A DNA stretch of 64,000 nucleotides from Sphingobacteriales bacterium. Its GTDB lineage: Bacteria; Bacteroidota; Bacteroidia; Chitinophagales; Chitinophagaceae. Where the stretch lies: positions 1 through 64,000 of the forward strand of contig JAIXSZ010000072.1 in assembly GCA_027484425.1 (NCBI GenBank), in the 5' to 3' direction. Shown in pieces: positions 1 through 64,000 of the stretch (its first letter is position 1; each line of letters starts with the position of its first letter). The notes under the pieces were generated by a model. It did not search any database. It was not told the origin of the DNA and worked only from the letters and a program-made list of their open reading frames with translations. The position numbers and the translations under genes were made by a program.

Positions 1-3000
1 GGGTTGGCACTTAATGTTACAGTACCACCATTACAAATGTAACCATTGTTGGTAGGTGCTGCAGTAGGTATACTGTTGACAGTAACCGAAGTGGTGTAGA
101 TAGTAGATGGAGAACAACCAGGATTGCCAGAACCATCAGTAACAGTTAATGAATAAACAGAGGTAGTAGTAGGTGTAGCCGATGTGCTAGCACCGGTGGT
201 AGTAGAAAGTGCAGCACCACTCCAAGTGAATACAGCAGCACCATTGGCACCATTGGCAGTGAGTGTCACCGTACCACCATTACAGATATGACCACTGTTA
301 GTGGGGGCTGCTGTAGGAATAGAATTGATAGTTACTGACGCACTACCTTGAGTACTCCAACAACCATCGACAGACCGAGCACGGAAATAATAAGTACCGG
401 AAGAAGTTACTGTTTGAGGTGTACCACCAAGTGCCGTGGACGTACCACCAGATGTAGTGCCTTGGAAAAATATGGTTCCATCACTACCATTAGATGCAGT
501 TAATGAAGTTGATCCACAATAAGTGCCAGCACCAGAAACAGTAACCGCAGCAGGTATGGCATTGATAACAACAACAGCACTACCTTCTGTACCCCAAACA
601 CCACCCGCAGACCGGGCACGGAAATAATAAGTGCCAGAAGATGTTATAACCTGTGAAGTAGATGGAGTGGCAATGGAGGTGCCACCAGAAGTTGTTCCTT
701 GAAAATATATAGTACCGTCACTGCCATTATCGGCAGTGATAGTGGTGCTACCGCAGAAAGTACCGGCACCTGACACTACTACTGTAGCTGGGAAAATATT
801 TATTACTACAGAAACACTACCCTCTGCACCCCAACAACCTGCGGCTGACCGTGAGCGGAAATAATAAGTGCCGCTGGTAGTTACAACTTGTGATGTAGAT
901 GGAGTAGCAGTAGATGTGCCGCCCGAAGTAGTCCCTTGGAAATATATAGTACCGCCAGTGCCACCAGATGCGGTGATAGTAGCACTACCAGTAAATGTGC
1001 CACCGCCACTTACGGTAGTAGCCGCAGGAGGAGGATTGAGTGTAACTGTGGTGCTACCCTCTGAACCCCAACAACCAGAAGACGATTGTGAACGGAAATA
1101 ATAGGTGCCAGAAGCACTTACGGATTCAGAAGTAGACGCAATTGCAGTAGACGTACCACCAGCTGTTGTACCCTGAAAATAAACAGTACCACCAGCACCA
1201 CCAGAGGCAGTGATCGTAGTAGAAGTAGCACAAAATGTGCCACCACCAGATACAGATACTACTGCTGGCGCTGAGTTAACTACTACAGTAGCACTTCCCG
1301 TCATATTCTTATTACATACTGGAGCCGTGCTAGTAGCCACAACAGTATAAGTAGCTGCTGTAGTCTGATTGGCGAATGTAAGTGCACCACCAGAACCTGA
1401 TAAAGTTTGAACAGTAGTAGCTCCATTTTTTAAAGCATAGTCAACACCAGTTTGAGAACCACTTAAACCTATAGCCACCCCTGTGCCACCACTGCAATAA
1501 CTACCTCCACCCGTAACAGTGTACAAAGTAGGATCTGTAACATTGACTGTGACACCACTAGTGCGGCTACAACCAGCAGATGTAGCTGTAACACTATATA
1601 CATTAGCACCTGCCGAGGAAGGTGTAATAGTAGGAGCGGCACAAGACGTACAAGATAATCCCGAGGCACCAGATACACCAGACCATGCATATGTAAGTGT
1701 AGGAGCAGCGCTCACAACTATATTATCAATAGCCCAATAAAAGCCATAAGTAGAAACATAATTCCAACGTAGCATAACGCTAGGCAAACCAGCAAGTGCC
1801 GCTAAAGAAATAGTAGAAGTAGGGGTAGCAGCAGACCAAGTAGTTGTACCTGTAGATGTACCAATTATACTGGATAATGTTGTCCAGCTAGTGCCACCAT
1901 TTGTAGAGTATTCTACAGCTACCGTAGCATCGGCAAAATATGCAAAATAGTACTGATTTAGGGTAAGTGTAGCAGATGAATAACCCGCTAATGAAAAGGC
2001 AGGAGAGGTGACAATTGTACTAGTAAGTCCTGTTGTGGCGTCCGGAGCTGCTTGCATCATGGGAGTACCATCGCCGCCCTCTCCTCCATAACCAGGGGCA
2101 GAACGTATTTGCCAATAACTAGCCGCTACACCCGCTGTATTAGTTATTGTCCATGTTCCACCTACAGCACCTGTCATTCCTGAATTCCAGTTTTGACTAA
2201 GCACGGTGTAAGTGGCAGGAGTAGAGGATGCAGTAAAAGTAGAAGCGTTACCTAAACAAACACTTGAAGAGGAAGCTGGAGTAATAGATATTGCTGATGG
2301 CGATAAATTAACAGTTTGTATTCGTCCAACCGCTGCACAACCGTTACCTAATGTATAACTAATGGTGGTAGTACCAGCCGACAATCCAGAAAAAACACCT
2401 GTAGATGCGGCTATAGTACCTACAGCAGCAACTGAACTTGACCATGTTCCACCAGGGGAGCTAGATAATGTAATATCATTACCAGCACATACACTTGCAG
2501 CACCAGTAATAGCAGTTGGGGTTGGTAGTACAGTAACTACAATACCTACCGGAGAACCACAACCATTAGAATAAGAAATTGCAGAAGTACCAACAGATAC
2601 CCCAGAAACGATACCAGAAGTAGCACCAATAGTAGCTACACCAGTGTTGCTACTCGTCCAGTTGCCTATGCCACCAGCATTTGTTAATGCAGTAGTAGCA
2701 CCAGCACAAGCAGATAATGTACCTCCGAAAGAACCAGGATTTGCATTAACAGTAAAGGTAGCGGTAGCAGCACAACCCGAGATAATGTAACTGACTGTAG
2801 TAGTACCTGAAGTAGCTCCTGCAGTTACCAAACCTCCTGAACTTATAGAGGCAATAGAAGAGCTCGTACTCCAGGTGCCACCTGCTGTGCTATTGCTAAG
2901 CAGACTAGTGGCTCCTGAACATGCATTAAACGTGCCTGTAATAGCAGCAGGAGAGGCATTAACAACAACTCCAGCAGTGTTGGTAGTATATGAAGAATTG

Positions 3001-4484
3001 CATGCCGTAGTAACTATACAATAATAATAAGTAGTACCGGTAGAAGCAGTGGAAGGGGTATAGGTGGCATTAGTGGCTGCTGCAATTGCAGTACCACCAG
3101 TATTAGAATTTGTAGTTCCGTTAGAGTACCATTGGTAGGTGTTTGTGCCTGACGTACCTACTGTTAATGAAGGAGTATATCCGACACAAGTGGCTGTAGA
3201 AACTGCAGGATGAGAAGATATAGGATTGACAAATGTGTTAGAAATGGATGCTGCGAATCCTGTACCTATTCCAGAACCATCACTGGTAAATCTGAAAGTT
3301 AATGAACCATCTGTAGCTGTAGACGTAAATGAAGGTGGAAGGGAGGTACCCGTGTAAGTACCCAGTAAAGGTGCCGCTGTGCTATTGCCATTATAAATAT
3401 ACAGATAATCCCATCCAGACTCAATGCTGAAAGACAGAAAACTTACTGCCACCTTTGAACCAGTACCTGTAGCTCCTGGATAAAAAGTGTATGTTCTCGA
3501 TTCACTGTTTGTGTAATCTCCTGTAGGGCCACCACTATCATAAAACAATGCATTGCATAGCGTACTTGATCCAGATGCGGGCATACTAATACATGTACCG
3601 ATATTCATAAAACTACTGGTACTTGGGGTAGTTATACCGCTACTAGTACAAGTAACTAAACAACGATAATAAATATCACCTGTGATTGTGGTTGCGTAAC
3701 TAGAAGAAACTGCACCTCCAACATTTGTCCAAGTAATATTGTTGGCAGAAGATTGCCATTGGTAAGTTAACCCTGTAGCTGATGTAGCACCACTTAAGGA
3801 CAGTGTAGTGGCATAGGCAGCACATCCAGTAGCAGGCGATGCTACTACTGTTCCTCCGGATGGAGCACCAGAACATGCAGCAGGAACAGTATACCTTAAC
3901 CATATATTATCCACAGCTGCAGCTGTATTTGGTGCAAAGCCATCGTTTACAAAAGAGAAAACTAATCTTACAGTAGTACCTGCAAGAGCTGTAAGATCAA
4001 TGGGGCCTATAGCTGTGAATGCTGTATACTCAGTTGCAGTATTAGAATACCTGATAGTATAACCTGTAGTAGGTATTGTATTTGCTACGGGCGTGTTTGA
4101 CGTTGTAGTTGTATACACGTTAAGAAAATCATAGGTATTGTCAAGAGGTGTGTGTTTGATATTAAAACTCAACAATACATTTGTAACCCCTGAAGGTATG
4201 GTAACATCTCTATAAAAATGGTGGACCCCAACTGAGCCAACATTAGAGGCAAATAAAGCTGCAGTGCCGATGTATGCAGCTTTTGTTCCGGTAACTGCAC
4301 CAGCAGGCGTACCAACCCTCCAAATTCTTGTCAAAGCGCTTTGAGCGACAGTCCATCCATTTGCGGGAAAAGTAGAAGTTGCATTGTCAAATCCGCCGTC
4401 AGTATTTGGGTCAATAAGTGTAACCTGTGCTGAAACAAAAATGCTGAAACAGATTAAGGCGATAAAAAGTAGAGTTTTTTTCAT
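1..4484 (-). CDS. Giant secreted multidomain surface protein (adhesin-like), 5' part, runs off left edge
   Basis: An open frame of about 1,494 codons starts at the ATG at 4484 and has no stop before the window edge, so the C-terminus is missing. It begins with a 20-residue signal peptide ending in VSAQ. Reading N to C: a MAM / choice-of-anchor-J-like domain (about 4420-3890), an Ig/PKD-like domain, a CUB-like domain (about 3610-3240, with a DSGGPTGDY segment), another Ig-like domain, three Big_2-like modules (motif GGTWSS...), a second MAM-like domain (about 2200-1700), two further Ig-like modules, four tandem 79-80 residue repeats (1274-324), then the start of another Ig-like series. Rich in Thr, Ser and Gly with scattered Cys pairs. 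Such proteins in Bacteroidota are usually exported by the type IX system through a C-terminal domain, which here would lie outside the window. An adhesive or matrix role is inferred; no enzymatic domain is visible. Confidence 0.85.
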   Translation of the reverse strand, partial: MKKTLLFIALICFSIFVSAQVTLIDPNTDGGFDNATSTFPANGWTVAQSALTRIWRVGTPAGAVTGTKAAYIGTAALFASNVGSVGVHHFYRDVTIPSGVTNVLLSFNIKHTPLDNTYDFLNVYTTTTSNTPVANTIPTTGYTIRYSNTATEYTAFTAIGPIDLTALAGTTVRLVFSFVNDGFAPNTAAAVDNIWLRYTVPAACSGAPSGGTVVASPATGCAAYATTLSLSGATSATGLTYQWQSSANNITWTNVGGAVSSSYATTITGDIYYRCLVTCTSSGITTPSTSSFMNIGTCISMPASGSSTLCNALFYDSGGPTGDYTNSESRTYTFYPGATGTGSKVAVSFLSFSIESGWDYLYIYNGNSTAAPLLGTYTGTSLPPSFTSTATDGSLTFRFTSDGSGIGTGFAASISNTFVNPISSHPAVSTATCVGYTPSLTVGTSGTNTYQWYSNGTTNSNTGGTAIAAATNATYTPSTASTGTTYYYCIVTTACNSSYTTNTAGVVVNASPAAITGTFNACSGATSLLSNSTAGGTWSTSSSIASISSGGLVTAGATSGTTTVSYIISGCAATATFTVNANPGSFGGTLSACAGATTALTNAGGIGNWTSSNTGVATIGATSGIVSGVSVGTSAISYSNGCGSPVGIVVTVLPTPTAITGAASVCAGNDITLSSSPGGTWSSSVAAVGTIAASTGVFSGLSAGTTTISYTLGNGCAAVGRIQTVNLSPSAISITPASSSSVCLGNASTFTASSTPATYTVLSQNWNSGMTGAVGGTWTITNTAGVAASYWQIRSAPGYGGEGGDGTPMMQAAPDATTGLTSTIVTSPAFSLAGYSSATLTLNQYYFAYFADATVAVEYSTNGGTSWTTLSSIIGTSTGTTTWSAATPTSTISLAALAGLPSVMLRWNYVSTYGFYWAIDNIVVSAAPTLTYAWSGVSGASGLSCTSCAAPTITPSSAGANVYSVTATSAGCSRTSGVTVNVTDPTLYTVTGGGSYCSGGTGVAIGLSGSQTGVDYALKNGATTVQTLSGSGGALTFANQTTAATYTVVATSTAPVCNKNMTGSATVVVNSAPAVVSVSGGGTFCATSTTITASGGAGGTVYFQGTTAGGTSTAIASTSESVSASGTYYFRSQSSSGCWGSEGSTTVTLNPPPAATTVSGGGTFTGSATITASGGTGGTIYFQGTTSGGTSTATPSTSQVVTTSGTYYFRSRSAAGCWGAEGSVSVVINIFPATVVVSGAGTFCGSTTITADNGSDGTIYFQGTTSGGTSIATPSTSQVITSSGTYYFRARSAGGVWGTEGSAVVVINAIPAAVTVSGAGTYCGSTSLTASNGSDGTIFFQGTTSGGTSTALGGTPQTVTSSGTYYFRARSVDGCWSTQGSASVTINSIPTAAPTNSGHICNGGTVTLTANGANGAAVFTWSGAALSTTTGASTSATPTTTSVYSLTVTDGSGNPGCSPSTIYTTSVTVNSIPTAAPTNNGYICNGGTVTLSAN
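324..1274 (-). repeat. Four tandem 79-80 aa (about 237 bp) repeats inside the giant minus-strand gene
   Basis: The four units cover roughly 1274-1035, 1034-798, 797-561 and 560-324. Each has the pattern VSGxGTFC, then TIYFQGTTSGGTST, then SGTYYFRxRSxxGCWG. The second unit has Thr in place of the first Cys (GTFTGS), and the third has Val in place of the second Cys (GGVWGTEG). These are Ig-like-sized modules. DNA identity is high enough for the units to be obvious by eye. Confidence 0.85.
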
Positions 4485-4885
4485 GGTAGAAAATTTGAAA
4501 ACTATTCACGTCAAAGCAAAAAAATGACATAAAAAATATGAAAAACCAAGGTCTATTAACAAATGAACTAAATTACTTCGTTGTATTTAAATTAGTTAAA
4601 AGAATAAAAATAGCACTGAATTACCAACATTTTGTAAAAAAATGATGGCAAAAAGAACAAAAAAATACTATTGCATATTAGTTAATAACCGTTGAGTAAA
4701 AACTAACTATCAGCTATATAATAAAATTATAAATTGGTTGTTATTTCCTATTTATTACTTTGTAATAAACAACATCATATCGTCAACAAATAAAAATCGG
4801 GAATACTTACGAATATTTGACGGCACAAGTTTTGATAATTACAACAAAAAGTTATTAGAGTAAAACAAATGAACAAAAAAGAATA
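4485..4885. other. Intergenic region, upstream of the giant minus-strand gene
   Basis: About 400 bases, strongly AT-rich, between the 3' end of the mutase gene and the start of the giant gene, both on minus. It presumably holds the giant gene's promoter, but I see no exact TAnnTTTG box on the minus strand and no convincing hairpin. A short plus-strand open frame that begins here is antisense to the mutase and is not supported. Confidence 0.5.
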
Positions 4886-6442
4886 TTATCCTTTATATTC
4901 GCCCCAAATGTCTCTGAGCACATCTGATATCTCGCCTAGAGTGCATAAATTTTCTACTGCATCAATTACTGCTGGCATAATATTTTCAGTTCCCAGTGCA
5001 TTTTTCTTTATGGCAGCTAAACATTCTAAGGCCTTGTTAGTGTCTCTTACGGCTCTTAGCTTTGCAAGTTTCTCGGTTTGTACTATTCTAATAGAGTCAT
5101 CAATTTTTAATAGAGATGGGGTACTCATTTCGGCAGAAGTGAATTTGTTTACGCCTACTATAATTTTACTACCATCTTCGATAGCATTATTGTAAGCATA
5201 AGCAGACCTCGCTATCTCGTCTTGCATGTAGTGCTGTTCGATAGCCCTTACAGAGCCGCCCATAGCATCAATTTTATTAATAATAGCCCATGAAGCTGCT
5301 TCTATATCGTTGGTAAGTGACTCTACGTAGTATGAGCCTGCGAGAGGGTCTACAGTGTCAGTAGCACCACTTTCGTAGGCTAATATCTGCTGTGTACGCA
5401 ATGCGATAGATGCTGCTTCTTCGGTAGGTAAAGACAAAGCTTCGTCGTACCCATTGGTATGCAATGACTGTGTACCCCCTAGCACTGCAGACAAGCCCTG
5501 CAATGCTACCCTTACAATATTGTTTTTGGGCTGCTGCGCAGTGAGTGTGCTTCCCCCTGTTTGTGTGTGAAACCTCAGCATTTGAGCTCTAGGATCTGTA
5601 GCGCCTAGGTCTTTTGTTATAGCAGCCCACATGCGACGCGCTGCTCTGAATTTTGCGACTTCCTCAAACAGATTGTTATGTGCATTAAAGAAGAAGGACA
5701 GTCTCTGCGCAAAAATATTGATATCTAGTCCTTTGTCTAAAGCTGCTTTGAGATAAGCTTTTCCATTAGCTAATGTAAAAGCTAACTCCTGCACAGCATT
5801 TGCACCAGCCTCGCGAATATGATAACCAGAAATTGAAATAGTATTCCATTTGGGGACTTCTTTACTACAGTATTCGAAAATATCTGTAATGATACGCATA
5901 GATGGTGTAGGGGGATAAATATAGGTCCCTCTCGCCGCATACTCTTTCAGAATATCATTTTGTATGGTTCCAGATATCTTTTTTATGTCAGCTCCTTGTT
6001 TTTTTGCGAGTGCTATATAAAAAGCAAGCAATATAAAACCAGTGGCATTGATGGTCATAGAAGTAGTAATATCTGACAGTTTTATGCCATCGAATAGCTC
6101 TTCCATGTCCCATATAGAATCAATAGCAACACCCACTTTACCTACTTCGCCCTCAGACATGGCGTGATCGGAATCGTAGCCAATTTGAGTGGGCAAATCG
6201 AACGCGACCGAAAGACCGCTTACCCCTTGTCCTAATAAGAAATGGTATCTCTTATTTGACTCATGAGCAGTACTAAAACCCGCGTACTGACGCATAGTCC
6301 ATAACCTGTCTCTGTACATAGCTGCATGTACTCCCCTAGTAAAAGGAAACTGACCTGGAGTTTCGTCCATGCGAACAGGCTCGCAATAAATTTGTTTAAT
6401 TACAATTCCTGAATCCGTGGTAATAGTCTTATTGTTATCCAT
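4886..6442 (-). CDS. Methylmalonyl-CoA mutase family protein, catalytic (large) subunit without B12-binding domain
   Basis: Adenosylcobalamin-dependent acyl-CoA mutase; in this family the TIM-barrel subunit interconverts (R)-methylmalonyl-CoA and succinyl-CoA. The protein is 518 aa from the chosen start, matching the stand-alone barrel subunit of two-subunit enzymes; the roughly 130 aa cobalamin domain (DxHxxG) is absent. RQYAGFS (residues 51-57) and PSMRI (180-184) carry the Tyr and Arg that bind the substrate carboxylate in true methylmalonyl-CoA mutases; isobutyryl-CoA mutases have Phe and Gln there. This favours a methylmalonyl-type substrate. An in-frame ATG lies 11 codons upstream (6475), but that extension looks unrelated to the family, so I start at MDNNKT. 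The B12-binding partner is not in the window, so it must be encoded elsewhere. The gene appears monocistronic. Confidence 0.87.
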
Positions 6443-6568
6443 AAAAAGAAATGCTGAAAGCTTATAAAAAATCAAACGCTAATATACAACCTAAGGCAAC
6501 ACAATATACCCATTGAAAATAATAGTGTGGATCAAATAGACGCAATAAATAGCAAAAAACTGAAAATA

Positions 6569-7432
6569 CTAATCAATAAATTTAGACTCAGTGTTGTGAG
6601 CATAAGGTTTATTAACCCTGCCACAACCAGCAAATCTTCTTTGCCAGTATTTGTCATTGATACTGCTTATCATGATACCTCTGGACCGGGTAGCATGTAC
6701 AAAATAACCATTGGCAAGGTATACTCCCACATGGGATATTCTTATTCGATTGATTCTAAAAAACACCAAGTCGCCTTCTTCTACATCAGACAAATCATCT
6801 AAATGTTCGCATTTTTTGAACTGTTGTTTTGAGGTGCGTTTTATATTCAGACAGTACACATTTCCATACAGTCTTTGAGAGAAAGCAGAACAATCAATGC
6901 CTTTTCTCGTAGTGCCACCGTACTTATATCTGACACCATACCAATGGTCAATGAAACGATATAATGGTAGATTCTTTATTTCTTCTGGCTCAGTCTCTAC
7001 CATTTCGGCATACTTATTCACCATTTTTTCGCTTTCTGCATCATACAAAGCATATAAATATGCCATAGCTACTGTATCATATGTTGACTCGTTAACAATG
7101 GAAGAGTCTTCATCAAATACAATATCAGAACTAACTAACAAACTATCTAATGATGAAATATTTCGGAAAAGGTTAATCGTGTTGTTATGATTAAAGAAGA
7201 ATATTGGTGAGAAACTTACGCTATCGAAAGCGGTAGCGTCGTATGCCAAATACGAAGTGTTGCTATCGCAACAATAAACAGGAATATAATTGGTTACAAA
7301 ATTAACATTTGGAGAAAATGAAACGGACTTGAAATGCTGGCTGACAGCAGGCTGATGGATAAACAGACACAACTGTAGCATCATAAAAAATGATGTAAAA
7401 CCTGTATGTGGTGTTTTCTTTATCCTCATCAA
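6569..7432 (-). CDS. Secreted NlpC/P60-family peptidoglycan endopeptidase
   Basis: Probable cell-wall hydrolase cleaving stem-peptide bonds in the periplasm. 287 aa: a hydrophobic N-terminus (about residues 10-32) acts as signal peptide, followed by about 125 residues without a recognised domain and a C-terminal NlpC/P60 domain from about 160. The Cys-His-His triad is visible: Cys181 in GIDCSAF, His234 in ISHVGVYL and His246 in YFVHATR. The architecture resembles Spr/MepS-like lipoproteins, but there is no lipobox Cys after the signal region, so a soluble or membrane-tethered form is more likely. It is separate from its neighbours (gaps over 100 bases on both sides). Confidence 0.85.
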   Translation of the reverse strand: MMRIKKTPHTGFTSFFMMLQLCLFIHQPAVSQHFKSVSFSPNVNFVTNYIPVYCCDSNTSYLAYDATAFDSVSFSPIFFFNHNNTINLFRNISSLDSLLVSSDIVFDEDSSIVNESTYDTVAMAYLYALYDAESEKMVNKYAEMVETEPEEIKNLPLYRFIDHWYGVRYKYGGTTRKGIDCSAFSQRLYGNVYCLNIKRTSKQQFKKCEHLDDLSDVEEGDLVFFRINRIRISHVGVYLANGYFVHATRSRGIMISSINDKYWQRRFAGCGRVNKPYAHNTESKFID

Positions 7433-7541
7433 AAAGAACTTTATCAGTTAAAGATAAAATTCATTTTCAGAAAACGAAAACAGTGTGGACAAAAGCAACT
7501 ATTATTTAATGCACTTAACGAAAAGAAATAATTATTAACTG

Positions 7542-8195
7542 TTAAGGTGCCAACCTAGATTGTAGCCAATCATTATTTTCGGTCTTAGTGTATAGTATCC
7601 TGTCGTGCATTCTACTGCTTCTGCCTTGCCAGAACTCTATTTTATTTGGCACTACAACATATCCGCCCCAGTGAGGTGGTCTAGGTATTTCAATACCAGA
7701 AAATTCATTTTCGTACTTAGCATAATTAGTTTCTAAAATATGCCTGTGTGGAATTTCTGAGCTTTGTGGGGACGCCCATGCACCAATTCGGCTTCCTATG
7801 GGTCTAGAATTAAAATAGGCGTCGCTGTCAACTTCTGGTATTCTTTCTATTCTGCCTTCGATCCTAACTTGTCGTTCTAGCTCTTTCCAGAAAAAAAGCA
7901 ATGCTACCTGAGGATTGGCAGCAATATCAGCGCCTTTAGCACTATCATAATTGGTAAAAAAAACAAAACCTCGGTCATCCAATCCTTTAAGTAATACAAT
8001 GCGGGCATGAGGTGCAGCGTCAGCATTTGCTGTAGCGAGTGTCATTGCATTGATTTCAGTGATTTGGGCTGCTTCAGCTTCTCTAAACCAAGTATTAAAA
8101 AAAAGAAATGGATCACTTCCAGCGGTCTCTTCGTCGAGCGACGCTAGGATGTAATCCATTCGGATATCGGCAATATTAATCGGATTTTGAGACAA
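7542..8195 (-). CDS. pdxH: Pyridoxine/pyridoxamine 5'-phosphate oxidase
   Basis: FMN-dependent oxidase of the vitamin B6 salvage/synthesis route, converting pyridoxine or pyridoxamine phosphate to PLP in the cytoplasm. 217 aa, the usual length. It has the substrate/FMN motifs [32 protein letters not shown] and the C-terminal signature [13 protein letters not shown] near residues 187-199. Its ATG lies 9 bases after the stop of a 50-codon membrane-protein gene (8205-8357), so the two are probably cotranscribed and perhaps translationally coupled. The start [15 protein letters not shown] fits the family, whose members begin shortly before the RxxY segment. Confidence 0.95.
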
Positions 8196-8204
8196 GAAAA
8201 GTTG

Positions 8205-8357
8205 TTATTTTTTGTCTTTGTTGTCAGAAGTACCTGTATACTTGAAACTTACATAAAGGAACTCGATAGTAAGCAAAAAGAAGAAAACATAAGTAAGTAT
8301 AGGACCTACGCTCAAGTTAACTGTGTCGTAAAAGGCACTTAACATCAATTGGTTCAT
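8205..8357 (-). CDS. Small single-pass membrane protein (50 aa) upstream of pdxH
   Basis: A 50-codon frame from the ATG at 8357 to TAA at 8205, beginning MNQLMLSAFYDTVNLSVG. A roughly 20-residue hydrophobic helix runs from about Pro19 to Phe38 (it includes TYVFFFLLTIEFLYV), followed by a short charged tail ending SDNKDKK. The placement 9 bases upstream of pdxH on the same strand, in an otherwise gene-free 230-base gap, supports it being real. No family recognised. It could be a small membrane regulator or a leader peptide; its function is unknown. Confidence 0.6.
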   Translation of the reverse strand: MNQLMLSAFYDTVNLSVGPILTYVFFFLLTIEFLYVSFKYTGTSDNKDKK

Positions 8358-8427
8358 CGTTGTGGAGATTTTAGAGGTGCAAGTTAAGACTATTCTATTT
8401 AAAACAAAAAACGAAGATGACTTAAAG

Positions 8428-9300
8428 CTACTTTACTTGCTCATTTTCTGGCGTCAGAGGCTCCGCGGTAAACAATGGATTATTCTTAGTGGTAGGTAGA
8501 ATAGCGCCTAGACTCAAAATTAGTTCATAAGTACCAAAACTCTGCTTTGCCCTACCCTCGTATACCTTAAGATTGCTGTAACGTGCATAATCCACTTTTT
8601 GTGCAAATTCGAAATATGCATATTTCATAAATGTTACACGCAAAGCTGTTTCAACCCCTGCATTCCAACCTCCAATTTGAAAACCTTTATCGTTCTTTTT
8701 GCCGAACAAACTATTCTCTACATGGGGTATTACGGGTCCAATTCCAGCCTTACCAGTAAAGTCGACATACAGTTTACGATCGTTAGTACTGTATAAATTT
8801 TTACGTTTTACAAGATTGAATAATAAAAAATTAGCACCATTGTTGAGGAAATAGTAGAACCCATTCTGCCTTGAAAATATAATATTCTGATTAACAGATG
8901 TATTGTTTAATTTACCGTCGAGCCTTATTTGCTGGTTATCTTCGATGATGTATTTTACATGGTCGAAGTTAATTTCAATGGCAAGATCCTGCTTGCTATT
9001 AAAATAATAACCTAATCGATAATTGTATTGAGGTATAGTTACCTCCTGATTAAGTAAGCGGTAATTCCATCCTTTGTTGTCGTGAGCATTAACTTTTACC
9101 AGCTTATAATCATTGCCTAGTGACTGCTGCTTTATGCCAACTGTAGACTTGGTGTACCATGCAGTGTTGTACCCCCAACTGAAATAAACAGAACCATGTT
9201 TTTTAGGGCGTATAGCATCTTTAGCTAAAATTGAGCTGCATGCCAGCAAGCTGAACAGAGTTAAAACAAGCAGATTTGTGTAAAATTTTCTGATTTTCAT
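8428..9300 (-). CDS. Outer-membrane beta-barrel-like protein (paralogue of the protein at 13374-14480)
   Basis: 290 aa with an N-terminal signal peptide containing LLACSSILAK; the Cys could form a lipobox, so it may be a lipoprotein or simply secreted. The mature part alternates polar and aromatic residues as in outer-membrane beta-barrels: YNYRLGYYFNSKQDLAIEI, FLLFNLVKRKNL, GIGPVIPHVENS, GWNAGVETALRVT. It shares this pattern throughout with the protein encoded at 13374-14480, clearly a paralogue, but lacks that protein's Pro-rich tail. Function unknown; porin-like, PorT-like or structural roles are all possible. It stands alone, with a TAACTTCG sequence upstream resembling a degenerate -7 box. 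Confidence 0.75.
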   Translation of the reverse strand: MKIRKFYTNLLVLTLFSLLACSSILAKDAIRPKKHGSVYFSWGYNTAWYTKSTVGIKQQSLGNDYKLVKVNAHDNKGWNYRLLNQEVTIPQYNYRLGYYFNSKQDLAIEINFDHVKYIIEDNQQIRLDGKLNNTSVNQNIIFSRQNGFYYFLNNGANFLLFNLVKRKNLYSTNDRKLYVDFTGKAGIGPVIPHVENSLFGKKNDKGFQIGGWNAGVETALRVTFMKYAYFEFAQKVDYARYSNLKVYEGRAKQSFGTYELILSLGAILPTTKNNPLFTAEPLTPENEQVK

Positions 9301-9365
9301 TTCAAAACGATTAACAGGCGGCGAAGTTACTTTTTAGAAATCAGTACAGCTAATAATAAAAAGTA

Positions 9366-9842
9366 TCATGGGTTCAATGCAAGTAATTGTTCCATTACCA
9401 GAAAAGTAGCAGGACAAACAGTAGTGTTTTTGAGTGTTAGTGGTATTCGTTTTAAAAGTACATCTTCGTCTGTATATGGATACCTTCTGCAGTCGCTGGG
9501 TCGGTCTTCATAAATATTGCAAGTGTTGTCTTCAGCAAGAAAAGGACAAGGAGTTTGCTTGGTGACATAATCCCCTTCTTTGTCTAGAAGTAAAAATTGG
9601 TCTACCAAGGTACCTTCTTTTATTCTCAAGGATTTTGCAATTCGTTTGATATCAGGCTGCTTAAATCTGGGAGAATGGTTTTTGCAGCACCTAGCACAAT
9701 CAAGACAGTTTACCTTGCTAAATGCTTCTTCGTGCAGATCGGGCAAAGCGCGCAGCATTTTGTTTTTATTACCCTTTTCCAGCAATCTTTTGTAAGACTT
9801 CTGGTGCTCTTTTGCAAGCAATTCCCATTTTTCAGGTACCAT
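9366..9842 (-). CDS. YkgJ-family cysteine cluster protein
   Basis: 158 aa small cytoplasmic protein of the YkgJ / CxxCxxCC family (zinc- or iron-sulfur-cluster-binding; biochemical function not established). Visible ligands: Cys46, Cys49, Cys52 and Cys53 in NCLDCARCC, Cys99 in TPCPFL, Cys108 in TCNIYEDRP and Cys118 in SDCRRYP. The spacing matches the family pattern. A single gene between two unrelated secreted-protein genes; no operon partner. Confidence 0.88.
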   Translation of the reverse strand: MVPEKWELLAKEHQKSYKRLLEKGNKNKMLRALPDLHEEAFSKVNCLDCARCCKNHSPRFKQPDIKRIAKSLRIKEGTLVDQFLLLDKEGDYVTKQTPCPFLAEDNTCNIYEDRPSDCRRYPYTDEDVLLKRIPLTLKNTTVCPATFLVMEQLLALNP

Positions 9843-9932
9843 TATTATTTCTGTTTCACTGAGGTATAATGCTTCAAAAAAGCACTAGCAATATTTTGGT
9901 ATTATAAAAAAAACACAAGATGGGATTTAGCA

Positions 9933-11045
9933 CTAGTAATAATCAATTTCGCGCTCAGTAATTCTAACAGGTGTTCCGTCTTCCCAAACGGTTTTCTTTG
10001 TCCAGTTGCCGTCCATGTCATAAACATACTTGTAGGTGCTTTTTACCGCTGGGGAGTTCTCAGTAAAGTAAAGTAATTCTTCAATTTCATTACCAAACTC
10101 GTCATACTTGTATTGAGCTGTTATTTTATCATGAATACTGCCATCGGGATTGTAGCCAATATCAGCCAAATGGTTGCCGTACTTGTCCATTTTACCCTGA
10201 TAAATCATTTTTCCTGCCTCATTGTATTGCTTCAACCCAACGACATTTCCTTCATTATCATACTCAGTAAGAATTTTGGAATATACATCGCTGAGGTCTG
10301 TTTTATACTCACGTTCTTCTATTCTCCTACCTGCATCATCGTGCAAATACGTATGCTTTAGAGCAAAACTACCGTTGCCATTGTATTCAACTATTTCGGT
10401 ATTCATTCCATTTTCGTCATAAGTCAGTACTTTCTTCAGCTTTACTCGTCCGTCTGGATAGAAGTCATTTTCCATTACACATTTCCCAACCTCATTATAA
10501 ATGTAAGTGTGACGTGTTTCAAGTTTACGTCGATAATGATCATTAGTTTCTAGCAGGTTTCCTGCATTATCGTATTCAGATATATATTCCCATTCCTGAA
10601 AACCATTGCCTTTGTATATCTGCCAAAATAGGCGATTACCCATTTTATCAACAAAATGTACAGATGAGTCTTGCAACTTGCCATATGTGTCGTAGCTACA
10701 GCTACCGATAAGATTGTTGTGATTATCGTATTTGTAAATAATTTTTGCTGACCTGTATGGCATATCAATACCATTGATAGTATTGCCACCTATACTAGAT
10801 TTGCTTTCTAATAAATAACCTGATAGATTGTATTTTTTGATGGTAGTGTGCACCAAGTTACCCTTTAGAACAGTGCCCTGTATACCAGCTGATGCTCTGA
10901 AACCACGAATGGTCATAGATTTAACCTTTCCTTTCAGCCCTTCTACATTTAGGTCATTTCCCTGCTTGTGATCGCTACGCCCTCTCTGGCCAAACGCAGA
11001 CATAGACAACCATAACAATAAAACTACAACTGCAACTATCCTCAT
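9933..11045 (-). CDS. Secreted YD/RHS-repeat-like protein
   Basis: 370 aa with a signal peptide (MRIVAVVVLLLWLSMSAFGQ). From about residue 95 onward it consists of about ten degenerate repeats of 20-25 residues with the pattern [Y/E]YDxxGNxxE, for example YDNAGNLLET, YDENGMNTEI, YDNEGNVVGL, YDEFGNEIEE and YDMDGNWTKK. This is the YD-repeat type seen in RHS proteins and in stand-alone Bacteroidota exported proteins. There is no toxin or RHS core domain, and the protein ends within the repeats (REIDYY). It is probably a periplasmic or surface beta-rich shell or solenoid, possibly carbohydrate-binding; function not known. Confidence 0.78.
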   Translation of the reverse strand: MRIVAVVVLLLWLSMSAFGQRGRSDHKQGNDLNVEGLKGKVKSMTIRGFRASAGIQGTVLKGNLVHTTIKKYNLSGYLLESKSSIGGNTINGIDMPYRSAKIIYKYDNHNNLIGSCSYDTYGKLQDSSVHFVDKMGNRLFWQIYKGNGFQEWEYISEYDNAGNLLETNDHYRRKLETRHTYIYNEVGKCVMENDFYPDGRVKLKKVLTYDENGMNTEIVEYNGNGSFALKHTYLHDDAGRRIEEREYKTDLSDVYSKILTEYDNEGNVVGLKQYNEAGKMIYQGKMDKYGNHLADIGYNPDGSIHDKITAQYKYDEFGNEIEELLYFTENSPAVKSTYKYVYDMDGNWTKKTVWEDGTPVRITEREIDYY

Positions 11046-11296
11046 GAATTATAATATTGTTAAGTCTGTAAGCTAATAAGCGGCTGCAAAAATAAACTAA
11101 ATTGCTTTTTAATGTCTTTTATAAAAAATAAACTTGTTTTCAAGATTCTCACTATCTCTGGGAGGGGGATAAGTAAATGCAACAAAACATAATTTGAAGC
11201 AAATATAATGCTGCACTACCCTACTATACTAGAAAGCTATAGTTGTGGCTAAAAACAACAAGCTACAGTAAGGTATTTTAATCATTAAAATAATAG

Positions 11297-12286
11297 TTAT
11301 GAAAGTGTACCTCTTATAACCACGAGCGACAATGTGCCAATGATAACCCAAAGCAACACTCCTTGTAAAATAGGACGCCAGCCTACTTGTTGAATAGTTT
11401 TCATAGATAAACCTGCTCCTATCAAAAAAAGAGTAATGACCAAACCTTTTTTGCCAGCGGCATATATGTACTGGAAAATAGTTTTATCGGTAATTGGCTC
11501 ATTGAGGGCAGGAAAATAAACAGGCAAGTAGGTAGCTACAATAATGGCAATGATAAACCAGAATATAAAGTATGGTATTTTAATTTTGCCAGTAGATTTA
11601 CGAAAGTAGGCAGTACCCAGTGCGATAGGTATTATCCAGAGGGCACGCTCTAGTTTTATGGTAGTTGCTATTCCTAACGCCTCAACACCATTGGAATCAA
11701 AATAACCAGTAGAAGCACCAACAACAGAACTGGTATCGTGAATAGCGATAGCACACCAAGTACCAAACTGCTGCGCTGTCATACCCAAATAATGCCCAAT
11801 AGGTGGAAAAACAAGTAAGGCAACAGAATTGAGAATAAAAATTGTGCCTAATGCCACACTCATTTGACTTTCATTAGCTTTCACAATAGGTGCTATGGCT
11901 GCAATGGCACTACCACCGCATATAGCAGTACCATTTGATATCAAGAGAGAGGTATTGCTATCAATTTTAAGTTTTTTACCTATCAGGTAACCAGCAATGA
12001 GTGTGACAGCTATGGTGACTACTGTAAACAAAAAACCTTCCTTGCCTGCTTTAAGCGCATGCTCGAAATTCATACCAAATCCCAAACATACAACTGAGAC
12101 CTGTAAGAGTGTAGTTGTAGCTTTTTTGTTGTGCTGTATGTATGGATGCCCTACAAAAACTGCAATGATAATTCCAGTAAGTAGCGCCAAGGGAGCTGGG
12201 AGATTTAGTAAAACAAATGCCAACAGGCAAATAATAAATACAACCTGCTTGGCTGTATTGGGCAAGTTTAGTAATGTTGCCTTCAT
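11297..12286 (-). CDS. YeiH/UPF0324-family membrane protein (putative sulfate exporter)
   Basis: 329 aa polytopic inner-membrane protein with about ten hydrophobic segments. Family signatures include VCLGFGMNFEHALKAG, LLISNGTAICGGSAIAA (about residues 114-130) and CAIAIHDTSSVVGAS (about 178-192). The family (PF03601) is annotated as putative sulfate exporter; direct evidence is limited. It lies divergent from the DMP19 gene on plus (12345), so the 58-base gap must carry both promoters. No sulfur-metabolism gene is nearby that would confirm the substrate. Confidence 0.88.
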   Translation of the reverse strand: MKATLLNLPNTAKQVVFIICLLAFVLLNLPAPLALLTGIIIAVFVGHPYIQHNKKATTTLLQVSVVCLGFGMNFEHALKAGKEGFLFTVVTIAVTLIAGYLIGKKLKIDSNTSLLISNGTAICGGSAIAAIAPIVKANESQMSVALGTIFILNSVALLVFPPIGHYLGMTAQQFGTWCAIAIHDTSSVVGASTGYFDSNGVEALGIATTIKLERALWIIPIALGTAYFRKSTGKIKIPYFIFWFIIAIIVATYLPVYFPALNEPITDKTIFQYIYAAGKKGLVITLFLIGAGLSMKTIQQVGWRPILQGVLLWVIIGTLSLVVIRGTLS

Positions 12287-12344
12287 TTAAGAACAGAATT
12301 GACAGTATTCCCCAAGAAAATACCAGACGTTAAAGATAATATTT

Positions 12345-12863
12345 ATGCCCAGTAATTTTCTACCCACTATCAAATCCAGCATTTTTGAAGCGATACAAAC
12401 AACTGATAATCAGCGAGAAGTATATGATTTGTTGGTAGACCCACTGCATGAAGAGTTGTATCGCAGACAAACATTTGATTTTTTGTCAGAGCTATCTTGG
12501 GGGCAGCAATTATTGCTTGCTACAGAATATATGCAAATGCACGTGGGGCAAGGAGGTTTTATACAGTTTATACATAATGGATATATAGCCCTACTGCCGA
12601 ATATGATAGAACAAATGTATAGACTGAAAGAAGTAGAAATGGGCAACCTACTAGATGATGTATTGAAAATATATGTACTGAATAGAGACTTGATAGAAAG
12701 TGCTAATTCAGTGCAGGAATTTGCTAAACTATATGATGAATTAAAAGAATTTGAAGAAATAGACGCGCGCTATCAGCTGCTTGTAAAACCATATAGTAAT
12801 AACTTAATTCAATATGCTGTAAAGAACATCAATGAATTTGCCATAATAACTGATGAAGAATAA
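12345..12863 (+). CDS. DMP19 (DUF4375) domain protein
   Basis: 172 aa, mostly helical, cytoplasmic. The segment QMHVGQGGFIQFIHNGY (about residues 64-80), with the Q-x-G-G-F-x-Q-[FY]-x-x-N core, is the hallmark of the DMP19 family, named after a Neisseria DNA-mimic protein; most members have no known function. The acidic stretch near 130-140 (ELKEFEEIDA) would be compatible with a DNA mimic, but this is not evidence for it. RNase HI follows 40 bases downstream on the same strand and may be cotranscribed. Confidence 0.78.
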   Translation: MPSNFLPTIKSSIFEAIQTTDNQREVYDLLVDPLHEELYRRQTFDFLSELSWGQQLLLATEYMQMHVGQGGFIQFIHNGYIALLPNMIEQMYRLKEVEMGNLLDDVLKIYVLNRDLIESANSVQEFAKLYDELKEFEEIDARYQLLVKPYSNNLIQYAVKNINEFAIITDEE

Positions 12864-12902
12864 ACTTATAACCGCTAAACACAAAAATAAATATACTATA
12901 CT

Positions 12903-13361
12903 TTGTCACAACTAACTATATATACAGATGGTGCAGCAAGAGGCAACCCAGGCAATGGCGGATACGGTGCTGTGTTGCAGTGGGGAGATGCAATGAAAGA
13001 AATATCGCAAGGATACAGACATACAACAAATAACCGCATGGAACTGATGGGAGTAATAGCAGCTCTGCAGCTACTTACACGTCCAGGATTGGACATTACC
13101 ATTTATACCGACTCGGCATATATTGTGAATTCAATAGAAAAAAAATGGGTGTTTGGCTGGGTAAAAAAGGGTTTTGCGGGTAAAAAAAATGCAGACCTAT
13201 GGAGGTTATTACTTAGTGAATACAAAAAACACAACATTCAGTTTGTGTGGGTAAAAGGTCACGCAAGCAATAAATGGAACAATAGGTGTGACCAACTAGC
13301 AACTGCGGCAGCCGATAATGGCAACCTGTTAGAAGATACAGGATACACTGGTGAAGACTAA
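12903..13361 (+). CDS. rnhA: Ribonuclease HI
   Basis: Cleaves the RNA strand of RNA-DNA hybrids. 152 aa, the normal size. The catalytic carboxylates are visible: Asp9 in YTDGAARGNPG, Glu47 in NRMELMG, Asp70 in IYTDSAY and Asp130 in NNRCDQLA, with the flexible-loop His120 in VKGHASN. The start is TTG (12903); there is no upstream in-frame ATG before a stop, and the first structural strand (LTIYTDG) starts only three residues later, so this start is well supported. It ends 12 bases before the convergent gene at 13374. Confidence 0.95.
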   Translation: MSQLTIYTDGAARGNPGNGGYGAVLQWGDAMKEISQGYRHTTNNRMELMGVIAALQLLTRPGLDITIYTDSAYIVNSIEKKWVFGWVKKGFAGKKNADLWRLLLSEYKKHNIQFVWVKGHASNKWNNRCDQLATAAADNGNLLEDTGYTGED

Positions 13362-13373
13362 AACTACCTTGAG

Positions 13374-14480
13374 TTAGTTCTTAGGTTCTTCAGGAGCTGG
13401 AGGTGGCGCGTCTGGAGACGGATTTTCAGGAGCAGGAGAAGGCGCCTCAGGTACAGGTGAGGGACTCTCTGGTGCAGGCGAGGGTGACTCTGGTGCAGGC
13501 GCAGGTGACTCTGGTGCTGGTGACGGTTTAGTTTCTTCCGCAGGTGCGTCTGTACCTTTGCGTTTTTCAGCTTTAGAATCTTCCGCTGCAGGAGTAGGAG
13601 CATCAGGAAAAACTGGACGAATAGCAAATGGTATTACAATTTTTTCAGGCTTAGTAAATAGTGGATTACGTTTAGTGGTAGAAAACGCATAACCAACACT
13701 TAATACGACTTGCGCAGTAGTGACTTTTTGTGTTGCTGTGCCATTATACACACCAATATCGGTATAATTGGCATAAGAGTATTTGTATGCCCCCTCTAAA
13801 AACAAATGCCTCATTATAGTAAGCCTTAATGCGGCTTCGGCTCCTGCATTCCAGCCAGCTAACTGAAATGATGGATATTCTGCAACCTTATCACGTATGC
13901 TATTATATACGTGAGGCATCACAGGACCTAACCCTACTTTAGCCAAGGCGTCTATACGAATTACCTTTGAGTGTGGATGAAAAAGTTGGAAGCGTTTAAC
14001 AAGGTTTACAGATAATATGTTTGCACCATCTAGGTTATAAAAGTGCCCAGTGGAATCGGAGAACGTAAATGATGAATCTACGGTTCTGTTATCAAGCATA
14101 CCAGTCATTCTCACATTCTGCCCATTAACAATATGATACTTTACTGGATCGTAACTTAATTCTATTGCAAAAGTTTGATTATAATTAAAAAAATAACCTA
14201 CTCTAATGTTGTAGGGCAATCCCGATTTTGGAGAGGTTACTTTATCGTCTGCTTTTACCTTGTCAAGTTCATAATCACTAACATTGCCAGGTTTACCCTG
14301 TACGAAACGGATAGTAGAGGGATTGTGTGTGGGTGTATTATTACCAATACTAAAATATATAGAACCTCTCTTTTCTGAATCAAATATTGAAATCTGAGCA
14401 GATACTTTATTGCTGGAACCTGCTACAATTAAAGAAGTGGCAAGAAAAAGTACTTTATTTAAATTGTTTCCGGCAAGCAT
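13374..14480 (-). CDS. Outer-membrane beta-barrel-like protein with Pro-rich C-terminal tail
   Basis: 368 aa from the ATG at 14480, which directly precedes a good signal peptide (MLAGNNLNKVLFLATS... ending VSAQ). A longer frame from a TTG at 14537 would bury that signal peptide and is rejected. The barrel-like region (about residues 35-280) matches the 8428-9300 protein segment by segment: NIRVGYFFNYNQTFAIEL, LSVNLVKRF, GLGPVMPHVYNS, GWNAGAEAALRLT and TTKRNPLFTK. Unlike that paralogue it continues into a charged linker (EDSKAEKRKG) and about five copies of a PAPESPS heptad. Such tails often span periplasm or peptidoglycan or reach out from the surface. Function unknown. Confidence 0.78.
   Translation of the reverse strand: MLAGNNLNKVLFLATSLIVAGSSNKVSAQISIFDSEKRGSIYFSIGNNTPTHNPSTIRFVQGKPGNVSDYELDKVKADDKVTSPKSGLPYNIRVGYFFNYNQTFAIELSYDPVKYHIVNGQNVRMTGMLDNRTVDSSFTFSDSTGHFYNLDGANILSVNLVKRFQLFHPHSKVIRIDALAKVGLGPVMPHVYNSIRDKVAEYPSFQLAGWNAGAEAALRLTIMRHLFLEGAYKYSYANYTDIGVYNGTATQKVTTAQVVLSVGYAFSTTKRNPLFTKPEKIVIPFAIRPVFPDAPTPAAEDSKAEKRKGTDAPAEETKPSPAPESPAPAPESPSPAPESPSPVPEAPSPAPENPSPDAPPPAPEEPKN
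13416..13520 (-). repeat. Five 21-bp repeats encoding a PAPESPS-type heptad
   Basis: Units read PAPESPA, PAPESPS, PAPESPS, PVPEAPS and PAPENPS on the minus strand. The region is locally GC-rich compared with its surroundings. It forms the tail of the beta-barrel-like protein and is a likely site of slippage or copy-number variation. Confidence 0.8.
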
Positions 14481-14930
14481 ATATTCTGGATTATGGGCAA
14501 AAGTAATAATAAATTTCTCTTTTAGATAGCTGATCAAGCTAGATGCATGCTAAAACAATAAACTAGTTACAAAATTGTGATTTCATAATCCATCGCACAA
14601 ACAAACTTACACATACTTTATGCGTAAATGTATTATAAATTGACAAAAAACGAATCTACAATATTGCTATAAAAATTATCAGCTATGATGTAACACGCAA
14701 TTGCGGCAAAAATATCAAAAATAGCACAAAATGCATGTATTTTCTGAATTAAGAATGTGTAACAAAATAGCAACCTTGTAAAGTCAAAACGGAGTATTTT
14801 ATCAGTGTAAGAAAGAACTAATAGGTAAAAATGACAAGGTGGCGAGAAAATAAAAAAAGAAAAATCAAAAAATTTCTGCTTTGAATTTCTTTTTCTTTGT
14901 AAATTGTTCTACCCCAAAACTAAAAAAAAG
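14481..14930. other. Intergenic region between divergent genes
   Basis: About 450 bases, very AT-rich, separating the minus-strand barrel gene from the plus-strand response regulator; it must carry both promoters. No open frame of note and no strong hairpin. A sequence TTTCTTTG near 14891-14898 resembles the -7 box with one mismatch and sits about 30 bases before the ATG at 14931. Confidence 0.4.
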
Positions 14931-15602
14931 ATGAGTTACTCTATTAGCGACTTCGACCGAAAGCTACTTGATTCAATATTAAGTAATTTTGAATTCAATG
15001 AACGAATAAATATTAACAAGTGTATTAGATCTTCTTATAGTAATGATAATATACAACTGCACAATCTTCCAATAAATTTGCACTCTGACAATATTAGAGA
15101 CTTCTTGATAAGGTATGGATTTGGTACAAGGTTATTAGATACCGCAATCATAAACTTTAAAGGCATGTCGCTTAAAAAAGCAGGTAGCCTTTTTGAGTTT
15201 GAAAAAATGACACAAAAAGAACATGAATACATAGTAATAGATGATGATAGAATAAATAATATAATTTGTAGGAATATAATATTGAAATACCAGCCTGGAG
15301 TTAACGTATTAACATTCACTGACCCAAATGTAGGCCTTAGACACATTTACGACCATTATGCAAACGATGACACAAAAGATGTAATTGTGTTGCTAGATAT
15401 AAATATGCCAACACTACTTGGGTGGGATGTATTATTAGAATTTGAGCAATTTCCAGAAAAGTTGAAAAGCAAATTTAAAATACTGATGTTTACTTCGTCT
15501 ATAGATCCTAACGACCGAGAAAGAGCTAAAAATATACCAAGAGTGTGGGGCTACATAGAAAAACCACTTAATGAAGAAAAAATAAAATCACTATTGTTTT
15601 AA
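14931..15602 (+). CDS. Response regulator with unusual N-terminal extension
   Basis: 223 aa from the ATG at 14931; the frame can be extended 9 codons to a TTG at 14904, but the ATG has an A-rich upstream and is preferred. Residues from about 102 form a CheY-like receiver: acidic pocket IDDDR, phosphoacceptor Asp in LLDINMP (about residue 163), Thr/Ser in MFTSS and the Lys of IEKPL. There is no C-terminal output domain. About 100 residues precede the receiver, ending in a segment KGMSLKKAGSLFEFEKM, with no domain I recognise. No histidine kinase is adjacent, so the cognate partner is elsewhere. It may work by protein-protein contact, like other single-domain regulators. Confidence 0.78.
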   Translation: MSYSISDFDRKLLDSILSNFEFNERININKCIRSSYSNDNIQLHNLPINLHSDNIRDFLIRYGFGTRLLDTAIINFKGMSLKKAGSLFEFEKMTQKEHEYIVIDDDRINNIICRNIILKYQPGVNVLTFTDPNVGLRHIYDHYANDDTKDVIVLLDINMPTLLGWDVLLEFEQFPEKLKSKFKILMFTSSIDPNDRERAKNIPRVWGYIEKPLNEEKIKSLLF

Positions 15603-15613
15603 CTAACAATCAT

Positions 15614-15654
15614 GAGCGAATCAGTATAAAAACAGATCTAATACTGATTCGCTC
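15614..15654. terminator. Convergent-gene hairpin (14-bp perfect stem)
   Basis: GAGCGAATCAGTAT at 15614-15627 pairs perfectly with 15641-15654, with a 13-base loop. It lies between the convergent response-regulator and DUF4476 genes. No T-run follows on either side, so it may act by stem alone or protect mRNA ends. Confidence 0.6.
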
Positions 15655-15667
15655 AAAATGTGATGTT

Positions 15668-16486
15668 TTATTTTTTGTTTTCAATATATTGTTTTAGTTC
15701 ATCTTTAGAACTTTGATAACTGAATTTACTAAAAACATCAGTATAAAAATCTTTATCTTCAGTGATAAAATAAGTCCACTTAGCCAATTCTACTTTTGTA
15801 CTTTCGAATAACAACCAATCTAAAATAGAAGACAATTGAAATGTAGTTATTGTCTCCTTTCTCAATTCACTTTTAAGTAGTTTTAGTTTTTCAGTATCTG
15901 TTTTTTGCCCGTCAACTTTTACCTTCAAAGCATCTATTTCAGCATCTGTCATTGAGCCTTGTGGTAAGGGTGAAGCCGCTGGCAAATTTGATTGTGTTTT
16001 TTGGTCTTCATTATCAGCTATAGCAGAAGCTGGTTCGTTTTCATCTACCACTTTACTTTGTTGAGCCATTCTACTGGGTTGAGGTGCCTCATTGTATCTT
16101 TTGCTGCTTTGATTCTCATCATCATATACGGGCCTATTCGCAACGTAAGAATTATCTGGGATCAGGTTTACACCCATTCTTCTAGCGTATGGATCATACA
16201 CCATTTGACTTATCATTCCATTTCTGGTTCTTACTGTCCCCTGAAAAATAGTTCTTTCGAATACTCGTCCCCATCTGTCATAAGACACTTTAAATATTTT
16301 GACATAATGATTGCCTGCGGGCAAATCACCTACAGTGATAGAGGTTCCTTTTCTATCAAAATACCTACCATTAACCGCCACGTTGAAACGTGAATTGTCA
16401 GCCAGCCTAACATTTAATACTGACTGTGCTTTTGCTAGACCGTTGAGGGCCAAAACTGCCAAAATTAGAGATGCTATTCTTTTCAT
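15668..16486 (-). CDS. DUF4476 domain protein, secreted
   Basis: 272 aa with a signal peptide (MKRIASLILAVLALNGLAKA). The N-terminal 100 residues form a beta-rich domain typical of these proteins (SVLNVRLADNSRFNVAVNG... LPAGNHYVKIFKV), followed by a low-complexity linker rich in Pro/Gln/Asn. The C-terminal DUF4476 helical domain (about 180-270) has the pattern ITTFQLSSILDWLLFES and DFYTDVFSKF. The family is widespread in Bacteroidota and without known function. Single gene. Confidence 0.85.
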   Translation of the reverse strand: MKRIASLILAVLALNGLAKAQSVLNVRLADNSRFNVAVNGRYFDRKGTSITVGDLPAGNHYVKIFKVSYDRWGRVFERTIFQGTVRTRNGMISQMVYDPYARRMGVNLIPDNSYVANRPVYDDENQSSKRYNEAPQPSRMAQQSKVVDENEPASAIADNEDQKTQSNLPAASPLPQGSMTDAEIDALKVKVDGQKTDTEKLKLLKSELRKETITTFQLSSILDWLLFESTKVELAKWTYFITEDKDFYTDVFSKFSYQSSKDELKQYIENKK

Positions 16487-16507
16487 ACGAATAAAACGTT
16501 ACACAAT

Positions 16508-16550
16508 AAAAAAGCTAACAATGTAGCCAAGTTGATTATTCAACTTAGCT
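16508..16550 (-). terminator. Rho-independent terminator of the TrmH gene
   Basis: On the minus strand an 11-bp stem with one mismatch (16525-16535 with 16540-16550, TTAT-type loop), followed after a short GCTAAC-related segment by a run of six T (16513-16508). It lies 65 bases after the TrmH stop. Confidence 0.55.
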
Positions 16551-16615
16551 GTAACAGAGTATACTACTAGCAATTGTAATGCCAAAGAATGAAATTACAA
16601 AATTATGAGCATAAA

Positions 16616-17359
16616 TTACTGCGGTAGTAAGAGCGCACAAAGTATACCCGCTGATACAGCAGCATTAAGTGACTCTGCACCACCCTTTCGTGGAATAGTG
16701 ACAAGGTGTGAGGCGGACGCTAATACAGCATCACTAATGCCTTTAGATTCATTACCTATCACCAAAATACCGCTATTGCTCCTATTGCAATGGTAGACAT
16801 TGTCACCGCCTAGGATGGCAGCATATACGGGCATTTTTAGTTGTTTGAGTGACAGGGCAAGATCAGAGTAATGAACAGCAACGCGAAGGTGTGCCCCCAT
16901 TGCACTTTGCACCACCTTGGGGTTATAAATATCTACACATTGTTCATTACACAAGACATGCTCTATACCATACCAGTCTGCTATGCGCAAAAGCGTACCC
17001 ATGTTACCTGGGTCTTGGATACCGTCAAGCGCCATATACCATTTGTCGGCAGAAGCTGGAAAAGGAATAACTGGTGGATAAGGAAGAACCAATAACACTT
17101 GATTAGGTGTTTGTAAAGTAGTAATTATCTCAAGCTCCTTTTCAGTTGCCTCTATCACGAGAGCCTCATTATGTGGGGCAATTATTGCCCTATTATCATC
17201 CAGCCATTCTCGCGTAGCAACAATTTGTATTACACTTTGTTGGCTACTCAGCCACTCTGTTGCAAGCTTACTACCTTCAGCTATAAACTGCTGAAATTGA
17301 TCTCGGAATTTTTGCTGGGTTAATGAACGAATGTGCTTACTTTGCGCCTTAGATAGCAT
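16616..17359 (-). CDS. TrmH/SpoU-family RNA 2'-O-methyltransferase
   Basis: SAM-dependent methyltransferase of the SPOUT superfamily acting on the ribose of rRNA or tRNA. 247 aa with the substrate-binding N-terminal domain and the three knot motifs: NMGTLLRIADWYG, VIGNESKGIS and IPRKGGAESLNAAVSAGI. The longer frame begins at 17395, immediately abutting the divergent TamL start; the internal ATG at 17359 gives MLSKAQSKHIRSLTQQKFR, the usual opening of this family, and leaves room for promoters, so I use it. The exact RNA target cannot be told from sequence. Confidence 0.9.
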   Translation of the reverse strand: MLSKAQSKHIRSLTQQKFRDQFQQFIAEGSKLATEWLSSQQSVIQIVATREWLDDNRAIIAPHNEALVIEATEKELEIITTLQTPNQVLLVLPYPPVIPFPASADKWYMALDGIQDPGNMGTLLRIADWYGIEHVLCNEQCVDIYNPKVVQSAMGAHLRVAVHYSDLALSLKQLKMPVYAAILGGDNVYHCNRSNSGILVIGNESKGISDAVLASASHLVTIPRKGGAESLNAAVSAGILCALLLPQ

Positions 17360-17395
17360 ATACTGCAAAACTATATTAATTGTTGTTATCTGCAC

Positions 17396-19828
17396 ATGGG
17401 TAAAGGCGTTTTTTATAACCGGTACTTAAACTGCTATTATATATCGGTAGCATCCTTGTTATTGATTTTTTTCTCTGCTTGTCGAAGCACTAAACACCTA
17501 GCACCTGATCAATATTTGCTTTGGCAAAATAAACTATCTCTAAAATCTGATAAGGTGATGCCCAATAAGGGTGAAATAAAGGATAATCTTGACAGAATAA
17601 TTATACAAAAGCCAAATAATAATTATTTAGGTATCATGCCTTTTAAGGTGCCAATGAAACTTTGGCGTTACAACCGTCGTTATAATAAGTTAAGTTCAAG
17701 ACCTGACTCATTGTTGCCTAAATCTGTAGAAAGACCTACCATATTTGACTCTACAACTATGCCACGAACTGTACAAAACATGAAAACTTACCTTTTTAAC
17801 CAAGGTTACTTTTATGCTACAATAACTGACACAGTGATTTTTAAGGGCAAAAAAGCACACACAAGCTACAAGGTAAACGCGGGCTACAACTATCTTATAA
17901 ACAATATTATATATAAGATAGATGACAGTGGAATATCAAAAATTGTAACCAACAACGAAAATGCAACTTTCTTGAAGAAGGGTAAGGAATTTGCTTACAG
18001 CATGCTAGAAGAAGAACGTAGCAGAATTACCAACCTAGTAGCTAATCAGGGTTACCGTAGATTCAATCTAGAAAATATCTCCTTCAAACTAGACACCATG
18101 GACAAATCAGTGTTTAAGGTGGTTGGTAGCCCTTTTGAAAATGTAGTGAATTTTGTGGCACAAAATAAAAGCAACAAAAAGAAAACGTTAGACATAATAA
18201 TTCTAATAAGAAAAACAGAAGATACGCTAACGTACAACAAGTACAGAATCAGTAAAGTAAATGTTTACCCAGACTATAAAGGGAGTGGTAGTATTTCCAA
18301 TTTTGGAATGGTGACTAAACGCATTAATGGTGTAGACTTTTACTACAACAAATATTATGTGAATGCCAAAGTGTTGCAGGAGCATATTTTTCTGAATCCT
18401 GGCGAACTATATTCGAAAAGAAACGAAGACAAAACAACTACTAAACTAGGAGAATTGGGCATTTTTCAGTATATAAAAGTACAATTTAGAGAGAATAGAA
18501 AAACCAGAGACAGCCTGGAGTGTAACATATTTCTAAACCGAACAAAGAAGCACGACTTCTCTACTAACTATGAAATATCTAATGGTACTACTTATGCACT
18601 AGGCAATTCTGTGAGTTTAAATTATAGAAATAAGAACTTTCTGAAAGGTGCTAACTTGTTAAGCATAGGTATTAACGGAGGTTTGGAATCGTTTTATAAT
18701 GATGACATTGCAGAAGATGTTTATAGGCGCTTCAGAATCCTAACAAGATATTATGGTGTGAATGCAAGTTTAGATTTTCCTAAGTTTTTGGCACCTATTG
18801 CGTCATCATTGTTTACAGGTACCAATCTGCCACATACCATCATAGGAGGTGGAGAAAACGTAATAGATAGAGTAAATTATTTCAGATTGGTAAACAGTAG
18901 TGCGAATTTCGCTTACAGCTGGCAACAAAGTGACACTAAAACGTGGGGACTTACACCTGCCTTTGTAAACAATATCAGACTTCCGTTCACAACAGACTCC
19001 TTTGATAATTTGCTTGATTCCAACGAATACCTTGCAAATAGCTATAAACAGACATTCATACACGGTGAAAATATTTCGTTTAAGTATGACAAAAGCAGTA
19101 AGAAGAATGGGGCAAGCCATACTTATGTAAGGTTAGCATTTGAAGAGGCAGGCGGAATATTAAATACCATTAATATATTAGGTGACGCATTAAACAGTAT
19201 ATACAAACTTGAATTTGCTCAGTACACCAAATTTGATTTTGATCTTCGACATTACTTATCATTAAACCATTCAAGTTTGGCTTTAAGGTTTTATGGTGGA
19301 TTTGGCATACCATCAGGTAACTCCCCCACACTTCCTTACATCAAGCAATATTTTGCCGGGGGACCATACAGTTTAAGAGGATGGCGTATAAGAACCTTGG
19401 GGCCAGGTAGTTATCTAAACCCTGAAAAACGTCAACTGAACCAAATAGACCGCACAGGGGACATAAAACTGGAAATGAATAGTGAGTACAGATTTCCTAT
19501 CGCACCACTTTTTGCTGGTGCAATAAAAATGAACGGAGCTTTCTTTGCAGATGCAGGCAATATTTGGTTGGCAAGCAAAACAGAAGCTTACCCAGGTGGA
19601 GAATTTGCATTTAACAAGCTAGAGCAAGACATAGCAGTAGACGTTGGTGTAGGTACAAGACTTGATATTGCTTCATTTCTTACATTCAGGGTAGATATGG
19701 CAATGCCAATAAAAAAACCATATGTAATGACAAAAAGCGGTTGGGTGGTTAAAGATATAGACTTCAGTAACCCAACTTGGAGAACAGACAATTTGATACT
19801 CAATATTTCTATTGGTTATCCATTCTAG
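17396..19828 (+). CDS. TamL-type Omp85 outer-membrane lipoprotein (TamA/BamA family)
   Basis: 810 aa. A lipoprotein signal with lipobox FFSAC (Cys about residue 29) is followed by POTRA-like regions and a C-terminal 16-stranded Omp85 barrel (bacterial surface antigen domain), with LRGWR at about residue 660 matching the conserved loop-6 VRGF/Y motif and a terminal strand ending IGYPF. A lipidated TamA variant, TamL, is characteristic of Bacteroidota and Chlorobi; it works with TamB in outer-membrane protein or lipid transport. No tamB lies downstream here: the next gene, 120 bases away, is an NADP oxidoreductase. Divergent from the TrmH gene. Confidence 0.87.
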   Translation: MGKGVFYNRYLNCYYISVASLLLIFFSACRSTKHLAPDQYLLWQNKLSLKSDKVMPNKGEIKDNLDRIIIQKPNNNYLGIMPFKVPMKLWRYNRRYNKLSSRPDSLLPKSVERPTIFDSTTMPRTVQNMKTYLFNQGYFYATITDTVIFKGKKAHTSYKVNAGYNYLINNIIYKIDDSGISKIVTNNENATFLKKGKEFAYSMLEEERSRITNLVANQGYRRFNLENISFKLDTMDKSVFKVVGSPFENVVNFVAQNKSNKKKTLDIIILIRKTEDTLTYNKYRISKVNVYPDYKGSGSISNFGMVTKRINGVDFYYNKYYVNAKVLQEHIFLNPGELYSKRNEDKTTTKLGELGIFQYIKVQFRENRKTRDSLECNIFLNRTKKHDFSTNYEISNGTTYALGNSVSLNYRNKNFLKGANLLSIGINGGLESFYNDDIAEDVYRRFRILTRYYGVNASLDFPKFLAPIASSLFTGTNLPHTIIGGGENVIDRVNYFRLVNSSANFAYSWQQSDTKTWGLTPAFVNNIRLPFTTDSFDNLLDSNEYLANSYKQTFIHGENISFKYDKSSKKNGASHTYVRLAFEEAGGILNTINILGDALNSIYKLEFAQYTKFDFDLRHYLSLNHSSLALRFYGGFGIPSGNSPTLPYIKQYFAGGPYSLRGWRIRTLGPGSYLNPEKRQLNQIDRTGDIKLEMNSEYRFPIAPLFAGAIKMNGAFFADAGNIWLASKTEAYPGGEFAFNKLEQDIAVDVGVGTRLDIASFLTFRVDMAMPIKKPYVMTKSGWVVKDIDFSNPTWRTDNLILNISIGYPF

Positions 19829-19948
19829 TACTAGTAGATCTACTCCCAATTGAGATGCAATCATTACGATGTAACTATAACAAATTATAATAGCCCTCAC
19901 CAAGTTTGATTTACTTTTTATCCTAATTTTCCATTCTAAATCATAACC

Positions 19949-20593
19949 ATGAAAAAGATAGGAATAATAGGGTCTGGCATCGTAGCACGCACACTAGGAA
20001 ATGGTTTTCTGAGTCACAAGTATGAAGTGATGCTGGGCACGCGCGATAGCAGTAAACTGCAAGAATGGAAAACAGCAGGAGGAGAAAATGCCCACATAGG
20101 CACTTTTCAGGAAACAGCGAAGTTTGGTGACATAATCGTTTTGGCAGTAAAAGGTAATGTAGCCGCAGAAGCTATAGAAATGGCTGGACCACAAAACCTG
20201 CAATGGAAAACTGTAATAGACACAACCAACCCTATTGCACCAGCGCCGCCCGAAAATGGAGTGTTGAAGTTCTTTACAAATTTCGAAGAATCTTTAATGG
20301 AATTGCTTCAGAACCGTTTTCCAGAAATACATTTTGTGAAGGCATTTAGTTGTATAGGAAGTGCACATATGGTGCATCCTGCATTTGCTGAAAAACCTAC
20401 CATGTTTACCTGTGGCAATAACGTGCATTCTAAAGAAGTAACCCACGAAATTCTGACTGAATTTGGGTGGGAAATAGCTGACATGGGTAAGGATACCGCA
20501 GCCAGAGCGATAGAGCCATTATGCATGTTATGGTGTATACCAGGAATGCAAAATGGCACTTGGAATCATGCTTTCCGATTGATAAAAGCATAA
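19949..20593 (+). CDS. NADPH-dependent F420-reductase-like oxidoreductase
   Basis: 214 aa. N-terminal Rossmann motif GIIGSGIVARTLGNGF with LGTRDSSKL, where the Thr-Arg after strand beta-2 favours NADP(H), then VIDTTNPIAP and VKAFSCIGSAHM as in the family of NADPH:F420 reductases and related dinucleotide-binding enzymes. The real substrate is probably not F420 in this phylum and is unknown. Single gene; its terminator overlaps the 3' end of the convergent GH125 gene. Confidence 0.85.
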   Translation: MKKIGIIGSGIVARTLGNGFLSHKYEVMLGTRDSSKLQEWKTAGGENAHIGTFQETAKFGDIIVLAVKGNVAAEAIEMAGPQNLQWKTVIDTTNPIAPAPPENGVLKFFTNFEESLMELLQNRFPEIHFVKAFSCIGSAHMVHPAFAEKPTMFTCGNNVHSKEVTHEILTEFGWEIADMGKDTAARAIEPLCMLWCIPGMQNGTWNHAFRLIKA

Positions 20594-20623
20594 AACGTAT
20601 CAACGACACAAATAACACTACCT

Positions 20624-20650
20624 GACCGCATCATAACAGATGCGGTCTTT
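20624..20650 (+). terminator. Terminator of the oxidoreductase gene, overlapping the convergent gene's stop
   Basis: GACCGCATC (20624-20632) pairs perfectly with GATGCGGTC (20639-20647) around a 6-base loop and is followed by TTTCTCT. The right arm and T-run lie inside the last codons of the GH125 gene. Confidence 0.7.
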
Positions 20651-22046
20651 CTCTGTATACCTTCCAAATAAGCTCGCCAAAAAGGGTATTGGCCCATGCA
20701 AACCACGACCTCGTGTATCGATTGGCATCGTCTTTGTGAAAGGACTCATGCATAAAACCTGTGCCTGCATGAGTGTTTTTTAGCATTAGCAAACACTTTG
20801 ATATTTCTTTGTCGTCAGTACTTGTAAGTGCCCTCATAATGATGCTAAGCGGCCAAATGCTGTCTGCACCTACGTGAGGACCACCTATACCCTCCCCTGC
20901 CGTGCCCGAAAAGTAAAATGGATTGTCTGGAGATAATACGTATTTACGTGTTTGCCGGTATATCTTATCTTGTTGTAACTGCGGAATTAAATATGAAAGC
21001 GATAGCAAAGAAGGCACATTGGCATCATCCATCAGATTAGCACTTCCGTATCCATTTACTTCATACGCATATATCTTGCCATAGTTAGCAGTAATTACAG
21101 TTGCATTTTCGGCCAATGCCTTGCTTACCTGTAACTGTAACTCAGTGAGCAATTCCAAACCCTTGGTTCGCCCAGTTGCCACCATCATTTCTTTAAGTTG
21201 CTTCATAGACTCAACAGCAAACATATTTGATGGTATCAAGTAAGGATACACTGTAGCGTCATCACTGGGCCTGAACATAGAACAAATTAGACCATTTGGC
21301 TTTGCCGGATAACCATATCCACCCATGGGTACACTATCTGTTGCAAACTCTGTCATTCGCATAAAGCTGTAAGGTCCTTTACCATCAAATCTTTGTTGTG
21401 TGCGCCATGTATTTAATACCATCAGCATTGCTCTCTCCCAATCGGCATTGAATGGAGTAGTATCAGCTGTTTGCTTCCAATACCCGTATGCCAGCCTTAT
21501 AGGATAGCACAAGCTATCAATCTCCCACTTTCGCTCATGTATGCCTCTTTGCATAGTAGTGTTATCTTTATGCCACTCACTTTGTTTGTTTTCATCTTTG
21601 TAAAATGCATTGGCATAAGGGTCTTTGATGATACATCTAGTTTGCCGATAAACAACACCAGCTATGAGCTGTTTAAGAGCATTATCTTCATTGCAAAGTG
21701 GTAAATACGGCCATACTTGAGCAGAAGAATCGCGTAGCCACATGGCATCTATATCTCCAGTTATGACGTAAGTGTCTGGCTTACCGTTTATTTCAGTATA
21801 GTCTACAGTTGTATCTAATGTATTGGGAAAACAATTGGCAAACATCCATGCCAATTCTTTGTCAGTCATTTTAGTTGTAATCTCTGCTATTAGCTGCTCT
21901 ACAGCCTTACTGGTAAAATTCCTTTTACCAACTGGTACACGTACAACGGGAAATTGTTTGCCATTAGCCAATAAAATGTTACCTCTAGTAAACAATAATG
22001 CTGATGCAACAACTGTTGACTGAAACATGAAACTTCTTCTGTTCAT
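20631..22046 (-). CDS. Glycoside hydrolase family 125 (exo-alpha-1,6-mannosidase family)
   Basis: 471 aa. An N-terminal NRRSFMF twin-arginine-like motif is followed by a hydrophobic stretch (STVVASALLFTRG), suggesting export, possibly by Tat. The catalytic (alpha/alpha)6 domain carries family features: GDIDAMWLRDSSAQVWPY (about residues 108-125), WEIDSLCYPIRLAYGYW and RPSDDATVYPYLIPSNMF, and AGTGFMHESFHKDD near 430. GH125 enzymes studied so far release alpha-1,6-linked mannose, for example from N-glycan cores. Single gene, no susCD pair nearby. A PNGase F-like enzyme is encoded at 42631. Confidence 0.92.
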   Translation of the reverse strand: MNRRSFMFQSTVVASALLFTRGNILLANGKQFPVVRVPVGKRNFTSKAVEQLIAEITTKMTDKELAWMFANCFPNTLDTTVDYTEINGKPDTYVITGDIDAMWLRDSSAQVWPYLPLCNEDNALKQLIAGVVYRQTRCIIKDPYANAFYKDENKQSEWHKDNTTMQRGIHERKWEIDSLCYPIRLAYGYWKQTADTTPFNADWERAMLMVLNTWRTQQRFDGKGPYSFMRMTEFATDSVPMGGYGYPAKPNGLICSMFRPSDDATVYPYLIPSNMFAVESMKQLKEMMVATGRTKGLELLTELQLQVSKALAENATVITANYGKIYAYEVNGYGSANLMDDANVPSLLSLSYLIPQLQQDKIYRQTRKYVLSPDNPFYFSGTAGEGIGGPHVGADSIWPLSIIMRALTSTDDKEISKCLLMLKNTHAGTGFMHESFHKDDANRYTRSWFAWANTLFGELIWKVYRERPHLL

Positions 22047-22151
22047 AATAATGCATTTTTAAGCCTATGACTCTACCTTTTGGAACTTCAAGATGAAGAT
22101 AGGAATCATTTTTAGTTGTCGTAATATTTTCATAATTTCGCAACCCTCAAA

Positions 22152-22240
22152 GGAGAGATGCTCGAGTGGTTGAAGAGGCACGCCTGGAAAGTGTGTATAC
22201 CTGTCAAAGGGTATCTAGGGTTCGAATCCCTATCCCTCCG
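22152..22240 (+). tRNA. tRNA-Ser (anticodon GGA)
   Basis: 89 bases with the long variable arm of class II tRNAs. D-arm CTC/GAG; anticodon stem CACGC/GTGTG around the loop CTGGAAA (anticodon GGA); variable-arm stem ATACC/GGTAT; T-arm TAGGG-TTCGAAT-CCCTA; discriminator G. The acceptor stem GGAGAGA/TCCCTCC has one A-C mismatch at the fifth pair. The CCA is not encoded (only CA follows). Confidence 0.96.
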
Positions 22241-22283
22241 CATAATGACAAAACCCGCGCTATGCGCGGGTTTTGTCATTATG
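22241..22283. terminator. Bidirectional hairpin abutting tRNA-Ser (20-bp perfect stem)
   Basis: 22241-22260 is perfectly complementary to 22264-22283 with a TAT loop; the core is CCCGCGC/GCGCGGG flanked by AAAA and TTTT within the stem. It starts directly at the tRNA 3' end and probably terminates both the tRNA and the convergent permease-peptidase gene. Confidence 0.8.
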
Positions 22284-22346
22284 CGTTAATAGTAAGTTTT
22301 TATACCGCAAGCAACCAGGTATCAATTTCAGCTATTCAAGATCAAT

Positions 22347-25300
22347 TTACAAAGAAGCTACTTTCTGGTTTTTGTCCTTGCTTTTTTCTACTCTCTTTTC
22401 GTTGTCTTCGGTTTTTTTGTCTATCAGTAGCATCCTAGGGTCAATTACTACTTTGTATGGATTAAAAGCAACAGGTATAGTTAGTTTATTGATACCTGGT
22501 TTCAATAGGTGCATTTTATGCATCATCAAAGTTTTACGATTTTTGTACACACCTATTTCTACGTAGTTGTTGCCTGTAGCCAAAGTTTCTTTGCCCGTAC
22601 TATCTGCATACCATTTATTAGCATCTACTGTAACCTCCAGCATTTGGTTGGTGCCACTACCTGTAAGTTTCACTTCTGTTAGCTTGTTGTCATAAATAGT
22701 AATTTTCTCAAAAGCATCTGTAATAAAATACTGTAAGCTATCTGGTGTTGACATTCTTATGCTTTGAACAAGCTCGAGGGTGGTAGGGTAAGGTGGCCCC
22801 TGAAAAGCATATTTGTCGATGAAGCGTTTTACTGCATGGTTCATACTATCTTCTCCAAGATATTTGTTGAAAGCATGCATCAGTATTCCACCCTTTTGGT
22901 AAAGGATGTATGCTTGACCCGCGTCGGCATAAGCCCAAGGTTTCTCTTTTTCAGACTCCGATGACCTTGAGGAAAGATATTTATCCATCTCAATATTTAG
23001 AAACTTACGCAACTTATCTTCTCCATATTCGCGCTCGAGTACCATAATAGAACCATATTGTGCCAACGACTCAGAAAGCAAATTTGAGCCTTCTACGTTT
23101 GCACCTATGACCTGATGGGCAAACCACTGATGGGCCACCTCATGAGCTGTAACATAAAAAGGATAATCTACATTTTCTTTGTCATCACCCGCTACATTGG
23201 CTATAAAACCAATACCCTCTGAGAACGGAATAGTATTGGGGAAAGATTGCGCAAAGGTGGCATAACGTGGAAACTCTAGAATACGAACTTGTTTGTGCTG
23301 ATAAGGCGAAAAAACCTTTTCGTAATAACCTAAAGATTTTTTGATACCAGTCATCATTCTGTCCAAGTTGTATTCATGACCAGGATGATAATATATTTCC
23401 AAATTGACATTATTCCATTTTTCTTTTTTCACCTTGTATTTGGCAGATAAGAAGGAATAAAAGTTCAATATTTTACTATCCATTTTATAATGATAGTATT
23501 TCCGTCCGTTATCAGTCCATTTGCGCTGTAAGTATCCAGGAGCTAATGCTATTTGGTCGGGTTCTGTACTTACAGTTGCTTCAAAGTTGATAAAATCGGC
23601 ATCGTGAACAAATAGGTTGCGCAATTTACCCACCGAGTCATCAATAGCATTGGATGTCTCACGGTAAGGCATTCCATACTTTTTTCTATCGCTGTTATCT
23701 GCCACTTCATATTCGGGATTGTACCCTACAGAAGGCAGAAAAGACTGATTATTTACAAAAGTACCGTTATATAATGGGGCGCTAAGGCCGGAAAAATTAG
23801 CCTGAAATCCGATAGATACAACAGACAGGTCAAAACTTAAAGTGATATTGCTACCCGGTAACAATGGTTGTGAAAGCCTGTAAATACGATATGCAACACC
23901 GCTATCATTGTACTGCAGAACTGACTGACTACCTAATGACATACTATTAATTTTAACGTTCTCCGACAACATAATGTGTATAGAATCAATAGCAACATTT
24001 GTCTTATTTTGAAGAACGTAAGTACCAGAAGCATGTAAACCTCTAGTAGCAGGATAAAGATCAACTTTCAATCGCACATCAGAAATTTTTGGCTGAGGTA
24101 TAGTTTTGTATTTGCTGTACTTTTTTTCGAAAGCTATTAATTCTTTCAGTTGTTGTTCACTTGTAGTGTAGTCGTTAAGCACATGGGTATTGTAGTAAAT
24201 ATAACTCCCCATTCCTACAAAAAACAATAGCGAAACAGCTACGACCACCCAAGACTTCTTGTTTTCGGTATTCCTGGCATCTCTTAATCTCATTTTCATA
24301 CTTTTCTCAGTGCCTCTTGCCCATAACAAACTAGTAGTAGCTGCTATCCCGATGCAAAGTGCTGCCCAATAGAGCTTGTACATAACAAACCCAAAAGTGA
24401 GATGCCCAAAACCATTCATATCTGAATAGACAACACCAGGATCTGAGGAGAATATGAGAAAATTATGCTTAAGAACTATACCAGCAAAGATGCTATTCCA
24501 TATATAAAACAACGCCACTATGAAATACCCTACAAACTTGTTTCTTACCAATGTCTGCACAAAAACAGATAGCACTGCTAGCAGCCAGAAATCTATCAGG
24601 CCATAACCGTAGAGATATCGCAAGTATAATCCAAATTCAATGTTAGTATATCCCTTTGATAGCTGTACCAAAACTCCACAAACCAGTACTATACTTACTA
24701 GTATTACCTGCATGAAAAACAAGCCAGTTAACTTAGATACATAAAACACCCAATTGGGTACTGGGAGAGCATCTATAATATTGCTCATTCTAAATTCACG
24801 CTCCCTCCAAACGGATTCACCCCCAAATAATATAGTGAGAATGACTATAAACAAGCTAAATGTGCCACTAAAACTTTCAATAACCACATAAGTTACTGGA
24901 TAGGTAGTGGTTTCGTAAATCTTACCAATTTGGGTAGATACCATAAAAAGAAACAGCATCCCAAATAATAGTATTATTCGGAAATAAACATTGCGAAGTA
25001 AGGTTTTACACTCGTTAACTGATAACCCCCACAGATTGCGAAGCATTGCAGATGTGGCATATACAGGGTGCACCACCGGAAGAGAATCTTTGCGAAAATG
25101 AATAGGAACAAAATTGATTTTACTACTTTCAGGCAGTTTAGGTTTTCTGAATGATATGCGGCGCGCACTAGATGAAAAAGAAAAGTAGGAATACCCTAGC
25201 GCCCAAATGCCAGACGCAACTACCATCCACAGTAATCTATTGTATAAAAACAAACCAGTTAACGAAATTACCCTATGGTTTTTCTCATATGTGCTCCAAT

Positions 25301-25982
25301 ACTTGGTTATTGTTCTCTTGGCAAAACTTCCTAATGGATCGGCTAGAGCTGATAAAGTTTGTTGATCTAGCGTACTAAATATAGAACTTGCAACACCATT
25401 TGCCACAAAAAATATTATTAATGACAACCATATCACAAAAATATCTCTTGAAATAAGACTTACTGAAAAGAAAATTGTACCACAAATCAGCGCATTAGGA
25501 ATAATGGTTTGCCAATAGGTTTGTATATATGGCAAAAGCATAAACGCACCTATTCTATCGGGGTTTACAAATGGCATGGCATAACCCAGCATCATACCAA
25601 ATGCAGGACCCGTGAGGATGAGTAATGTAATGAACATAGATGCAGAAAAACGACCCGCCAAATAATGAAATCGACTAATAGGTGTAGTGAAAATCAAAGA
25701 GTAAGTATTGTACTTAAAATCTTTAAGTACTGCATTGCCCACAATAGCCACCAAAATTATTAGCCCTACATATTGATAGATAGTACTAAAGAATACATCG
25801 ATTACAAGCGGAGAATTAGCATAAATTTTTTCACCGCCAAAACTGAACTTAGCCTCAGGAAACACACCTGCCGATAACAAAGCGAGGAGATAGGTAACTG
25901 AAACCAGAACTAGAAAGTATATATAAGTAGAGGGAGCACGAAACAATCGCCTGACCTCGAAAGAGAAAATGGAACTAAACAT
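22347..25982 (-). CDS. ABC-2 type permease fused to M1-family aminopeptidase
   Basis: 1,211 aa. The first 600 residues contain two ABC-2 permease units (about 12 membrane helices in two sets, separated near residues 270-320); the rest is an extracytoplasmic M1 gluzincin domain. HEVAHQW (about 946-952) with a second zinc-ligand Glu 19 residues on (SESLAQYG) gives HExxH-x18-E. A GxMEN-type motif is not clearly seen, so true aminopeptidase specificity is uncertain. The ATPase gene at 26001-26861 lies 18 bases upstream on the same strand and should form the transporter. The fusion is known in Bacteroidota but its substrate is not established. It ends in a Lys/Glu-rich tail. Confidence 0.88.
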   Translation of the reverse strand: MFSSIFSFEVRRLFRAPSTYIYFLVLVSVTYLLALLSAGVFPEAKFSFGGEKIYANSPLVIDVFFSTIYQYVGLIILVAIVGNAVLKDFKYNTYSLIFTTPISRFHYLAGRFSASMFITLLILTGPAFGMMLGYAMPFVNPDRIGAFMLLPYIQTYWQTIIPNALICGTIFFSVSLISRDIFVIWLSLIIFFVANGVASSIFSTLDQQTLSALADPLGSFAKRTITKYWSTYEKNHRVISLTGLFLYNRLLWMVVASGIWALGYSYFSFSSSARRISFRKPKLPESSKINFVPIHFRKDSLPVVHPVYATSAMLRNLWGLSVNECKTLLRNVYFRIILLFGMLFLFMVSTQIGKIYETTTYPVTYVVIESFSGTFSLFIVILTILFGGESVWREREFRMSNIIDALPVPNWVFYVSKLTGLFFMQVILVSIVLVCGVLVQLSKGYTNIEFGLYLRYLYGYGLIDFWLLAVLSVFVQTLVRNKFVGYFIVALFYIWNSIFAGIVLKHNFLIFSSDPGVVYSDMNGFGHLTFGFVMYKLYWAALCIGIAATTSLLWARGTEKSMKMRLRDARNTENKKSWVVVAVSLLFFVGMGSYIYYNTHVLNDYTTSEQQLKELIAFEKKYSKYKTIPQPKISDVRLKVDLYPATRGLHASGTYVLQNKTNVAIDSIHIMLSENVKINSMSLGSQSVLQYNDSGVAYRIYRLSQPLLPGSNITLSFDLSVVSIGFQANFSGLSAPLYNGTFVNNQSFLPSVGYNPEYEVADNSDRKKYGMPYRETSNAIDDSVGKLRNLFVHDADFINFEATVSTEPDQIALAPGYLQRKWTDNGRKYYHYKMDSKILNFYSFLSAKYKVKKEKWNNVNLEIYYHPGHEYNLDRMMTGIKKSLGYYEKVFSPYQHKQVRILEFPRYATFAQSFPNTIPFSEGIGFIANVAGDDKENVDYPFYVTAHEVAHQWFAHQVIGANVEGSNLLSESLAQYGSIMVLEREYGEDKLRKFLNIEMDKYLSSRSSESEKEKPWAYADAGQAYILYQKGGILMHAFNKYLGEDSMNHAVKRFIDKYAFQGPPYPTTLELVQSIRMSTPDSLQYFITDAFEKITIYDNKLTEVKLTGSGTNQMLEVTVDANKWYADSTGKETLATGNNYVEIGVYKNRKTLMMHKMHLLKPGINKLTIPVAFNPYKVVIDPRMLLIDKKTEDNEKRVEKSKDKNQKVASL

Positions 25983-26000
25983 TATTTCAGTTTTTGAGGT

Positions 26001-26861
26001 TTAGGAAATGTTAGAAAAGTATATATCTTCAAGAGTAGCTTTTTCTGGGACAAATCCGTTTCCAGGATCGGTGTCGCTATAAATATGCACTACCATTTTG
26101 CCGCCAGATAGCTTAGACAATACCAATTTGTACTCACTTTGGTAACTGGCTACTTCATCTTTTGCTACACGTTTGCTCCATATTTTATCCTTAAACCCAT
26201 TGAGCAAATCTTCCGGGCTCCCTCTTTGCACTACCCTGCCGCTAGCAATAATAGCCGTATCGTTGCACAACTCATTTACATCATCTACTATATGTGTAGA
26301 TAGTATCACTACAATATTCTCACCTATCTCACTGAGGAGGTTGTTGAATCTTAGTCGTTCTGCGGGGTCTAATCCTGCAGTAGGCTCATCTACTATGATG
26401 AGTTTAGGATTGCCTATAAGTGCCTGTGCAATACCAAATCGCTGTTTCATACCACCCGAATATCCCCCCAGATATTTATTGCGGTGGTTGTAAAGATTCA
26501 CCTGTTCTAACAAGGCTTTTACCAGTTCTTTGCGTTCTTTGTCGTTGGATATTCCCTTAAGCCGCGCGATGTAATGCAGCATTTCTTCAGCTGAAACTTT
26601 AGGATACACACCAAACTCTTGAGGCAAGTACCCTAGCGTTTTCCTTAACTCTTGCTTTTGGGTAAGCACATCTATACCATCAAACACTATTGTACCACTA
26701 TCTGCATCTTGCAGGGTAGCAATGGTGCGCATCAGGCTCGACTTACCAGCGCCATTGGGCCCCAATAGCCCAAACATGCCGTTAGAAATATTTAGTGTAA
26801 CATCCTTCAGTGCCTGGACACCATTGGGATAGGTTTTGGAGAGATTGGAAATTTGTAACAT
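26001..26861 (-). CDS. ABC transporter ATP-binding protein (partner of the permease-peptidase)
   Basis: 286 aa from the ATG at 26861 (MLQISNLSKTYPNG); an in-frame ATG at 26903 would add 14 polar residues not seen in the family. Walker A GPNGAGKSS, Q-loop LPQEFGVY, signature YSGGMKQR, Walker B LIIVDEPTAGLD and H-loop LSTHIVDD are intact. The C-terminal 70 residues resemble the accessory domain of ABC-2 exporters. Its stop lies 18 bases before the ABC-2/M1 fusion start, so the pair is an operon energising that permease. Confidence 0.93.
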   Translation of the reverse strand: MLQISNLSKTYPNGVQALKDVTLNISNGMFGLLGPNGAGKSSLMRTIATLQDADSGTIVFDGIDVLTQKQELRKTLGYLPQEFGVYPKVSAEEMLHYIARLKGISNDKERKELVKALLEQVNLYNHRNKYLGGYSGGMKQRFGIAQALIGNPKLIIVDEPTAGLDPAERLRFNNLLSEIGENIVVILSTHIVDDVNELCNDTAIIASGRVVQRGSPEDLLNGFKDKIWSKRVAKDEVASYQSEYKLVLSKLSGGKMVVHIYSDTDPGNGFVPEKATLEDIYFSNIS

Positions 26862-26954
26862 TGTATGTGTGTTTTGATTGTCTTGTATAGGTATGTCGTA
26901 CATCGATGCTTTTTTGTTACAAAAAGCAGGAAAAAAATTTGGATTAATTCGGCA

Positions 26955-27003
26955 AAAGAAAAATCCTCATTTCACTCTAAAGAACCCGAGTAAAATGAGG
27001 ATT
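26955..27003 (-). terminator. Terminator of the prolyl oligopeptidase gene
   Basis: On the minus strand a 16-bp stem with a single mismatch (27003-26988 with 26977-26962) around a 10-base loop, followed by a T-rich tract (26962-26955). It lies 28 bases after the peptidase stop. Confidence 0.8.
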
Positions 27004-27030
27004 GTAAAAAATGAGTTTAGCGGAATTGAA

Positions 27031-29142
27031 TTATTTGTAACCTAATCCCATGTTCCAAAACAAAAACGACCATTTGTCTGCTTGTTCTGCTATGATCATA
27101 TCAGTTGGCTTTCCTGCACCATGACCGGCTTTGGTTTCTATGCGTATCAGTGTAGGATTGGTGCAAGATTGACCATTTTGCAACGCTGCAGCAAACTTGA
27201 AAGAGTGAGCAGGCACTACCCTATCATCATGATCACCAGTAGTGACCATAGTAGCAGGGTAGCATTTTTTCTTAACATTGTGCACAGGGGAATAACCAAG
27301 TAAGTAATTGAACATTTCGGCATTATCTTCCGCGGTACCATAGTCATATGACCATCCAGCACCAGCAGTGAACTTGTGATAACGCAACATATCCATTACC
27401 CCTACGGCAGGAAAACACACTTTAAATAAATCAGGACGTTGAGTCATACATGCACCTACGAGCAGTCCACCATTAGAACCTCCAGCGATAGCTAGATAAT
27501 CGCTAGATGTATATTTCTCTTTAATCAAGTATTCTGCTGCGCCTATAAAGTCATTAAACACATTCTGTTTGGCCAATTTCGTACCGGCATCATGCCACTT
27601 ATCACCATACTCACCGCCACCTCTTATATTGGCTACTGCATACACGCCACCATTCTCCATAAACACCAAATTACTAACACTAAATGAAGGAGTTAGGCTC
27701 ACATTAAACCCTCCATATCCATACAACAAAACAGGATTTTTACCATTGAGCTTCAAGCCTTTTTTGTAGGTGATGATCATAGGTATTGTTTGGCCATCAG
27801 CAGGTACATAAAATACTTGCTTACTTTCATACTCCTTAGGATCAAACTTTACACCTGATGATTTGTATAAATCAGTTTTCCCTGACTTTAGGTCATATTT
27901 GAAAATTGTAGACGGATATACATAAGACGCGTAGGTAAAATATGTTTCATTTTCTTCCATCTTGCCGCTAAAACCACCCGCAGTACCTAAACCAGGTAGC
28001 TCTATTTCTCTTTCTTTGCTCCCATTCATGTCATACTGATACACCTTAGAAACAGCGTCTTCCAAGTATTGAGCAAAAATCTTACGACCACATGTAGAAA
28101 CGCTTAATGGGAACTTAGTTTCTGGTATGATTGTTTTCCAGTATTCTTTTTGAGGGCTTCCTGCATCTGTAACAATTAGTTTTCTGTTGGGTGCACCCTG
28201 ATTAGTGAGTATGTACAGCTTTCTGTTCTCGGCATATACTACATCTTGCTCATTGTCAAAACCTGTAACTACGGGTACAATAGCCGAACCTGGTACTGTA
28301 AGGTCTTGTATGTACAATTCGTTACCGTAGGTGGCGTTAGCAGCAGAAATTATTAGGAAGTTTTCATCTTCTGTCACTCCACCACCTATATACCTGCGTG
28401 GTGTTTCTTCTCCACCAAATATCAATTTATCACTACTTTGTGGAGTTCCTAGTTTATGATAATATAATTTGTGTATTTGTGTTTTTTCAGAAAGCTGACT
28501 ACCCTTCGGCTTGTCGTAGCTACTATAATAAAAACCTTCGTTTTTGAACCAAGACGTGCCGCTGAATTTTACATCAGTCAGTGTATCGTCTACCTTTTTG
28601 CCAGTCTTAGTATCTATTACTATTACTTTACGCCAGTCAGACCCACCTTCACTTACTTGATATGCTGCCAAAGAGCCGTCCTTGGTAAAACTTATGCCTT
28701 GCAATGAGCTCGTTCCGTCGCTAGAAAACTTATTAGGGTCAAGAAAAACTACGGGTGTTTCACTTCCCTTCTGGCGATATAAAACACTTTGATTTTGCAG
28801 ACCATCGTTTTTGTAGAAATAGGTATACTCACCTTCTTTGAATGGAGCACTATATTTCTCATAATTCCAGAGTTGTTTCAGTCTGTTTTTTATAGCATCC
28901 CTGAATGGAATTTTAGACAAATAATCTGTTGTCACCTTGTTCTGAGCTACAACCCAACTTTTTGTTTGGGCAGACATATCGTCTTCTAACCATCTGTATG
29001 GGTCATCTACTTTAGTTCCGAAGTAAACATCAGATTGAGAAGTTTTCAGCGTGGGGGGATATTGTCCCTTGAAAGCTGACTTTTGAGCATGAGCCATAAA
29101 GCCTGTCAATAATAGTGTAGTACAAATAGTGTATGCCTTCAT
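27031..29142 (-). CDS. Prolyl oligopeptidase, S9A family, secreted
   Basis: 703 aa serine peptidase cleaving after Pro in short peptides. A signal peptide (MKAYTICTTLLLTGFMAHAQ) indicates a periplasmic or secreted enzyme. The seven-bladed propeller region (about 75-420) is followed by the alpha/beta hydrolase domain: nucleophile Ser in GGSNGG (about residue 555), Asp in TGDHDDRV (about 637) and His in AGHGAG (about 674). The segment VANIRGGGEYG before the nucleophile is typical of S9A. Full length; hemB lies upstream on the same strand but 205 bases away. Confidence 0.95.
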   Translation of the reverse strand: MKAYTICTTLLLTGFMAHAQKSAFKGQYPPTLKTSQSDVYFGTKVDDPYRWLEDDMSAQTKSWVVAQNKVTTDYLSKIPFRDAIKNRLKQLWNYEKYSAPFKEGEYTYFYKNDGLQNQSVLYRQKGSETPVVFLDPNKFSSDGTSSLQGISFTKDGSLAAYQVSEGGSDWRKVIVIDTKTGKKVDDTLTDVKFSGTSWFKNEGFYYSSYDKPKGSQLSEKTQIHKLYYHKLGTPQSSDKLIFGGEETPRRYIGGGVTEDENFLIISAANATYGNELYIQDLTVPGSAIVPVVTGFDNEQDVVYAENRKLYILTNQGAPNRKLIVTDAGSPQKEYWKTIIPETKFPLSVSTCGRKIFAQYLEDAVSKVYQYDMNGSKEREIELPGLGTAGGFSGKMEENETYFTYASYVYPSTIFKYDLKSGKTDLYKSSGVKFDPKEYESKQVFYVPADGQTIPMIITYKKGLKLNGKNPVLLYGYGGFNVSLTPSFSVSNLVFMENGGVYAVANIRGGGEYGDKWHDAGTKLAKQNVFNDFIGAAEYLIKEKYTSSDYLAIAGGSNGGLLVGACMTQRPDLFKVCFPAVGVMDMLRYHKFTAGAGWSYDYGTAEDNAEMFNYLLGYSPVHNVKKKCYPATMVTTGDHDDRVVPAHSFKFAAALQNGQSCTNPTLIRIETKAGHGAGKPTDMIIAEQADKWSFLFWNMGLGYK

Positions 29143-29276
29143 TTAGTTTACTTTAATAGTTGTGGCTAAAAGTAAAAACTATTTCGGTAACTAAACGTGA
29201 ATAATGACCACTGGAATGATACAACAAGGAAAATCACGTTATTAGGGTGACAAATGTAACTTCGTCAATGGCAGTA

Positions 29277-29302
29277 TGTTTGATTTGTTTAAACATCAAA
29301 CA
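29277..29302 (-). terminator. Possible hemB terminator hairpin
   Basis: TGTTTGAT (29277-29284) pairs with ATCAAACA (29295-29302) around a 10-base loop containing GTTTAAAC, 46 bases past the hemB stop. There is no T-run after it on the minus strand, so the call is weak. Confidence 0.35.
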
Positions 29303-29347
29303 CACCACCATAACTAATTGAAAAAATTTAAAAAATATTATTGCCAA

Positions 29348-30325
29348 TTAGCCATTAATCAACACAGCTGCATCTTTTGCAAAATAGGTAGCGATAAGGC
29401 TAGCACCAGCACGTTTTATACCAGTAAGTGACTCTATAATGGCCTTATTTTCGTCCAGCCAGCCCATTTGGGCAGCGGCTTTTATCATAGCATATTCTCC
29501 ACTCACGTGATAAGCGCTCACTGGCACATCTACTCTATCTTTTATTTCTCTTATTATATCCAAATACGCCATAGCAGGTTTCACCATTACTATGTCGGCA
29601 CCTTCCTCAACATCCATCAGGGTTTCTTTTACTGCCTCTATACGGTTGGCATAGTCCATCTGATAGGTTTTTTTATCACCAAAACCAGGCGCGCTGTCTA
29701 GAGCATCTCTGAACGGACCATAAAAACATGATGCATATTTGGCACTATATGCCATTATACCTGTTTTGTTGTAGCCTTCCTGTTCTAGAGCTTCACGAAT
29801 GGCACCTATTCTTCCGTCCATCATATCGCTAGGGGCTATAATGTCTGCACCTGCTGCAGCATGGCTTACACTCATCTTTGCCAGCACAGCTACGGTAGGG
29901 TCGTTTACTATCTCACCATCTGCCACTATACCGTCATGACCGTAGGTTGAAAAAGGATCGAGCGCTACATCGGTCATTACTACCATTTCAGGGCATGCAG
30001 ATTTTATGGCTTTTATGGCTCGTTGCATCAGCCCATCGGGGTTGAGTGCTTCAGTGCCTTTGTTGTCCTTTAGTTCGTCTTTGCACTTTATAAACAATAG
30101 TACACTACGTACACCAAGCGACCACAAATATTTCACCTCTACCAATGTAAGGTCAATAGTCATTCTGTAGTAACCCTTCATAGAAGATATTTCCTCTTTT
30201 ACACCCTGCCCTTCTATGATAAACAAGGGTGCAATAAAATCAGAAGGTCTAAGAATAGTTTCAGCCACCATAGCTCTTATTGCAGGTGATTGACGAAGTA
30301 TTCTGTTGCGTCTAATGAGATGCAT
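29348..30325 (-). CDS. hemB: Porphobilinogen synthase (delta-aminolevulinic acid dehydratase)
   Basis: Condenses two 5-aminolevulinate molecules to porphobilinogen in heme synthesis, in the cytoplasm. 325 aa, the normal length. The two active-site lysines are visible in MAYSAKYASCFYGPFRDA (about residues 193-210) and VMVKPAMAYLD (about 248-258), and the C-terminal VSAYHVSGEYAMIKAAA segment is diagnostic. The allosteric/zinc-site segment is MTDVALDPFSTYGHDG, without the three-Cys zinc cluster of the zinc type, so this looks like a magnesium-type enzyme. No other heme gene adjacent. Confidence 0.96.
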   Translation of the reverse strand: MHLIRRNRILRQSPAIRAMVAETILRPSDFIAPLFIIEGQGVKEEISSMKGYYRMTIDLTLVEVKYLWSLGVRSVLLFIKCKDELKDNKGTEALNPDGLMQRAIKAIKSACPEMVVMTDVALDPFSTYGHDGIVADGEIVNDPTVAVLAKMSVSHAAAGADIIAPSDMMDGRIGAIREALEQEGYNKTGIMAYSAKYASCFYGPFRDALDSAPGFGDKKTYQMDYANRIEAVKETLMDVEEGADIVMVKPAMAYLDIIREIKDRVDVPVSAYHVSGEYAMIKAAAQMGWLDENKAIIESLTGIKRAGASLIATYFAKDAAVLING

Positions 30326-30433
30326 AAATTATAAGATTTAGCAAAGAACTGCCTTACAGTTTGTTTTTCACAAACGGTTAGGTATAAAATTGATCAATTA
30401 AAAACTGTAAAAACTGCGAATTCAGAAAAACAA

Positions 30434-30901
30434 CTAAAGATGAGCCCTGAGCATCCATGCCATCTTTTCGTGCGATTTCAATATACCTGTCAAGAAATCA
30501 GCTGTTCCTGCGTCCTTGTATGTATCCTGTACTTTACCAATATCTTCTCGTACGGCCCTTATGATAGTTTCATGGTCATTGAGTAATGCAAGTACCATTT
30601 TCATCGCACCTGGTTCGTCTTTAGCTTCTGCTAATCTAGTGGAAATAGCTATGTTCTTAAGGTTACCTGCAGCTACTCCTCCGAGAGTTCTTACTCTTTC
30701 TGCTACTTCATCTAGCATGCCAGCAAGTTCTTCATATTGTCCTTCAAAAAATTTATGCAGAACTGAAAAAGCAGGTCCCGTAACATTCCAGTGACTGTTA
30801 CGAGTACGGGCATACAAATTAAACTCGTCTGCCAACAAAACATTCAAAATTTTACAAATTTCTAATGTATGCTCTTCTGCTATACCTATATTGAGTTTCA
30901 T
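30434..30901 (-). CDS. dps: Dps-family DNA-binding ferritin-like protein
   Basis: 155 aa from the ATG at 30901 (MKLNIGIAEEH), the usual Dps length; the longer frame from 30952 adds 17 hydrophobic residues that do not fit. The intersubunit ferroxidase site is visible: His in NSHWNVTGPAF, then the F-E-x-x-Y-E-E-L-A-x-x-x-D-E pattern in KFFEGQYEELAGMLDE. Dps dodecamers store iron and protect DNA from peroxide. Single gene; the A-rich segment upstream shows no clear regulator site. Confidence 0.93.
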   Translation of the reverse strand: MKLNIGIAEEHTLEICKILNVLLADEFNLYARTRNSHWNVTGPAFSVLHKFFEGQYEELAGMLDEVAERVRTLGGVAAGNLKNIAISTRLAEAKDEPGAMKMVLALLNDHETIIRAVREDIGKVQDTYKDAGTADFLTGILKSHEKMAWMLRAHL

Positions 30902-31091
30902 AAAATAGTTTTGTGTAAAATTACCGAAATCTGAGTTGATAAAAAGTAACAATTATCATTTTTACCGAACAATTACATAATATTTATAAACATTAATGCC
31001 AACGTTATCTAGACCATTAAATATTAAATACTTGCCAATATAAAACGATCCACAATCAGGGTAATCTATATCTCTTCTAAGAATTGCATAT

Positions 31092-31099
31092 TAGCTTTG
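31092..31099 (+). promoter_or_regulatory. Candidate -7 box (TAGCTTTG)
   Basis: Exact match to the Bacteroidota TAnnTTTG consensus in the divergent gap between dps and the plus-strand membrane protein gene. No clear -33 TTG at the right distance. Confidence 0.35.
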
Positions 31100-31184
31100 T
31101 CCAGTTTCAAGTATGCATAAATACATTAAAAATACATACGAAACACGAAATACAAACTTCACTATATACAACCATCACTGTTTT

Positions 31185-31664
31185 ATGATAAAACTATACA
31201 CTGCTGTTTTTGTAATAATCTACTGTCTATTAACGTGTTCACATACCTACGGAGGATACACTGTTCCAATACGACGACATCTTAGCACAAAAGGACAATC
31301 AGTGCCTGAAAATAACTGGGATTACATGTCTGCTTTAACTACAATAAGCTTCAATAGTCAGGATACCACTAGCAAGCAAACAAAATATACCACACCCAAA
31401 CGAGCCAAAGAAGAAAACTGGGAAGCTATCACATCAATTGTATTGGGCACCGCAGGCTGGATATTAAGCTTATTTACAGGCGTATTTTGGATATACTTTT
31501 TCTTATCTATACCTGCTATTATTTTTGGTATTAAGGGTCTTAAGCGCTACAAAAAAAGAAAATATCTTGCAATATTGGGTTTGTTAATTGGCCTGTCATT
31601 AGGTTCGATTTTGTTTTTGGTGGGCTTACAGATTTTCCCTGACTTAGTTTCACTTTTTATTTAG
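31185..31664 (+). CDS. DUF4190-like small membrane protein with signal sequence
   Basis: 159 aa from the ATG at 31185, which begins a signal-like helix (MIKLYTAVFVIIYCLLTCSH; the Cys might be lipidated). An alternative ATG at 31113 adds 24 polar residues in front. A polar segment of about 60 residues follows, then two closely spaced hydrophobic helices with the short basic loop KGLKRYKKRKY between them, the layout of DUF4190-type proteins (SIVLGTAGWILSLF ... AILGLLIGLSLGSILFLVG). Function unknown. It stands alone between dps and a convergent methyltransferase. Confidence 0.65.
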   Translation: MIKLYTAVFVIIYCLLTCSHTYGGYTVPIRRHLSTKGQSVPENNWDYMSALTTISFNSQDTTSKQTKYTTPKRAKEENWEAITSIVLGTAGWILSLFTGVFWIYFFLSIPAIIFGIKGLKRYKKRKYLAILGLLIGLSLGSILFLVGLQIFPDLVSLFI

Positions 31665-31763
31665 ATCGACCTGAATAAGTATAGCAAAAGTCCAAAAAAA
31701 TATCAAATGCCTAGCACAACACTATTGTTCAGTGAATAATGCTCGCTGGAAAATATAGTAAAA

Positions 31764-32492
31764 TCACACCCTACCCTGCGAAACGCAAGACACACCAAAT
31801 ACTTTATTAGCTGTAGCTAGTTTCATATCGATAGAGGTGATGCCTAAAAGAACTTTATTCAGCAATGGACTAAACGGCTTCATATTAGAAGTTGCATCTT
31901 TTTGCTTCAACATATTTTGCATTTTCCTCACTGTCCATACCATTGGAAACAAACTACCATAAAGGTAATATGTATTCTCAATACTGTATTTTGCCTCGTT
32001 CAGTACTTTGTTGAGAGTATCAATTTTGTAACGTCTGTAATGTCCAAGATATACATCATGACCACTCCACAAAGAGTAGAAAGCTGGAACAGTAATAAAG
32101 AAATGATTGTTATTACCGCGGCTTGCTGACTTAATATCTTGCAACATTCTCAAGTCATCTTCGAGATGCTCTAGTACATCCATCAATATTACCAAACCGT
32201 TTTCTATTTCGTCAGGGATACGCAGGGTTTTCTGAATTTTATCATTTTGGGTAGCAGCTATTTCCTCGGCTGTGTAGTTGATATCTACCAGATATACTTT
32301 CTTGATTTTTTCTCTGAATTCTTTTTCAAGGCTAATTGCAAAAAAACCAGAACCAGAACCGACATCTACGATAGTCAGAGGCAGGTCATTAGACAGTAAT
32401 TTGCGGGTGTAACTGATTAGGGGCAATATTTTGCTCTGGTAATACCAATGCACATCAGGGTTTACTCCGGCTTCTAATTCTTTCAGATCCAT
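31764..32492 (-). CDS. Class I SAM-dependent methyltransferase
   Basis: 242 aa. Rossmann motif I IVDVGSGSGFFAISLEKEF (about residues 40-58), acidic motif II in VYLVDINYTAEE and motif IV-like VILMDVLEHLEDD. The segment HDVYLGHYRRYKIDTL before the C-terminal strands is common in methyltransferases found beside glycan genes. Substrate unknown. It is divergent from a second methyltransferase gene (32744), which is followed by a glycosyltransferase fusion; a role in modifying a glycan or glycolipid is inferred from that context. Confidence 0.82.
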   Translation of the reverse strand: MDLKELEAGVNPDVHWYYQSKILPLISYTRKLLSNDLPLTIVDVGSGSGFFAISLEKEFREKIKKVYLVDINYTAEEIAATQNDKIQKTLRIPDEIENGLVILMDVLEHLEDDLRMLQDIKSASRGNNNHFFITVPAFYSLWSGHDVYLGHYRRYKIDTLNKVLNEAKYSIENTYYLYGSLFPMVWTVRKMQNMLKQKDATSNMKPFSPLLNKVLLGITSIDMKLATANKVFGVSCVSQGRV

Positions 32493-32743
32493 TAAGCGGT
32501 ATTTAGCATTATATACGGCTGTAAATTTAGCAACTTTAATTACTTTTGAAACTTATAATGACACAATCTAAAAATTCAAAATTTCTAATCTGATAGTTGG
32601 ATTTGAAAATATAGTGTTGCGAAATTATAAATCGACTCAAAAATAGTAACCATACATTAAAATTGTCTCTGCTTACAGTACAGCAAATTTAGCTGCTGTG
32701 AGTGCTGAATCAGTGCTAATGGCATAAAATATTTAAGACTTAA

Positions 32744-33445
32744 ATGAACCGTTCTATAACAAATGCCATACGATATGTAATGGACAACTGGTTGCCACCT
32801 GCTATAAGAGACTCCAGATGGTTTATGTATCCGTTTTTTCATATATGGTTCAAGGGCAAGAATGTGCGCTTGTACATGGATTTTAAAGATATCGCTTACA
32901 CACTTACCGAAGATCAATTCTCTGAGATATATCGCAACCTTGATTGCTTGGCATATGACAGACCCACAGATATGAACATGCCCAGCATAAAGTATCTGGT
33001 AGAAACGATAGATAAAGATGCTAAAAACTTACTGGATGTGGGCTGTGGAAGAGGTTTTTTATTGAATTATATAGGCGACAACACCAACCTGCAAACAACA
33101 GGCTGCGACCTTTATGACAATGTACCAACACTGAAGAAAGCAGCTTACAAAAAAGGTACTATTTACAAATTACCTTTTGAGGACAATGAATTTGATGTGG
33201 TCACCTGCTCACATACTATAGAGCACTTGAGGGAGCTGCCAGAAGCAATAAACGAACTAAAACGCGTGGCACGCAAACAACTGATAATAGTAACACCATG
33301 TCAGCGTTATTATTATTTTACTATGGATTTACATCTCAATTTTTACCCCATAGCAGCTTATTTGCAAAAAGAAATCAACATTAAAAACAACATCTGCACA
33401 AACATTCAGGGCGACTGGGTGTACATTGGCAATCTGAACAAATAA
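32744..33445 (+). CDS. Class I SAM-dependent methyltransferase (glycan-cluster type)
   Basis: 233 aa. Motif I NLLDVGCGRGFLLNYIG (about 96-112), motif II TTGCDLYDN and motif post-II FDVVTCSHTIEHL, as in UbiE/Methyltransf_11 enzymes. The first 90 residues have no recognised domain. Its stop lies 13 bases before the GT2/GT-C fusion, so the two are almost certainly cotranscribed, supporting a role in modifying a sugar or lipid-linked saccharide. Substrate unknown. Confidence 0.83.
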   Translation: MNRSITNAIRYVMDNWLPPAIRDSRWFMYPFFHIWFKGKNVRLYMDFKDIAYTLTEDQFSEIYRNLDCLAYDRPTDMNMPSIKYLVETIDKDAKNLLDVGCGRGFLLNYIGDNTNLQTTGCDLYDNVPTLKKAAYKKGTIYKLPFEDNEFDVVTCSHTIEHLRELPEAINELKRVARKQLIIVTPCQRYYYFTMDLHLNFYPIAAYLQKEINIKNNICTNIQGDWVYIGNLNK

Positions 33446-33458
33446 TTTTCAATTAAAG

Positions 33459-36400
33459 ATGAAGACTAACCAGCCCACCCCATCTACAGTAGCCGGAAAC
33501 ACGGGCAATCGTAGTTTTTTATTGTCGCTGATAATTCCTTGTTACAATGAGTCTGCAAGAGTAGAAATTATGTTGCAAGGTCTTGCCGATTTTGAAGAAA
33601 AATGGAAAGGTGCATACGAAGTAATTGTGGTAGATGACGGCAGTAAAGATGATACTGTACAAAAAATAAATGCTGCAGTAGAAAACAAATACTCTTTTCT
33701 TAAAAGCAAAATAACCGTAGAAAAAATGCCCACTAATGGGGGCAAAGGCAGCGCACTGAAAAGAGGAGTAAGTATGGCAAAAGGCGATTACATATTAACG
33801 CTAGATGCCGATATGTCTACAAAGCCTACTGACCTGATAACATGGGAGCGCAAGGAAAAAAACATATTCTCGGGTGAGAGGGCAGTATATATAGGCTCTC
33901 GCAAGCACGAAGAAGGAAAAGTAGAGGCACTGAAAAGCCGAAGAATGATAGGTGGGGTATTTAATGGCATTGTTCAGGTATTTACTACCCTACAACTAAG
34001 AGATACGCAATGTGGCTTTAAACTATATCCAAAAGATGTAGCACATTTTTTGTTTGGCAACATGCACAGTAAAGGCTGGTCGCACGATGTCGAATTGCTG
34101 TATCAAGCAGACCTTAATGACATAAAAATTAAGGAAATGCCCGTAAACTGGGTAAATATGCCCGAAAGCAAGGTAAATGTGGTCAAAGACTCGATCCTGA
34201 TGCTCATAGGTGTGTTATCTATTTCTTTCAGATTATGGTTATTCAATAGTTTCGTACTGCCTTTCAAACTTTCTGCCGATGCTAGTGCGGAATTTAAATC
34301 TAGAATAAGAGGCAGGGCAGCTTTTAATATTATCAGCATTTTGCTCATGATTGTCATGCCCCTACTCAGTTTCAATTATGCTGTAACTGGCGATGAGCAC
34401 TGGCATTTCGACTACGGCAACAGTATTTACAACTACTTTTTTAATGGAGACACTGAGGCTCAAACTGCCACAAGCGGTATACAATACTATGGTGGTATAT
34501 TCGACTTTATAACTGCATTTGTGTATAATGTCTTCCACATCTGGGATCACTACACTACCATGCACTTCATTAATGCTATAGTGGGTGCAATAGGTATTAT
34601 ATATGCTGGTAAATTGGCGAGACTATTAGGAGGCTGGAATGCCGGTATAGTTGCAATGGTATTTTTAATACTGTCACCTAGCTGGTTTGGTCACAATTTT
34701 GCAAATCCTAAAGACATTCCTTTTTCAGTAGGCTACACTGCTGGTATCTATTTCATCTTATTATTCTTGCAGTCACTTCCTCGTCCTAGTGCCCGCCACA
34801 TAGTGGGGCTTATTGGCAGTATAGGCTGGGCTATGGGTGTACGTATAGGTGGCTTTTTGCTCATAGCCTATTTACTACTATTCATATTTGTATACGCTGT
34901 GTACACTAAGAACACGAAGGGTATTGTTAATGCACGAATAGCTAAACAGTTTGCGATAGTGGCTGTAGCTGGTTATTTAATAGCGGTGCTGTTTTGGCCA
35001 TACGCACATTTGGGTATCATAGACAAACCACTTGAAGCACTTAAAGTAATGTCTAATTTCTTTGTGAATATTGGTATGCTATACGATGGCAACAAAATTC
35101 TCAGTAATCAGGTGCCCTGGTATTATATACCCCGTTACATTAGTTATACTGCACCACTTATAGTTTTAGCAGGTAGTGCACTAGGCATTGTGGGGATGTT
35201 ATTTGCTTTCAAGAAAAGCCCTAAAGTATTCCTATTTACAGGAATGGTGTTGTTCACTATAGTGTTTCCAGTTTTTTATGCTATTTACAAGCACTCGTCT
35301 TTATATGACGGTTGGCGACATTTCCTGTTCGTGTATCCTCCGATAGTGGTTATAGCTGCTCTGGGTTGGAATGTGCTAATATCATCTGCTCGCAAACCCG
35401 TGCAGTTGGCTGGCATTGCACTAGTCATTATTGGTCTGTTCCTGCCTGCAAGATTTGTAATAGCTAGTCACCCTTACGAATCGCTTTATTATAACGAAAT
35501 TGCCGGTGGACTGAAAGGCATGTATGGCAAATATGAGACCGACTACTATATGCTTGGTATAAAAGAAGCAACTGAGTGGCTGGTAAAAAACGAACAATTG
35601 GAAAACAAAAAAGCTGTGATAGGTACCAATTGTACTTACCCAATGATTGCTGCTTTGTACCAAACCAATAGGAAAAACCTTCCTTCAAAATATGCTGGCA
35701 TATACGAACGATATGCCGACTTCAGGCGAGATGAAGTGTACCAGCAGTTTGTTAAAGAACACAGTGACTTCAAAGACGCTTACAGCCCCATACCTGTTTA
35801 TATCAGGTACAACGACCGCTACACGAAAGACTGGGACTACTGTATAATTTTTTCGAGATTTGTTGATGCTGCACAGCTGAATACTGGCAACTGGCCGCCT
35901 GAAGAAACTATACATAAGGTAGTAGTAGACGGAGTGCCAATAGCTGCTGTATTGAAGCGTAAAACCAAAAAAGACCTTGCTGGTTTTCAATTGATGCAAG
36001 AAAAGAAATATGCAGAAGCAAAAGAAATGTTCTTGGCGTCACTGCAAGAATACCCTGGCAATGAACTAGTATGGGCTGAAATGGTGCGGCTGTATGCTGC
36101 TGAGGGCAAAATGGATTCGGCTACCTATGCAGGAAAAAAAGCTCTTAGCAAAAATCCAGGTGATATCAACGTATATCAAACTATGGGTGATATACTATTG
36201 AAAAACAAACAAGTAGAAGATGCACTGAAGTTGTATTCTGAATTGGAAAAGTACAATGCAGGTTATGGTCACTTCTTCAAAGCCTATACTTATGCTGTTT
36301 CTGGTAATGCAAATGCTGCTTTTAGCGAGATAGATTTATCGATAGCTGCCGACCCATACAACGAACAAGCCTACAAATTGGCGGTTCAGCTAGCGCAACA

Positions 36401-36476
36401 AACCAGAGACATGGGCCGTGCTGAGGAATACAATGCCAAGGCACAGAAAGTATTTGGGTCTCAAGAACAACAATAA
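33459..36476 (+). CDS. Trifunctional-looking fusion: GT2 glycosyltransferase + GT-C membrane glycosyltransferase + TPR
   Basis: 1,005 aa. Residues about 18-250 are a GT2 domain of the dolichyl/polyprenyl-phosphate sugar synthase type (LIIPCYNESARV, VIVVDDGSKDDT, LTLDADMS, DTQCGFKLY). After a linker come roughly ten membrane helices (about 285-660) of a GT-C protein, with the acidic first-loop motif GDEHWHFDYG at about 311 resembling the DE motif of PMT/ArnT enzymes. The C-terminal 170 residues are TPR-like (KKYAEAKEMFLASLQEYPG, KMDSATYAGKKALSKNPG). The GT2 half could make the lipid-phosphate sugar that the GT-C half transfers to a protein or glycan outside the membrane. That is inference from families; acceptor unknown. 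Full length, one frame throughout. Confidence 0.83.
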   Translation: MKTNQPTPSTVAGNTGNRSFLLSLIIPCYNESARVEIMLQGLADFEEKWKGAYEVIVVDDGSKDDTVQKINAAVENKYSFLKSKITVEKMPTNGGKGSALKRGVSMAKGDYILTLDADMSTKPTDLITWERKEKNIFSGERAVYIGSRKHEEGKVEALKSRRMIGGVFNGIVQVFTTLQLRDTQCGFKLYPKDVAHFLFGNMHSKGWSHDVELLYQADLNDIKIKEMPVNWVNMPESKVNVVKDSILMLIGVLSISFRLWLFNSFVLPFKLSADASAEFKSRIRGRAAFNIISILLMIVMPLLSFNYAVTGDEHWHFDYGNSIYNYFFNGDTEAQTATSGIQYYGGIFDFITAFVYNVFHIWDHYTTMHFINAIVGAIGIIYAGKLARLLGGWNAGIVAMVFLILSPSWFGHNFANPKDIPFSVGYTAGIYFILLFLQSLPRPSARHIVGLIGSIGWAMGVRIGGFLLIAYLLLFIFVYAVYTKNTKGIVNARIAKQFAIVAVAGYLIAVLFWPYAHLGIIDKPLEALKVMSNFFVNIGMLYDGNKILSNQVPWYYIPRYISYTAPLIVLAGSALGIVGMLFAFKKSPKVFLFTGMVLFTIVFPVFYAIYKHSSLYDGWRHFLFVYPPIVVIAALGWNVLISSARKPVQLAGIALVIIGLFLPARFVIASHPYESLYYNEIAGGLKGMYGKYETDYYMLGIKEATEWLVKNEQLENKKAVIGTNCTYPMIAALYQTNRKNLPSKYAGIYERYADFRRDEVYQQFVKEHSDFKDAYSPIPVYIRYNDRYTKDWDYCIIFSRFVDAAQLNTGNWPPEETIHKVVVDGVPIAAVLKRKTKKDLAGFQLMQEKKYAEAKEMFLASLQEYPGNELVWAEMVRLYAAEGKMDSATYAGKKALSKNPGDINVYQTMGDILLKNKQVEDALKLYSELEKYNAGYGHFFKAYTYAVSGNANAAFSEIDLSIAADPYNEQAYKLAVQLAQQTRDMGRAEEYNAKAQKVFGSQEQQ

Positions 36477-36545
36477 AATTTCAACCAATAATCCTCAAAG
36501 AATCGGTATAAAAATTGGGGTAAAGTTACTGCTATAAATAACAAA

Positions 36546-36902
36546 ATGAATAAAACACAATACAGCAAACTGGTTTTGGGAACTTATGTTTTTTACATGC
36601 TATTATCGCTTGCTTGGTTTGTAACGAGTTTGGCAGTGGGTGGTTATGTCAATTTTTTTGCATTAATTACCTTTGCAGCATTTGCAGCTCAATTTTATTT
36701 CAAACACAGAATAACCAACTTAGTTTTAGGCATTCTTGTATTACCCGCCTCCATTTATGGCGCATTGTTCTTTTTGTCATGGGGGGGCAACTCTGGTTTC
36801 GACACGTTTATCAGTATTATGATTGCGCTATCCATTGTAAGCATTGCTGCTTCTATAATTTTGGTGTTTGGCTATTTAAAACTTAGTTTCAATAACGATT
36901 AA
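36546..36902 (+). CDS. Small four-helix membrane protein, function unknown
   Basis: 118 aa, about 70 bases after the glycosyltransferase fusion and on the same strand. Four hydrophobic segments (about 8-30, 36-52, 56-78 and 86-112) fill almost the whole protein; short charged loops (FKHRIT) and a tail ending LSFNND. No family recognised. It may be cotranscribed with the fusion or with the flavoprotein gene 45 bases downstream. Confidence 0.7.
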   Translation: MNKTQYSKLVLGTYVFYMLLSLAWFVTSLAVGGYVNFFALITFAAFAAQFYFKHRITNLVLGILVLPASIYGALFFLSWGGNSGFDTFISIMIALSIVSIAASIILVFGYLKLSFNND

Positions 36903-36947
36903 CGGAAGTAGTTTCTAGTTACCACCATAAGTTCAGTTATCTTTCAA

Positions 36948-38525
36948 ATGGTCAAACAGATCACGATTTCATTATTACCTTCAGCCGCTTTTGATGATCT
37001 AAGCATCAAAATAGCCGCTGGTGAAGAATGTGGTGTCAGCCAAGATAGAATAACAGGTTACCATATCTCTAAGCGTTCAGTAGATGCACGTTCTCGAGAT
37101 GCCAAGTATATATTGCAGTTATACGTCTATGTAGACACCGAGCCTGAGATCCCGTCACCGTTTGAACCCGAACTAAAAAATGTAACCAATGCTCCGCATG
37201 TACTCATAGTGGGGGCTGGTCCTGCTGGTTTGTTTGCGGCATTGAGGTTGATTGCATTAGGGCTGAAACCCATAATCATAGAACGAGGAAAAGACGTTAG
37301 AAGCCGTCGCAGAGACCTTGCAGCCCTGAATAAAGAGGGTGTCGTTAATCCAGAATCGAACTATTGTTTTGGTGAAGGTGGTGCTGGCACCTACAGCGAC
37401 GGGAAACTATATACACGCTCGACAAAACGGGGCAACGTGCAGCGCATATTGCAACTGTTTCATTATTATGGTGCAGACGAAAATATACTGTATGATGCAC
37501 ACCCACATATTGGCACAAACAAATTGCCACAAATCATTATTGCAATCCGAGAACAAATAATAGCTTGTGGCGGTGAAGTACACTTTGACACAAAACTCAT
37601 TGATTTACAGATAGTTAACGATTGTATTAAAGGTATCACTACCAGCAATGGTGATGTTATCAATTGCGATTCGGTTCTGTTAGCTACTGGTCATTCGGCA
37701 AGAGACATATTCGAATTACTACATAGAAAAGGAGTAATTGTAGAAGCTAAACCATTTGCGTTGGGTGTGCGCATAGAGCATCCACAACACCTGATAGACA
37801 CTGCACAATATCACTGTACTACACGCCATCCGCACCTGCCACCTGCCAGCTACTCATTAGTATCTCAAGAAAACGGAAGAGGTGTTTTTTCTTTTTGCAT
37901 GTGTCCGGGTGGCATCATAGCCCCTGCCGCTACTGCCCCTGGTGAAATTGTAGTAAACGGTTGGTCTCCATCTAAACGCAATAATCCTTTTGCTAATTCA
38001 GGCACTGTAGTAGCCGTTGACGAAAAGGATTTTACAGCTTTCAATTTTACGGGACCATTAGCTGCTATGCACTACCAAAAAATGGTGGAGCAGCGTAGCT
38101 TCGAGGCTGGAGGAGGCAAATTAGTAGCACCAGCACAACGAATGACCGATTTCGTTTCGGGTAAGCTGTCTACTACCCTGCCCATTTGCTCCTACATACC
38201 CGGCCTGAAAAGTGTACAACTGATAGATGTACTACCCTCTGCCGTGAATGAAGCCTTGAAAAAAGCCATGATAACGTTTGGCAAAAAAATGAAAGGATAT
38301 TACACAGCCGAAGCCGTAATGGTAGCCACTGAGTCGCGCACCAGCTCGCCAGTGCGTATTCCCCGTCACAAAGAAACACTTGAACACATACAAATAAAAG
38401 GCATCTACCCTTGCGCAGAAGGTGCCGGATATGCTGGTGGCATTGTTTCGGCAGCTATAGATGGCGAACGGTGTGCTGAAACGATAGCAGAAAGGATATT
38501 AGGAATTGCTCCTGCACATCAGTGA
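36948..38525 (+). CDS. FAD-dependent oxidoreductase of the COG2509 family
   Basis: 525 aa. The first 85 residues form the N-terminal domain typical of this group (ending LQLYVYVDTEPE); the FAD-binding Rossmann motif VLIVGAGPAGLFAALRL follows at about 85-101. Further family features are NYCFGEGGAGTYSDGKLYT, LLATGHSARDIFELL, YPCAEGAGYAGGIVSAAID and a terminal DGERCAETIAERI. Members are widespread flavoproteins of unknown physiological reaction. The context (small membrane protein before, ABC-F after) gives no clue to substrate. Confidence 0.88.
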   Translation: MVKQITISLLPSAAFDDLSIKIAAGEECGVSQDRITGYHISKRSVDARSRDAKYILQLYVYVDTEPEIPSPFEPELKNVTNAPHVLIVGAGPAGLFAALRLIALGLKPIIIERGKDVRSRRRDLAALNKEGVVNPESNYCFGEGGAGTYSDGKLYTRSTKRGNVQRILQLFHYYGADENILYDAHPHIGTNKLPQIIIAIREQIIACGGEVHFDTKLIDLQIVNDCIKGITTSNGDVINCDSVLLATGHSARDIFELLHRKGVIVEAKPFALGVRIEHPQHLIDTAQYHCTTRHPHLPPASYSLVSQENGRGVFSFCMCPGGIIAPAATAPGEIVVNGWSPSKRNNPFANSGTVVAVDEKDFTAFNFTGPLAAMHYQKMVEQRSFEAGGGKLVAPAQRMTDFVSGKLSTTLPICSYIPGLKSVQLIDVLPSAVNEALKKAMITFGKKMKGYYTAEAVMVATESRTSSPVRIPRHKETLEHIQIKGIYPCAEGAGYAGGIVSAAIDGERCAETIAERILGIAPAHQ

Positions 38526-38658
38526 TACAGGTACATAGCTCCAATTTAGCATCTCTCCTTTGTGTATATTATTCAGTTGTCTTCACAAATAATGCGTGTC
38601 GTTATTCATTGTACCATACTTTCTGAGGTATACTTTAGTTTTATCGGATTTAGGCTTG

Positions 38659-38666
38659 TAATTTTG
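38659..38666 (+). promoter_or_regulatory. Candidate -7 box (TAATTTTG) of the ABC-F gene
   Basis: Exact TAnnTTTG, ending 7 bases before the ATG at 38674, which would make the transcript nearly leaderless. No good -33 TTG at 19-21 bases. Confidence 0.4.
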
Positions 38667-38673
38667 CAGCCTT

Positions 38674-40626
38674 ATGCTAATCTCATTACAAAATATTACA
38701 TTTTCATTCGGAGCCAGAGAAATTCTTAAAGATGCCAGTTGGCAGATAGGAACAGGCGAGCGTATCGGGCTAGTAGGCAGCAATGGTGCTGGTAAATCAA
38801 CCCTGCTCAGGCTAATGACTGGCGCTTACAAAGTAGAAAGTGGAGTAATAAATAAACCCAAAGATGTATCATTAGGTTTTTTCAACCAAGACTTATTAAG
38901 CTTCTCTACCAATGAGTCTATACTTAAAGTAGGTATGCAAGCCTTTGAAAAGGCACACGAAGTTGAAAAACAGATGGAACGCATCATCAAAGAACTGGAA
39001 AGCAAACCAGATGATGCCGACCTACTGGACGACTACAGCCATGCACTACACGACTTTGAGGTAGCTGGTGGATATGAGATGGAGCACCGAAGTGCAGAAG
39101 TACTGGAAGGGTTGGGTTTCTCTACTGCCGATCTGCAACGCCCTTACGACCAGTTTAGTGGCGGGTGGAGAATGCGGGTACTACTTGCAAAAATGATGCT
39201 ACAACAACCGGAACTTCTACTTCTGGATGAACCCACCAACCACTTGGACCTTCCGTCTATTGAATGGCTTGAAAGATACCTTATCAGCTACCCTGGTAGT
39301 GTGGTCATCGTATCGCACGATAGGTACTTCTTAGACCGTATGGTGACTAAAATTGTGGAGGTTTGGCAGCGCGATTTGCACCAATACTCCGGCAACTATA
39401 CATTCTTCCAAAAGGAAAAATTGGAACGTATGGACCTGCAGCAGCGTGCTTTCGAAAACCAACAAGAGTATATTCGTCAGCAAGAACGTTTTATTGAACG
39501 ATTCAGAGCCAAAGCTACCAAAGCCGCAGCCGCACAAAGTGCAATAAAAAGGCTATACAAACTAGATGTAATAGAGGCGCCAGATGGCTCGGTTCCGGTT
39601 ATGAACATTAATTTTGATGTAGCCACTCAACCTGGTAAAATAATATGTACGCTCAACGGTGTTTCTAAAAGTTACGGCAGTCTTACGATTCTAGATAACG
39701 CCGTTGCTGAAATAAACAGAGGTGACAAAATAGCACTCATAGGTGCCAATGGCAAGGGTAAATCTACATTGCTCAGAATCATAACCGGACAAGAACCTAT
39801 AGAGGGAGAACGTAAATGGGGACATAATGTAGAAGAAAGTTTTTATGCACAGCACCAGCTAGAAGCCCTAAATGTGGAATTGGAAGTACTGGAAGAACTG
39901 AAAAGGTGTGGCAGTGGCAAAACTGAGCTGGAGTTGAGACAACTTTTAGGTTGTTTCTTGTTTAGTGGTGATGATGTATTCAAACGCATTAAAGTACTAT
40001 CTGGTGGCGAAAAAGCCCGTGTAGCACTATCAAAGGTTATAGCAGCCAAAGGGAACTTCCTACTACTGGATGAGCCTACCAACCACTTGGACATGCAGAG
40101 CGTGGAAATGCTGATAGAGGCCCTCAACAAATACAAGGGTACCCTTATAATAGTGTCACACGACAGGTATTTCATTAGCAAAACCGCTAATAAAATATGG
40201 AACATCGAAAATGGCGAAATTAAAGAATTTAATGGCACCTATGACGAGTGGGATGTGTGGCACAAGGATAAGCTGAAACGTGAACTACCTTCTACAAACA
40301 AGCCAGCAGCAATAGCAGCTAAAAAAGAAGAAAAACCCGCTCCAAAGGTCACCGTAAACAACGATCAGCTTAACAACCTGAAAAAAGACTATCAGAAACA
40401 ACAAAAACTACTTCAGAAACTGGAAGAAGAAATCAACAAACTCAAAACCGAAGTAGCAGCACTCGAAGCTAAACTGGCTGACCCAGCCTTCTACTCAAAC
40501 AGGCAAGAGTTTCAGAAGGTAGACGAAGAATATCGTAAACAATCTGCCAAACTAAAAGAGAAAAACACTGAATATGATAAGATATTCGAATCGATGATGG
40601 AACTAGAAGAAAAAATAAACGGATAG
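38674..40626 (+). CDS. ABC-F family ATPase (Uup-like)
   Basis: 650 aa soluble protein with two ABC ATPase domains. First: GSNGAGKSTLLRLM, FSGGWRMR, LLLLDEPTNHLD. Second: GANGKGKSTLLRII, LSGGEKAR, FLLLDEPTNHLD. The linker between them is about 80 residues and strongly charged (RQQERFIERFRAKATKAAAA), as in the P-site tRNA-interacting motif of ABC-F proteins. A C-terminal coiled coil (about 560-648, rich in Lys/Glu) matches the Uup-type extension. ABC-F factors act on ribosomes; Uup-type members are linked to ribosome or branched DNA transactions. No membrane domain. A 21-bp terminator hairpin follows. Confidence 0.92.
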   Translation: MLISLQNITFSFGAREILKDASWQIGTGERIGLVGSNGAGKSTLLRLMTGAYKVESGVINKPKDVSLGFFNQDLLSFSTNESILKVGMQAFEKAHEVEKQMERIIKELESKPDDADLLDDYSHALHDFEVAGGYEMEHRSAEVLEGLGFSTADLQRPYDQFSGGWRMRVLLAKMMLQQPELLLLDEPTNHLDLPSIEWLERYLISYPGSVVIVSHDRYFLDRMVTKIVEVWQRDLHQYSGNYTFFQKEKLERMDLQQRAFENQQEYIRQQERFIERFRAKATKAAAAQSAIKRLYKLDVIEAPDGSVPVMNINFDVATQPGKIICTLNGVSKSYGSLTILDNAVAEINRGDKIALIGANGKGKSTLLRIITGQEPIEGERKWGHNVEESFYAQHQLEALNVELEVLEELKRCGSGKTELELRQLLGCFLFSGDDVFKRIKVLSGGEKARVALSKVIAAKGNFLLLDEPTNHLDMQSVEMLIEALNKYKGTLIIVSHDRYFISKTANKIWNIENGEIKEFNGTYDEWDVWHKDKLKRELPSTNKPAAIAAKKEEKPAPKVTVNNDQLNNLKKDYQKQQKLLQKLEEEINKLKTEVAALEAKLADPAFYSNRQEFQKVDEEYRKQSAKLKEKNTEYDKIFESMMELEEKING

Positions 40627-40631
40627 TAAAT

Positions 40632-40682
40632 TATTACTCAAAACACCCTACCCTATCCATTGGTAGGGTGTTTTGAGTAATA
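40632..40682. terminator. Bidirectional terminator between ABC-F and cinA (21-bp stem)
   Basis: 40632-40652 is perfectly complementary to 40662-40682 around a 9-base loop; the stem carries AAAACACCCTACC and GGTAGGGTGTTTT. The A and T tracts sit within the stem, so it can end transcription from both sides of the convergent pair. Confidence 0.8.
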
Positions 40683-40687
40683 CGCAT

Positions 40688-41941
40688 TTAGTTTACGTCG
40701 CTAATGTACTTGTATATCATCAGCATCCCCATCGATACCGCCATTTCTTTGTTCCTAATTCTATCGTAGTGAAATACAAACTTTCTAGACACTACTTTAT
40801 CCATACTTGCCGTTGCCATCCACACAGTACCCACAGGTTCTTTATCTTCGTCTGTTGCTGGTCCCAATAATCCGGTTACTGACAATGCACAGTCTACATC
40901 TAGCACTTTCATTGCTCCTTTAGCTAGTTCTATTGCAGTAGCTTCACTTACCTCTCCACTCATCATTATAGTATCTGTGCTTACCCCTAACACATTTTCT
41001 TTAATCGATGTTTGATAGCAAACTATACCACCTTTAAAGTACGCCGACGAACCAGGAACCTGTGTAAGGTGATGAGCAATATAGCCACCTGTGCAACTTT
41101 CAGCTAGTCCAAGAGATTTTCCTTTCAACATAAACTGCTCAAACAATACTCTCTCCAAGGGCATATCAGACATAGCTATCACAATGTCTTTTAGCATCTC
41201 TGCTATTTTATTCTTATAGCCTACAATTAATTCATTTAGTGCAGCTTCATCGGAGCCTTTACCTGTCAATCTTAGTTTCACCATCCCAGCACCAGGCAAG
41301 TAGGCAAGTTTGATATGCGACGGCAACGATTCTTCAATACTTTGTATTTTTTCAGCTATAAAACTTTCACCTTCACCTACTGTTACTATAGTATGGTGGA
41401 TGATAGCATCACTTTCGAATCTATCCAATAATCGGGGCAGTACCTCATCTTCCATTATTGCTACCATCTCAAAGGGTACACCCGGCAGTGATATCACTAT
41501 CTTACCCTCTCGTTCAAACCACATCCCTGGTGCAGTACCCAACCTGTTGAAGAGTACTGTACAAGTGTCCGGCACCTCTGCTTGTTTCAAATTACGCTCC
41601 AGCATAGGTCTGTTACGCTTTGCAAAAATCCCTTTCACATGCTCCAACACTCGGGCATCAGTTCTCATTGCACCTCCAAAATAGTGCAACAATAATGGCT
41701 TAGTTATATCATCGGCAGTAGGTCCAAGCCCTCCGGTAATTATTACCAGTTGTGCCTCTTTTAGTTCATCATCTAGCGCATTAATAATAGGCTGCCACTC
41801 ATCACCTACTGCTACTCGCCTGCGAAGGTCTATGCCTTGTTGATTAAGTTGTTTGGCTATCCATGCCGAATTCGTATCGATCGTTTGTCCTATCAGTAGT
41901 TCATCTCCTATCGTGATGATAGATGCTGCAATGTTGCTCAT
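40688..41941 (-). CDS. cinA: CinA family protein (nicotinamide-nucleotide amidohydrolase / damage-inducible)
   Basis: 417 aa, the full two-domain form. The N-terminal COG1058 domain is MoaB-like (IITIGDELLIGQTIDTNS, IITGGLGPTADDITK). The C-terminal domain (from about 255) is the PncC-type NMN deamidase (GLAESCTGGYIAHHLTQVPG, SVTGLLGP, EPVGTVW). This form probably recycles NMN in the NAD pathway. Its ATG overlaps the stop of the upstream thioesterase by four bases (ATGA arrangement), so the two are translationally coupled. Confidence 0.95.
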   Translation of the reverse strand: MSNIAASIITIGDELLIGQTIDTNSAWIAKQLNQQGIDLRRRVAVGDEWQPIINALDDELKEAQLVIITGGLGPTADDITKPLLLHYFGGAMRTDARVLEHVKGIFAKRNRPMLERNLKQAEVPDTCTVLFNRLGTAPGMWFEREGKIVISLPGVPFEMVAIMEDEVLPRLLDRFESDAIIHHTIVTVGEGESFIAEKIQSIEESLPSHIKLAYLPGAGMVKLRLTGKGSDEAALNELIVGYKNKIAEMLKDIVIAMSDMPLERVLFEQFMLKGKSLGLAESCTGGYIAHHLTQVPGSSAYFKGGIVCYQTSIKENVLGVSTDTIMMSGEVSEATAIELAKGAMKVLDVDCALSVTGLLGPATDEDKEPVGTVWMATASMDKVVSRKFVFHYDRIRNKEMAVSMGMLMIYKYISDVN

Positions 41942-42357
41942 ATAGTATCAGTAAAATATGGTGCTAGTCTTTTGTATAATTCATCAGGCATATTAATGGT
42001 CTTTTTCTCAATAGGGTCAAAAAACACAAGTGTGGTTATTCCTTTATTCAACAGTTCCCCAGCTTCGTTGAATAATGAAGTATGAAATTGAATCTTGGTA
42101 CCACCGGTCAATTCTTGCAATGTTGTTTTTACAGTAATGAGATCATCATACAATGCCGGTCGGTAATACTTAGCATTTAACTCTGCAACTGGCATCATAA
42201 CACCCATCTCTTCCAGTTGTCTGTACGTAAATCCCAACTCTCTTATGGCCTCTGCCCTGCCTACCTCATAGTACAAGGCATAATTGCCGTAATACAAATA
42301 TCCCATTTGGTCTGTTTCGCCATACCTTACCCTTATATGTGTAGTTGCAGAAAACAT
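41938..42357 (-). CDS. Acyl-CoA thioesterase, YbgC / 4-hydroxybenzoyl-CoA thioesterase family
   Basis: 139 aa hotdog-fold protein. The N-terminal RYGETDQMGYLYYGNYALYY carries the catalytic Asp with the D-x-M-G-x-[LV]-x-x-x-x-Y pattern of this family; NAKYYRPALYDD and a final strand (TTLVFFDPIEKK) fit as well. It hydrolyses acyl-CoA thioesters, exact substrate unknown. It is upstream of and overlaps cinA by 4 bases, so the pair forms an operon, and is divergent from the PNGase-like gene. Confidence 0.9.
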   Translation of the reverse strand: MFSATTHIRVRYGETDQMGYLYYGNYALYYEVGRAEAIRELGFTYRQLEEMGVMMPVAELNAKYYRPALYDDLITVKTTLQELTGGTKIQFHTSLFNEAGELLNKGITTLVFFDPIEKKTINMPDELYKRLAPYFTDTI

Positions 42358-42600
42358 CTCTAGTCAGTTTCTAATTGTTCCTTAAATCAAAATTAAACTA
42401 AATGCCCGACACAATTCAAGAACTTCAATTGCTGTGATAAAATTACTCAGGATTAAAAACCTTTCCTTTAATAAACGAAAATAACAAACCTTCCTACCGC
42501 TATGTAAAACCAGTTATGAACAATATTTTTATGCTACCGATTGATAAATTGTCATTAATTATTTACACAAACAGCTCATATATTTTGAGGCATTATTATC

Positions 42601-42608
42601 TATCTTTG
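42601..42608 (+). promoter_or_regulatory. Candidate -7 box (TATCTTTG) of the PNGase F-like gene
   Basis: Exact TAnnTTTG, 22 bases before the ATG at 42631; a short leader would result. The surrounding 270-base gap is AT-rich and must also carry the thioesterase-cinA promoter. Confidence 0.45.
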
Positions 42609-42630
42609 AAGTACAAATTAACTTTTCGTA

Positions 42631-44598
42631 ATGAATAAACTAAAACTTCTTTTAGGCGCGTTTCTGTTGTCTTCAGGTATTGCCACGGCAGCACCGGGTG
42701 ATACTACTTGGGTACAAGCTAATATATCGCAGCTGTCTTGGTATGGCAACTACGATTCTACCATTAACTTCCCAACTACAGGTACCTACCGCAATATTTA
42801 TATGGTAGTGACTATCGGTAAGTACGTATGCCCCGGGTCACCTACTTATTGTGGTGACTGGGATTACACGGTTCAAAACTATTTAATGACCCCTGGTGGC
42901 GACACGCTAGAGCTTGGCAGGTTAATTACTCCTTATGCCAACTCAGGTGCACCTCGTACTCCCAACAGCTGGACACACCGATATGTATTTGATGTTACAG
43001 ACTATGCTAGCAAATTGCAAGGTAGCGGCACGGTGCGCTTGCACTATTCTGGCTATTCAGGTGGATTTACAGGCAACATCAAATTCGCTTTTGTTGAGGG
43101 CACGCCTGACAGAAATGTCGTGGGTCTTGAACGCCTATGGCGTGGTAGCTACAGCTATGGCGGTGCTACTGACATAGATACCTATTTTCCTGAGGTAACA
43201 GCAACTGCACCTTCAGGCACTCAAAATTCTGAACTCAAGTTTCTAATAACAGGTCATGGCAGCGATGATGCAGGTTGCTGCGAGTTCTTATCTAAAAACT
43301 ATCAGGTTGTCCTAAATAGTACCTCCATTGCTACAAAAGCTATTTGGAGAGATAATTGTGGTTCCAATGAATTATATCCTCAGTCTGGCACTTGGTTGTT
43401 CGACCGTGCTAACTGGTGCCCTGGCGATTTGATAGAACCTAATGTGCACAAACTAACAGGAGTAACAGCAGGAACTCCATTTAACGTAAAATTAGATTTC
43501 GATGCTTACGCCAGTTCCGGCGGTGGTTTAGGCAGCTACACTACCGAAACCCACCTTGTACACTACGGCCCCATCAATAAAACTAAAGATGCATCAATTG
43601 AGGATATTATCTCTCCCACCAACAATGAAAACCATTTCAGACAAAACCCAATTTGTGGTTCACCTCGTATAACAGTCAAGAACAGAGGTGCCGCTTTCAT
43701 TAATCTTATATCTTTTGAGTACGGTATTAAGGATTCTGTTATGCAGACTTACACATGGTCGGGTACGCTTAACCCGTTGGAATCTACAGAAATTGCATTA
43801 CCTGACCTTACTAACCTACAATCGATTGCTGGTAGCACTGGCACTAAAACATTTGTTGTAAAAATAACATCTGTAAATGGAAGCGGTGATGCTGATAGTA
43901 CAAACGATAAAATGATGTCTGATTTTGCTCCATCACCTAAATGGGATGGTCAGTTCCGTGTCATGTTCAGACCCAACAATCAAACTGGAGCAGGTGGTAC
44001 CAGCCAAACGAACTGGAAAATTTATGACCAAAATAATGTAGTGGTTCGTGAGCGAACTGGTGCTGCAATTAACACTTTGTATACAGACACTGTTACATTA
44101 CCTACAGGATGTTACAGATTTGAGATTACAGACGGTGGTTGCGACGGTTTACATTGGTGGTTGTATGACGCAAATCCCAGCGCAGGTGTAAATGGAGGTA
44201 GCTTGTTCGTAAAAAAATATGGTTCTAATGCCAATATCACTATGAATGGCTACGTATATTCTGGCACTTATGCCCATGACTTTGGCTGCAAATTCACACA
44301 GTATTTTTACACCAATACTCCTATTTCTGGCGTCAACAATGTGGATGCTAATGCATTATCTATGGAAGCTTATCCTAATCCTGCAACCGACAAAGTGTAT
44401 ATAGACATAGCTGGAATTACAAATGTTACTGGTACGATTAATGTAATTGATGCAGTAGGAAGAGTAGTAAAAACCATTTCCTGTAAAAATGCACATGTTG
44501 AAATAGAAACAGCTGATTTACAAAGTGGTATTTATACTTTGCTATTTGTAAATCAAAATGGCAACAAACTTCAGTCGAGACTACTAATTAATAAGTAA
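42631..44598 (+). CDS. PNGase F-like glycoamidase, T9SS-exported
   Basis: 655 aa with a signal peptide (about 1-21). Residues about 25-310 follow the two-jelly-roll PNGase F layout: CGDWDYTVQNY (74-84), ELGRLITPY (94-102), DVTDYA, then GHGSDDAGCCEFLSKNYQV (about 208-226), AIWRDNCGSNELYPQSGTW and FDRANWCPGD. The Asp in GDWDY and the Glu in CCEF appear by eye to match catalytic-region residues of Elizabethkingia PNGase F, which removes Asn-linked glycans. A CARDB-like domain (about 325-450) and another beta-domain (about 450-565) follow. The C-terminal 75 residues are a type A sorting domain of the type IX system (AYPNPATDKVYID ... LQSGIYTLLFV). Predicted to act on the surface or outside the cell. 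Confidence 0.87.
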   Translation: MNKLKLLLGAFLLSSGIATAAPGDTTWVQANISQLSWYGNYDSTINFPTTGTYRNIYMVVTIGKYVCPGSPTYCGDWDYTVQNYLMTPGGDTLELGRLITPYANSGAPRTPNSWTHRYVFDVTDYASKLQGSGTVRLHYSGYSGGFTGNIKFAFVEGTPDRNVVGLERLWRGSYSYGGATDIDTYFPEVTATAPSGTQNSELKFLITGHGSDDAGCCEFLSKNYQVVLNSTSIATKAIWRDNCGSNELYPQSGTWLFDRANWCPGDLIEPNVHKLTGVTAGTPFNVKLDFDAYASSGGGLGSYTTETHLVHYGPINKTKDASIEDIISPTNNENHFRQNPICGSPRITVKNRGAAFINLISFEYGIKDSVMQTYTWSGTLNPLESTEIALPDLTNLQSIAGSTGTKTFVVKITSVNGSGDADSTNDKMMSDFAPSPKWDGQFRVMFRPNNQTGAGGTSQTNWKIYDQNNVVVRERTGAAINTLYTDTVTLPTGCYRFEITDGGCDGLHWWLYDANPSAGVNGGSLFVKKYGSNANITMNGYVYSGTYAHDFGCKFTQYFYTNTPISGVNNVDANALSMEAYPNPATDKVYIDIAGITNVTGTINVIDAVGRVVKTISCKNAHVEIETADLQSGIYTLLFVNQNGNKLQSRLLINK

Positions 44599-44612
44599 TA
44601 ATTTTGTTGTTT

Positions 44613-44658
44613 CGTTAAACTATTAAGGCTACCAATCGGTAGCCTTAATAGTTTAACG
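44613..44658. terminator. Terminator hairpin (21-bp perfect stem) after the PNGase F-like gene
   Basis: 44613-44633 is perfectly complementary to 44638-44658 around an AATC loop; the stem includes AAGGCTACC/GGTAGCCTT. Only a weak T tract follows. Confidence 0.75.
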
Positions 44659-44732
44659 ACTTTAGAGTTTTGAGATATAACATAATAAATCACAATTGAT
44701 TCCGTTACTCTAAAGTTTTATTACTTTGCTCC

Positions 44733-46520
44733 ATGCTTTCTAGAATTGCGTACATCTTATCTGTAATAGTACTTTGTTATTCATCGTTCTTCTTCTATCC
44801 CCGATGGAACAAGTCTGCTACAGAAGCTACTATAAGCTGGGATGTATCTGGCTATTATTGGTATTTACCAGCTACTTTTATTTACCACGACCTAAAAAAA
44901 ATATCATTCAAAGATTCTATTCTTCAAAAATATCGACCCACCAATACCGACCCTCAACAAACTATGCCGCTAGATAATGGCAATTTTGTTATGAAGTATT
45001 CATCGGGTATGGCATTAATGTACCTACCATTTTTTACGCTTTCTCATTTCACTGCTGGCATTCTCGGTTATCCACAAGATGGCTTTTCTACACCCTACCA
45101 AGTGGGAATACAAACTGCAGGGTTGCTCATTGGATTACTTGGGCTTTGGTATCTTAGAAAATTACTTCTGCTATTTTATAATGACAAAGTCGTAGGCATT
45201 ACGTTGTTACTATTGGTGATCGGTACTAACTACCTCAACTATGCTAGTATAGATGTGGGCATGTCACACACTTGGCTCTTTACAGTATACGTTTTCATAT
45301 TACTCAACACCCACTATTTTTATCAAACGTTCAGCTACAAACATGCTTTTCGCATTGGGCTGTTGGTGGGTCTCGCTACACTTACTCGCCCCACCGAAAT
45401 CATATCTCTTCTTATTCCGTTGTTATGGGGCATAGATGTACCCAGCTTGAAAGGTATCAGCGTTCAATTGAGAAACATAGTAGTACACTACAAAAAAATG
45501 ATTCTTGCAGTACTGGCTGCTAGTATGGTCATTTCAATTCAGCTGTTTTACTGGAAATATGTTTCAGGGAATTGGCTAGTGTATAGTTATGGTGGGCAAA
45601 CATTCTCATGGTTACACCCACACGCCTACCTCTACAGTTTCAATTACCGTTGCGGATGGCTCACCTATTGCCCTATGATGACATTGGCAATTGTAGGTTT
45701 TTTACCATTTGTAAGGTTTGGAAAACACAGAACGGCAATAATAGTTTTTTCATTCATTAGCTACTATATAGTTTCTGCTTGGGATATTTGGTGGTATGGA
45801 GGGCGTGCAATGGTGCAGAGCTATGCTGTATTGTGCATTCCTTTAGCAGCTATTGTAGATTATGCTCGAAACAAAAAAATCTTGAGTGTAGCATTTATAT
45901 TACTGGCATGTTTATTCTCCTACCTGAATATTTGGATTTTTGTACAATATCACAAAGATGGTTTGTACGATGGCGAATGCATGTCTAAATCATACTACTG
46001 GCGCGTGATAGGTAGATGGAGTGCGCCTACCGATACGAAAAAATTGCTTGATGTATCAGACATGTACGAAGGTACCCCTCAAAATATGAAGCTGCTGTAC
46101 TTCAATAATTTCGATACTTGTACTGCCCCTAATTGCGTGAATGATAGTATTATGAATGGGAAAGCAATATTATTGAACAAACAATTTGACCATATAAACT
46201 CTCACAAAATACCCTACTCCCCTTCTAAACCAGGCACATGGGTACGAGCTACTGCCACTTTCTATAGTAAAGATGCCGAGACCTACATATGGGATCTCCC
46301 ATCTATGGCATTACGTTTAGATGATAATGACGAATACATAATAGAAAACACACTACGAATAGGACGATTCCTAAAATCAGGCGAAAAAAAGACGGTTTAT
46401 TTCGACATTAGAGTACCAAACAAAAAGGTTACAAGTATACACGTATATGTGTGGAACCAATTCAGCAAAAAAGATTTAGTAGTTGACGACCTAAAGATTG
46501 AAGAATTCACCAATAAATAG
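44733..46520 (+). CDS. Polytopic membrane protein, GT-C glycosyltransferase-like
   Basis: 595 aa. About ten membrane helices in the first 430 residues, with an acidic first periplasmic loop (ISWDVSGYYWYLP, about residues 34-46) and a repeated aromatic/Trp-rich loop pattern (AWDIWWYGGRAM) resembling GT-C sugar transferases (GT39/PMT-like). The last 150 residues are soluble and beta-rich, probably a periplasmic domain. No family named with confidence. It follows the PNGase F-like gene but is separated from it by a strong terminator, and ends 7 bases before the convergent birA gene. Confidence 0.7.
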   Translation: MLSRIAYILSVIVLCYSSFFFYPRWNKSATEATISWDVSGYYWYLPATFIYHDLKKISFKDSILQKYRPTNTDPQQTMPLDNGNFVMKYSSGMALMYLPFFTLSHFTAGILGYPQDGFSTPYQVGIQTAGLLIGLLGLWYLRKLLLLFYNDKVVGITLLLLVIGTNYLNYASIDVGMSHTWLFTVYVFILLNTHYFYQTFSYKHAFRIGLLVGLATLTRPTEIISLLIPLLWGIDVPSLKGISVQLRNIVVHYKKMILAVLAASMVISIQLFYWKYVSGNWLVYSYGGQTFSWLHPHAYLYSFNYRCGWLTYCPMMTLAIVGFLPFVRFGKHRTAIIVFSFISYYIVSAWDIWWYGGRAMVQSYAVLCIPLAAIVDYARNKKILSVAFILLACLFSYLNIWIFVQYHKDGLYDGECMSKSYYWRVIGRWSAPTDTKKLLDVSDMYEGTPQNMKLLYFNNFDTCTAPNCVNDSIMNGKAILLNKQFDHINSHKIPYSPSKPGTWVRATATFYSKDAETYIWDLPSMALRLDDNDEYIIENTLRIGRFLKSGEKKTVYFDIRVPNKKVTSIHVYVWNQFSKKDLVVDDLKIEEFTNK

Positions 46521-46527
46521 TTTCACA

Positions 46528-47271
46528 TTAATCCCACACCCACATTTGGTTCCCATGCTCTAGTATTTCATCTTTCCCATGTTCGTTTTGCACCACAAGC
46601 CCACCATCAGGCCTAACCTCTTTGACAATTATATTCCTTAATTTTGAATTATCATTTATTTTCTGAGTACAATTCCTCTTAAAAAGTAGGTGATTGTAAG
46701 CAGCCATCACTTGGTCTACAGATAAATTTGATGATGCAAATTCTTTAATAGCATTGCTTATTTCTAAACATATTTTTTTTATTTCCACCGTTTTTCCTGT
46801 CTCAATCTTTAAAGAAGTAGCATGAAACAACTCATCTGCAAATTTGTCCTGACAAATATTGACACCAATACCCACCACAGTGTAAACCCACCTACTACCC
46901 TGCAAAACATTCTCAATTAACACCCCTCCTGCCTTTTTGTCACTGACTATAATATCATTGGGCCACTTTATAGTAACAATTTTATCTTCAGTGTACTTTT
47001 GCAAAATATTGGCAATTGCTACTGCCACACCTGCAGAAAACACAAATTGATGCACCAAACTATGTTTTGGCACTAAAATTATACTCATTAGTAGGCTTTC
47101 GCCCGCTACAGACTGCCAAATCCTACCTCGTTGACCCTTACCTTGGGTCTGTAGATCGGCTAAAACTATTAGTCCATGGCACGCCTTATCGTCACTGATG
47201 AGTTGCATGGCATAGTTATTGGTACTATCAACAATATCAAGAGTTATTAACCCTAAATCAGTTTTTAACAT
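46528..47271 (-). CDS. birA: Biotin--[acetyl-CoA-carboxylase] ligase, monofunctional
   Basis: 247 aa from the ATG at 47271 (MLKTDLGLITLDIVDSTNN); the longer frame starts at a TTG (47328) and adds unrelated sequence. It activates biotin as biotinyl-AMP and attaches it to the carboxylase carrier protein. Signatures: DSTNNYAMQL, QGKGQRGRIWQS, IKWPNDIIVSDKKAGGVLIE and VVGIGVNI. The N-terminal winged-helix repressor domain is absent, so this is a ligase only. Divergent from rsfS. Confidence 0.93.
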   Translation of the reverse strand: MLKTDLGLITLDIVDSTNNYAMQLISDDKACHGLIVLADLQTQGKGQRGRIWQSVAGESLLMSIILVPKHSLVHQFVFSAGVAVAIANILQKYTEDKIVTIKWPNDIIVSDKKAGGVLIENVLQGSRWVYTVVGIGVNICQDKFADELFHATSLKIETGKTVEIKKICLEISNAIKEFASSNLSVDQVMAAYNHLLFKRNCTQKINDNSKLRNIIVKEVRPDGGLVVQNEHGKDEILEHGNQMWVWD

Positions 47272-47347
47272 GTGGTTAAGTGGGAAAAGATTTATAATTT
47301 TGGTAAAACAATTTAGGAAATTTACCAAACAAAACTAACAAATCGAG

Positions 47348-47740
47348 TTGGAGAATATAATCAAAGAATTAAAAGTACGTAAAGTAACGGCACCTCGCCT
47401 TAATAAGAACAGCAAACTGTTTAAAACTATAATAAACGCCATAAAGGATAAAAAGGGAGCTGAAGTAGTATCGCTGGATTTGAAGAAGATTGATGAAGCT
47501 GTGGCTGATTATTTCGTACTCTGCGAAGCAAATTCTAATACGCACCTCAAATCAATAGCCGATAATATCATTGACGAAGTAGAAAAAGAATGTGGCGAAA
47601 AACCTTTCCACAAAGAATATGGTGACACCTGGACTCTTGTCGATTACGTAAATATAGTTGTTCACGTTTTCCAACATGAGCAACGTTCTTTTTACAATCT
47701 CGAAAGTCTGTGGGAAGATGCTCCAAAAGCAGAACATTGA
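47348..47740 (+). CDS. rsfS: Ribosome silencing factor RsfS
   Basis: 130 aa. Binds ribosomal protein uL14 and blocks subunit joining under starvation. Signatures: AVADYFVLCEANSNTHLKSI, GDTWTLVDYVNIVVHVF and the terminal YNLESLWEDAP. The start codon is TTG (47348), preceded by an A-rich tract; no better in-frame start upstream, and the protein already has full length. ftsH follows 51 bases downstream on the same strand, a common pairing in this phylum. Confidence 0.94.
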   Translation: MENIIKELKVRKVTAPRLNKNSKLFKTIINAIKDKKGAEVVSLDLKKIDEAVADYFVLCEANSNTHLKSIADNIIDEVEKECGEKPFHKEYGDTWTLVDYVNIVVHVFQHEQRSFYNLESLWEDAPKAEH

Positions 47741-47791
47741 TAATGGCTTAAAGATTTTAATAGAAACATTGTTTATTCGATTAATTATAAG

Positions 47792-49810
47792 ATGGAAGAT
47801 AATAAGCAGAATACCCCACCCAACGACCTGAGACCAGGCAGCGATAATAATCCTAATGCCCCTCGCAAAGGTCCCAAATTTAACATATACTGGATTTACG
47901 GTCTCATTCTACTCGCTATAGTGGGTGCTCAGTTCTACGGGGGCAACTTTGGCGCATCAGTTACAGAAAAGAGTTTCAAAGATTTCAAAGAGTACCTAGG
48001 CAAAAAGCAGGTGAACAAAGTGGTTGTGGTGAATAAAGAACATGTTGAAGTGTTCCTAAAGCCTGGCACAGTACCACCTACAACACCAGGTAAGGTACCT
48101 TCATTGGCTACTGCTAATGACAAAATACCAGCATTCACTTTCAAAATTGGTAGTGTAGAGCAGTTCAACAAAGATCTTGACGATGCTCAAAAGGAGATGA
48201 CAGAGCCTGAAAAAGTCCCCGTCATCTATGACATTCATGGCGATGTTTTGCATGCCTTCTTACAGACATTCCTTTTACCTATTATCTTTCTGGTAGCTAT
48301 GTATTTCTTGGTTTTCCGTAAGATGGGCTCTGGTGGTGGAGCAGGGGGTGCGGGGGGTATTTTTAACATAGGAAAATCGAAAGCACAACTTTTCGAAAAA
48401 GGCACTCGTGTAAACATCACATTTAACGATGTCGCTGGTCTTGACGAAGCTAAGGTGGAAGTGATGGAGATAGTAGATTTCCTTAAAAATCCTAAAAAAT
48501 ACACCGCTTTAGGTGGCAAGATACCCAAGGGTGCATTGTTAGTCGGTCCTCCCGGTACTGGTAAAACTCTATTGGCAAAAGCAATGGCTGGTGAAGCGCA
48601 AGTTCCTTTCTTCTCTATGTCTGGTTCAGATTTTGTAGAGTTGTTTGTGGGTGTAGGCGCTAGCAGAGTAAGGGATGTGTTTAAGCAAGCTCGCGAAAAA
48701 GCCCCCTGTATCGTCTTTATTGATGAAATAGATGCCATTGGTAGGGCTCGTGGTAAAAACATGATGATGAGCAATGATGAGCGAGAAAACACCCTCAATC
48801 AGATGCTGGTAGAAATGGATGGTTTTAGTGGCGATAGTGGTATCATAGTACTTGCTGCAACTAATAGGCCCGATGTGCTAGATGCAGCGCTTCTTCGCCC
48901 AGGCCGTTTCGATCGCCAAATATCTATAGACATCCCAGATGTAAAAGGTAGAGAAAAAATATTTGACGTACATCTTAAACCTATCAAACGCTCGAAAGAC
49001 CTCAATATCAAAAAACTAGCTATCCAAACCCCTGGTTTTGCTGGTGCGGATATTGCAAATATTTGTAACGAGGCAGCTCTTATTGCAGCCCGTAAAGGCA
49101 AAAATGAAGTTGACATGAGCGACTTTAATGATGCTATAGATAGAGTAATAGGTGGGCTTGAAAAGAAAAACAAGATCATTCTTCCAGAAGAAAAAAGAAT
49201 TATAGCTTATCACGAGGCAGGACATGCAGTATCAGGTTGGTTCCTTGAGCATGCTCATCCGTTGGTAAAAGTAACTATTGTTCCGCGTGGTGTAGCTGCT
49301 CTCGGATATGCACAATACTTACCAAAAGAAGTATACATACGCACTACCGATCATCTGATGGACGATATGTGCATGTCATTAGGCGGTAGGGCTGTAGAAG
49401 AGTTAGTGTTTGGTAAGATTTCTACTGGAGCTCTAAGCGACTTACAGCACATAACCAAAATGGCTTATGCTATGGTATCTATGTATGGTATGAATAGCGC
49501 AATAGGTAACATTTCGTTCTACGACCCACAAAACGAGAACAGTTTCTCAAAACCTTACTCCGAGGAGACTGGTAAAATCATTGACGATGAAGTAAGAAAA
49601 CTTGTAGAGATAGCCTATAGCAGAGTAAAAGCACTGCTCAATGATAAAATGGATGCAGTGAAGATTATAGCTGAAGAACTGCTAAAAAAAGAAGTACTCT
49701 TTAAAGATGATATGGAAAGATTGTTGGGCAAACGCCTTTATGAAGACAATACCCCAGTTGAAGATGACGAAACCTCTGTTTCTGAAAACAACACACCAGC
49801 AATAGCTTAG
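47792..49810 (+). CDS. ftsH: ATP-dependent zinc metalloprotease FtsH
   Basis: 672 aa membrane-anchored AAA+ protease that extracts and degrades membrane and cytoplasmic proteins. Helix 1 at about 30-50, a periplasmic segment, helix 2 at about 152-175, then a Gly-rich linker. AAA domain: Walker A GPPGTGKT (about 251-258), Walker B IVFIDEID, second region of homology [20 protein letters not shown]. Protease domain: HEAGHAV (about 473-479). A Glu/Asp-rich tail ends the protein. Full length. A perfect 14-bp hairpin follows the stop by 28 bases. Confidence 0.97.
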
Positions 49811-49837
49811 TTATTCATAGCATACAATATCATTATC

Positions 49838-49870
49838 AGAAATGTGAACACCCAAAGTGTTCACATTTCT
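49838..49870 (+). terminator. Terminator hairpin after ftsH (14-bp perfect stem)
   Basis: AGAAATGTGAACAC (49838-49851) pairs perfectly with 49857-49870 around a CCAAA loop, directly followed by ATTAG. It lies upstream of the LUD gene's ATG at 49907 and argues against a start at the GTG at 49844. Confidence 0.65.
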
Positions 49871-49906
49871 ATTAGAACTAATTCAACCTCATTAAATTTG
49901 CTTCTT

Positions 49907-50569
49907 ATGCAAACTTTCAAAACGTCGAAAGCAAAGGAGAATATACTAGCTAAAATCAGGAAAAGTATTAGTGAAGAGCAACTTCCTATGCCCTACCCTG
50001 ATGCTGAGAAAAATTCAGACCCCATTTACACCCACTCTAGCTATTCGCCCGAAGAGGTTTTTGCCGAAACTTTTATCAGTTTGGGTGGTAAATTTATATT
50101 TTGCGATAGCGAACTCGACCTGATGAGCAGTATTAGCATTCTTTATGAAAATAATGGATGGACTCAAATCTTATGTGCAGATGAAAAAATGCTGAAGCAA
50201 TTTCACAACAACAAAATGGATTTTGTACTGCCAGCTAATCCGCCTATTGAAAGTGCAGATGCATGTATCACAGACTGCGAAATGCTAATAGCTCGTACAG
50301 GTTCCATTATGCTCAGCAGTGCACAAAATATGGGGCGAACTGCCCCTATGTACTATCCAGTACATATAGTTTTTGCTTATTTAGACCAAGTAGTTTTCGA
50401 CATTGATGATGCCATCAAAGCAATGAAAAGAAAATATGGCAACAATATTCCTTCAATGTTAAATATAGCCACAGGTCCTAGCCGTACAGCTGACATAGAG
50501 AAAACTTTAGTAGTAGGTGTTCATGGTCCTGCCAAAGTTTATTGTTTTCTTATCAATGCTTATAACTAA
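49907..50569 (+). CDS. LUD domain protein (LutC/YkgG family)
   Basis: 220 aa from the ATG at 49907; a GTG further upstream would translate through the ftsH terminator hairpin and is rejected. Family signatures: MLIARTGSIMLSS, PVHIVFAYLDQVV and the C-terminal GPSRTADIEKTLVVGVHGP. LutC is a subunit of the lactate-oxidation complex LutABC, but no lutA or lutB is present here, so this is a stand-alone LUD protein whose role is unknown. Placement after ftsH is common in Bacteroidota. Confidence 0.9.
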   Translation: MQTFKTSKAKENILAKIRKSISEEQLPMPYPDAEKNSDPIYTHSSYSPEEVFAETFISLGGKFIFCDSELDLMSSISILYENNGWTQILCADEKMLKQFHNNKMDFVLPANPPIESADACITDCEMLIARTGSIMLSSAQNMGRTAPMYYPVHIVFAYLDQVVFDIDDAIKAMKRKYGNNIPSMLNIATGPSRTADIEKTLVVGVHGPAKVYCFLINAYN

Positions 50570-50578
50570 TAATAGAAA

Positions 50579-50624
50579 ATCCGGTTGCAATACATTGCTA
50601 CTATGGCAATAATTACAACCGGAT
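50579..50624. terminator. Convergent-gene hairpin
   Basis: ATCCGGTTG (50579-50587) pairs with CAACCGGAT (50616-50624); the 28-base intervening sequence contains a smaller hairpin (ATTGC/GCAAT). It lies between the convergent LUD and YebC genes. Confidence 0.5.
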
Positions 50625-50643
50625 AATTATAAATGTGGCAATA

Positions 50644-51354
50644 CTACGCCATATTATGAAACACTTGCTGCACATCATCGTCCTGCTCTACACGCTCTAT
50701 CAATTTAAACACATCTTCAGACTGTTCTTCTGAAACAGGTACTGTATTCAATGGTATCCACTCCAACTCTGCAGATATTGGAGTTATTCCTTTTTCTTCC
50801 AGTGCTTTCTGCATATTACCAAAATCAGTAAATCCGCAACGCACTATAATATTACCTTCACTATCCTCTCCTACCTCTTCCAGTCCGAAATCTATCAACT
50901 CAAGTTCCATATCATCCATATTCAGTCCTTCTGGTTTCAATTTAAACACACCAAGTTGTTTGAACAAAAACCCTACTGAGCCACTATTGCCTAATGCACC
51001 ACCACCTTTATTGAAATGTGAACGAACGTTTGCTACAGTACGAGTAGTATTGTCTGTTGCGGTAACCACCAGTATAGCCACTCCATGTGGACCATAACCT
51101 TCATACAATACTTCATCATAGTTACTCGTATCCTTGCCTAATGCATTCTTTATAGCAGCTTCAATTCTGTCTTTAGGCATGTTCACTGACTTACCATTCT
51201 GAATCACCCTGCGTAGCATGGGGTTATTCATAGGGTCAGCACCACCTTTTTTTACAGCTATAGCAATCTCCTTACCTATTCGGCTAAACTGCTTTGCCAT
51301 ACGGTCATACCGTGCAAACATTGTAGACTTACGAACTTCAAATATCCTACCCAT
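50644..51354 (-). CDS. yebC: YebC/PmpR-family protein
   Basis: 236 aa. Signatures: FARYDRMAKQFSRIGKEIAIAVKKG, read from residue 13, and NMPKDRIEAAIKNA, EGYGPHGVAILV, HFNKGGGALGNSGSVGFLF. The family was annotated as transcriptional regulators and has recently been tied to translation (resolving stalled ribosomes at polyproline) in some species; which role applies here is unknown. Full length, alone, upstream of rsmG on the same strand by 50 bases. Confidence 0.94.
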   Translation of the reverse strand: MGRIFEVRKSTMFARYDRMAKQFSRIGKEIAIAVKKGGADPMNNPMLRRVIQNGKSVNMPKDRIEAAIKNALGKDTSNYDEVLYEGYGPHGVAILVVTATDNTTRTVANVRSHFNKGGGALGNSGSVGFLFKQLGVFKLKPEGLNMDDMELELIDFGLEEVGEDSEGNIIVRCGFTDFGNMQKALEEKGITPISAELEWIPLNTVPVSEEQSEDVFKLIERVEQDDDVQQVFHNMA

Positions 51355-51403
51355 ATTATCAAGTTAAAACATTAAAATCAGGGCGCAAAAGTACACAAAG
51401 ATG

Positions 51404-52057
51404 TTACAGTTTGGGTACATATACTACAAACTTTTCTTCAAACGATGGTTCTCTAAAAATGTCATGTACCTTCCATGCTTGTACTATGCGTTTTAGTCCC
51501 GTATCATTTATTTCTTTAGTTAGGTCTCCTCCTTTTAAGCAAACTAACCCATTAGGCAGTTCTTCTCCCTTTTGCCCACGGCGTATGATGGGAGATACCC
51601 ATCTCCACAAATCATTTAGAGGTGCTACTGCTCTTGAGACTGCATAATCAAATGAAATTCCTTTCAGATCTTCTACTCTTGTGTGTATCGCTTTTACGTT
51701 AGTAAGGCCTATTGCATCTGCTACCTCCTGCACTACTTTTATCTTTTTGCCTATACTATCAGTGAGTACAAATTGCACATCAGGATTGAAAATAGCTAGT
51801 GGTATGCCAGGAAAACCACCACCGGTACCTATATCTACTACTTCTGCGCCCTTATCAAAAGGGCAAATAGCAGCGATGGCTAGTGAATGCAAAACATGTC
51901 GCTCATATAGTGAGTCTATATCCTTGCGAGATATCACGTTTATCTTCTCATTCCAATCTCTATACAACTCATTAAGTTGTGAGAATTGTTGCAACTGCGT
52001 GTCAGTAAAATCATCAAAGTACTTTAAAATTATTTCCAATTTTTTTTGTTTTTCCAA
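51404..52057 (-). CDS. rsmG: 16S rRNA (guanine527-N7)-methyltransferase
   Basis: 217 aa. Modifies G527 of 16S rRNA with SAM. Motifs: VVDIGTGGGFPGIPLAI (about 71-87), VLTDSIGKKIKVVQE and the family segment YAVSRAVAPLNDL with RGQKGEELPNGLVCLKGGDL. The start is a TTG at 52057 with no better ATG in frame; it overlaps the last 28 bases of the upstream GT2 gene, so the two are translationally coupled. Confidence 0.95.
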   Translation of the reverse strand: MEKQKKLEIILKYFDDFTDTQLQQFSQLNELYRDWNEKINVISRKDIDSLYERHVLHSLAIAAICPFDKGAEVVDIGTGGGFPGIPLAIFNPDVQFVLTDSIGKKIKVVQEVADAIGLTNVKAIHTRVEDLKGISFDYAVSRAVAPLNDLWRWVSPIIRRGQKGEELPNGLVCLKGGDLTKEINDTGLKRIVQAWKVHDIFREPSFEEKFVVYVPKL

Positions 52058-53136
52058 GTTATGTACGGCAGAAATGCAAAGTTATATATCATCCATCCCA
52101 AATCGAATAATGGCATTAAATAAAGAGGGATTTTTTCATGAAGTTTATTCAACACTTTCTCCCATAAATACCAATAAAGTATGCACCTTACAATTAAAAG
52201 AACTATAACTGTCTTCATCGACACTAAAAACAAACAAAAAAATAAACTCATCCAAACCCCTGCATGCAGCAAAGCATAAGTTCCAAGCATGATCTTGGAA
52301 CTTGTTTTATAAAACTTACCAGTAGATAAGTGCCGTTGCTTTTGGTGTATCCATTCTGTTACTGTTGATTTTGCATCCGAATAGGTAAATGCTTCTGGAT
52401 TACACACCACAGTTATATTACTTGCTGTACCAGCTATCGTCACCAGCAGATCATCGTCTCCATAGGGCAACTGTCGCCACATAGGATGCGATATTGCTTT
52501 CTGCATCACTGTGCGATGACATGCCATATTGCGACCTACAGCCATGTATGGAATTCCACTAACTGCATAGGTACTGTATTGGAGATAAGTATGCATTGTC
52601 TCCCATCGTATAAAAGCATTCAGAAGTCCCGGCATCTTGTTATATCCACCATAACCAGCTACTATCTGCTTGCCAGCCATCAGTGGCGCTATCATCAATG
52701 CCAACCAATTAATACTGGCAGGTTTACAATCAGCATCTGTCATTAGTATTATATCATAACTAGCTGTTGCTAGCCCCATAGCTAAAGCTTGTTTTTTACC
52801 ATTACTGTCGTCTGGGCTTACATTTACAACTTTAATATGTGGGAATTTGTGTTGTAGGTTATTCAATACATCTAGAGTATTGTCAGTAGATCCGTCATTT
52901 ACTACTATCACTTCATAATTGGGCCTATCGCCAGTCGTATTATAAGATTGACTTAAAACATACGGTAGATTCAAAGCTAATTGCACACTTTCATTCTTTG
53001 CACATATTATTACACTAACTGAACACACTTTGGGAATGTCTTCAAATCCATTACTTAGTGCGTGTATGCGAAGCCAAAAAAACAGCCCATACAAGCAATT
53101 TAGTGTGATAACAATAACAAGTATGTATACAAACAT
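52030..53136 (-). CDS. GT2-family glycosyltransferase, membrane-anchored
   Basis: 368 aa from the ATG at 53136. One helix at the N-terminus (FVYILVIVITLNCLYGLFF), then a GT2 domain (VSVIICAKNESVQLALNL, EVIVVNDGSTDNTLD, ILMTDADCKP and a QKQRHLSTGKFYK segment resembling the Q-x-x-R-W motif), then two or three helices near the C-terminus (about 270-350). The layout is that of processive or lipid-linked sugar transferases. The acceptor is unknown. Its 3' end overlaps rsmG by 28 bases. Confidence 0.87.
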   Translation of the reverse strand: MFVYILVIVITLNCLYGLFFWLRIHALSNGFEDIPKVCSVSVIICAKNESVQLALNLPYVLSQSYNTTGDRPNYEVIVVNDGSTDNTLDVLNNLQHKFPHIKVVNVSPDDSNGKKQALAMGLATASYDIILMTDADCKPASINWLALMIAPLMAGKQIVAGYGGYNKMPGLLNAFIRWETMHTYLQYSTYAVSGIPYMAVGRNMACHRTVMQKAISHPMWRQLPYGDDDLLVTIAGTASNITVVCNPEAFTYSDAKSTVTEWIHQKQRHLSTGKFYKTSSKIMLGTYALLHAGVWMSLFFCLFLVSMKTVIVLLIVRCILYWYLWEKVLNKLHEKIPLYLMPLFDLGWMIYNFAFLPYITWKNKKNWK

Positions 53137-53296
53137 CAACAGTAAAGATATGCTGGCAAAATGGTTTCAAGAAAAGACAAAAGATTACTTAAATAGCCAT
53201 AGAGAACATCGCTATTCAAAACAACTAAAAACACAAAAGAAATACAAAAGAACCACATTTACTTATTGATATAGACAGCAAGTTGCCTGATTTCTT

Positions 53297-53304
53297 TATC
53301 TTTG
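53297..53304 (+). promoter_or_regulatory. Candidate -7 box (TATCTTTG) of the arginase gene
   Basis: Exact TAnnTTTG ending 6 bases before the ATG at 53311. If used, transcription would start at or within a few bases of the start codon. No -33 TTG at 19-21 bases. Confidence 0.4.
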
Positions 53305-53310
53305 GCGTGT

Positions 53311-54258
53311 ATGCGTAATATTAAAATCTTAGAAGTAAGGTCAGAGATAGGAGCCGGAACACGTGGAGCTAGTTTGGGAGTTGATGCAATAAAAATTGCG
53401 GCTTTAGACTTTATGAGCAATCTTTTTGTCAATTTCCCATCAGAAATCGTCGAAACAGAAAACAGATTATTGTACGAACCCATTGCATCTCCATACGCAA
53501 AACGCATTGTTGGCATACATACTATGTACGAAAGGGTGTCAACAGCAGTAGCTGAAACAGTAAAATCAGGACTTTTTCCATTGGTTTTAGCTGGCGATCA
53601 TAGTACAGCTGGCGCCACTATAGCCGGTCTCAAAATGGCACGCCCTAAACGTAGGTTGGGTGTAGTTTGGATTGATGCACACGCCGATCTTCATTCACCT
53701 TACACTACTCCATCGGGTAACATGCATGGAATGCCGTTGTCAATATCATTGGCAGACGACAATGTAGAAAATCAAATGCACAATCCCGATCCAAAAACTG
53801 TTGAAGTTTGGCAAAAGCTGAAAAATCTAGGCAAAATTGAACCCAAAATCATTCCGGAAGACATCGTTTTTATTGCGCTCAGAGATTTTGAAAAAGAAGA
53901 AGAAGCAATTCTCAAAAAAGGAAACATCAAAGTAATTACAGTTGCTGAACTACGCCGAAAAGGAGTTGAAAATGTTGTAAGACAAACATTCCTTCATTTA
54001 TCCAATTGCGACGATATTTACGTTAGTTTCGATGTTGATAGCTTGGACAGCTCAATTTCAAGAGGTACAGGTACACCAGTTAGCAATGGGTTGAAAGAAA
54101 GAGAGGCTGAGGATCTTATAGCTTCTTTCATGCAGCACCATAAAATATGTTGCTTCGAAATTGCAGAAGTTAACCCCACACTAGACAAAGAAAATATGAT
54201 GGCAGAAATTGCCTTTAATATACTTCAGAGAAGTGTAAACCTTCTCATGCTAAACTAA
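53311..54258 (+). CDS. Arginase family protein (probable arginase)
   Basis: 315 aa from the ATG at 53311 (MRNIKILEVRSEIGAGTRG). Hydrolyses arginine to ornithine and urea in the cytoplasm, if a true arginase. All manganese-ligand motifs are present: LAGDHST (about 94-100), IDAHADLHSP (about 121-130) and YVSFDVDSLD (about 238-247), plus a Glu in the late motif FEIAEVNPTLD. The opening EVRSEIGAGTRGASLG matches the arginase rather than the agmatinase branch. No other arginine-catabolism gene is adjacent. A strong terminator follows. Confidence 0.92.
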   Translation: MRNIKILEVRSEIGAGTRGASLGVDAIKIAALDFMSNLFVNFPSEIVETENRLLYEPIASPYAKRIVGIHTMYERVSTAVAETVKSGLFPLVLAGDHSTAGATIAGLKMARPKRRLGVVWIDAHADLHSPYTTPSGNMHGMPLSISLADDNVENQMHNPDPKTVEVWQKLKNLGKIEPKIIPEDIVFIALRDFEKEEEAILKKGNIKVITVAELRRKGVENVVRQTFLHLSNCDDIYVSFDVDSLDSSISRGTGTPVSNGLKEREAEDLIASFMQHHKICCFEIAEVNPTLDKENMMAEIAFNILQRSVNLLMLN

Positions 54259-54325
54259 CATTTATCTTTTTAATGTAGTAAATATAATTTGAATATCTAA
54301 TTTTCGCTCGAATAAAATTTCATTC

Positions 54326-54371
54326 AAAACTCAGCAGAAATTATCTAATCGGTATTTCTGCTGAGTTTTTT
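54326..54371 (+). terminator. Rho-independent terminator of the arginase gene
   Basis: AACTCAGCAGAAAT (54328-54341) pairs perfectly with 54354-54367 around a 12-base loop, flanked by AA and followed by a run of six T (54366-54371). Textbook structure. Confidence 0.9.
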
Positions 54372-54819
54372 GATTTTATAAGCAACTATCCTAAGAAAAC
54401 ACAATACACTTTGTGCTGATTTTTATTTTAGAAGAATCTTCCAACAGAATATCCAAACTTCACAATTTGGTTAACGAGTTTGTTAATGAAATGTCATTAA
54501 CACCCCAATAAAGAAGAAGTAATCAATAACAAAAATCTATAGTTTAATTTTGCAACGTCTAAATATGCAAGTAAACCCATACCCACATCTATATGTGTCT
54601 TTTTTCAACATGGAACAATTTATTTATTTTGAATCGATTATTATTTTCTAAAATTTAGAAAGGAGTAACATCCAAACATGAAAATTAGAAAATAATAGCA
54701 CTCAACAAGTTATGAATTATAAAATTAAATAAAATTAATTATCGATAGTTTCTTCAATAAAAATATCAAAAAAAACGAAACCCCTTGAAGTAAGCTATCG
54801 TAAATACCGTGCCAAAGAA
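54372..54819. other. Intergenic region upstream of the giant plus-strand gene
   Basis: About 450 bases of very AT-rich sequence between the arginase terminator and the second giant gene. One exact TAnnTTTG box (TAATTTTG) lies at 54545-54552, implying a leader of about 260 bases. No open frame or strong hairpin seen. Confidence 0.45.
54545..54552 (+). promoter_or_regulatory. Candidate -7 box (TAATTTTG) of the giant gene
   Basis: Exact match to the Bacteroidota -7 consensus in the gene-free region; no -33 TTG at 19-21 bases. It could drive the giant gene with a long leader. Confidence 0.3.
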
Positions 54820-57800
54820 ATGAAGAGAATAAACAAATCAGGATTAGAGATGATTAAATTAAAAAAAACAAATAACACTATCTTACTTCGTAAGCTTTTT
54901 ATTATCTCACTCATCATTATAACTAATAAATCCTTTGGGCAATCTATTACTTGGTATCAAGATAATGATAATGATGGCTGGGGAAATCCATCAGTGACTC
55001 AGTCTTCGGTCACTAAACCAACAGGTTATGTACAGAACAACTTTGACTGTAATGACAATAACACCAACAGTTCAGTATGGTCCAATGTGGGTAGTGCTGG
55101 TATTTCAGCATTTGGTGCCAACAATACAGCAATTGTAGTAGATGGCAATGGCATACCCTATGTTGGTTATAATAATAACGGAAACGGATCAGTAGTATAT
55201 AAATTCAATGGGTCTGCTTGGACAATGGTAGGCACTGAAAACTTCTCAGGACAGCCTATATATAGCTCTATGGCGCTTGACAATGATAACAATCCATATT
55301 TTGCAGCTCAAAATAATAACAGCGGACAAGCCCCTACAATCATGAAGTTTGCATCTGGGTCATGGTCTACATTGGGAGGCAGTAACCCTACTTCTGATGG
55401 CTCTGCTTTTAACAGCCTGGCAATTGATGGATCCAATAATGTTTATTACGCATACAAAGAACTATACAGCACACATGCCAACAAAGCAACCGTAATGAAA
55501 TATAACGGTAGTAGCTGGGCAGCAGTTGGTTCAAGAGGTTTTTCCTCCGGAAGTGTAAATTTCACGTCTCTAGCACTTACATCATCAGGTACTCCCTACT
55601 TAGCTTTTCAAGATGGAAACAGTAGTAATAAAGCTACTGTAATGATGTTTAATGGTTCCAGTTGGGTAAATGTCGGTTCAACTGGTATTTCTAATGGTAC
55701 AGCCTCCTACATTTCTCTTACTATTGATAAAAGCGGGACACCTTACGTTGCTTATAATGATGGAAGTTACAGCAACAAATTAGTAGTTAAAAAATACAAC
55801 GGCTCTACTTGGGTAAATGTCGGTGCGTCTACTGGATTGTCAACTGGCACCGCAAACTACATAACAATCAAAACAGACGGAAATAACACTCCATATGTAG
55901 CTTACTCGGACGCAAACAACAGTGATAGAGGCGTGGTTATATCATACAATGGCAGCAGTTGGGTGCAGGTAGTAAGTGCTAATATCAGTTCTGCTTCTGC
56001 CACCCACCTGTCCATGACAATCGACCCATACGGTATACCATATGTGGCTTTCAGAGATGGTAATAGCAGTAACAGAGTTACGGTAATGAAGATAGAAATG
56101 GTAAAAAACTTACCTTCCACTCCTATCGCTTCTTCGTCACCAGCTTTTAGCTGTTCTGCTGGAACAGCTACTTTAACAGTTACAAGCGGCACATTAAATG
56201 ATGCCACTAATTGGAAATGGTACAGTGGTAGTTGTGGAGGCACGCTAGTAGGTACGGGCAGCTCTATTGTAACTACTGTTACTGCCACCACTACTTATTA
56301 TGTAAGAGGCGAAAACAATTGCCCCTCTTCTAATGGAGCTTGTGGTTTCGCTTCTGTAACAATACGCAACTCACCACTTTGGTATCAAGATAATGACGGC
56401 GATGGATGGGGAAATCCTTCAGTTATCCAGGCATCTTGCACAAAACCAGTAGGATATGTAGCAAACAACCTAGATTGTAACGATGCCTCATCAAATAGCA
56501 CTCAATGGTATACTATAGGTGGGGGTCCAGTATCTACCAATCAAGCATTATGGACAACTGTAGCTATAGATGCTAATAATATCCCTTACGTCGGTTACTA
56601 CGACGACTACAACAAAGGTACCGTTCGCAGTTTCACAAGTAGTTGGAGTGCAGCCGGTACGGCACTATTCACACCAAGCAGAACCACACATAATGATCTC
56701 GCATTTGACCCATCAGGAGTTTTGCACATGGTCTTTCAGGATGACTTTGGTGGTGTAAGTGTAATGAAATACAGCGGAGGAAGCTGGAGTCTTGTCGGTC
56801 CTAGAAACTTCTCTTTAGGACAAGCTACTTACACTTCTATAGCTTTCGATGCTGCTGGCACTCCTTACGTTGCTTTTGTTGATGGCTATTTCACTCACAC
56901 CGACAAGGTATCTGTAATGAAGTACAATGGTGCGTCATGGGTAGTTGTAGGTAGTTATGGTTTTTCACCAGGCACCGCTAACTATACGTCACTTGCAATT
57001 GACGGTGGAGGCAACCCTTATGTTGCATTCTCGGACGGAAATAGTAGCGATAGACTTACTGTGATGAAATATAACGGTAGCGCTTGGAATATTGTTGGTT
57101 CAGCCGGATTCTCTGCACAAACTGCGTCCTATTGCAAAATGAAATTAGACGCATCCGGAGTCCCTTATGTGGTGTTTAGCGACGGTAATGTCAGCAATAA
57201 GTCTACTGTGATGAAATATAATGGTAGTAGCTGGGCAAATGTAGGAAGTGCAGGTTTTTCTGCAGGCACTGCATCATTTACATCAATAGCTATCACAAGC
57301 ACCGGCCATCCAATAGTTGTATATAAAGATGGTGGAAACAGCGACAAAGCTACTGTTATGCGATTTAACGGTACCAGTTGGGTCGTATATGGCAGTGCTG
57401 GTTTCTCCAGCGGATCAGTTAATTACACATCAATCGCTTTAGATGCTTTTGACCTCCCTGTAATCGCTTATCAGGACGCCAGCAATAGCAATAGACCCAC
57501 AGTAATGAAAGTAGGACCTCTAGCAGTTGCCCCCAGCACACCTACTGCTGGTGCTTCAAGTTCTACAATTTCTTGTGGAAACTCAACTACCCTATCTGCA
57601 TCTGGCACACTCAACGGAGCTGGTGCTTGGTATTGGTACCGAGGAAGCTGTGGAGGCACTTATGTAGGTATGGGTAATTCAATTGCTGTTGCACCTTCTT
57701 CAACAACAACTTATTTTGTGAGAGGCGAAGGCGGTTGTCTTACTACCCCTGGCAACTGTGGCTCTACAACAATAACTGTCACAGCAGCTACTCCATCATT

Positions 57801-60800
57801 ACCTGCAATTACCGGTACGCTTCCTGAATGTGTAGGGTCTGTAAGAACGCTCGCCAATGCTACACCTGGTGGAACTTGGAGCAGTAGCAACACTTCAATA
57901 GCTACTGCTGGTGCTTCCTCAGGCATAATCACTGGCGTGAGTGTGGGCAATGCAACTATCACTTATTCTTGGGGTGGCACTTGTGGATCTACGTTTACCA
58001 CAGCTACAATGACAGTTAACCCAAATCCAGCCTACGGACCTATAACGGGTACTACAACCACATCTGTAGGAAACACTATTACACTAAGCCATTCAACCCC
58101 AGGTGGCACATGGTCAAGTGCTAATAGCTATCTAGCTTCTGTAAACTCTTCTGGAACTGTAACCGGAATTGCCCCGGGTACAGTAAGAATTAGTTACACT
58201 ATTAATGACGCATGTGGCGCATTTAGTGCTACTACTTTAGTATCCGTTAATCCTGCATCATCCATTCCACCTATTACTGGTACGTTTGTTATATGCTCAG
58301 GAGGTTCCTCTGCTTTGTCAAATACTACAAGTGGTGGCGTGTGGACCAGCAGCAACACTAGCATAGCTACAGTTGGCACCAATGGTATTGTTACTGGAGT
58401 CGCTCAAGGCACCGCTACTATTTCTTACACTGTGGGTGTTGAAATGGTCAATGCCGTAGTCACAATTAATCCACTACCTAATGCTGGTACCATAATTGGC
58501 ACTGCCACCGTTTGTCCTTTAGCTACTACCAATCTTAGCAATGCTCAAGCTGGTGGTGTGTGGTCCAGTAGCAACAATGCTATAGCTACTGTTGGCACTG
58601 GTGGTGGTGTAACAGGAGTTGCTTCTGGGACTGCCACTATTTCTTATTCTGTTTCCAACAGTTGTGGTACTGCTCATGCTACACAGGTGGTTACTGTTAA
58701 TCCACTACCTAATGCTGGCACTATAACAGGTACAGCTACTGTCTGTATTACTAGCACTACAACTCTATCCAATGCTCAGGCTGGTGGTGTATGGTCCAGC
58801 AGCAACAGTGCTATAGCAAATGTAGGCACCAGTGGAGTAGTTACTGGTGTTTCGCAGGGCATTGCAACTATCTCTTATTCTGTCACCAATAGCTGCGGCA
58901 CCGCTCATGCAACTCAAGTTGTAACTGTAAACATATTCCCAAGTGCTGGCACTATTACCGGTACTGCTACTATTTGCACTGCCACTACTACTACGCTCAA
59001 TAATGCTCAGTCAGGTGGTATGTGGGCTAGCAGCAACAATGCAGTAGCAACAGTTGGCACAGGCGGTGTAGTGACTGGCGTTGCAGTGGGAACTGCTACG
59101 ATTTCATATTCAATTACCAATAGTTGTGGAACTGATTACGCTACTCAGGTTGTTACTGTAAATGCTGTTCCAAATGCAGTAACTGCTAATGCTACGCCAA
59201 ACCCAATATGTAGCGGTTCCTCTTTAGCACTGACCAGTTCTGCCAATAGCAATATCGTGGGAGGAGGTACGGTTTGCGGTACAGTCAGTGAAAATGGGAC
59301 ATTAACACTGACAGCACCAGCTGGTACCGTATTTACGAGTGTCACTTTTGCCAGCTACGGTACACCTACAGGCTCTTGTGGCAGCTTTGCTACAAGCTCT
59401 TGCCATGCTGCTACAAGTTTGTCTGTTGTTCAAAGTTACTTAATTGGTAATTCAACAGCTAGTATACCAGCCACAAATCTAGTTTTTGGTGATCCTTGCT
59501 CTGGAACATCGAAATTTCTTTATGTCGAGGCAAATTATTCCTACTCAGCAACCTATAATTGGTCCGGTCCAAATGGTTTTAGTTCAACCACACAAAACCC
59601 AACTGCCTTTGCTGTCTCACCTTCAAGTGCTGGTGTTTATACAGTAACAGCGTCTAACGCTTGCGGTTCTGCTATTGCTACAAGAGCAGTTACTGTCAAT
59701 CCACTCCCTAGTGTCGGTAGTATCACAGGAACTTCTGTAGTTTGTACTTCTGCTACTACTTCTCTTACAAACACCCAACCAGGTGGTATATGGAGTAGCA
59801 GCAACTCAGCTATTGCCACCATAGGCACGAATGGTATAGTAACTGGTGTTTCCTATGGAAACGCTACTATTTCTTACGCCGTAACAAACAGTTGTGGTAC
59901 TAATTTCGCAACTCAGGTTGTTACAGTCAACGCCGTTCCTAGTGCAGTTACAGCAACTGCCACGCCAAACCCAATATGTAGCAGTTCAAACTTAACTTTG
60001 ACCAGTTCAGCAATCAATAAGATTGTCAGCGGTACGGTTTGTGGTACAGCTAACGAAGGTGGTTCCATAACGTTGACAGCACCGTTAGGCGCTGTTTTTA
60101 CGGGCATTTCTTTTGCTAGCTACGGCACACCTACAGGTTCTTGTAGCAGCTTTGCAACTGGTACTTGCCACTCAACTACAAGCGTGTCTGTTGTGGAAAG
60201 TTATTTAATTGGCAACTCAACCGCAACAATCCCTGCTTCAAATACAGTTTTCGGAGATCCTTGCACTGGAACACTAAAGAGGCTTTATGTTCAGGCAATT
60301 TATTCCTACCCAGCTGACTATCAATGGTCTGGCCCGAATGGTTTCAGCTCAACAGTACAAAACCCATCCGCATTTGCAGTCACAAGTGCTAACGCTGGCA
60401 TTTACACAGTCACCGCAACCAACAGCTGTGGTACTGCTTCCGCTACTCAGGTTGTTACAGTTAATCCTCTACCTAATGCTGGTACCATAACTGGCACTGC
60501 CACCGTTTGTCCTTTAGCTACTACTACACTTAGCAATGCTCAAGCAGGTGGTGTTTGGACCAGCAGCAACGCTGCTATAGCTACCGTAGGTACCAATGGT
60601 GTTGTTACAGGCGTTGCTCAGGGCAATGTTACTATCTCTTATGCTGTAACCAACAGTTGTGGTACTGATTATGCTACTAGGGTTGTTACAGTAAATCCAC
60701 TACCCAATGCTGGCACCATAACTGGCACTGCCACCGTTTGTCCAACTGCTGCTACTACGCTTACTAATGCTCAAGCAGGTGGTGTATGGACTAGCAGCAA

Positions 60801-63800
60801 CACTGCTATTGCTACGGTAGGCACTAATGGTATTGTAACAGGCGTTGCTCAAGGAAATGCTACGATTTCTTATGCAGTCACTAACAGTTGTGGCACTGCC
60901 TATGCTGTTCAAGTAGTTACAGTTAATCCTCTACCTAATGCTGGTACCATAACTGGCACTGCCACAGTTTGTCCTTCGGCCACGACTACGCTTAGCAACG
61001 CTCAAGCAGCTGGTATGTGGACTAGCAGCAACGCTGCTGTTGCTACCGTAGGTACCAATGGTGTTGTTACAGGCGTTGCTCAAGGCAATGTTACTATCTC
61101 TTATGCTGTAACCAACAGTTGTGGTACTGCTTATGCTACTCAGGTAGTCACCGTCAATCCTCTGCCTAATACAGGCATTATTACTGGAACTGCTACTGTA
61201 TGTACTTCTAGCAATACCTCTCTTACTAATGCTCAGGCCGGTGGTGTATGGACTAGTAGCAACACCTCCATTGCTTCTGTAGGTACCAATGGCGTTGTAA
61301 CAGGTGTCGCTCAGGGCAATGCTACTATCTCTTATGCAGTTACTAACAGTTGCGGTACCCTTTATGCTACTCAGGTGGTTACTGTATATGCATTGCCTAA
61401 TGCAGGTACAATCGCTGGCGCTAATTCTACTTGTGCTGGCACCTCTCTCTCACTTTCTAATACCCAGCCAAGTGGCATATGGACCAGCAGCAACATTGCT
61501 GTTGCTACTATCGATGCTGGAGGTGTCATTTCATCTTTATTGTCTGGCACAACTACCATTTCTTACACAATTACTAATTCCGATGGCTGTTCTTCAGTAG
61601 CTACAAAAATTGTTACAGTTAATGCCCAACCTATCATCTCCTCCCCTACCGGCTCATTTACTGTTTGTAAGTCTGGCTCTTTAACGCTCTCTACTTCTGT
61701 TGCAGGCGGTGCTTGGATCAGTAGCAATTCGGCCGCTGCTACAATAGGCGCAGGAAATGGTGTGGTAAATGGTATTGATGCTGGCACCAGCAGCATTACA
61801 TACAATATAGTCACTTCTGGTTGTAGAGCTACCGTTGTTCTTACGGTTAATACTTCTCCTACTTTTATCAGCAACCCCGCTCCCCTTTGCCCAGGCGAAA
61901 CCACTACAATGACTGCACTCCCCGCTGGTGGCACCTGGACTTCCAACAACCCTGCAGTTATGGCTGTTAATGCCTCAACTGGACAAATAACTGCTGTTAT
62001 TAACAACTACTCTGGCAACTCTATTACTTTCATCAACTATATTACAGCAGATGGTTGCAGTGGTGCAAGAATGGTTACTGTAAAGCGCGTACCAGCCCCT
62101 ATTTATGGAGGCGTACGCAACATGTGCACTGCAGAAAATACAACACTTTTGTGTGGAACTCCAGGTAATATTTGGACTAGTACCACTCCTGCCGTGGCTA
62201 CAATCAATTCTTCCGGTGTAGTTTCAAGTATTGCTGCTGGGACAACTATTATCAGTTACACAAACACCGACGGCTGCGCTAGCACAACTACAGTCACTGT
62301 CAACAGCACTCTCCCTGCAAATACTGGTAGCAATACAGTGTGCACAGGACAAACAACAACACTTAGCAATGCTGTCCCTGGTGGCACTTGGAGTATCTCT
62401 GGTAACGCCGCCTCAATCAATTCCTTAACGGGTCTTGTAACTGGTATTAATGCAGGTACTGTCAATATATCATACAGAATAGGTGTAAGCTGCTTTAGTG
62501 TAACTCAAGTAACTGTAAATAGTAACGCACCTGCCATTAGCGGAACACTCTCGGCTTGCGAGGGTACTACAACTGCTCTCAATTTCCCGTCTACTGCTGG
62601 TGCATGGAGTAGCAGCAATACTGCTATTGCGTCTATCAACCCTACGTCAGGCCTTGTTACGGGCATCTCATCAGGTACTACTACCATTTCTTATATCATG
62701 ACTGCCAGTTGTTTCAAAACCGCTGTAGTTACTGTCACTGCTGTACCTGCAGCTATAACTGGTACTGCCGTTATGTGTGAGGGCTCAAGTACTACCCTGA
62801 ACAACTCAGGTGGAACTTGGAGTAGCAGCAACACTGCTATTGCAGTTGTAAACTCCTTAGGACAGGTAGCTGGTATAAGTGCAGGCAATGCCAATATCAC
62901 TTACAGAATCGCCTCTACTAGTTGTTACACAGTTCGCGAAGTCACCGTAAATCCACTGCCTGTTATTACACCAGTCACAATGTGCGAAGGAGATACGGTT
63001 ACTATGGTAGCCTCACCTACAGGGGGTACTTGGACCAGCAACAACTCCAGTGTTGCAGTACTCAATCCTACTATCGGAAATATTACAGGAGTATACCTCA
63101 GCCACACTTCAATAGGAGTGGCAGCTATCAACTATACTAGCCCTATTGGTTGCTCTAGAATATCTGTTGTAACGCTAAATCCTACTCCAGCTAATATTGT
63201 AAACTATACCGCATCTATTTGCGCAGGCAACAATGTTATACTTACTTCCAGTACCTCTGGGGCTATATGGAGCAGTAGCAATTCTTCGGTAGCCACTGTC
63301 AATTCTTCTGGTTTAATGTCGGCTTTAAGCCAAGGAACTACTACTATTACCTACGGCTTCGCTAGTGGTTGCTATGCAATAAAGACACTCACTGTAAACC
63401 CCTTACCAACTGTAAATGCTATTACTGGTACCTTAAGCATTTGTAGATTCAACAGCTCCAGTCTCAGCAACACTACAATAGGTGGTACATGGAGCAGCAG
63501 CAATACTTCTGTTGCCTCCATCACAAATACTGGTTTAGTTACCGGAAACAATGCAGGAAATGCTACCATCTCCTACTCTATCACTAATGAATTCGGCTGT
63601 ACTAACAGAGTTTTTGCCACAATGTCTGTTAATCCTTATCCAGTAGTATCAGCAATAAGTGGGGCAACTGGCATTTGTATAGGAAACTCATCAAGCCTCT
63701 CCAACTCCAACCCAGATGGTATATGGACAAGCAGTAATGCTGCTGTTGCTGCTATCGGCACAAATGGTATCGTTACAGGTGTTGCCACTGGTACAGCTTC

Positions 63801-64000
63801 TATTTCTTATACTGTAACTAATGCTTTTGGTTGCTCTACCCAGGTATCTACTATGGTTACAGTAAGCCCACCCCCTACAGTTGCACCCATCACAGGCAGT
63901 CTAAACGTGTGTAAATTTGACAATACAATGCTGTCAAACACTACACCCTCTGGTGTTTGGGCAAGCAGTAATACATCAGTAGCCTCTGTCAATCCTGGTG
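54820..64000 (+). CDS. Giant secreted repeat protein with MopE motifs, beta-propellers, Big_2 array and nested SUEL lectins; runs off right edge
   Basis: At least 3,060 codons in one frame from the ATG at 54820, without a stop to the window end. A second ATG 30 bases on is also possible; both precede the hydrophobic segment and the cleavage-like SFGQ (signal peptide to about 54942). Order: MopE-like metal-binding motif (WYQDNDNDGWGNP, 54952-55056), propeller 1 (55075-56096, 49-residue blades of the form YVAFxDGNSSNKxTVMKYNGSSW), an Ig-like domain, a second MopE motif (56380-56484), propeller 2 (56506-57514), a second Ig-like domain, then from about 57790 Big_2-like modules of about 77 aa (GGTWSSSN... 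ATISY... VTVNP). Two modules carry SUEL lectin domains (59257-59544 and 60025-60309). Adhesion or glycan binding is inferred. The T9SS signal would lie beyond the window. Confidence 0.88.
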   Translation, partial: MKRINKSGLEMIKLKKTNNTILLRKLFIISLIIITNKSFGQSITWYQDNDNDGWGNPSVTQSSVTKPTGYVQNNFDCNDNNTNSSVWSNVGSAGISAFGANNTAIVVDGNGIPYVGYNNNGNGSVVYKFNGSAWTMVGTENFSGQPIYSSMALDNDNNPYFAAQNNNSGQAPTIMKFASGSWSTLGGSNPTSDGSAFNSLAIDGSNNVYYAYKELYSTHANKATVMKYNGSSWAAVGSRGFSSGSVNFTSLALTSSGTPYLAFQDGNSSNKATVMMFNGSSWVNVGSTGISNGTASYISLTIDKSGTPYVAYNDGSYSNKLVVKKYNGSTWVNVGASTGLSTGTANYITIKTDGNNTPYVAYSDANNSDRGVVISYNGSSWVQVVSANISSASATHLSMTIDPYGIPYVAFRDGNSSNRVTVMKIEMVKNLPSTPIASSSPAFSCSAGTATLTVTSGTLNDATNWKWYSGSCGGTLVGTGSSIVTTVTATTTYYVRGENNCPSSNGACGFASVTIRNSPLWYQDNDGDGWGNPSVIQASCTKPVGYVANNLDCNDASSNSTQWYTIGGGPVSTNQALWTTVAIDANNIPYVGYYDDYNKGTVRSFTSSWSAAGTALFTPSRTTHNDLAFDPSGVLHMVFQDDFGGVSVMKYSGGSWSLVGPRNFSLGQATYTSIAFDAAGTPYVAFVDGYFTHTDKVSVMKYNGASWVVVGSYGFSPGTANYTSLAIDGGGNPYVAFSDGNSSDRLTVMKYNGSAWNIVGSAGFSAQTASYCKMKLDASGVPYVVFSDGNVSNKSTVMKYNGSSWANVGSAGFSAGTASFTSIAITSTGHPIVVYKDGGNSDKATVMRFNGTSWVVYGSAGFSSGSVNYTSIALDAFDLPVIAYQDASNSNRPTVMKVGPLAVAPSTPTAGASSSTISCGNSTTLSASGTLNGAGAWYWYRGSCGGTYVGMGNSIAVAPSSTTTYFVRGEGGCLTTPGNCGSTTITVTAATPSLPAITGTLPECVGSVRTLANATPGGTWSSSNTSIATAGASSGIITGVSVGNATITYSWGGTCGSTFTTATMTVNPNPAYGPITGTTTTSVGNTITLSHSTPGGTWSSANSYLASVNSSGTVTGIAPGTVRISYTINDACGAFSATTLVSVNPASSIPPITGTFVICSGGSSALSNTTSGGVWTSSNTSIATVGTNGIVTGVAQGTATISYTVGVEMVNAVVTINPLPNAGTIIGTATVCPLATTNLSNAQAGGVWSSSNNAIATVGTGGGVTGVASGTATISYSVSNSCGTAHATQVVTVNPLPNAGTITGTATVCITSTTTLSNAQAGGVWSSSNSAIANVGTSGVVTGVSQGIATISYSVTNSCGTAHATQVVTVNIFPSAGTITGTATICTATTTTLNNAQSGGMWASSNNAVATVGTGGVVTGVAVGTATISYSITNSCGTDYATQVVTVNAVPNAVTANATPNPICSGSSLALTSSANSNIVGGGTVCGTVSENGTLTLTAPAGTVFTSVTFASYGTPTGSCGSFATSSCHAATSLSVVQSYLIGNSTASIPATNLVFGDPCSGTSKFLYVEANYSYSATYNWSGPNGFSSTTQNPTAFAVSPSSAGVYTVTASNACGSAIATRAVTVNPLPSVGSITGTSVVCTSATTSLTNTQPGGIWSSSNSAIATIGTNGIVTGVSYGNATISYAVTNSCGTNFATQVVTVNAVPSAVTATATPNPICSSSNLTLTSSAINKIVSGTVCGTANEGGSITLTAPLGAVFTGISFASYGTPTGSCSSFATGTCHSTTSVSVVESYLIGNSTATIPASNTVFGDPCTGTLKRLYVQAIYSYPADYQWSGPNGFSSTVQNPSAFAVTSANAGIYTVTATNSCGTASATQVVTVNPLPNAGTITGTATVCPLATTTLSNAQAGGVWTSSNAAIATVGTNGVVTGVAQGNVTISYAVTNSCGTDYATRVVTVNPLPNAGTITGTATVCPTAATTLTNAQAGGVWTSSNTAIATVGTNGIVTGVAQGNATISYAVTNSCGTAYAVQVVTVNPLPNAGTITGTATVCPSATTTLSNAQAAGMWTSSNAAVATVGTNGVVTGVAQGNVTISYAVTNSCGTAYATQVVTVNPLPNTGIITGTATVCTSSNTSLTNAQAGGVWTSSNTSIASVGTNGVVTGVAQGNATISYAVTNSCGTLYATQVVTVYALPNAGTIAGANSTCAGTSLSLSNTQPSGIWTSSNIAVATIDAGGVISSLLSGTTTISYTITNSDGCSSVATKIVTVNAQPIISSPTGSFTVCKSGSLTLSTSVAGGAWISSNSAAATIGAGNGVVNGIDAGTSSITYNIVTSGCRATVVLTVNTSPTFISNPAPLCPGETTTMTALPAGGTWTSNNPAVMAVNASTGQITAVINNYSGNSITFINYITADGCSGARMVTVKRVPAPIYGGVRNMCTAENTTLLCGTPGNIWTSTTPAVATINSSGVVSSIAAGTTIISYTNTDGCASTTTVTVNSTLPANTGSNTVCTGQTTTLSNAVPGGTWSISGNAASINSLTGLVTGINAGTVNISYRIGVSCFSVTQVTVNSNAPAISGTLSACEGTTTALNFPSTAGAWSSSNTAIASINPTSGLVTGISSGTTTISYIMTASCFKTAVVTVTAVPAAITGTAVMCEGSSTTLNNSGGTWSSSNTAIAVVNSLGQVAGISAGNANITYRIASTSCYTVREVTVNPLPVITPVTMCEGDTVTMVASPTGGTWTSNNSSVAVLNPTIGNITGVYLSHTSIGVAAINYTSPIGCSRISVVTLNPTPANIVNYTASICAGNNVILTSSTSGAIWSSSNSSVATVNSSGLMSALSQGTTTITYGFASGCYAIKTLTVNPLPTVNAITGTLSICRFNSSSLSNTTIGGTWSSSNTSVASITNTGLVTGNNAGNATISYSITNEFGCTNRVFATMSVNPYPVVSAISGATGICIGNSSSLSNSNPDGIWTSSNAAVAAIGTNGIVTGVATGTASISYTVTNAFGCSTQVSTMVTVSPPPTVAPITGSLNVCKFDNTMLSNTTPSGVWASSNTSVASVNPG
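55075..56096 (+). repeat. First propeller-like repeat set (about seven 49-52 aa blades)
   Basis: Seven units open with YVGY, YFAAQ, YYAYK, YLAFQ, YVAYN, YVAYS and YVAFR and share xDGNSSNK, TVMKYNGSSW and TSLAID-like segments, period about 147-150 bases. The first half-strand of the ring (WSNVGSAGIS) precedes blade one and blade seven lacks that part, consistent with closure between the ends. Confidence 0.7.
56506..57514 (+). repeat. Second propeller-like repeat set (about seven blades)
   Basis: Seven units (YVGYYDD, LHMVFQD, YVAFVDG, YVAFSDG, YVVFSDG, IVVYKDG, VIAYQDA) of about 49 aa with TVMKYNGSSW. Same layout as the first set, including the preceding WYTIGGG half-strand. The MopE-propeller-Ig block is evidently duplicated. 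Confidence 0.7.
57790..64000 (+). repeat. Tandem Big_2-like repeat array, about 231-bp period
   Basis: About two dozen modules to the window end, each with GTxTVC, GGxWSSSNxxIATV, VTGVxxGxATISYxV and CGTxxATQVVTVNPLP. Clean adjacent copies begin near 60474, 60700, 60933 and 61163. The neighbouring units near 58.4-61.3 kb are nearly identical in DNA; units beyond 61.4 kb are more diverged. Confidence 0.85.
59165..60470 (+). repeat. Duplicated Ig-plus-SUEL-lectin module (765-bp offset)
   Basis: Two copies of an Ig-like module interrupted by a SUEL/Gal_Lectin domain. The lectin cores are 59257-59544 and 60025-60309; GGTACGGTTTG begins at 59266 and 60031, giving a 765-base (255-codon) offset. 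Each lectin shows TVCG, SFASYGTPTGSC or TFASYGTPTGSC, VFGDPC and GT-K-x-LYV, and is flanked by TPNPIC on one side and WSGPNGFSS on the other. Confidence 0.8.

Follow-up and report, generated by a model that had tools for sequence, protein, structure and literature searches.

The window, as we call here the whole stretch of 64,000 nucleotides analyzed (contig JAIXSZ010000072.1 of a Sphingobacteriales bacterium), ends inside a giant gene (Table 1). Its frame 54820-63999 is open at the window end and the stop is found on the contig at 66384, giving a product of 3854 residues. Judged by eye, the protein starts with a signal-like stretch and has two N-terminal blocks with repeated 'YVAFSDGNSS..VMKYNGSSW' motifs. 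A Pfam search of its in-window part found 18 stretches of Big_2 (230.3 bits), i.e., a long Ig-like array, and no RTX families among the matches in these 3060 residues. The C-terminus is a T9SS type A sorting domain (the Por_Secre_tail C-terminal domain of type A T9SS substrates, TIGR04183) with 41.7 bits against a cut-off of 23. The SprA translocon is encoded in the same genome (1959 bits, cut-off 200). The profile search for GldJ gave in this genome 276 bits, under the cut-off of 458.2, so that a role in gliding is unsupported.

Two lectin domains are located at residues 1483-1576 and 1737-1831 of the 3854, about 255 residues apart. The Big_2 match found between the two units covers residues 225-278 of the translation of 59050-60579 and falls slightly under the family cut-off. 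On one side the neighbor of the giant gene is an arginase-family gene and on the other a gene that we take to be hflX. Also in the window, positions 42631-44598 code for a protein of 655 residues whose C-terminal domain is of the peptide-N-glycosidase F type (77 bits) and which also has a T9SS sorting domain (51.4 bits); these domain matches make it a candidate secreted deglycosylase near the lectin protein.

Table 1. Features of the giant gene, in positions of the window
Feature	Position	Strand	Basis
Giant gene of a putative T9SS adhesin	54820..64000 in window, to 66384 on contig	+	ORF read, TIGR04183
Host PKD/Ig-like domain 1, first half (linker, strands A and B)	59149..59265	+	joined-flank match, model
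SUEL lectin domain 1	59266..59547	+	PF02140; own lectin profile 149 bits; model
Host PKD/Ig-like domain 1, second half (strands C to G)	59548..59709	+	joined-flank match, model
Ig-like (Big_2) domain between both split units	59710..59916	+	Big_2 20.7 bits, cut-off 22.8
Host PKD/Ig-like domain 2, first half	59917..60027	+	joined-flank match
SUEL lectin domain 2	60028..60312	+	PF02140; own lectin profile 152 bits
Host PKD/Ig-like domain 2, second half	60313..60474	+	joined-flank match

Identity of the lectin domains and sugar contacts

The SUEL lectin motifs quoted in the earlier note lie in frame in 54820-63999 and are present twice. The translation of 59050-60579 matched PF02140 in two stretches with 94.3 bits (E 6.1e-27, cut-off 31.4), as the note had anticipated, and in the search of the own genome each copy was singly over the cut-off, with 50.5 and 50.4 bits. 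Among 14 control genomes, five gave a match at E <= 10 and none was over the cut-off. By sequence profile, the closest solved relatives were the sea-urchin lectin 5h4s, the chain 8gl6_D of Flavobacterium (E 1.2e-30), a domain from a rice beta-galactosidase, and CSL3. According to PMC10994853, the trapped substrate in 8gl6 is RemZ, a RemA homologue, although chain D is labelled RemA. The predicted structure of copy 1 has the SUEL/RBL fold, its residues ~40-133 aligning with 5iaz (Z 14.8), 5h4s (14.0), 2zx0 (13.1) and 2jx9 (12.2).

Six residues contact the sugar in CSL3: Glu, Tyr, Asn, Asp, Gly and Lys (PMC3269628), four of which are reported as common to latrophilin-1 (PMC2430599). Both window copies have all six. 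We consider it unlikely that the nested domain is folded and still no sugar lectin, acting as a protein binder (as has been proposed for receptor-attached relatives, e.g., latrophilins and EVA-1) or as a spacer of the fibre. Receptor-attached members often lose the sugar contacts and have been argued to be protein binders, and a single latrophilin domain binds rhamnose weakly, with a Kd of 1.8 mM (both as described in PMC2430599). Against this, Glu and Lys, at which substitutions abolished or strongly reduced the binding of latrophilin-1 (as given in the same source), are conserved in 85/85 aligned related lectins, as are Tyr and Asp; Gly was found in 84, Asn in 83, and the complete set of six in 82.

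The disulfides of animal SUEL lectins are C1-C3, C2-C8, C4-C7 and C5-C6 (PMC3269628). The window lectins have three of the eight canonical cysteines (C3, C4 and C7; C8 judged by eye) and an extra, relocated one at VCG, and not the four-disulfide pattern of the family. We have taken this as non-decisive because, although the pattern is typical of the animal members, exceptions are published (described in PMC3269628). The earlier note had proposed the loss of one disulfide: the CxGKxxC pair is indeed gone, but the absent bridges are two (C2-C8 and C5-C6) and one more is apparently rerouted. Over the 85 lectin rows, C4 and C7 were present in all, C5 and C6 were both present in 9 and both missing in 76, and C2 appeared in one. 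The extra cysteine, five residues before the key Glu, was found together with C3 in 66 rows, neither was present in 18 and C3 was alone in one, a co-occurrence that is inflated by kinship of the rows. Read from the alignment, these numbers suggest that the C1-C3 bridge is rerouted through the extra cysteine.

The lectins interrupt an Ig-like domain

We have compared the flanks of the lectins, once joined, with single domains. The earlier note had placed the lectin between two parts of one PKD/Ig-like domain, and this held: the joined flanks match a single domain, of which there are uninterrupted versions in the genome. Specifically, the joined flanks of copy 1 matched PKD (PF00801) over positions 2-80 of 80 with 29.9 bits; apart, the right half gave 21.8 bits to PF00801 and the left half matched no family. 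For copy 2 the gain in Pfam score was only 1.8 bits (23.8 vs 22.0). The copy 1 flanks joined in silico without the lectin (90 residues) matched the own genome seven times, in contigs C69 and C14, at 64-68% identity; six of these matches extend over 89-90 residues and the seventh over 83. In the congener G009 the best four matches were 69-70% identical over 89-90 residues. These uninterrupted host domains read 'VVTVNAVPSAVSATATPTTLCSGANLTLTSAATSSTGAVTYAWSGPNGF...' without a break, and the position of the lectin is that of their short SSTGAV loop.

The uninterrupted host domain is held in the own genome by two paralogous Ig-array frames, L178 (G000:C69) and L179 (G000:C14). The C69 frame ends in a sorting domain that looks very similar by eye and is therefore a paralogue with an uninterrupted array. 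As both frames run off the contig end inside repeats, they may be one gene split by the assembly.

A bridging test, in which joined flanks were compared by BLAST with lectin-free frames, was dropped because mismatched joins bridged as well (370/405, real joins 76/81). We then used the joint gain, computed for 79 of 85 rows (40-residue flanks) with 395 mismatched joins as control. The window copies gained 11.1 and 5.8 bits, the 95% level of the control being 3.03. Over that level were 30 of the 31 members of the 'SDNCG' class (see below) and six of the 12 in the B-C loop group, both window copies included. The signal was weak in classes B (1/5) and C (2/6), the MopE-like hosts (0/4), the short proteins (0/4) and the unassigned (2/4). 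The joint gain alone is no proof of nesting, since the interdomain group also gave 4/13 over the control level (P 0.0006). Ten joined representatives of the host classes, an interdomain control among them, were besides searched with Pfam. Matches spanning the junction were obtained, all below the cut-off, for two of class C (PKD_5, 17.7 and 19.0 bits) and three of the 'SDNCG' class (Big_9 or Big_3_2, 14.3-14.7 bits); two representatives of class B and two of class E gave no meaningful junction-spanning match and the interdomain control gave none. In classes B, C and E the nesting is therefore a reading of motifs, and it has less support there than in the window or the 'SDNCG' class.

The AlphaFold2 model of window copy 1, made from an alignment of 35 unaltered rows with the uninterrupted domains left out, reached a mean pLDDT of 83.4 and a pTM of 0.72 (72.6-83.4 over the five models). 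By blocks of ten residues, pLDDT was 94-98 in the lectin (41-130) and 75-82 in the host part 131-187; the left half of the host (1-40) is modelled with low to middling confidence, 42-74. The host is predicted as a seven-stranded sandwich with the lectin between strands B and C. The prediction agrees with the insertion proposed earlier: a separate lectin lies between strands 26-32 and 135-139 of one sandwich, with no continuation of the Ig sheet through it. Single PKD chains span both host halves, e.g., 4tn9_A (82 of 86 residues, Z 9.9), and 1l0q_A aligns with both over 81 residues (Z 10.1, rmsd 1.6). As the right half has only ~55 residues, the left one must participate in these alignments.

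It is most improbable in our judgement that the lectins are ordinary beads, each with a complete Ig domain on either side, as apparently in RemA-like proteins. By flank motif 13/83 lectins of related loci do look interdomain, and in repetitive arrays mismatched joins bridge too, as seen above; but the joined flanks make up a single domain that the genome also has in uninterrupted form, and the model puts both halves in one sandwich. The sequence and model tests agree, and by them each window lectin sits within a single PKD/Ig-like domain, after its strand B and before its strand C. The modelled topology suggests in addition that the lectins would be presented laterally.

Related lectins and their hosts

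PF02140 was found over the cut-off in 5 of 34 genomes of the same genus besides the own one and in 5 of 394 of a phylum sample. A pattern-limited scan of species genomes yielded 171 relatives, and from them 79 loci were retained; 76 of these loci contained 83 lectins, and in L026, L069 and L095 the frames read contained none. Hosts were sorted by flank motifs, with 8/83 assigned by hand, and by this sorting 52 of the 83 lectins lie inside Ig-like domains, at several loops. The largest class by flank motif (31/83) was an Ig-like domain reading 'SDNCG...VTLxVTDxxGN'. The same criterion gave 10 lectins in B-C loop hosts, 5 and 6 at two positions of PKD_5-like domains, the interdomain 13 before an ICSGT domain, and 4 in repeats for which we presume a MopE-like nature. 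Flank sorting placed 8 in short proteins and left 6 with no class assigned. In L034, L042 and L094 the lectin is found between halves of 'DNDCDG...YYADADGDGFGNP' repeats, which we take to resemble MopE-type metal-binding repeats.

The 'SDNCG' class was also modelled (22 of 31 rows, Flavobacterium limicola first), with a mean pLDDT of 95.1 and a pTM of 0.78, and the lectin appeared after the third host strand and before the fourth. Both host halves were covered in alignments with single Rib and PKD domains at Z 8.7 to 7.6, which is near the level of chance arrangements.

A tree of the lectins was built from 85 rows and 95 columns, and 5 of its 82 inner branches were starred. The host classes cluster on it, with 18 changes against a shuffled mean of 50.2. 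The AU test did not reject single-clade constraints on three groups: p-AU was 0.706 for the pair of window copies, 0.734 for class A and 0.302 for class C. The tree constrained to a window-copy clade scored even better than the unconstrained one. With single-clade constraints unrejected and few branches starred, we discarded independent insertions as a conclusion from the tree; the argument for repeated placement comes from the different host positions. We give about even weight to the reading that Bacteroidota surface fibres use the SUEL lectin as a plug-in module, repeatedly placed in different loops of different Ig-like stalk domains. The loops proposed, as part of this same evenly balanced reading, are the PKD-like B-C loop, a later PKD_5-like loop and a middle 'SDNCG' loop; in addition the lectin would stand between domains or by itself.

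Relatives of the window lectin are also encoded in 51 contigs of the IMG/VR viral collection (L097-L147). Many of these are near the protein N-terminus or beside fibronectin-like or Ser/Thr/Pro-rich stretches, and not inside an Ig repeat.

The same locus in congeners

In the congener G013 both flanking genes are conserved (97% and 98% identical) and enclose a frame of 4234 residues. This locus, L194 (G013:C10:11800-31700), is syntenic with window 54820-66384, and the last 419 residues of the proteins are 75% identical. For 200-residue blocks further upstream the best matches anywhere in the G013 frame were of ~24-60%, and one block had none. The giant adhesin of G013, the closest congener examined, gave no significant match to the lectin profile. 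Thus the anchor end is kept, and the outer part with its lectins varies from one close relative to another, a sequence pattern suggesting that the outer fibre may be exchanged fast between them. The G013 protein was considered as an allele with an empty site and rejected, being too different upstream of the C-terminal end. In nine other congeners no frame of more than 1007 residues was found beside the arginase gene, within up to 20 kb (in one case 7.5 kb only).

Proposed working of the protein

The giant protein is quite probably a fibrillar adhesin exported by the T9SS, with two SUEL lectins each placed on the B-C loop of a split PKD/Ig-like stalk module. The stalk would continue through the split module, leaving the lectin hanging off its side. 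Export would go first by Sec and then, with the type A C-terminal domain as its signal, by the T9SS through SprA; at the C-terminus the protein would be either anchored to the cell surface or released. As is general for the T9SS, the C-terminus would be at the cell and the N-terminus distal. The two side-facing lectins may bind rhamnose- or galactose-bearing glycans with avidity, as RemA in cell aggregation. Cells that overexpress RemA are reported to autoaggregate by way of galactose-containing EPS (PMC8481357), so that EPS, neighboring cells or other glycans are likely binding partners here too.

Comparison with known systems

Both halves of the arrangement have precedents: RemA for a SUEL lectin in a T9SS adhesin, and the RTX split domains, as described in PMC12077191, for the nesting. 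What is new is that a SUEL lectin and an Ig split domain are combined in a T9SS fibre, apparently at more than one host loop. The literature search, which had most subscription journals outside its reach and so does not show absence from print, found no title or abstract that describes a SUEL lectin nested inside an Ig-like domain; a term search found no mention of SUEL or PF02140 in the main text of PMC9210967.

RemA and RemZ of Flavobacterium johnsoniae share with the window protein the SUEL-type lectin and the type A sorting domain, and their export by the T9SS and character of lectin adhesin (as reported in PMC12618676 and PMC8481357) are those proposed for it. RemA is much shorter, 1436 residues vs 3854, and the comparison covers the lectin domains only; in the aligned part, its sequence before the lectin resembles the interdomain group and not a split Ig domain. 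The animal lectins SUL-I (5h4s), CSL3 (2zx0) and the latrophilin domains have the same fold (Z 12.2-14.0 over 83-91 residues) and the six contacts. They differ in having eight cysteines in four bridges, whereas the window lectins have four cysteines, and in being in tandem or attached to receptors instead of nested in an Ig-like domain. For the host domain, a match was found in a module of GhpA, the grappling-hook protein of Aureispira (9flw, 9flp): 9flw_A aligned with the model of 59149-59709 at Z 9.7 (rmsd 1.8, 77 aligned residues, 34% identity).

A parallel in architecture is with the RTX adhesins AhLap of Aeromonas hydrophila, MpAFP and FrhA, in which a ligand-binding domain also emerges from an Ig-like split domain. 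In AhLap, as described in PMC12077191, a carbohydrate-binding module buds from an Ig-like domain, the rest of whose fold follows after it, and is projected off the fibre axis. Chains of MpAFP and FrhA matched our second ('SDNCG') model at low Z (5.9 and 5.5). The RTX adhesins differ in their type I secretion, their RTX repeats and the other families of their ligand-binding domains, and we claim no homology. The window protein has the split domain, with a presumably ligand-binding insert, and at its C-terminus the T9SS type A domain in place of RTX repeats and a type I signal. It would work like an RTX split-domain adhesin and is not a member of that group.

If the plug-in reading is true, T9SS fibres carry exchangeable side-facing lectins, parallel to the RTX split domains, and this would help to explain the frequent mid-chain position of adhesive domains in Bacteroidota fibres. 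A route to the ligand-binding domains of giant Bacteroidota proteins is also suggested, i.e., to search Ig repeats for the segments inserted in them. PMC12077191 argues the split-domain rule for RTX adhesins, to which it had so far been confined; it is extended here to the T9SS and to a family of lectins that animals also have.
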